Of a DNA stretch of 21,600 nucleotides, positions 1 to 21,600 are shown piece after piece (within the stretch, counting starts at the first letter, position 1; each line of letters starts with the position of its first letter). A program made the translations under genes and the position numbers. The DNA comes from a virus: the IMG/VR virus record IMGVR_UViG_3300037189_014977, positions 1-21,600 of that record. One strand, 5' to 3'. The notes beneath the pieces are model-generated. The model ran no database searches, was not told the origin of the DNA, and saw only the letters and a program-made list of their open reading frames with translations.

Positions 1-2835
1 CGGGCCATGACGACGACGGCCCTCGACCTAAGCGTGGCAACGGGGAAGGACCTCACCGCCTCGGCGCAAGCCCTCGGGCGCGCACTCGCGGACCCGACAA
101 AGGCCGCGGGCGCGCTCCGCCGTGCCGGGATCGTGCTCACCGATCAGCAGAAAGAGCAGATAAAGACCCTTACCGAGTCGGGCAAGAGTGCCCAGGCGCA
201 GGCGATGGTGCTCGACCTCGTGAACGCGCGCGTAAAGGGTTCGGCGCAGGCGTTCGGGAACACACTCCCCGGCCAGATCGAGCGGGCGAAACGATCATTC
301 GAGGACCTCGCCGAAAACGCTATCGGCGCGCTCGCGCCCGCGCTCTCGAAGGTGCTCCCGGTGCTTGTGCAGGGTATCCAAGCCCTCGCGCCGGTAATCG
401 GGCAGGTGGCGACGATTATCGCCGACCTCGCACAACAGCTCATTAGCTCGCCCGCGTTCCGCGAGTTCGCCGCGACGCTCCGCGATATCGCGATCCAGGG
501 CGTGCAAGTTCTCGCCGGTGCCCTGCGGACTCTCGTCCCGCTCGTGCTCGCGGTCGTGGGCCCGATCGCATCGCTCGTCGGCGCGCTTATGCGTTCGCGG
601 GTCGCTATGACCGCGCTGGTCGCCGCGTTCGCCGCGTTCGCATACGTCCGCGTCGCCGCGACCGTAACGGAAATGGTCGGCAAGTTCCGCGAGCTGGCAA
701 TCGTGACCGCCGCCACGTCCGGCGTTACCAAGATGGGGAGCGCCCTCTCGCTCCTCGCGACCGGGTTCTCCGGCGTCTCGGCGAAATCGGTCGGCCTCGC
801 GCCCGGCCTCACCGCCGCAGGTGCCGGACTCTCGCGCGTCAGTAGCGCCGCGAATCTCGCGAAGGGTGCGGCCGGTGCGCTCGGCCGCGGGCTTTCGTCG
901 GCACTCGGCGGCCCGGTGGGTATCACTATCGGGGTGGTGGCAGGGCTCGCGACCGTTATCGGCGGCGACCTCCTCGACTCGTTCATGAAATCGAAGGACC
1001 CCGCCGCCCGGTACGCCGACGCGATGGGCCGGGTCGCCGATTCGACAAAGGCCGCGAAGGACTCTCTCTCGGGCCTCGTGGACGCGATGCTCGGGAACGC
1101 AAGCGCGCAGGACGCGACCGGCGTTGCGCTCGCCGACCGCGTGGCGAAGGAGAAGGAACTCCGCGCGCTGGAGGCCGCGGGCGTTCGCTCGGGTCCGCAG
1201 TACGCGGCCGCCGTGAAGGCCGTCGGCGATGCCCGCCGCACCGAGGCCGCCGCGATCAAGTCCGCGGCGGACGCCTCGGACACCCTGAAGGTAAGGCAGG
1301 AGGACCTTCGGGGATCGGCGCAAACGCTCGGGACCGCGCTCCTCGGTCAGCATGGCGCCGTTATGTCGAACGTCCAGGGGCTTACGACATTCGGGGCGAG
1401 GACCGACGAGGCGAAGCTCCGGTATATGGAGTTTCTCGGGCAGGCGAACAAGAAGGTAATGGGGAGCGCCGAGCTCGCCAACTTCACGACGAAGGCGCGC
1501 GAGATGGTCCCCGTCCTTCGCGCGGAGGGCACGCCCGCGGCTAAGACCCTCGCCGACGCGCTGGATGGAGTAGTCAAGGCGCGGAGTCCGCAAGAGCTCG
1601 CGACCTCGCTCGCGAAGGTCGTCACCCTCACGGGTGGCACGAAGGCCGACGTAAAGAAACTTACCGGCGATATCAACGGCTACTTCGCAGGCATCGGCAA
1701 GGTCTCGCCGTCTATGAAGTGGAAGCAGGAACTGATCGCGGGCCTCGGGTCCGTTGCCGGGGAGATTGACTCGGTGATCCGCAAGTTCTTGGACCTGCTC
1801 GCGTTCGGTAATGGCAAGGGCAAGGGCAAGAGGTCCAGCGAGCGCGGGTTCGGTATCGAGGTCCCGTCGTTCTCGGGAGGCACGAACGCGACCGCGTGGA
1901 TGCGTTCGCAGCGGTCGGCCGTCGGTGGTGCGATGGGCGGCCTCTCGTCGCTCGCGCGTCAGGGGTTCCTCGCAACTGACCCCGAGGCCCAGGGAATCGC
2001 GTCGCGCTCAAAGGCACGCGCGAAGGATTACCAAGACCTCCAGCGGCGCACGCTGCAAAAGGCCGTTACGGAGGCCGAGTTCGAGGACGACAAGAAGCGC
2101 GCGGCGCTGGACCTTCAGGCGTTCGAGGACGAGATTTTGCAGGAAGGCGTCGAGGACCGAGCGACCAAGTACGCCGAGGATATGGACAACCTCGGCGCGC
2201 AGTTCGCGCGCGGCGAGATTTCCGCCGAGACGCTCAATACAAAGCTCGGCGAACTCCTCGGGCCGAACGCGGGCGAGACCTACGGAAACCTATTCGGCGT
2301 GAAGTGGCGCGACGCCTTCGATGCCGTCACGGGACCGAGCCTCGCACTAATCCGAGAAGGACTCGGAGCCGCCCCCGGCGCGGCACCCGTCGCCGGGCCT
2401 GACGCCGAGCCCGAGCCTCCCGAGCCTCCGGCAAACCCGAACACACCGGCGCGGTGGGTATCGGAGGCAAAGAAAGAGCAGAAACGACAAGACCTGCTCA
2501 AGCTCTCGCCGAAAAAGAGGAAGGCCGCGTGGACAGCATGGTTCCGGGCGCACGGGAACGACGCCTCGCAGGTCCGGGGCTTTGCGACCGGCGGCATCGT
2601 CACGGGCGCGATGGGCGCCATCGTCGGCGAGGCCGGACCCGAGGCGATCGTCCCGCTTACCGGCACCCGAGGCCGTGACTATATGGCCGCGGTGATGAAC
2701 GAAATTATGCGGAGCCGCGGCACGGGGACGACCGTCGTCGTGAACGTCGCCGGAAACGAGTTCAGCGCCGAGGAGTTCGCCCGCAAGATCGGCCCCGAGC
2801 TCCGGCGGCAGGTTGCCCTCACGGGTTCGTGGTAG
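1..2835 (+). CDS. Phage tail tape measure protein (5'-partial)
   Basis: The product would set tail length and span the tail lumen; it is the longest gene here, as is usual in siphoviruses. The frame is open back to base 1, and the first in-window Met (base 7) lies in mid-domain sequence, so the true start is upstream. Visible parts, numbered from that Met: an N-terminal segment with LxxAGI typical of prophage tape measures; long hydrophobic alanine/valine-rich stretches at about residues 170-225 and 300-320, which could insert in membrane; lysine/glutamate-rich helical regions at about 370-780; a proline-rich linker near 800; and the C-terminal signature ATGGIV...GEAGPEAIVPL, a hallmark of tape-measure proteins. 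The stop overlaps the GTG starts of the next tail gene, giving coupled translation. Large antisense frames under this gene are GC-skew shadows. Confidence 0.95.
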   Translation, partial: RAMTTTALDLSVATGKDLTASAQALGRALADPTKAAGALRRAGIVLTDQQKEQIKTLTESGKSAQAQAMVLDLVNARVKGSAQAFGNTLPGQIERAKRSFEDLAENAIGALAPALSKVLPVLVQGIQALAPVIGQVATIIADLAQQLISSPAFREFAATLRDIAIQGVQVLAGALRTLVPLVLAVVGPIASLVGALMRSRVAMTALVAAFAAFAYVRVAATVTEMVGKFRELAIVTAATSGVTKMGSALSLLATGFSGVSAKSVGLAPGLTAAGAGLSRVSSAANLAKGAAGALGRGLSSALGGPVGITIGVVAGLATVIGGDLLDSFMKSKDPAARYADAMGRVADSTKAAKDSLSGLVDAMLGNASAQDATGVALADRVAKEKELRALEAAGVRSGPQYAAAVKAVGDARRTEAAAIKSAADASDTLKVRQEDLRGSAQTLGTALLGQHGAVMSNVQGLTTFGARTDEAKLRYMEFLGQANKKVMGSAELANFTTKAREMVPVLRAEGTPAAKTLADALDGVVKARSPQELATSLAKVVTLTGGTKADVKKLTGDINGYFAGIGKVSPSMKWKQELIAGLGSVAGEIDSVIRKFLDLLAFGNGKGKGKRSSERGFGIEVPSFSGGTNATAWMRSQRSAVGGAMGGLSSLARQGFLATDPEAQGIASRSKARAKDYQDLQRRTLQKAVTEAEFEDDKKRAALDLQAFEDEILQEGVEDRATKYAEDMDNLGAQFARGEISAETLNTKLGELLGPNAGETYGNLFGVKWRDAFDAVTGPSLALIREGLGAAPGAAPVAGPDAEPEPPEPPANPNTPARWVSEAKKEQKRQDLLKLSPKKRKAAWTAWFRAHGNDASQVRGFATGGIVTGAMGAIVGEAGPEAIVPLTGTRGRDYMAAVMNEIMRSRGTGTTVVVNVAGNEFSAEEFARKIGPELRRQVALTGSW

Positions 2836-3731
2836 TGCCGACGGCGACCTACACCGTAGAGGTGGATTTCGAGAACGCGACCGGCGGCGCGGGCGTCTAT
2901 CAGGCCGCAGGCGGCACGACGACCACCTACTCCGGGAGCGCGACGACCTACACCGTCGCCCAGGCATACGCGCAAAGTGCTACGGCGACGTTCGGCGGGA
3001 CGTGGGATAACGTCACCCGCGACGCGACAAGCGTCGAGATCGTCCGAGGCCGCGACGACGTGGGCGGCCCGATGCAGCCGGGGCTATGCCGTCTCACGCT
3101 CCAGCGCGTGACGACCGACGCCGCCGCACCCGGCCCCGGTGGTCGCGAGCTCTACAACCCTTCGAGCACGACCTCGCCCCTTTCGCCGTACTACACCGGG
3201 AGCAGCCCGGCGAAGGTGGACCCCGGAATCAAACCGCTACGGCCGCTCCGCGTGACCATGACCGTTTCCGGCAACGCGCGCGTCTTGTTCTTTGGCTGGA
3301 TTACATCGTGGCAGTACGACCGCGACACCGGCGCGGCGCGGATTGTGGCGCGGGATATGCTTTGGAAGCTCTCGAAGGTGCGCCCCGTATTTACGCAAGC
3401 CGCAGGCGAGACCACCGCGAGCGCGATCGGTCGCCTCTTGGACTATGCCTCGTGGAGCGCCCCCGACGACCGGAACCTAAACCCGACGATCCAGGGCGTA
3501 AGCGCGGGCGTCGGTAAGACGCTCCCGGCCTCCACGTTCTCACCCGACGGCGTGGAAAAGACCGGGTTCGAGCTATTGGACGACCTGCTCGCCGGGTCGC
3601 GCGGCCTCGTCTATTGCGCCGGGAACGTGGTCAGGCATGAGGACTACCCCGCGCGCTCGCTCCGCAAGACCGCCGACGTCACCCTCGCGGACGTCGCCCT
3701 GCAATACGACCCCGGATTTGAGGTCGAATAA
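2829..3731 (+). CDS. Minor tail (hub/baseplate-type) protein, N-terminal part
   Basis: The first gene after the tape measure is normally a distal tail or hub protein, and this one fits. It opens with Thr/Val-rich beta sequence, then DATSVEIVRGRDDV, PGLCRLTL, LRPLRVT and LFFGWITSWQYD, a pattern seen in minor tail proteins of Gram-positive siphophages (coat-like beta sandwich with a hub-like domain). It stops at DVALQYDPGFEVE, where relatives as I remember them continue into a second domain; here that domain is the next ORF. Two in-frame GTG starts exist (2829 and 2835), overlapping the tape measure stop by 7 or 1 nt; neither has a strong ribosome site. The stop TAA shares its last A with the ATG of the next gene (TAATG). 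I am sure of tail function, less so of the exact subunit. Confidence 0.8.
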   Translation: MVVPTATYTVEVDFENATGGAGVYQAAGGTTTTYSGSATTYTVAQAYAQSATATFGGTWDNVTRDATSVEIVRGRDDVGGPMQPGLCRLTLQRVTTDAAAPGPGGRELYNPSSTTSPLSPYYTGSSPAKVDPGIKPLRPLRVTMTVSGNARVLFFGWITSWQYDRDTGAARIVARDMLWKLSKVRPVFTQAAGETTASAIGRLLDYASWSAPDDRNLNPTIQGVSAGVGKTLPASTFSPDGVEKTGFELLDDLLAGSRGLVYCAGNVVRHEDYPARSLRKTADVTLADVALQYDPGFEVE

Positions 3732-4243
3732 TGGCGCTCCTCCGTACAGCCGCGACGGTCGTCAATGCCGCAGGAACCGAGCTTGCGTACAAGACCGCGA
3801 GCGTGGATACCTCGCTCGTCTATGGAAGCGGCATCGAAGGCGCCACCGTTCAGACTCCGGTGGTCAATGCCACAAACGCCGACGCCCTCGCGGCCTACCT
3901 CGCGAATACCACCGACGCGACCTCGCCACTTGTGACGATCACACTCGATAACGACACCGACGCCCGCCTCGCGGTTATCCGCGACCTCGACCTGAATCAG
4001 CGGGTAAGCGCGACCGAGAGCATCACCGGCGCGACGCTGGACGGGTTCGTCGAGCAGATAACGCACAAGATCACAAACGGAGGCCTCCTCCACGAGTGCT
4101 CCCTGAAGGTGTCGGCCCGTACTCGGATGGTCGGCGTCTATTCCCCAGGGACCGACCCCGCGGGCGCGACCGTTTACGCGCTCTCGGCCTACACCGCGGC
4201 GAGCCCGACCGAGCCGCCGCCATACGCGACATACGGGTTCTAA
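3731..4243 (+). CDS. Minor tail protein, C-terminal part (split partner)
   Basis: A 170-residue beta-rich protein. Segments such as NADALAAYLANTTD, VTITLDN, DLDLNQRVSATESI and DGFVEQITHKIT resemble the C-terminal half of hub-type minor tail proteins, where a vector-addition-like line is followed by a groove that reports the line width and a 'GxVxxIxHxI' strand. Its ATG overlaps the upstream stop as TAATG, so it would be made by termination-reinitiation and probably assembles with the product of 2829-3731. A fusion by -1 frameshifting is the alternative. The C-terminus ends in a Pro/Tyr-rich tail. The next gene begins 15 nt downstream with its own strong ribosome site. The tail assignment rests on position and pattern. 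Confidence 0.7.
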   Translation: MALLRTAATVVNAAGTELAYKTASVDTSLVYGSGIEGATVQTPVVNATNADALAAYLANTTDATSPLVTITLDNDTDARLAVIRDLDLNQRVSATESITGATLDGFVEQITHKITNGGLLHECSLKVSARTRMVGVYSPGTDPAGATVYALSAYTAASPTEPPPYATYGF

Positions 4244-4258
4244 GGAGGCCCGCACCCT

Positions 4259-4918
4259 ATGGCATGGACTAACCCCACGACGCGAAGCGCAGGAGACGCG
4301 ATCCTCGCAAGCGATCAGAACATTTGGGTAAACAACTTTCGCATGGGGCAGCCCGTGTTTACGAACGAGGCCGCGCGCGACGCCGCGCTGACCTCGCTCG
4401 AGGAGGGGATGACCGCCTACCTGACCGCATCTTCTGAAACTACGGCAGACGGCGGTGGAAAGGCAATCCCAACCGGTATAACAACTGTCTATAACGGCAC
4501 CGGATGGGTGTGCATTACCCCTGTGAGTGCGTGGACCGACACCGTGGGAACAACCGTTAGCCTTTCCTACGGAACCCTTACCGGCGGGGGAACTAACCCT
4601 TATGTTGAGTTGCGTACCGGCGCGCAGGCACTTGTGCAGTTCTCCATGAACTCGTCACTAAGCGCCGGACCCCATCAGACCGCAGCGGGTATTGCGGTGA
4701 GCGGCGCCACAACCCGCGCAGTTGGAGCGACTAACAATAACTCATACGCTCTGTATTCTGGCGCGGGCGCGGGGTACAACGGTATCAACTGCGCCTGCTT
4801 CACCTTCACGGACCTCACCCCAGGAATCAATAGGTTCACGCTGAACTATGCAACGTCCAACGCGGCCGTTACTGCATCATTTTTTACGCGCCGCATTATC
4901 GCGCAGGGCATCGCATGA
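4259..4918 (+). CDS. Tail fibre / minor tail protein
   Basis: A 219-residue protein opening with AWTNPTTRSAGDAILASDQN, the usual start of actinophage tail or head-fibre proteins, followed by a short helical segment with EGMTAYLTA and VYNGTGWVCI and then a Ser/Thr/Asn/Gly-rich beta domain suited to binding a cell-surface receptor. The start is clear: AAGGAGG at 4242-4248 lies 10 nt before the ATG. From about 4430 onwards the DNA is visibly richer in A and T, with codons such as aat, tat, gtt and act that are rare in neighbouring genes, which suggests the binding domain was exchanged from another source. The last four bases (ATGA) overlap the next gene. Confidence 0.8.
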   Translation: MAWTNPTTRSAGDAILASDQNIWVNNFRMGQPVFTNEAARDAALTSLEEGMTAYLTASSETTADGGGKAIPTGITTVYNGTGWVCITPVSAWTDTVGTTVSLSYGTLTGGGTNPYVELRTGAQALVQFSMNSSLSAGPHQTAAGIAVSGATTRAVGATNNNSYALYSGAGAGYNGINCACFTFTDLTPGINRFTLNYATSNAAVTASFFTRRIIAQGIA

Positions 4919-5145
4919 CCACCAGCGACGTGGACCGTTTGTACCAGGGCCTCGCGGAGGTCACCGCTGAGGTTCGCGGGTATCGCGCTGACCTGAATGG
5001 GCGGCTGAAGTCCCTTGAGCTTGCCGAGGCTCGGCGCGAGGGCATGGGCGCGGGCCGTGGCGGTGTCGGGCGATTCGTGCTGGCCGTGGCCGCCGTCGCC
5101 GCCGCCGTGGGTTCTGTCTGCGGCGCCATCGTGGCGATCCTCTAG
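4915..5145 (+). CDS. Small coiled-coil membrane protein of the lysis cassette (holin-like)
   Basis: A 76-residue protein with an amphipathic helical N-terminus (residues 5-40, heptad-like LYQGLAEVTAEVRGYRADL) and one membrane segment near the end (FVLAVAAVAAAVGSVCGAIVAIL). This resembles XhlA-like or actinophage lysis-cassette membrane proteins that work beside a holin. The ATG overlaps the fibre gene stop (ATGA) and the gene ends 12 nt before the endolysin. It may be a holin partner or antiholin to the two-TM protein at 5976-6254. The lysis role is inferred from topology and location. Confidence 0.7.
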   Translation: MTTSDVDRLYQGLAEVTAEVRGYRADLNGRLKSLELAEARREGMGAGRGGVGRFVLAVAAVAAAVGSVCGAIVAIL

Positions 5146-5157
5146 GAAGGCGGACCA

Positions 5158-5961
5158 ATGACGTACGGAGAACGGGTGGCGCGTGCCGCCCTGACGGACC
5201 TCGCACGCCCGACAGTCGAGGTCCCCCTCGGCAGTAACACCGGCCCCAGGGTTCGGCAGATGCAGCGGACCACCGACCTCGGGGGCACGGGCTGGCCGTG
5301 GTGCGGCGCGGCCGTCTCGGCGTGGTATGCCGAGACCGACACACCCGACGACGGCCTCACGTCGGCGAGCACCGCCGTAACCGCCGAGCGTGCGCGCGCA
5401 AAGGGCGCCGTATGGACGAAGGCCCCGCGCGTCGGCATGATGCTTTGTTGGCCGGGCGTCCATATCGGCCTCGTCGTGGAGGTCGTCTCCCCCGGCCCCG
5501 GTGGTGGCGCCGCCGGTTCGGTCGTCCGGACCGTGGAGGGGAACTCGGGCGACCGATGCGCCGCGCGGGTTCGCCGGGTCGGCGATGGCGGGTCAATCCT
5601 TATCGCCCCCGCAGTAATCCGAAATGAGAAGGCCGCACCGGACCCCCGTCGCTACTACCTCGAGCGCCTCGACGCGCCACCGCGCAAGGTCGCCGGACCG
5701 TGGAAGGTGAAGGCGAACCGCGAGCGGGCAATCGCGCGCCTCCCCGAGTCCGAGCGCGCCCGCGTTCGTCGTGTCAAGACGCCGAAGGGCTACGCATTCG
5801 AGTACGGCCCGGCGCGCATCCTCGGCCCGTGGGCCGACCACGACTCCCGCGCGAAGGTTGCCCGGATGCTTACCGCGAAGGGCCACAAGGTCCGCGCGTT
5901 CTCACGCCCTGCCGTCCGTAACGGGTCCGCCGTGCTGGACGCGATGGGCAAGACCAACTAA
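5158..5961 (+). CDS. CHAP-domain endolysin with C-terminal SPOR-like domain
   Basis: A cell-wall hydrolase for release of phage at lysis. The N-terminal half is CHAP-like (papain-like amidase/endopeptidase): candidate nucleophile Cys49 in WPWCGAAVSAWY, catalytic His102 in VHIGLVVEVV, then the TVEGNSG strand with Glu127/Asn129. There is no signal peptide, so export needs the holin. The C-terminal part (about 178-255) has GPWKVKANRERAIARL and YGPARILGPWADHDSRAKV followed by LTAKGHKV, like a SPOR or related wall-binding fold, where small beta-alpha units bind glycan. The start follows an AGGAAGG ribosome site at 5144-5150. Flanking membrane proteins on both sides complete the lysis cassette. The catalytic class is fairly sure; the wall-binding domain name is tentative. 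Confidence 0.85.
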   Translation: MTYGERVARAALTDLARPTVEVPLGSNTGPRVRQMQRTTDLGGTGWPWCGAAVSAWYAETDTPDDGLTSASTAVTAERARAKGAVWTKAPRVGMMLCWPGVHIGLVVEVVSPGPGGGAAGSVVRTVEGNSGDRCAARVRRVGDGGSILIAPAVIRNEKAAPDPRRYYLERLDAPPRKVAGPWKVKANRERAIARLPESERARVRRVKTPKGYAFEYGPARILGPWADHDSRAKVARMLTAKGHKVRAFSRPAVRNGSAVLDAMGKTN

Positions 5962-5975
5962 CGAAAGGCGTCTCT

Positions 5976-6254
5976 ATGCAGCCGCGCGTCCACTTCGGAC
6001 CCGCCTCGTGGGTTCTCGTTATCGGTTCGGTTCTCACCGCCGCAGCCGCCGCCGTCCAGGCATGGACCGACGCCGGAGGCCCCGGCGCTGAATACCTCGT
6101 GACCGTCTCCGGCGTGCTCGCCGTCGTGCTCGGCGTGCTCCGCGCATGGCAGGCGCAGGGAATGACCGCCTACGGCGCGAGCGAGGTCGTCACGAGCGAC
6201 GAGCTCCTCGACGACCTGCCGACCGAACCGACCGACGTCCTTCTCACCGACTAG
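5976..6254 (+). CDS. Holin (two membrane segments)
   Basis: A 92-residue protein with two hydrophobic helices (about residues 10-30, SWVLVIGSVLTAAAAAVQAW, and 40-57, LVTVSGVLAVVLGVLRAW) joined by a short charged turn, then an acidic C-terminal tail (SDELLDDLPTEPTDVLLTD). This is the layout of small class II-type holins. It lies 14 nt after the endolysin gene, behind a GAAAGG ribosome site. It would form membrane lesions that time lysis and release the CHAP enzyme. The acidic tail may regulate opening. Confidence 0.8.
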   Translation: MQPRVHFGPASWVLVIGSVLTAAAAAVQAWTDAGGPGAEYLVTVSGVLAVVLGVLRAWQAQGMTAYGASEVVTSDELLDDLPTEPTDVLLTD

Positions 6255-6279
6255 GGCGACACAAAGAAAGAGGCGAGAT

Positions 6280-7704
6280 ATGCCCGCGCCGAAAAAGGCG
6301 AACCCGTACAAGAGCGGGGACGATTTCCGCGCGGCGCTAAAGGAGGCCGGGACCGTCGTCCTACTCGCCGAGGCGGCGGGGGTTTCCGAGAATACCCTCC
6401 GTAAGTGGATGCGCGACCTCGGCGTGAAGGTGGAGCCGGTGGCGCGCACGGCCTCCCCAGGTGGCGAGGCGCTCGCACGCGCGGACGCCGCCGAACTTGA
6501 GGCGATGGTCGCGGCCGTCGGCCCGAGGGTTCTCGGCCGAGTGCTGGACGTCTCGGCCGACACCGTGCGGAAAGCGTGCGAGAGGAAGGGCGTCTCGGCC
6601 TCTCCGAAACAATCGCCCCGGCTTCAGATGTACGCCCGGCGCGTGCGCGAGCTGGAGAAGCGCGAGGAGTCCCTCGCCGAACTCCGGGCCGAGATCGCGA
6701 ACGCCGCGAAGGTGGCAGGCGCGGCCGCTCCCCCGAAGGCGCCGACCTATGCTCGGCCGCGTAAGGACAGGCGCGGCGCGCTTGAGCTTGTGGCGCACGT
6801 CTCGGACCTGCAATACGGCGAGCACGTCGGCCACGAGACGCCCGGCGCCGATTACTCGCCCGAGGTATTCGAGGAGGAGCGCCTCCCGCGGTACTTGGAC
6901 GCGGTGGAGGCGCTTATCGAGAATACGGTTGCGCTCGGTCCCCTTCGCCGGGTATGGATTGCCCAGGGCGGCGACTTCGTGGAGGGCCACGAGGTATTCC
7001 ACGGCTCCTCGGCGTGGCACCTTGCCGACGGATACGACGCCGGGACGCAGGTCGTCCGGCTTTCGCAGGTGTGGGCGAACGCCGTCGCGCGGATCGCGTC
7101 GCACGCGAAGGCCGCAGGCGCCGAGGTATGGGTGACGTCGGTCGTCGGGAATCACGGCGTCCACGGGGGCAAGAAGGGCGGCGGGTCCGCGGCACCGGCG
7201 ACGCTGAACTATGACTTCTTGACGTACGAGATGGTACGGGCGCACCTTGCCGGTATGCCGGATCACGCGGGCGTGGATTTCTACGACCGCGAGGCGAGGA
7301 AGGCCGTCTATTTCGAGACCGTCGGCGGACTCGTCGCCATGACCCACGGGCAAGAGGACCGCGGCGGCGGCATCGTCGGCGTGCCGATCACCACCGGATA
7401 CCGGAACTCCATGAGTGCGCGCCTCGCCCTTTCGACCGGATCGCAGCCGGTGGACCCCATCCTCGAACTAAAGGGCCACTACCACCGGCCTATGACTCTC
7501 ACCATCGCGGCCGACAGGATCACCGCGTGGAACGGCGCGTGGATCGGCGCGAATAACCTTTCCATCGGTCGCGGTGGCGCGAGCTCGCCATCGCAGAACG
7601 TCCACGTCTTGCACGCCGAGCACGGCGTTATCGCGACGCACCGGGTCAGGCTTTCCGGCCGTATTGAGGCGCCGGTCGAAATCATCGGAGGGTCGGCCGC
7701 GTAA
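6280..7704 (+). CDS. HTH-fused metallophosphoesterase
   Basis: A 474-residue protein. Two helix-turn-helix-like units come first (about residues 26-50, LLAEAAGVSENTLRKWMRDL, and 84-105, LGRVLDVSADTVRKACERKG), then a charged coiled coil (113-145), then a calcineurin-like phosphoesterase domain. Metal-binding motifs are visible in order: SDLQYG (D176, Q178 in place of the usual His), GGDFVEGH (D232), GNHG (N291, H292), THGQ (H356) and KGHYH (H400, H402). Members of this fold cut phosphodiesters in DNA, RNA or nucleotides. The HTH units suggest it is directed to DNA. GAAAGAGGCGA precedes the ATG. It is the last late gene, followed directly by a terminator. The substrate is unknown; roles in DNA repair, degradation of host DNA or packaging are all possible. 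Confidence 0.8.
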   Translation: MPAPKKANPYKSGDDFRAALKEAGTVVLLAEAAGVSENTLRKWMRDLGVKVEPVARTASPGGEALARADAAELEAMVAAVGPRVLGRVLDVSADTVRKACERKGVSASPKQSPRLQMYARRVRELEKREESLAELRAEIANAAKVAGAAAPPKAPTYARPRKDRRGALELVAHVSDLQYGEHVGHETPGADYSPEVFEEERLPRYLDAVEALIENTVALGPLRRVWIAQGGDFVEGHEVFHGSSAWHLADGYDAGTQVVRLSQVWANAVARIASHAKAAGAEVWVTSVVGNHGVHGGKKGGGSAAPATLNYDFLTYEMVRAHLAGMPDHAGVDFYDREARKAVYFETVGGLVAMTHGQEDRGGGIVGVPITTGYRNSMSARLALSTGSQPVDPILELKGHYHRPMTLTIAADRITAWNGAWIGANNLSIGRGGASSPSQNVHVLHAEHGVIATHRVRLSGRIEAPVEIIGGSAA

Positions 7705-7733
7705 GCGGGCTTACGTTTTCCCCGCTTTATTTG
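7703..7733 (+). terminator. Rho-independent terminator of the late operon
   Basis: A perfect 7-bp stem, AAGCGGG (7703-7709) with CCCGCTT (7721-7727), and an 11-nt loop, followed by TTATTT. It begins inside the stop codon of the phosphoesterase gene and sits just upstream of the next promoter, so it insulates the late genes from the immunity region. Confidence 0.75.
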
Positions 7734-7734
7734 G

Positions 7735-7763
7735 TTGCATTTGTTTCATATGGTGCGTACTTT
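7735..7763 (+). promoter_or_regulatory. Sigma-70-type promoter giving a leaderless mRNA
   Basis: TTGCAT (7735-7740), a 17-bp spacer and TACTTT (7758-7763). Transcription would begin about 7 bp downstream, at or next to the ATG at 7771, so the transcript would have no leader. Leaderless mRNAs are common in actinobacteria. The local DNA is AT-rich for this genome. Confidence 0.6.
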
Positions 7764-7770
7764 CCCGGCC

Positions 7771-7992
7771 ATGACTACGGGACGCCCGCAGGGAATACCC
7801 CCCCCCCCTGATTCCTCGTCGGGTGGTGCGGACGCTCTCGCGGCCGTAATCCGAACCCGAGAGCAGGCCGCCCAGGTATGGGCCGCCGGGCAGGAACGCG
7901 CCGACACCTACGACGTGCGCGCCGAGTATGAGCAGGACCACCGCCGGGCCGCCGACCTTCGTCGCGCGGCCCTTTTACTTCGCGGGCTTTAG
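7771..7992 (+). CDS. Small helical protein with C11 tract, unknown function
   Basis: A 73-residue protein not recognised from any family: MTTGRPQGI, a Pro run, a Ser/Gly linker, then a charged helix (LAAVIRTREQAAQVWAAGQ and YEQDHRRAADLRRAALL). Three features support it: the promoter placed right at its ATG, coding-like third-base GC, and its convergent end, which shares bases with the stop of the repressor gene (TAG 7990-7992 against the repressor's stop at 7989-7991). Codons 10-13 consist of 11 consecutive C bases, so slippage would switch it off early. I chose the ATG at 7771 over in-frame starts further upstream because those lie in the promoter. A role in modulating the repressor is only suggested by location. 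Confidence 0.55.
   Translation: MTTGRPQGIPPPPDSSSGGADALAAVIRTREQAAQVWAAGQERADTYDVRAEYEQDHRRAADLRRAALLLRGL
7798..7808 (+). repeat. C11 mononucleotide tract
   Basis: Eleven C residues in a row encode the Pro run of the 7771-7992 gene. Tracts of this length are prone to replication slippage, and any change other than a multiple of three would shift the frame after codon 9. Confidence 0.9.
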
Positions 7993-8252
7993 TCCCCGGC
8001 GAGGTCGAGCGCCGCGCGAGTGCGCTCCGCGTAGGCAAGGCCCCACAAGGGCCAGACCTCCTCGGCGTCTAGCGCGAGCGCCACGATAAGGCGCTCGAGG
8101 ATTGCCGGATCGGGCAAGCCTCGCCCCTGCTCGTAACGGGAGACCGAGACCGCTTGCCGCAATCCGACAGCGATCGCGAGCTCGAACTGCGTTAGCCCCG
8201 CGCGCTTTCTCCCGTTGAGGAGTAGCGCGCGGAAAGTGTCCCCATGCGTCAC
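7989..8252 (-). CDS. XRE-family repressor (immunity repressor candidate)
   Basis: An 87-residue protein with a lambda Cro/CI-type helix-turn-helix: FRALLLNGRKRAGLTQFELA, then VSVSRYEQGRGLPDPAILER, and a short C-terminus ending LWGLAYAERTRAALDLAGD. It would bind operators and hold early genes silent. It has no protease-sensitive C-terminal domain, so induction must differ from lambda CI. I chose the GTG at 8252 (VTHGDTF); the upstream in-frame ATG at 8345 would extend the protein across palindromic DNA that looks regulatory. It is one of only two leftward genes here, the other being the integrase, and it is convergent with 7771-7992. The rightward early operon starts 141 bp away. Confidence 0.85.
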   Translation of the reverse strand: MTHGDTFRALLLNGRKRAGLTQFELAIAVGLRQAVSVSRYEQGRGLPDPAILERLIVALALDAEEVWPLWGLAYAERTRAALDLAGD

Positions 8253-8272
8253 GCGACGAGCGTAGCGCCTTT

Positions 8273-8292
8273 GCGTCCTACTTATCGGACGC
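8273..8292. promoter_or_regulatory. Inverted repeat, candidate repressor operator
   Basis: GCGTCC (8273-8278) and GGACGC (8287-8292) form perfect 6-bp arms around an 8-bp AT-rich centre, a good size for an XRE dimer. It lies 21 bp upstream of the repressor start codon, so it may control the repressor's own promoter. No second copy of these arms is obvious in the window. Confidence 0.45.
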
Positions 8293-8334
8293 CATAGGCA
8301 GGACTCTCCGAATGGGTAGGGAATACCTCGCCAC

Positions 8335-8364
8335 TTGCATAGCATCCGGGCGTACTAGTACGGT
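8335..8364 (+). promoter_or_regulatory. Candidate rightward early promoter with palindromic operator
   Basis: TTGCAT (8335-8340), an 18-bp spacer and TACGGT (8359-8364) form a plausible promoter; the first element is identical to that of the leaderless promoter at 7735. A perfect 12-bp palindrome, CGTACTAGTACG (8351-8362), covers the -10 region, so a bound repressor would block it. A purine-rich ribosome site (AAGGGAG, 8374-8380) and the ATG at 8394 follow. Confidence 0.5.
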
Positions 8365-8393
8365 GGCGCCCATAAGGGAGAAGGGAGCAGGGA

Positions 8394-8534
8394 ATGAGGC
8401 GGAGGGGAATCACTCCAGGCGGGGCGCTTATGGTCGTCGTGGCCGCGAGCTTCCTCGTCTTTTGTGCGGCGACCCGGTGGGGGCTTGATCTCTATGGGCC
8501 GTGGCTCGCTCACGCTTTGGGTTTCTCGAAGTGA
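8394..8534 (+). CDS. Small one-TM membrane protein
   Basis: A 46-residue protein, MRRRGITPGG, then a hydrophobic helix (ALMVVVAASFLVFCAA), then an aromatic, amphipathic end (RWGLDLYGPWLAHALGFSK). The start has a purine-rich upstream region and lies just after the candidate early promoter. Its stop overlaps the next GTG (GTGA). As the first gene expressed from the early promoter it could act at the membrane, for example in superinfection exclusion, but this is speculation. Confidence 0.6.
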   Translation: MRRRGITPGGALMVVVAASFLVFCAATRWGLDLYGPWLAHALGFSK

Positions 8535-8791
8535 CCACCACCACGGCGCCATCGGCGCATAAGCCCGCGCGGGTGTCCAAGACCGCGCGGCGGGTGTGTC
8601 GTTCGTGCCCATACCCCGGCGATGCGTGCCGGATTCCCTCCCTCTCTCGCAGGGAGCGCGTGCGCGGCGCGCTGGTAACGACGACCCGCGTATCTATGCC
8701 CGGCGCTCGCCGGGTGGGCTCGCGCCGCGTCCGGTTCTCCCTTTCCCGCACGCGGCGCGGGCCATACATGAATCGAAGGGAGAACCCGTGA
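8531..8791 (+). CDS. Small Arg- and Cys-containing protein, unknown
   Basis: An 86-residue ORF from GTG to TGA. Both ends overlap neighbours by the GTGA pattern seen throughout this genome, which is the main argument that it is real. The product is strongly basic and contains CRSCPYPGDAC (residues about 23-33), which could bind metal. The composition is less protein-like than that of its neighbours, and another frame is also open here, so this might only be a spacer. No family was recognised. Confidence 0.4.
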   Translation: MTTTTAPSAHKPARVSKTARRVCRSCPYPGDACRIPSLSRRERVRGALVTTTRVSMPGARRVGSRRVRFSLSRTRRGPYMNRRENP

Positions 8792-9561
8792 CAACCGAAC
8801 TCGCAATCCGCGACGGCGCGCCTTCCCGCGCGCTCGCACCGCATGAAGCGGTGCCACCGAAGGAGGTCATGCAGTACGCGCAGGCCGCAGCCCGCGAAAT
8901 CGTGGACGTGGCCCGCTCCGGAAAGCTCCTCGCGAACGTGGGCGGCAGGGAGTACCCGCTGACCGAGTGCATGACGCTGATCGGTCGCATGACCGGGCAC
9001 ACCGTCGCGGTGGAATGGTCGCGCAAGGTGCCCGCCGAGTGGCAGGTCGGCGACGGGTGGGAAGCCCGCGCGGTCGTTCGGGATCAGAACGGCCACGAGG
9101 TCGCGGCGGCGGAGTCTATGTGCCTGCGGTCCGAGCGTGCATGGAGTAAGCGCGACGAGTTCGCCGTGCGTTCGATGGCGCAGACTCGCGCGAGCGGGAA
9201 GGCCCTTCGCCTCGCGCTCGGTTACATCGTGACCCTTGCCGGGTGGGAGGCGCTCCCGGCCGAGGAGATCACCGACGAGATGCGCGGACGGGGCGAGTCC
9301 GCGCGGGCGGGGACCGTGAGTGGCCCCGACCCCGAGCCCGCCGCCGGAGCCTCTCCGGCGGCGGCGCTCGCAAAGGCACGGCTCGCCGAGGCCGTCGCGC
9401 TCGCGGGGCAGGACGAGGCGACCGTGAAGGCCGCCATAAAGGAGTCGGGCCTCGCCGGTAAGCCCTCGGACCTCGCCGACGAGGCGACGTGGCAGGCGGT
9501 CGCCGCCATGCTGGAGGAGCAGTTCGGCGCGGTCGTGGAGGCCGAGGAGGTTTCCTCGTGA
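8788..9561 (+). CDS. Phage DNA-metabolism protein of a widespread family (recombination-associated?)
   Basis: A 257-residue protein from the GTG at 8788 (GTGA overlap). The core has VMQYAQAAAREIVDVA, ANVGGREYPLTE, GWEARAVVRDQNGHEV, AESMCLRSERAW and then RSMAQTRASGKALRLALGYI and AGWEALPAEEI. I recognise this pattern (GYEARVV..., AMCxRxE, SMAQTRAxGKA, AGYEPTPAEEM) from many phages of Firmicutes and Actinobacteria, usually among early recombination or replication genes, but I cannot give a secure biochemical function; single-strand annealing or DNA binding is conceivable. After residue about 180 comes an Ala/Pro-rich linker and a small helical C-terminal domain. An open frame extends upstream to 8596 but lacks conserved sequence there. 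Confidence 0.75.
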   Translation: MTTELAIRDGAPSRALAPHEAVPPKEVMQYAQAAAREIVDVARSGKLLANVGGREYPLTECMTLIGRMTGHTVAVEWSRKVPAEWQVGDGWEARAVVRDQNGHEVAAAESMCLRSERAWSKRDEFAVRSMAQTRASGKALRLALGYIVTLAGWEALPAEEITDEMRGRGESARAGTVSGPDPEPAAGASPAAALAKARLAEAVALAGQDEATVKAAIKESGLAGKPSDLADEATWQAVAAMLEEQFGAVVEAEEVSS

Positions 9562-9962
9562 ACTCCGTGAACGACCTCGCGGCCGAATGGGCGACGCTCT
9601 CGAAGTGCGTCACCGAGGACCGCGACGCGCTGGCAAAGCTCGAGGCGAGGCTTTCGGAGGTCGAGGCGGACCTCCGGGCCTCCCTCGGGAGTGGCGAGGC
9701 CGTCCAGGTACCGGGCGGGGTGGTCGTAATCGCCCCGCGCGGAAAGCAGCCGCCGAGCAGGATTGACGCCGCTGGCCTTGCGGAGTTCCGCGAGCAGCTC
9801 ATGGACCTCGGCCTCGTGCGCGAGGAGACAACGCTCACCCGCCCGAAGGTGTCCGAGGTCCGCGACCGCTTGCCGGAGCTAATCGCCCGCGGGGTGGCGG
9901 TGGACCGAATCCTCGTCCGTCCGGCGCAGCCGGTCGGCCCCGTCTTTGTGGAGGCCGAGTGA
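9558..9962 (+). CDS. Coiled-coil protein, unknown
   Basis: A 134-residue protein from a GTG that overlaps the preceding stop. The N-terminal third is a coiled coil (EDRDALAKLEARLSEVEADL), followed by a beta segment (GEAVQVPGGVVVIAPRGK) and an alpha/beta end (RPKVSEVRDRLPEL...VDRILVRP). It is always coupled to its upstream neighbour in this arrangement (4-nt overlap), which suggests a shared role in early DNA metabolism. No family was recognised. Confidence 0.65.
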   Translation: MNSVNDLAAEWATLSKCVTEDRDALAKLEARLSEVEADLRASLGSGEAVQVPGGVVVIAPRGKQPPSRIDAAGLAEFREQLMDLGLVREETTLTRPKVSEVRDRLPELIARGVAVDRILVRPAQPVGPVFVEAE

Positions 9963-10165
9963 TGCTTACAAACGCGATCGGGTGGTCGCCGATGCGGACC
10001 GCGACGTGGGCCCGTGACCGCGAGCCCATCCGTCAGGCAATCGCCGACCTCTCGCACCGTTGCCCGACGTGCGCCGGGCAGCGGATGCTCCTCCACAAGT
10101 TCGAGGGCACGCCTCGCATGATTCCGGTCGTATGCCCGACCTGCAACGGACGGGGGCACTCGTGA
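9962..10165 (+). CDS. Small zinc-knuckle protein
   Basis: A 67-residue protein with two CxxC pairs, CPTCAG (around residue 34) and CPTCNGRG at the C-terminus, about 23 residues apart. This spacing fits a DnaJ-like or rubredoxin-like zinc site and probable nucleic-acid or protein binding. The ATG at 9962 shares bases with the upstream stop (TGATG); an in-frame GTG one codon earlier (9959) is an equal choice. The last codons overlap the next gene (GTGA). Confidence 0.65.
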   Translation: MLTNAIGWSPMRTATWARDREPIRQAIADLSHRCPTCAGQRMLLHKFEGTPRMIPVVCPTCNGRGHS

Positions 10166-10572
10166 CCGAGCACCCTCCCCTCGGCGAGAAGGTGGCCGTA
10201 TTTGTCGCCTCGCTCCCCGAGCAGGCGCGCGACGCCCGGATCGCCGACCTCGCCTATCGCACGCGCGAGCGTATTCGCGGCGGCGCCCAGGACTACACCC
10301 TCGCCGGTGGAACCGAGCGCCACGAGTTCGCCACCCCGACCGAGGAGGCGGCGAACTTTCGCGAGGAAATCGAGGACGCCCTCGCCTACGCGGCGAACTC
10401 GTGGTGGACCTCGCACGATCCCCGGTGGCTCGCGCTCGCGCCCATCCTCGCCGAAGTGTGGGCGATTGCGCGCCGTATTGAGAAGCCCGAGCAGTACGGC
10501 TACCCGCTCCCCGGAAACGTCCGTTTCATCACCTGCCGGGTGGACGAGACGAACGGAGGCGATGCCGCGTGA
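10162..10572 (+). CDS. Hypothetical early protein
   Basis: A 136-residue, mostly helical protein, starting at a GTG overlapping the previous stop. It has a conserved-looking acidic helix, EEAANFREEIEDALAYAANS, followed by a Trp-rich stretch (WWTSHDPRWLALAPILAEVW). The acidic helix recalls all-alpha NTP pyrophosphatases, but the paired ExxE/ExxD motifs are not convincing, so I leave the function open. I did not use the longer open frame upstream because it overlaps the zinc-knuckle gene. Confidence 0.6.
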   Translation: MTEHPPLGEKVAVFVASLPEQARDARIADLAYRTRERIRGGAQDYTLAGGTERHEFATPTEEAANFREEIEDALAYAANSWWTSHDPRWLALAPILAEVWAIARRIEKPEQYGYPLPGNVRFITCRVDETNGGDAA

Positions 10573-10772
10573 CTGCGAAACACGAACCCCAAGTGGAGCC
10601 GGTTCCCTCGGTGCGAGCACTCGCTCAATTCGTCGCCGAGTTCATCCGCGAGGATTGCTATTTCGCGGCCGAGGTTTCCGAGCTCGTCGTACTTGACGCG
10701 CTCGCCACGTTCGGCATTACAGATGCCTCTCATGCCTTCATGGAAGCGTGCGAGGGGGTGGAAAGTGCCTAG
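10569..10772 (+). CDS. Small helical protein, unknown
   Basis: A 67-residue acidic helical protein (VRALAQFVAEFIREDCYFAA, LVVLDALATFGITDASHAFM). It starts at a GTG overlapping the previous stop by 4 nt and ends 8 nt into the next gene. No motif was recognised. Support comes from gene packing and composition. Confidence 0.55.
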   Translation: MTAKHEPQVEPVPSVRALAQFVAEFIREDCYFAAEVSELVVLDALATFGITDASHAFMEACEGVESA

Positions 10773-11064
10773 TTCACAAGGCATCCGGCGCACCTATATG
10801 GAGTGGGTTTATCTCGTCAAGTCAGGCGAAGCCGTCAAAGTAGGCCGGACGCGCGAACTTGCAAAGCGGCTCGAAACCCTGCAAACGGGATCGCCCGAGC
10901 CGCTCGTGATTTTGCGCGGGTATCGCATGGCGGCCGCTTGGGCGCCCGAGGCCGAGCAGTCAATCCGAGACAACATGAGCCGCCCGATTCGCGGCGAGTG
11001 GGTTTCATGGCAGCCCGGCATGGAACGCATCGCCGACGGTATCGCGATGAGGTTTCTCCGATGA
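10765..11064 (+). CDS. Mug113/T5orf172-type GIY-YIG-like protein
   Basis: A 99-residue protein. The line WVYLVKSGEAVKVGRTRELA, followed by KRLETLQTGSPEPLVILRGY and, later, a Glu-containing helix (APEAEQSIRDNM) and RGEWVSW, matches the small GIY-YIG superfamily domain of Mug113 and T5orf172 proteins: the 'GIY' is VYL, 'YIG' is VKVGRT with the catalytic-type Arg, and the metal Glu would be that of PEAEQ. Such proteins may nick DNA or simply bind it. GTG 10765 overlaps the upstream stop by 8 nt; ATG 10798 (MEWVYL) is an alternative that keeps the whole domain. Its codons are a little less GC-biased than its neighbours', which hints at separate acquisition. Confidence 0.75.
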   Translation: MPSSQGIRRTYMEWVYLVKSGEAVKVGRTRELAKRLETLQTGSPEPLVILRGYRMAAAWAPEAEQSIRDNMSRPIRGEWVSWQPGMERIADGIAMRFLR

Positions 11065-11324
11065 ACGACGACGCGCAAATGGTGGACGTCGCCGAGGCCG
11101 CGCGCCTCGTCGCCTGCCACCCCGTCACCATTCGCCGGGCAATCGCTCGCGGTGAACTCCCGGCGCTCAAGATCGGGAGCCGGTATCGAGTACGTCTCGC
11201 GGACCTCCGGCCGGAACTTCTCGGGGCTCCCCCGGCAGAGCGCGCCCGGCGGGAGCCGGTCGGGAAGCTCTCGCGGATCGCTGACGGGATCGCTCAAACA
11301 GGTGGGCGTAGTGGGCGAGCGTAA
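11061..11324 (+). CDS. Excisionase-like HTH protein (MerR/Xis type)
   Basis: An 87-residue protein with the excisionase-family winged helix: MVDVAEAARLVACHPVTIRR, AIARGELPALKIGSRYRVR and LADL. It would bind and bend att DNA to favour excision or control integrase direction. The ATG overlaps the preceding stop (ATGA). From about residue 36 it runs antisense over the 3' end of the integrase gene (158 bp); the C-terminal tail after residue 55 is basic and poorly structured, probably shaped by that overlap. As the last gene of the rightward early operon, next to int, a role as Xis is likely but not proven. Confidence 0.75.
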   Translation: MNDDAQMVDVAEAARLVACHPVTIRRAIARGELPALKIGSRYRVRLADLRPELLGAPPAERARREPVGKLSRIADGIAQTGGRSGRA

Positions 11325-12321
11325 CCTCGACACCATGCCCGAGACGTGCCGCGACCGTTATCAGGTCGAGCCCGTCGCGGATGATCCAAGTGCTCGCGGC
11401 GGTATGCCGCAGGTCGTACGGCACGCCGGAGAGGCCGAGGCCGCCGGTCCCATCGTCGCCGGGCGGCGCGGTCACGACCGGATGCCATACGCGCTTGGTC
11501 CAGATTCCCCAGGCGAGGAACTCACCGCGCGCGGGGCGTGCGATCACGTCGGCAACGGTCGCGCCCTCGGGGACATTCGCGCGGAGGACGGCCTCAAGGT
11601 CGTCGTCCACGGGAACCGTGCGCGAGTGGAGGCCCTTCGTCGTCTTGACGCGCCCATCCTGCACCGAGCGTTCGACGTGGATCACGCCGTCGGCGATATC
11701 CATCCATCGGAGCGCGACGATTTCGGCAGGCCGCAGGCCCGCGTAGGCACCGAGGGCGACGATCATCCGGTCGCGACCCTCGGGCATGGCCGCGATCATC
11801 TCGCGCACCGTCTCCGGATGGAACGCCCGGCGCTCGGTCGGGAGCTGCGGCATTTTGCCGAGGCGAAAGCAGGGGTTCGCAGGAATGAGCCCCTCGTCCA
11901 CGGCCGCCGAGAGGGCGCTACTAAGTGCCCGCAGGACGTTATTCGTATTCGTCGGCGGCGAACCGGCGCGGACAATCTCGGCGCGGTACTCCTTCACGCG
12001 AGCCCGGCCGAGCTCGCGGAGCGGCACGTCGCCGATGAACGGGAGCACCCATTTATCCAGCAGGGGCGCCCGACGCTTCAGCGTGGAGAGTTCCCAGGTC
12101 GGCCCGGTGGTCGTAATCCACGAGGCGAGGAAATCCTCGAGCGTGCGTTCCGAGGGCTCGCCGGGCGCGTGGGCGCCCATGCGTTTACGCCGACCCGTCT
12201 CGGCCTCAAAGGCTTGCGCCTCCCGCTTTGTGGGGAACGCGCGGGAACGGTTTTTCGTTCCCTCTCTATACCGGACGACGTACGAGACGCCGTTCGCGTG
12301 GTGCTTCTTATGAATGGACAT
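11167..12321 (-). CDS. int: Tyrosine-family integrase
   Basis: A 384-residue site-specific recombinase. It has an N-terminal arm-binding domain (residues 1-50, HHANGVSYVVRYREGTK), a SAM-like core-binding domain (about 60-160), then the catalytic domain with Arg197 (YAGLRPAEI), Lys226 or Lys229 (RVKTTKGLHSRTVPV), the box II sequence YDLRH (Arg305, with Tyr302 where the first His is common), His329 (LGHG) and the nucleophile Tyr338 (AHYAHLF). It faces a tRNA-like attP core about 115 bp upstream of its start. The catalytic Tyr codon (11308-11310) lies inside the antisense overlap with the excisionase-like gene. A perfect hairpin ends directly at the ATG. This protein would integrate the phage into a host tRNA-Gly gene. 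Confidence 0.93.
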   Translation of the reverse strand: MSIHKKHHANGVSYVVRYREGTKNRSRAFPTKREAQAFEAETGRRKRMGAHAPGEPSERTLEDFLASWITTTGPTWELSTLKRRAPLLDKWVLPFIGDVPLRELGRARVKEYRAEIVRAGSPPTNTNNVLRALSSALSAAVDEGLIPANPCFRLGKMPQLPTERRAFHPETVREMIAAMPEGRDRMIVALGAYAGLRPAEIVALRWMDIADGVIHVERSVQDGRVKTTKGLHSRTVPVDDDLEAVLRANVPEGATVADVIARPARGEFLAWGIWTKRVWHPVVTAPPGDDGTGGLGLSGVPYDLRHTAASTWIIRDGLDLITVAARLGHGVEVTLAHYAHLFERSRQRSARASRPAPAGRALPGEPREVPAGGPRDVLDTGSRS

Positions 12322-12355
12322 ACGCCGGAGGGTACTCGGAGAAACGCTCCGGCGT
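12322..12355 (-). promoter_or_regulatory. Hairpin abutting the integrase start codon
   Basis: ACGCCGGAG (12322-12330) and CTCCGGCGT (12347-12355) form a perfect 9-bp stem with a 16-nt loop. In the integrase transcript the 3' arm ends at the base just before the ATG, and no clear ribosome site lies outside it, so this structure probably limits integrase translation. It might also be a DNA-level protein site. Confidence 0.55.
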
Positions 12356-12374
12356 TCCCCTCACGTTCCCCCGG
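12354..12374 (+). repeat. attP arm repeat, copy 1
   Basis: A 21-bp sequence, exactly repeated at 12600-12620, beginning GTTCCCCTCACGTTCCCC. Each copy holds GTTCCCC twice, 11 bp apart (about one helical turn), as expected for paired arm-type integrase sites. It lies between the integrase gene and the tRNA-like core. Confidence 0.8.
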
Positions 12375-12417
12375 TCAATCTCACTCCGTCAGTATGAAAG
12401 GGGATAAAGTGGCGTTT

Positions 12418-12428
12418 AGCAGGGGAAA
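12418..12428 (+). repeat. attP inner arm repeat, copy 1
   Basis: AGCAGGGGAAA, repeated exactly at 12532-12542. Read on the other strand it is TTTCCCCTGCT, which shares the TTCCCC core of the outer 21-bp repeats. It is close to the left edge of the tRNA-like core. Confidence 0.65.
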
Positions 12429-12435
12429 CAATCAA

Positions 12436-12477
12436 AGCGGGCGAAGGGACTCAAACCCTCGACATTCAGCTTGGGAA
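12436..12477 (-). pseudogene. 3' part of tRNA-Gly(CCC), attP core
   Basis: On the minus strand: anticodon loop TTCCCAA with GCTGA stem, then variable bases, a T-arm GAGGG-TTTGAGT-CCCTT, and acceptor strand CGCCCGC with discriminator T. Anticodon CCC and the CGCCCGC acceptor point to glycine. The 5' half (acceptor, D arm, 5' anticodon stem) is absent: the sequence before the anticodon cannot pair. T-loop position 56 is T instead of the near-invariant C. It is therefore not a functional tRNA but host-tRNA identity for integration. Confidence 0.7.
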
Positions 12478-12531
12478 TGTGACCCGGCAGGGTTTACCAG
12501 AGTTTCACCAAGTGCCAGAAAGTACCCCGCG

Positions 12532-12542
12532 AGCAGGGGAAA
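12532..12542 (+). repeat. attP inner arm repeat, copy 2
   Basis: Second exact copy of AGCAGGGGAAA, on the right of the core, within the loop of the AGTGCCA/TGGCACT inverted repeat. Confidence 0.65.
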
Positions 12543-12555
12543 TGGCACTAATCAG

Positions 12556-13080
12556 GTGGGTGCGAGTGCGCGCGAGTTCTCTCGGGTTCTCGTCCGTTTG
12601 TTCCCCTCACGTTCCCCCGGAATCGCCGCCGCGGCCGTCGCCGTGGCATCCGTTCTCGCCATTTTCACCCCCGGCGCGAGCGCGACACCGTGCGGCGCGC
12701 ATACGGCAAAGACCACCCCGACGAAGGCCGCGTGTCTCGCCGCCCGTGCGCGGGTCGCGTTCCCTGCCCGGCCGACGTGGACCGATTTCACCGCGCGCGC
12801 CACCGCGTACGAGGAGGCGACGCTCCTCCGGATCGGCGAGTGCGAGATGGGCACCGGCCCGAAGGTCGCCGGAGCTCCCGGCCGGTGGTCGCGCCTGCGG
12901 TGGGGGCTGGACCTCCCGACGTACTCGACGGCGTTCGGCATCGCGAACGTAAATGGCGCATACATCCGGAGCGCGACCGGGGGCTATTCGTTCCCAGGTG
13001 CGACACCGGCCGAGGAGGCGCTCGGGGCGCTCGCACTCGCGAGGCGCTACGGGTTCTCGGCGTGGGGGTGCTACGCATGA
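12556..13080 (+). CDS. Secreted lysozyme/transglycosylase-like protein
   Basis: Up to 174 residues. A signal peptide is plain: basic start (RVLVRLFPSRSPG), hydrophobic core (IAAAAVAVASVLAIF) and an ASA cleavage site. The mature part has LLRIGECEMGTG with a possible catalytic Glu, LPTYSTAFGIANVNGAYI, PAEEALGALALARRYG and terminal AWGCY, resembling Rpf/transglycosylase-type lysozyme folds, where an early CE and a final W-x-C are paired. Cysteines are present for disulfides. The start is uncertain: GTG 12556 or TTG 12598; the 12600 attP arm repeat lies within this 5' region. Being next to attP it would sit at a prophage end after integration, so it may act in lysogens (cell-wall change or exclusion). 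Enzyme activity is inferred. Confidence 0.65.
   Translation: MGASAREFSRVLVRLFPSRSPGIAAAAVAVASVLAIFTPGASATPCGAHTAKTTPTKAACLAARARVAFPARPTWTDFTARATAYEEATLLRIGECEMGTGPKVAGAPGRWSRLRWGLDLPTYSTAFGIANVNGAYIRSATGGYSFPGATPAEEALGALALARRYGFSAWGCYA
12600..12620 (+). repeat. attP arm repeat, copy 2
   Basis: Exact second copy of the 21-bp arm repeat of 12354-12374, again with two GTTCCCC units. It lies in the 5' region of the secreted lysozyme-like ORF. Confidence 0.8.
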
Positions 13081-13433
13081 CTACCCACGACCTCGACCTA
13101 TTCACCGACGCCGCAGCCGCGCGCGCGAGCGATCCGGTCACGAGCAAGGCCGCCGCGAATGACGTCCGTATCCGGGCGCGTTCGCAGCGCGGGACCCTGC
13201 TCCGCGCGTTTGTCATGGCGGGCGAGCACGGCCTGACCGACGAGGAGGCCGCCTACGTTACCCGGCTCGTGGAGAACCGCTCCGCGTGCTGGTGGAAGCG
13301 GTGCTCGGACCTCCGCGAGCTCGGACTAATCGCCCCGACCGGCGACACCCGTCCAGGGTCGGCCGGTTCGGACCGGATGGTGTGCGTCGTCACCGAGGAC
13401 GGCCTCCGGGTCGCCGACGGGTGGGCCGAATAG
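13077..13433 (+). CDS. Winged-helix-like phage protein
   Basis: A 118-residue protein. It carries SDPVTSKAAANDVRIRARSQ, RGTLLRAFVMAGEHGLTDEE, SACWWKRCSDLRELGLI and a terminal strand VCVVTEDG. This is a common phage protein layout in which a helical N-terminus leads into a winged helix that senses or binds DNA. The ATG overlaps the lysozyme-like stop (ATGA). It may regulate the DNA-modification genes that follow, but there is no direct evidence. Confidence 0.75.
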   Translation: MTTHDLDLFTDAAAARASDPVTSKAAANDVRIRARSQRGTLLRAFVMAGEHGLTDEEAAYVTRLVENRSACWWKRCSDLRELGLIAPTGDTRPGSAGSDRMVCVVTEDGLRVADGWAE

Positions 13434-13642
13434 TGGCGCTCCGGAACGTGGTCCTAATGACCGACGCCGAGCGGGAGCAGCGCCGCGAGGACGACGAGGC
13501 CGCGTTCCACGCGGTCCACGCCTTTATCGCCGACGGCGAAACCCGCTCGCGAGCGATTACCGCCGCGGCCCGTTCGATGAAGCTCAAGCGCGAGGACGTA
13601 ATCGCGGGCTATTGGCGTCACGTCCGCAGGGAGGGCCGGTGA
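13433..13642 (+). CDS. Small charged helical protein, unknown
   Basis: A 69-residue protein, rich in Arg and Glu (AEREQRREDDEAAFHAVHAF, ITAAARSMKLKREDVIAGYW). GTG 13433 overlaps the preceding stop as TAGTG; ATG 13457 (MTDAERE) is an alternative. The stop overlaps the methyltransferase start (GTGA). No family was recognised. Confidence 0.55.
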   Translation: MALRNVVLMTDAEREQRREDDEAAFHAVHAFIADGETRSRAITAAARSMKLKREDVIAGYWRHVRREGR

Positions 13643-14484
13643 GTGGCCTCCTCTGCGGATCGCTCTTTTCCGGAGTCGGCGGAATGGACCTCGGGTTCGC
13701 GTGGGCCGGATGGCGTCACGCCTTCTTTGCCGAAATCGAACCCTTTGGCCGAGCAGTTCTGGCCGAGCGGTTCCCCGGCGTCCCCATATACGAGGACGTC
13801 CGAGACGTCCCCGAGTGCGAGCGCGGCGAGTGGGATCGCCTTGACGTGCTCACCTTCGGGAGCCCCTGTCAGGACCTCTCCGTCGCCGGAAAGCGGCGAG
13901 GACTTGACGGCGACCGCTCCGGCCTCTTTTGGGAGGCGATGCGAATCGCCGGAAATGGGCCTCTTCGACCTCGAGCTCTACTCATGGAAAACGTGGAAGG
14001 GCTCTTGTCAAGCAATCGTGGACGGGACTTCGCCGTCGTCTTGGACGCGATGGCCGAGCGCGGGTATCGGTGGAGCTTCCGAGTTCTTGACTCGCAGCAC
14101 TTCCAGGTGCCCCAGCGGCGCGTCCGAGTGTTCGTGCTCGCCATCGCTGACGACGATCCTCGAGCCGAACGCATCGCCGAGGTACTCGCTCTCGGCGAAA
14201 GCAGCCGCAGGGATTCTCCGACGAGCAACCCGTCGTGGCCGCTCACTTCCTCCGGCGCTGGATCAGGCGCTCCGGGCGGTGGCGGAGCAGGTGACGCCGT
14301 GACCGTAGAGAGAGAGAGAGAGAGAGTCGTTCCCGCCGTCACGAGCAAGTGGGCGAAGGGAAGCGGGGGCCCTGCCGGGGACGAGTGCCAGAACCTCGTG
14401 CTCGCCGCCGAGTGGTCGGGGCGATCACCGCGCAATACGGAGAACAAGCGGGGCAGGACCTCGCGTATGGGGGTGGACTCGTGA
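13639..14484 (+). CDS. C5-cytosine DNA methyltransferase, N-terminal part (motifs I-VIII)
   Basis: A 281-residue protein that transfers a methyl group from S-adenosylmethionine to C5 of cytosine. Visible motifs: I, LFSGVGGMDLGF (9-20); IV, GSPCQDLSVAGK (74-85) with catalytic Cys77; VI, MENVEG (116-121); VIII, QHFQVPQRRVRVF (153-165). A low-complexity region with an (AG)10 tract (encoding ERERER) follows, then TSKWAKGSGGPAGDECQNLV, a normal part of phage relatives. Motifs IX and X are missing from this frame and occur in the next one. The break fits a -1 shift at GGGG (14418-14421). GTG 13639 overlaps the upstream stop. Alone this part lacks the AdoMet-completing motif X; see 14481-14936. Confidence 0.88.
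   Translation: MSGLLCGSLFSGVGGMDLGFAWAGWRHAFFAEIEPFGRAVLAERFPGVPIYEDVRDVPECERGEWDRLDVLTFGSPCQDLSVAGKRRGLDGDRSGLFWEAMRIAGNGPLRPRALLMENVEGLLSSNRGRDFAVVLDAMAERGYRWSFRVLDSQHFQVPQRRVRVFVLAIADDDPRAERIAEVLALGESSRRDSPTSNPSWPLTSSGAGSGAPGGGGAGDAVTVERERERVVPAVTSKWAKGSGGPAGDECQNLVLAAEWSGRSPRNTENKRGRTSRMGVDS
13955..14302 (+). CDS. Overprinted ORF inside the cytosine methyltransferase
   Basis: A 115-residue frame (ATG 13955) read +1 relative to the methyltransferase. It gives MGLFDLELYSWKTWKGSC, SWTRWPSAGI and then PRYSLSAKAAAGILRRATRR and GRSLPPALDQALRAVA. I recognise the YSLSAKAAAGILRRAxxRG and WPxSGM/I patterns from small phage proteins often annotated near cytosine methyltransferases. The methyltransferase frame over the same bases also keeps motifs VI and VIII, so both frames look constrained. 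No strong ribosome site precedes the ATG, and the frame is open upstream to 13643. It may be a true overlapping gene or a family created by mis-annotation of the methyltransferase. Confidence 0.4.
   Translation: MGLFDLELYSWKTWKGSCQAIVDGTSPSSWTRWPSAGIGGASEFLTRSTSRCPSGASECSCSPSLTTILEPNASPRYSLSAKAAAGILRRATRRGRSLPPALDQALRAVAEQVTP
14307..14326 (+). repeat. (AG)10 microsatellite in the methyltransferase gene
   Basis: Ten AG units in the inter-motif region. Both the frame used upstream and the frame of motifs IX-X are open across the tract, so loss of one unit would fuse the two halves into one frame, while other changes truncate. This is the usual form of a contingency tract. Confidence 0.9.
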
Positions 14485-14936
14485 CAAGTGACGACGAGCC
14501 GACCGTCGCGGTCTATCGCAAGAGCGCGCGCGTAAGCGGCCCAGATACACCGGAAACGTGGGTGGACGATGGAGTCGCGAACACGCTACATAGCTTTGAC
14601 GTCGGCGACGTAAGGACGACTCACGCGATCGTCAAGGCGACGGCGATCGGTTTTTCGCATACGCAAGGGCTGGACCCTCAAGCTCAAGAAGGGCGCACGC
14701 CGACACTTCGCAAGAACGGTGGCGGCATGGCGGCGGGCGTCGGCGCAACGGTTCGACGCCTGACGCCGATGGAGTGCGAGCGCCTTCAGGGTTGGCCCGA
14801 CGGGTGGACCGATATCCCGTGGCGCGGAAAGGATCACGCGCCGGACTCCAAGAGGTACGCCGCAGCCGGAAACGGCGTTACCGCGCCGGTCGCCTATTGG
14901 ATCGCCGCCCGGCTCGCGGAGGTGCTCGGTGACTAG
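14481..14936 (+). CDS. C5-cytosine methyltransferase, C-terminal part (motifs IX-X)
   Basis: A 151-residue frame with motif IX, RRLTPMECERLQGWPDGW (92-109), and motif X, GNGVTAPVAYWIAARL (130-145). These complete the fold begun in 13639-14484. The GTG at 14481 overlaps the stop of the first part (GTGA), the same coupling used between genuine genes here, so two separate subunits could be made, as in the split enzyme M.AquI. The frame is open upstream to 14295, and residues GAITAQYGEQAGQDLAYGGG before the GTG belong naturally to the single-chain enzyme, so a recent frameshift, a sequencing error at GGGG or programmed -1 shifting are alternatives. Confidence 0.8.
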   Translation: MTSDDEPTVAVYRKSARVSGPDTPETWVDDGVANTLHSFDVGDVRTTHAIVKATAIGFSHTQGLDPQAQEGRTPTLRKNGGGMAAGVGATVRRLTPMECERLQGWPDGWTDIPWRGKDHAPDSKRYAAAGNGVTAPVAYWIAARLAEVLGD

Positions 14937-15501
14937 CGCTCCCTGCCCCATTTGCGGCGCCGAGGTAATCGTCCGCAGGGTCAATCAAACGACCTGCGGA
15001 TCGGAGGCGTGCAAGGCCGCGAACCGGAAACGCGCCGACGACGAGCAGGCCCGCAGGCGCCGCGAGCGCGCGGACCTCGTGCGCCGCGGTGGTGGCGAGT
15101 TCCTCGCGATCGAACGCCGGGAGCGCCTCGCCGCACTCCGCGAGCTCGTGAAGTGGGCGGACGTACAAGAGCAGGCCGAGGCCCGCCGCGAGCGGGCGCT
15201 CGTCAATAGTGCCGCCCGGCGTATGCGCGAGGTCGTAAGCGTGCTCGGGTTTGACCCGCTCACCTATCTCCCCGAGCGGTCTGTCGCCGACGCGATGGAG
15301 GGCGACGACGGCCTCGCGGTCATTCTCTCGCGCCGTCTTGAGGCGATTATCCGCGCGCTCCCAGGTACGACGAACGACCTCGCGGACGCCGCCGGTATCC
15401 CGGCGCGCTACGTCTCGCAGTACGTCCTACCCCTCTACGAACGCGGCGAGATCACGCGCACGACCGCGGGGCGCCGGACGTGGTGGGCGGTCGCCGAATG
15501 A
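14929..15501 (+). CDS. Zinc-finger and coiled-coil protein with C-terminal HTH
   Basis: A 190-residue protein. The N-terminus has CPICGAEVIV and CGSEACKAANRKR, a four-cysteine zinc site of the kind found in DNA-binding proteins. A long basic helix follows (ADDEQARRRRERADLVRRGG, and on to about residue 90), then a C-terminal winged helix (RALPGTTNDLADAAGIPARY, VSQYVLPLYERGEITRTTAG). GTG 14929 overlaps the methyltransferase stop by 8 nt. Probably a DNA-binding regulator or accessory factor; no named family. Confidence 0.7.
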   Translation: MTSAPCPICGAEVIVRRVNQTTCGSEACKAANRKRADDEQARRRRERADLVRRGGGEFLAIERRERLAALRELVKWADVQEQAEARRERALVNSAARRMREVVSVLGFDPLTYLPERSVADAMEGDDGLAVILSRRLEAIIRALPGTTNDLADAAGIPARYVSQYVLPLYERGEITRTTAGRRTWWAVAE

Positions 15502-15581
15502 GCGCGGAGACCGTTATGTGGGCGCTCGTCCTGCTCGCGCTCCTCGCGATGCTTGTCGCGTTCTTTGGGGGTGGCCGGTGA
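15498..15581 (+). CDS. 27-residue membrane peptide
   Basis: MSAETV followed by a single hydrophobic helix (MWALVLLALLAMLVAFF) and GGGR. The start overlaps the preceding stop (ATGA) and the stop overlaps the next start (GTGA). The double coupling and clear transmembrane sequence make it likely real despite its size. Function unknown. Confidence 0.55.
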   Translation: MSAETVMWALVLLALLAMLVAFFGGGR

Positions 15582-15856
15582 TTGACCGCCCCGAGACTCC
15601 GGAGCAGATGCGCGACCTATTCGTCGCGTGCGCGGACGTGGTGCGCCGGTACGGGAAAGAGGGCGTCCCTATGACGTCGCTCGCCCTCGCCTACGGCCTC
15701 GTATGGACGGAGTTCACCGACGAGCAGGCGGCGCGGTTCTTTGAGGACCTCGCCGGGTGGTACGAGGACGACCCGAGGCCGTCGTCCGTTCTCCCCAGGC
15801 GCCCCGCGAATCACCGCGCCGAACCCCGAAGGAGGTTCAGGGCTTGGTTCTCGTGA
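15578..15856 (+). CDS. Hypothetical protein
   Basis: A 92-residue protein (IDRPETPEQMRDLFVACADV, SLALAYGLVWTEFTDEQAAR, FFEDLAGWYEDDP) with a basic C-terminal tail. Alpha-helical and acidic in the middle. It starts at a GTG overlapping the membrane peptide stop and ends overlapping the next GTG. No family recognised. Confidence 0.6.
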   Translation: MIDRPETPEQMRDLFVACADVVRRYGKEGVPMTSLALAYGLVWTEFTDEQAARFFEDLAGWYEDDPRPSSVLPRRPANHRAEPRRRFRAWFS

Positions 15857-16152
15857 CAGGCATCCCGACGCTCCCGGCAAGTGCCGAGGCGCGCACGCTC
15901 GCGGCGATGGAGTACCGCGTCGCCGAGCTCCACGAGCTCCTCCGCGACCGCGACGCCGTAATCCTGCACGCGCAAGCCCGGCTCGCCGCGCATGGCGAGC
16001 AGCTCTCCCCCGCGCCCGGAGGCGTGACCCTGCTCCGGCTCCGGCTCCTCGAGGACGTGCGCGACCTCGCGGACGAATACGCGCGCGCGCCTCGTGACGA
16101 GGACCGGCGGCGCGAACTCATGCAGGCGTGCGACCGCGCGAGGCGCGCATGA
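15853..16152 (+). CDS. Helical protein, unknown
   Basis: A 99-residue, almost wholly alpha-helical protein, with heptad-like leucines (MEYRVAELHELLRDRDAVIL, LLRLRLLEDVRDLADEYARA). GTGA overlap at the start. Possibly a coiled-coil partner of neighbouring proteins. No family recognised. Confidence 0.55.
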   Translation: MTGIPTLPASAEARTLAAMEYRVAELHELLRDRDAVILHAQARLAAHGEQLSPAPGGVTLLRLRLLEDVRDLADEYARAPRDEDRRRELMQACDRARRA

Positions 16153-16181
16153 CACACACACAAACGAAAGAGGCGAAGTAA
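16149..16181 (+). CDS. Ten-codon leader ORF before ssb
   Basis: ATG ACA CAC ... AAG TAA encodes MTHTQTKEAK. The ATG overlaps the upstream stop (ATGA) and the TAA overlaps the ssb ATG (TAATG), so ribosomes could be passed straight to ssb. It may be a coupling device or simply a spacer containing the ribosome site GAAAGAGGCGA. Confidence 0.25.
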   Translation: MTHTQTKEAK

Positions 16182-16597
16182 TGGAGGACCTAAATAGCGT
16201 GACGCTCGTCGCGCGCCTGACCCGTGACCCCGAGCCCCGCGCCGGTGGAAAGGTGCTCGCGCTCCGGCTTGCGTTCACCGCCTCGCGCAAGAACGGCGAG
16301 GCGTGGGAGGACGTCCCGCAGTATGTGGACGCGGTGGTCTTTGGCCGGTCCGCCGAGGTACTCGCGACGATGCTCGGGAAGGGCGATCAGGTCGCCGTAC
16401 AGGGTCGCCTCTCGTGGCGCGAGTGGGAAGCTCAGGACGGCACAAAGCGGCAGGCCCACGAGATCGCGTGCCAACGGGTGCAAATGATCGGGAAACCGAA
16501 GGCCGCCGATCGCCGGTGGTCCAGCGACCCGACATTCGGCGCACCGCCCCCGGCGAAAGCGGCACCCGTGGCCGACGACTCCGAAATCCCGTTCTAG
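16181..16597 (+). CDS. ssb: Single-stranded DNA-binding protein
   Basis: A 138-residue OB-fold protein. SSB signatures: NSVTLVARLTRDPEPR, LRLAFTASRKNGE, YVDAVVFGRSAEVLATMLGKGDQV, AVQGRLSWREWEAQDGTKR, then a Pro/Ala-rich linker and the acidic protein-docking tip DDSEIPF. It coats single strands in phage replication and recombination and recruits partners through the tip. Ribosome site GAAAGAGGCGA at 16166-16176; the 15 bases GAGGCGAAGTAATGG (16170-16184) recur exactly at the replication gene start, 20058-20072. Confidence 0.95.
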   Translation: MEDLNSVTLVARLTRDPEPRAGGKVLALRLAFTASRKNGEAWEDVPQYVDAVVFGRSAEVLATMLGKGDQVAVQGRLSWREWEAQDGTKRQAHEIACQRVQMIGKPKAADRRWSSDPTFGAPPPAKAAPVADDSEIPF

Positions 16598-16599
16598 CC

Positions 16600-16809
16600 G
16601 TGGACCGCGTGACAGAAATCCGCGCCCGGCTAAAGGCATGGCGCGGGCGAACCTATAACGGCTCCATCGCCGACGGCCTCGACCGTGCCGCACGTTTCAC
16701 CGTGGACGCCGAGGACGACCTCGCCTATCTCCTCGCCGAGCTGGACGCCGCGCGCGAGCGGGTGGCGATCCTCCGCGCGGAGCTTGCGGATATGGAGGCG
16801 CTCCGGTGA
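16600..16809 (+). CDS. Small helical actinophage-type protein
   Basis: A 69-residue protein: VTEIRARLKAWRGR, DGLDRAARFTVDAEDDLAYL and LAELDAARERVAILRAEL. The combination of I-x-x-RL at the start, a DLxxLLAE centre and a coiled-coil end occurs in many small actinophage proteins of unknown role. GTG 16600 (2 nt after the ssb stop) or GTG 16609 could start it. Its stop overlaps the glycosyltransferase GTG. Confidence 0.6.
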   Translation: MDRVTEIRARLKAWRGRTYNGSIADGLDRAARFTVDAEDDLAYLLAELDAARERVAILRAELADMEALR

Positions 16810-17561
16810 AGGTGACGGCCCTTCTCTCATGGTTTGACGAACGCCCCGAGGACCTTCGGCGCGCGGTTCGTTCTCACGCGGCCTCGGGCGCGGTGGATTC
16901 GCTTATCGCGCTGGACGGACGCTATGCCCTATTCGGCAACGGCCCGTGCGTATCGCCGGACGAGCAGCACGACGCCATCCGCGACGCCTGCCGCGAGTAC
17001 GGCGTCGGGTTCACCATCGCCCGGCGGGAGGACCCGTGGGCCGGTGAGGTCGAAAAGCGCGGATACCTCTTTCGTATGGCGCTTGCCCAGGTGACGCCGG
17101 AGGCCGATTGGCTTTGGATCGTGGACGCGGACAACGAGCTCCGCGAGCACCCCGGCGCCGACCGTATCCGGGCTGAACTCATGGGCACCGATTGCCACGC
17201 GGTCGCGGTCACGTTCGCCGAGCCCGGTCGCCTGATTGACGAGACGCGGCGGCCCATGCGGCAGATATTCCGCGCGCTCCCCGGCCTCACGACCTACGGG
17301 CGGCATTGGTACTACGCGGCGAAGGTCGCCGGGTCGTGGGCCTACCTATGGGGACCGGGAGAGGTCCAGGTGCCCGCGCACGAGTTCCCCGAGGTCGTGG
17401 TCCGCCACCACTCACGCGACCGCGACCCGGTTCGCCGGGAGAACGCGCTCGCCTACTACGCAGCGCGCGACGCCCGAGGCGTCGAGGTATCGCCGTCTTG
17501 GTTTATGCAGGACGAGTGGGGCGCGCTCGCGGCCGTGGATAACGAAGGAGAGCTCGCATGA
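16806..17561 (+). CDS. GT-A fold glycosyltransferase
   Basis: A 251-residue protein of family 2-like fold. It opens with KVTALLSWFDERPEDLRRAV, has LIALDGRYALF, WAGEVEKRGYLFRMA and the metal/sugar-nucleotide DxD site in WLWIVDADNE (107-110). A long C-terminal region holds Trp, His and Tyr residues for acceptor binding. It could glycosylate modified phage DNA, a virion protein or host surface; placement between ssb and methyltransferase genes makes DNA or nucleotide modification worth considering. Starts by GTGA overlap; the ATGA end is shared with the methyltransferase. Confidence 0.75.
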   Translation: MKVTALLSWFDERPEDLRRAVRSHAASGAVDSLIALDGRYALFGNGPCVSPDEQHDAIRDACREYGVGFTIARREDPWAGEVEKRGYLFRMALAQVTPEADWLWIVDADNELREHPGADRIRAELMGTDCHAVAVTFAEPGRLIDETRRPMRQIFRALPGLTTYGRHWYYAAKVAGSWAYLWGPGEVQVPAHEFPEVVVRHHSRDRDPVRRENALAYYAARDARGVEVSPSWFMQDEWGALAAVDNEGELA

Positions 17562-19468
17562 GGTCGCCATACCTCAACGACGGCGACGTACGCCTCTACC
17601 TCGGCGACTGCATCGCGGTCATGGCCGAGATGGACGCCGAGAGTGTGGACGCGGTGGTTTGTGATCCGCCCTACGGAATCGGGTTTATGGGCAAGGCGTG
17701 GGACGCCGCGGCGATCACCGAGCGGGTGGAGCGCGACAACGCGAGCCGCGCGAGCCTCGGGCCGGATTCACCGTCACGCCCAGGGCGAAAGAAGCCGCGG
17801 AGCTCGTCGGCCTACGGCAACCGCGCGATTGCCGCAGGGCCCGTTAGGGATCACACCCTCACGCGCGCGCGGTCGGGTTCGATGCACGCGGGCGAGTACG
17901 ACCTATCGCTCACGGCAAACGCCGCGTTCGCCGCGTGGTGCGAAACGTGGGCGCGGGAAGCCTTGCGGGTACTGAAGCCCGGCGGGCACCTGCTCGCGTT
18001 CGGCGGCACGCGCACGTTCCACCGGCTCACCTGCGGGATTGAGGACGCCGGTTTTGAGGTGCGCGACTGTCTCTCGTGGCTGTACGGGTCGGGGTTCCCT
18101 AAGTCGCTGGACGTGAGTAAGGCGATAGACCGGGCGGCGGGGGCCGAGCGGGAAGTGGTGGGAAACTATACGCGAGGGTTCCGGGCGGAGGGTTCGGGGC
18201 TTGATGGGTGGCAGCGTGAGGCCTATTCGATTGCAGGAGCGATCACCGCCCCCGCCACCGACGCCGCCCGCGAGTGGCAGGGATGGGGCACGGCTCTCAA
18301 GCCGGGATACGAGCCCGCCGTCGTCGCCCGCAAGCCGCACACCCCGCAAAGCGAACTCGCGGCGGAGGCCGCGCGAACAAAGGAGGAACTATGCGCGGTC
18401 GTTTCGTACGCCGCGACGGTTACGTCGTGGTTCGAGTGGCTCCGAGCGAGTGGGCTCTCGAGCATCGCGTCGTCGCTTCTCGGATGCTTGGACGACCTCT
18501 CGGAACGCGCGAGCATGTGCACCACCGAAACGGCGTCAAGTTTGACAACCGACCTAGCAACCTTGAGGTTTTGCCTATCGGAGACCACTCGCGCCTGCAT
18601 CACAAAGGCCCCGACCCCTCCGCATGGATCGAGCTCCGGTGCGAGTGCTGCGGAGGCGCTTTCTCGAAGCGTGCTAGTCAAGTGCGAAAGACTGTCCGCC
18701 ACTATTGCGGGCGAGCTTGCTATCGCGCTGCCTGCGGCGCCGGGGCAAACCCAGGCGTCCGCCCTTGCTAGCGCCGGTCCCGCGTGGGAACCGTGCGTCG
18801 TGGCGCGTAAGCCGCTCACCGGGACCGTGGCCGAGAACGTGCAGCAGCACGGCACGGGGGCGCTGAACATTGACGGGTGCCGGATTGGCACCGCAGAAAC
18901 GCTAGGGCGCACTAATAACTGGCGCGAGCATTACGCGCCGTCGTCGTACACGGTCGCGCCTGACTCCCGCATCACCTTTGACCGCAGCGACGTAGCGGGC
19001 GGCCGCTGGCCCGCAAACGTCGCCTTCGACGAGGAAGCCGCCGCGATGCTGGACGCGCAAAGTGGGGAGCGCCCGAGCGGCGCGCGTGCCGGTGGAGAAT
19101 ATGGAGGCATCGGCGCGGGCGCGCTCTACGGTCACGGCGGAACTGCGACGCTTTCCGCGATTGACGCGAACACCGGCGGCGCGTCGCGCTTCTTTTACAC
19201 CGCGAAGGCAAGCCGCGCCGACCGCTCTACGAACGGCGCGAACAACACTCACCCGACCGTGAAGCCCACCGACCTCATGCGGTGGCTGGTGAGGCTCGTG
19301 ACCCCGCCCGGTGGCGTGGTGCTGGACCCATTCGCCGGGAGCGGTTCGACACTCGTCGCCGCGCGCGCGGAGGGGTTCCGGTCAATCGGCATCGAACGGG
19401 AGGAGGAGTACGCCGAGATCATCGCCGCGCGCCTCTCGCAGCTCTCTCTATTCTCGGAGGCGTCGTGA
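17558..19468 (+). CDS. DNA adenine/cytosine-N4 methyltransferase carrying an in-frame insertion
   Basis: A 636-residue class beta-type aminomethyltransferase: catalytic motif IV DPPYGIGFM (36-44) comes first, then CxxWAREALRVLKPGG, and at the end the AdoMet site LDPFAGSGST (589-598) and IGIEREEEY. HPTVKPTDLMRWLV precedes it. Residues about 262-409 do not belong to the family; that DNA encodes an HNH endonuclease in another frame. The family sequence 'EPxVVARKPxT' occurs on both sides of it (18311-18343 and 18788-18820), 477 nt (159 codons) apart, so the reading frame survives. The enzyme may still fold, with a 150-residue loop, or may be inactive. It would protect phage DNA from restriction. 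ATGA start overlap. Confidence 0.85.
   Translation: MRSPYLNDGDVRLYLGDCIAVMAEMDAESVDAVVCDPPYGIGFMGKAWDAAAITERVERDNASRASLGPDSPSRPGRKKPRSSSAYGNRAIAAGPVRDHTLTRARSGSMHAGEYDLSLTANAAFAAWCETWAREALRVLKPGGHLLAFGGTRTFHRLTCGIEDAGFEVRDCLSWLYGSGFPKSLDVSKAIDRAAGAEREVVGNYTRGFRAEGSGLDGWQREAYSIAGAITAPATDAAREWQGWGTALKPGYEPAVVARKPHTPQSELAAEAARTKEELCAVVSYAATVTSWFEWLRASGLSSIASSLLGCLDDLSERASMCTTETASSLTTDLATLRFCLSETTRACITKAPTPPHGSSSGASAAEALSRSVLVKCERLSATIAGELAIALPAAPGQTQASALASAGPAWEPCVVARKPLTGTVAENVQQHGTGALNIDGCRIGTAETLGRTNNWREHYAPSSYTVAPDSRITFDRSDVAGGRWPANVAFDEEAAAMLDAQSGERPSGARAGGEYGGIGAGALYGHGGTATLSAIDANTGGASRFFYTAKASRADRSTNGANNTHPTVKPTDLMRWLVRLVTPPGGVVLDPFAGSGSTLVAARAEGFRSIGIEREEEYAEIIAARLSQLSLFSEAS
18311..18343 (+). 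repeat. Diverged flanking duplication around the HNH gene, left copy
   Basis: This 33-nt segment (gag ccc gcc gtc gtc gcc ...) encodes EPAVVARKPHT. It pairs with 18788-18820, which encodes EPCVVARKPLT. 25 of 33 bases match, and most differences are silent, so the protein is conserved more than the DNA. Confidence 0.7.
18391..18771 (+). CDS. HNH homing-type endonuclease nested in the methyltransferase gene
   Basis: A 126-residue protein in a frame different from the methyltransferase. It has RRDGYVVVRVAP, EHRVVASRMLGRPL, the HNH core EHVHHRNGVKFDNRPSNLE (His44/His45, Asn53) and DHSRLHH, then a four-Cys zinc ribbon (C84xxC87, C106xxxC110). This is the HNH_3 type common in phage mobile endonucleases. 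AAAGGAGG (18379-18386) precedes the ATG at 4 nt, the best ribosome site nearby, so it is translated independently. The insert leaves too little extra sequence for a group I intron. Its role would be cutting HNH-less alleles and spreading by repair. Confidence 0.85.
   Translation: MRGRFVRRDGYVVVRVAPSEWALEHRVVASRMLGRPLGTREHVHHRNGVKFDNRPSNLEVLPIGDHSRLHHKGPDPSAWIELRCECCGGAFSKRASQVRKTVRHYCGRACYRAACGAGANPGVRPC
18788..18820 (+). repeat. Diverged flanking duplication around the HNH gene, right copy
   Basis: Right partner of 18311-18343. It joins directly to LTGTVAENVQQHGTGALNID, the normal continuation of phage methyltransferases of this type, so this copy looks like the original sequence. Confidence 0.7.
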
Positions 19469-19908
19469 CCATGCGCCGCGAGTTTGTCGTTGTGGTGCCC
19501 GGCGAGCCCAGGGGAGCAGGCCGCCCGAGGTTCGGACGAGGCCGCGACGGAGCACCGCGGGCGTTCACCGCGAAGGCCGACCGCGACTATCACGCGCGGA
19601 TCGCCGAGGCATGGCGGGGCGAGCGTTGCCCGACGCTCCCGGCCGGGCCGTGGCGGTGCGACGTCGCCGCGTACATGGCGCGCCCAAAGGACCACCACCG
19701 CGCAGACGGGTCGCTCTCGGCGAAGGGCCTCCGCGAGCTCTACCCGTCGAGGAAGCCCGACGCCGACAACATTCTCAAGGTAATAGACGCGCTCGTCGCG
19801 TGCGGCGCGGTGCCCGACGACCGCTATCTCGTGGAGGCCGCCGTGGTGAAGCGGTGGGCACCCGGTGACGAAGGTCCGGCGCTCCGTATTCAGGTGGCGG
19901 CCGCATGA
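19465..19908 (+). CDS. rusA: RusA-type Holliday junction resolvase
   Basis: A 147-residue protein. It has the RusA opening VVVPGEPRGAGRPRFGR, RPKDHHRADGS, and the catalytic acidic block RKPDADNILKVIDAL (Asp99, Asp101, Asp108) followed by GAVPDDRYLVEAAVVKRWA. It would resolve four-way junctions from recombination-dependent phage replication and debranch DNA before packaging. GTG 19465 overlaps the methyltransferase stop; ATG 19471 (MRREF) is an alternative. ATGA overlap to the next gene. Confidence 0.93.
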   Translation: MTMRREFVVVVPGEPRGAGRPRFGRGRDGAPRAFTAKADRDYHARIAEAWRGERCPTLPAGPWRCDVAAYMARPKDHHRADGSLSAKGLRELYPSRKPDADNILKVIDALVACGAVPDDRYLVEAAVVKRWAPGDEGPALRIQVAAA

Positions 19909-20069
19909 GCACCCGCACCGCGTACCGGTGCCGGGCGTGCGGGTGGCTCGCGCTTGCCGATGGATTTTGCCCACGGTGTGGCGAGTTCGCGCTCGTCCCG
20001 GTGGCGTTCGTGACCGTGGAAACACTCAACAAGGGGACCGCCGAGACGGCGGAGAGGGAGGCGAAGTAA
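19905..20069 (+). CDS. 54-residue zinc-ribbon protein
   Basis: CRACGW, 10 residues, then CPRCGEF gives two CxxC pairs of a compact zinc ribbon, followed by VPVAFVTVETLNKG and a charged tail. The start overlaps the rusA stop (ATGA) and the stop overlaps the replication gene ATG (TAATG). Probably nucleic-acid binding, in the replication group. Confidence 0.65.
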   Translation: MSTRTAYRCRACGWLALADGFCPRCGEFALVPVAFVTVETLNKGTAETAEREAK

Positions 20070-20410
20070 TGGCCGAGTGGGCGCGTATAGACGTGAACTT
20101 CTTTCGCCATCCGCAGGTGTCCAGGCTACGCCCGGCGGTGCAGCTCGGATACCTCGGAATGATCCTCTACGCACAAGAGCACGAAACCGACGGAGTAGTC
20201 GAGGCCCCGTGCCTGAAGTGGTGCGACGTGACGCCGAAAGACGCCGGGGAAATGGAGCGCGCGGGCCTTGTAAAGCGGGAGGGCGAGGGGTGGCGCATCC
20301 TCGGGTTTCTCAATCATCAACGCTCCCGCGAGGAGATGGAGGCCGAGCGAAACGCGAACCGCGAGCGCGCACGCCGGGCGCGAGCGGCGAAGGCGAGCGA
20401 CCGTGACTAG
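20069..20410 (+). CDS. Replication initiation-type winged-helix protein
   Basis: A 113-residue protein. WARIDVNFFRHPQVSRL, QLGYLGMILYAQEHETDGVV, AGLVKREGEGWRILGFLNHQ and RSREEMEAERNANRERARRA form the pattern of phage replisome-organiser/DnaD-like N-terminal domains: winged helix, Trp-x-I-x-x-(Y/F)LxxQ strand and a basic helical tail. Likely binds the phage origin. The GAGGCGAAGTAATGG start region is identical to that of ssb. An AT-richer stretch with short tandem repeats follows (20462-20598). Confidence 0.7.
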   Translation: MAEWARIDVNFFRHPQVSRLRPAVQLGYLGMILYAQEHETDGVVEAPCLKWCDVTPKDAGEMERAGLVKREGEGWRILGFLNHQRSREEMEAERNANRERARRARAAKASDRD

Positions 20411-20603
20411 CCCTCGGAATACGAACGGCGTCCGACCGTACGCGCACCGTGACGCCGCCCGGTCGTCACGCTTGCCGGTAGCGACGTGCGTGCGTCTTAC
20501 ACATACAGGACGTACATACATTACGGAGAAGCCTTTACCGGGAGCGTTCCTAGATTCCCTACAGATTGTGTGCGCGTCAGAGAAACTTAGGGGCGCGTCG
20601 TGA
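20403..20603 (+). CDS. Small unknown ORF across an AT-richer stretch
   Basis: A 66-residue frame, GTG to TGA, linked to both neighbours by overlaps (8 nt and GTGA). The N-terminal half is basic; the second half (THTGRTYITEKPLPGAFLDS, LQIVCASEKL) uses less GC-rich codons than usual here. It may be a gene, or chance openness across a regulatory or origin sequence. Confidence 0.35.
   Translation: MTSPRNTNGVRPYAHRDAARSSRLPVATCVRLTHTGRTYITEKPLPGAFLDSLQIVCASEKLRGAS
20462..20598. other. Candidate replication origin or regulatory island
   Basis: Local AT-richer DNA between two replication-type genes. It contains a 13-bp imperfect tandem repeat, ACATACAGGACGT (20501-20513) and ACATACATTACGG (20514-20526), 10 of 13 positions equal, next to GTGCGTGCGT. 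Iteron-like repeats beside an initiator gene are usual for phage origins, but two copies are weak evidence. Confidence 0.25.
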
Positions 20604-21208
20604 GCGAAATCCGCGAGGCAATCTCGGACGAGTTCTCACGTCTCCGCGCAATCTGGCCGGGCCTGAACCGTAAGCCGGAGGTGCTCGCCGAGGTCGGGAA
20701 AGCCGTCATGGCCCACGCCGACAAGCTCACGCCCGAGGACGTCGCGCGCGGGTTCGATGCAGTTATCCAGGCAAGCCCGACGAGCGGGTGGCCGCCCGGT
20801 CCCCACGAGGTCGTCGGGTGCGTACTCGCAGCCGCAGGCGAACGACGGGAGAACGAACGCACCGCGCGCCGTCGTGATGATTTCGAGAGCATGGCTCCCG
20901 CGAGGTACGAGGTCGCCGGGCCTCCCTGCTCGTGCGGATCGCCGGTCGTCCTGCTCCGGGACGAGCGCGCGCTCTATTGCGACGCATGCCGCCGCGTTAT
21001 CCGGATGAACCTCGCCGAGTGGGAAGTGGACGACCTCACGACTACGCGCAAGGGTGCCCCGCCCGGCGGCTCGGAGCTCGGACGCGACGCGCTCGCGCGC
21101 ATGAAGCAAGCGCCGGTGGCCGTGGGCCTCGCCGGTGCGAATGACCACGACGACCTGACCGCCGAGCTACAGGCGGCGACCGACGACGGAGACCTAGACG
21201 AATGGTAG
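20600..21208 (+). CDS. Replication-associated zinc-containing protein
   Basis: A 202-residue protein. The N-terminal helical domain (EIREAISDEFSRLRAIWPGL, DKLTPEDVARGFDAVIQAS, GWPPGPHEVVGCVL) resembles the small domains of phage replisome organisers and helicase-loader partners. The middle has a zinc site, CSCGSP and CDACRR. The C-terminus is acidic (DDLTAELQAATDDGDLDEW), a possible docking tail. GTG overlap with the previous ORF. Exact role not certain. Confidence 0.6.
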   Translation: MSEIREAISDEFSRLRAIWPGLNRKPEVLAEVGKAVMAHADKLTPEDVARGFDAVIQASPTSGWPPGPHEVVGCVLAAAGERRENERTARRRDDFESMAPARYEVAGPPCSCGSPVVLLRDERALYCDACRRVIRMNLAEWEVDDLTTTRKGAPPGGSELGRDALARMKQAPVAVGLAGANDHDDLTAELQAATDDGDLDEW

Positions 21209-21411
21209 AGAGCGACCGCGAACTCCTCGCCGTGGCGGCGCGGGCATGTACCGACCGGCAACTCGAGGCGCTCGTCCTTCGTGCCCAGGGCTACGGCTAC
21301 AAACGCCTTAGCCTCGTGATGGGCATAAGCCCGACCACCGCGCGCGACCTTGTGAAACGCGCGGAGGACGCCGTGGGCCGTGCGACAATAGGCGGCACCG
21401 ATGGAGCCTAA
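21202..21411 (+). CDS. Sigma-70 region 4-like regulator
   Basis: A 69-residue protein. CTDRQLEALVLRAQGYGYKR and LSLVMGISPTTARDLVKRAE make a region-4/LuxR-type helix-turn-helix with the usual 'LTxRQxEVLxLxxxGxSxxEIA' logic. It is small, so it binds DNA without the other sigma domains. As the last complete gene, beyond the replication genes, it could act as late activator for the packaging and tail genes. The ATG overlaps the previous stop by 7 nt; the end overlaps the next gene by 11 nt. Confidence 0.7.
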   Translation: MVESDRELLAVAARACTDRQLEALVLRAQGYGYKRLSLVMGISPTTARDLVKRAEDAVGRATIGGTDGA

Positions 21412-21600
21412 CCCCGCACTCTTGTCATTTCAGCGCCGACGCGATGCCGCCGACATCGAACGCTCGCGCGCGCGTGCCGCGATGGAGTCAGGCGCTCGCA
21501 CGGGTGCGACCGCTCCCCGTTCAGGCGAAGGCGACCACCGCCGACTTCGGGGTATTCCCGTCGTCGGCGGGGTCGCCGGTGTGATGCCCGGAACGCAGCC
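21401..21600 (+). CDS. 3'-partial protein, unknown
   Basis: From the ATG at 21401 the frame is open to the window end: MEPNPALLSFQRRRDAADIE and then RSRARAAMESGARTG, basic and Ser/Thr-rich. Too short to assign. In this position a terminase-region or HNH gene would be expected, but the sequence seen does not show it. Confidence 0.5.
   Translation, partial: MEPNPALLSFQRRRDAADIERSRARAAMESGARTGATAPRSGEGDHRRLRGIPVVGGVAGVMPGTQ

Follow-up and report, generated by a model that had tools for sequence, protein, structure and literature searches.

Repeat tracts and frame-displaced modules in a phage C5-cytosine methyltransferase gene suggest a contingency locus

Main finding

A phage gene for a C5-cytosine methyltransferase that carries several modules, encountered in split form in a metagenomic virus record, is probably a repeat-driven contingency gene, a reading that rests on comparison of its sequence with those of relatives and that draws support from the position of a slippery dinucleotide tract and from modules conserved as protein in frames that exclude one another. 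Repeat-driven switching of methyltransferases is well known in bacterial pathogens; our search of the open-access literature yielded no phage whose own C5 methyltransferase was described as using repeat-driven frame choice, and no account of modules maintained in alternative frames.

The split gene

The window, by which we mean the whole stretch of DNA analysed, is a linear IMG/VR virus record of 21.6 kb with 68% GC. A first frame, from GTG at 13639 to a stop at 14482-14484, encodes motifs I (FSGVGG), IV (PCQ), VI (ENV) and VIII (QRRVR), and a second, open from 14295 to 14936, encodes motifs IX (RRLTPMECERLQGWP) and X (GNGV). Pfam family PF00145 matches the first part (E 2e-43, profile positions 4-166) and the second (E 6.5e-7, profile positions 253-322). 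A preliminary sequence-only reading had proposed this division of motifs I-VIII and IX-X between two frames, together with an (AG)10 tract at 14307-14326, the open second frame and a start codon overlapping the first stop; each of these was reproduced at the same coordinates, the tract being exact, uninterrupted and the only dinucleotide tract of at least six units in the window. Conservation of all six motifs identifies the product as a C5-cytosine DNA methyltransferase, which in profile comparison matches M.HhaI (7e-50), and the predicted model of a relative, L006, matches both M.HaeIII and M.HhaI.

Translation of the first ORF would begin within a GTGA overlapping the stop of the previous gene, where a strong ribosome site is predicted (-11.6 kcal/mol). 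At its end, the GTGA at 14481-14484 overlaps a GTG start with the TGA stop. This GTG is preceded by a Shine-Dalgarno-like GGGGGTG (14469-14475) with a 5-base spacer (-9.7 kcal/mol), a ribosome-like site within the top 2.5% of all NTG in the window and comparable to those of real starts. A tRNA search found none. The features of the locus are given below; the names M1 to M7 were coined in this analysis for short modules lying between motifs VIII and IX.

13639-14484, plus strand: first ORF as sampled, with the C5 core and module M1 (PF00145, motifs, ribosome site)
About 13666, 13864, 13987 and 14113, plus strand: core motifs I, IV, VI and VIII, respectively (motif calls)
14295-14936, plus strand: whole open stretch of the second frame; another tract state would join M2, M5, M7 and motifs IX-X to the core (frame analysis)
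14307-14326, plus strand: (AG)10 tract, the proposed switch, with no stop in any of the three frames (homologous tracts in L003-L006)
14326-14400, plus strand: module M1, VVPAVTSKWAKGSGGPAGDECQNLV, which the sampled state places in the N-terminal frame (conservation; in-frame homologues)
14401-14412, plus strand: M1/M2 boundary, where the native frame shifts by +2 (same offset in L005, L006 and L114)
14409-14483, plus strand: module M2, RVVGAITAQYGEQAGQDLAYGGGLV, sharing its frame with motifs IX-X and including GGGG at 14418-14421 (conservation, relatives)
14469-14484, plus strand: possible restart, GGGGGTG with a 5-base spacer and GTG over the stop TGA (predicted, -9.7 kcal/mol)
14514-14633, plus strand: module M5, YRKSARVSGP...VGDVRTTHAIV (conservation)
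14649-14744, plus strand: module M7, GFSHTQGLDPQ...GGGMAAGVG (conservation)
14751-14936, plus strand: motifs IX and X, C-terminal part of the core (PF00145 E 6.5e-7, motifs)

Two further observations concern other parts of the window. A C11 run (7798-7808), possibly a second contingency tract, lies in the 5' part of a small ORF (about 7771-7992) that adjoins an HTH repressor gene in convergent orientation; the contig of L005 (G003) shows the same arrangement at 8421, with C11 followed by TGATTCC, and in that of L012 (G005) a 12-base run at 11695 adjoins an HTH gene. Separately, an N6/N4 methyltransferase gene (17558-19468) contains an insert of about 450 bp (18339-18784) that is absent from the contig of L003; within the insert an HNH_3 endonuclease is encoded in another frame (18388-18768), the frame of the methyltransferase remains open throughout, and the flanks are partly repeated (YEPAVVARKP and WEPCVVARKP).

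An array of modules in more than one frame

The region between motifs VIII and IX consists of an array of short modules, which the sequence-only reading had missed. The window has M1, M2, M5 and M7, and its relatives have more. M1 stands in the N-terminal frame and M2, M5 and M7 stand together with motifs IX-X in another, while the modules of L003-L006 are spread over two or three frames. Modules of these kinds are read in frame in methyltransferases that other phages encode as one intact ORF (L043, L060, L007, L034 and L035), including an in-frame homologue of M1 in L035 (E 1e-9), which argues that the off-frame stretches are real coding modules. In L004 and L006, where M1 and M2 were out of frame as sampled, differences between the two genes at codon positions 1, 2 and 3 of each module's own frame numbered 1, 1 and 10 for M1 and 0, 0 and 11 for M2, so that 21 of the 23 pooled differences fall at third positions (p 1e-8 against an even spread). 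Such a bias might also have arisen if the off-frame modules had lost their frame only a short time ago.

M1 and M2 always lie in different frames, and both are kept as protein; one uninterrupted translation can thus read at most one of them correctly. Their joint conservation is the strongest argument for regular switching over decay. A role for the modules in setting the target sequence is suggested by their position between motifs VIII and IX, where several candidate recognition units are found, as in multispecific enzymes. AlphaFold models of the natural full-length L006 and of the intact L043, made to gauge tolerance of off-frame filler and built from shallow alignments of 16 sequences, gave a well-modelled core and a module region of pLDDT below 50 in both. 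A short-peptide search with M1 of phage and plasmid records returned no match, the query probably being too short for such databases, and pattern scans for a tract combined with a module returned only contigs already known. Recognition-module-like inserts, out of frame, are also present in L003 (about 4190-4408), L026 (about 4208-4393; for example, FVKSHRAASKDDSDKWIESETSPTLNQMDLAHTGNPNTLV) and L027 (about 4268-4570), in each case at an identical position within the core, between motifs II/III and IV.

The site of the frame change

The two halves had initially been joined at GGGG (14418-14421), by adding one G or by a -1 slip of the ribosome, with a sequencing error at that run as the main rival. 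Comparison with relatives disposes of all three proposals. The run lies inside M2, which is unbroken in its own frame: the window reads cga gtg gtc ggg gcg atc (RVVGAI) across it and L004 reads cga gtg gtc ggg acc ctc (RVVGTL), the counterparts in L005 and L114 are RVAGTLT and RRVVGALS, and the relatives give no sign of a missing base at this place. The own-frame peptides of M2 are RVVGAITAQYGEQ in the window, RVVGTLTATYGEQ in L004, RVAGTLTATYGEQ in L005 and L006, and RRVVGALSARGYT in L114. The frame changes instead at the module boundary, at about 14401-14412, so that an error at GGGG would explain nothing, and the intact M2 of the relatives rules out a missing G or a -1 slip there. The window, L005, L006 and L114 share a +2 offset at this boundary (it is +1 in L004), and its recurrence in four genes from four metagenomes makes neither a lost G nor slippage at GGGG necessary.

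The constancy of this offset could be taken to favor programmed ribosomal frameshifting near the M1/M2 boundary, by which a full-length protein would be made from the sequence as it is. We consider this extremely improbable, given that the genes show no slippery sequence in common at the boundary, that the window has no Rfam match to a known RNA element or frameshift signal, that L004 has a different offset, and that differences among the tracts would be left unexplained.

Tracts and states among relatives

The first tract occupies a homologous site in all five genes examined here (the window and L003-L006), and its unit and length differ: (AG)10 in the window, (AC)9 in L003 and L004, and (AG)8 in L005 and L006. 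The four relatives each have another tract, namely (GA)7 in L003, (GA)14 in L004, (AG)13 in L005 and (AG)6 in L006. A differing repeat unit at a shared site implies that a slippery repeat, rather than a protein sequence, is what is kept. The first tract is therefore not fixed at ten units among relatives, nor is the second constant between the close relatives L005 and L006, and these differences lend support to the original suggestion of a methyltransferase locus that could take several states, the AG tract being its likely switch. The alignment of L005 with L006 spans 838 bp and contains 61 substitutions; its one indel is a difference of seven AG units in the second tract. As sampled, L005 is truncated and L006 is full length. 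Related phages (about 91% identical or less) thus differ in tract length with an effect on the product, and the tract itself is uninterrupted, lies in the coding region and sets the downstream frame by its length.

Downstream of the first tract, each of the five genes has one frame, and no more than one, that runs open to motifs IX-X. Two (L004 and L006) were sampled in that frame, and the window, L003 and L005 were not; random slippage predicts that about one third would be in the on state, with which such a count would be compatible, five genes being few. The inconstancy of these states also bears on the alternative of a fixed two-subunit enzyme of the M.AquI kind, permanently split and with both parts made through the GTGA overlap. 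That overlap has good ribosome-like sites in the window and in L003, and weaker ones in L005 and L114. However, L004 and L006 are single open frames, the split points differ among the others, an overlapping NTG is common by chance where a TGA stop meets a -1 partner frame, and a fixed split accounts neither for the tracts nor for the separate frames of M1 and M2; we judge it quite improbable. As a separate observation, the contigs of L003 (7234-7547) and L004 (5128-5441), from phages otherwise diverged, share 314 bp at 97% identity adjoining the methyltransferase gene, which points to recent exchange beside the locus.

Survey of phage C5 methyltransferases

The association of tracts with broken genes extends beyond this group. 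We surveyed 141 C5 methyltransferase genes from phages and prophages, forming 110 clusters at 95% identity, and scored a tract as a dinucleotide repeat of at least six units or a G or C run of at least eight; a gene was called broken if its halves, located by tblastn matches of two end queries, fell outside one ORF, a measure that is approximate for distant genes. Tracts were present in 10 of 13 broken clusters and in 3 of 97 intact ones (Fisher p 1.6e-9), L004 and L006 accounting for two of the three. The broken clusters lacking a tract at these thresholds are L026, L157 and L161, the last of which has (AG)5. Dinucleotide tracts of at least six units numbered 12 in the 198 kb of surveyed genes as against 1 in the 767 kb around them; a first-order Markov simulation expects about 1.3 per 100 kb, so that the in-gene count by itself is a several-fold excess, concentrated in few genes. 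Frame changes lie at or near the tract in L033 (G10) and in L036, L114, L143 and L159 (each G9). Runs of G9-G10 were seen in C5 methyltransferases of other phages (L009, L033, L036, L143, L146 and L159), several with a frame change at or near the run, and these genes probably undergo simple on/off phase variation. Ten other annotated phage records had no tract in the methyltransferase gene.

One example comes from a cultured phage. In Curvibacter phage PCA1 (OP588919.1; L189), a C9 run (1921-1929) lies exactly at the frame change of a C5 methyltransferase, which is annotated there as two genes, a hypothetical protein and a separate methyltransferase. The phage was cultured and sequenced with Illumina, and the paper describing it makes no mention of the methyltransferase (PMC9763317). 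Metagenome assembly is therefore not the general cause of such splits. Error of sequencing or assembly, whether at GGGG, in the AG tract or through chimeric joining of strains, has in its favor that the contigs of the window and of its near relatives come from metagenomes. Against it are the location of the junction away from GGGG, the same +2 offset in contigs from four metagenomes, the lack of stray indels outside the tract between L005 and L006, and the similar split in the cultured phage, even though a 9-base run is itself somewhat error-prone; overall we think it very improbable as an explanation of the split.

Decay of a dispensable gene, in which relaxed selection would have let repeats and frameshifts build up as damage and high GC would account for the open alternative frames, deserves more weight, and is in our estimation still unlikely. 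Alternative open frames are common at about 66-70% GC, and some frames of intact genes are also stop-poor; module order and content vary, and the module-like inserts of L003, L026 and L027 are out of frame even within the core. Yet every catalytic motif is intact, the off-frame modules retain third-position bias in their own frames, the tract persists at one site despite a changing unit, two of the five genes are full length, and tract and break coincide over 110 clusters.

Discussion

The reading we prefer is that of a contingency gene, in which slippage of (AG)n after motif VIII during replication would shift the frame used to translate the module array; the part of (AG)n would be played in relatives by (AC)n, G8-G10 or C9, often with a second tract further on. 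In the sampled state, (AG)10, M1 would be read and translation would stop at 14484, leaving either an inactive product or, if translation restarted at GTG 14481, a two-part enzyme that contains M1 and not M2. This two-polypeptide state is plausible in view of the good ribosome site predicted at the GTGA. In a second state M1 would be translated as filler, followed by M2, M5, M7 and motifs IX-X as one chain, and a third would end early, at a stop at 14491. Some combinations of tract states in L003, L004 and L005 give full-length chains that include M1. No single tract state links M1 to motifs IX-X in one chain in the window or in L006, so that use of M1 there requires either the two-part model or loss of M1.

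Because the tract states differ in product, a population should hold on and off forms as well as forms of different composition. Tract length should then, on the evidence of the array, choose which modules are read correctly, beyond whether the halves are fused or split. Varied forms would produce varied methylation of phage and host DNA, and hence varied protection against restriction; the switching would be of the on/off kind, and of specificity also if the modules set the target sequence. The sequences themselves show the tract, the frames, the intact motifs, the differences in tract and state among relatives and the conservation of off-frame modules in their own frames; from these we infer that the tract slips in vivo, that each form is active, that modules set the target and that the phage benefits against restriction. 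More tentatively, and with somewhat less than even confidence, we propose a frame-coded module selector: at least two recognition modules would occupy mutually exclusive frames, and one or two dinucleotide tracts would by their length determine which module is read, which serves as filler, and whether one, two or no chains result, such that one gene would encode a repertoire of specificities for the population. If this is true, phages hedge the protection of their DNA against host restriction much as pathogens hedge their surface antigens. The system would then be concealed by any gene caller that divides such genes or labels them broken.

Several known systems share parts of this arrangement. 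In M.AquI and other natural two-subunit C5 methyltransferases, motifs I-VIII and IX-X lie on separate overlapping ORFs, as they do in the window, and the split is fixed; here relatives are split or unsplit and the split point moves, so that the gene is not of that type. Frameshifts in a repeat tract also control the DNA methyltransferases of phase-variable Type III mod genes and Type IIG enzymes (for example, Campylobacter Cj0031; PMC4889913), but these are bacterial adenine methyltransferases turned on or off, with no choice of modules. The C5 methyltransferases of the Bacillus phages SPR, SP-beta, phi3T, rho11 and H2 are multispecific (as cited in PMC8936443). They resemble the present gene in having a phage C5 core with several tandem recognition units between motifs VIII and IX. 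To our knowledge, enzymes of that type have stable single frames that lack both a repeat tract and alternative-frame modules. In Helicobacter canadensis, C-terminal sequences are switched by a tract late in the gene that leads the frame into alternative protein sequence (PMC2823697); this case differs in involving homopolymer tracts and bacterial genes, and no modular phage enzyme with conserved alternatives in mid-gene. Neisseria gonorrhoeae has in its NgoAV Type I system a poly-G tract that toggles HsdS between a truncated and a fused form, the two having different targets (PMC9577141). Like that locus, the phage gene contains a repeat tract and would yield truncated and fused products, with different targets if its modules determine specificity. 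In NgoAV the tract acts on a separate HsdS subunit of a bacterial Type I system, whereas the phage gene encodes a one-chain C5 methyltransferase with several modules and frames and with AG or AC tracts. Being a C5 enzyme and not an HsdS protein, it may work like NgoAV while standing outside that family.
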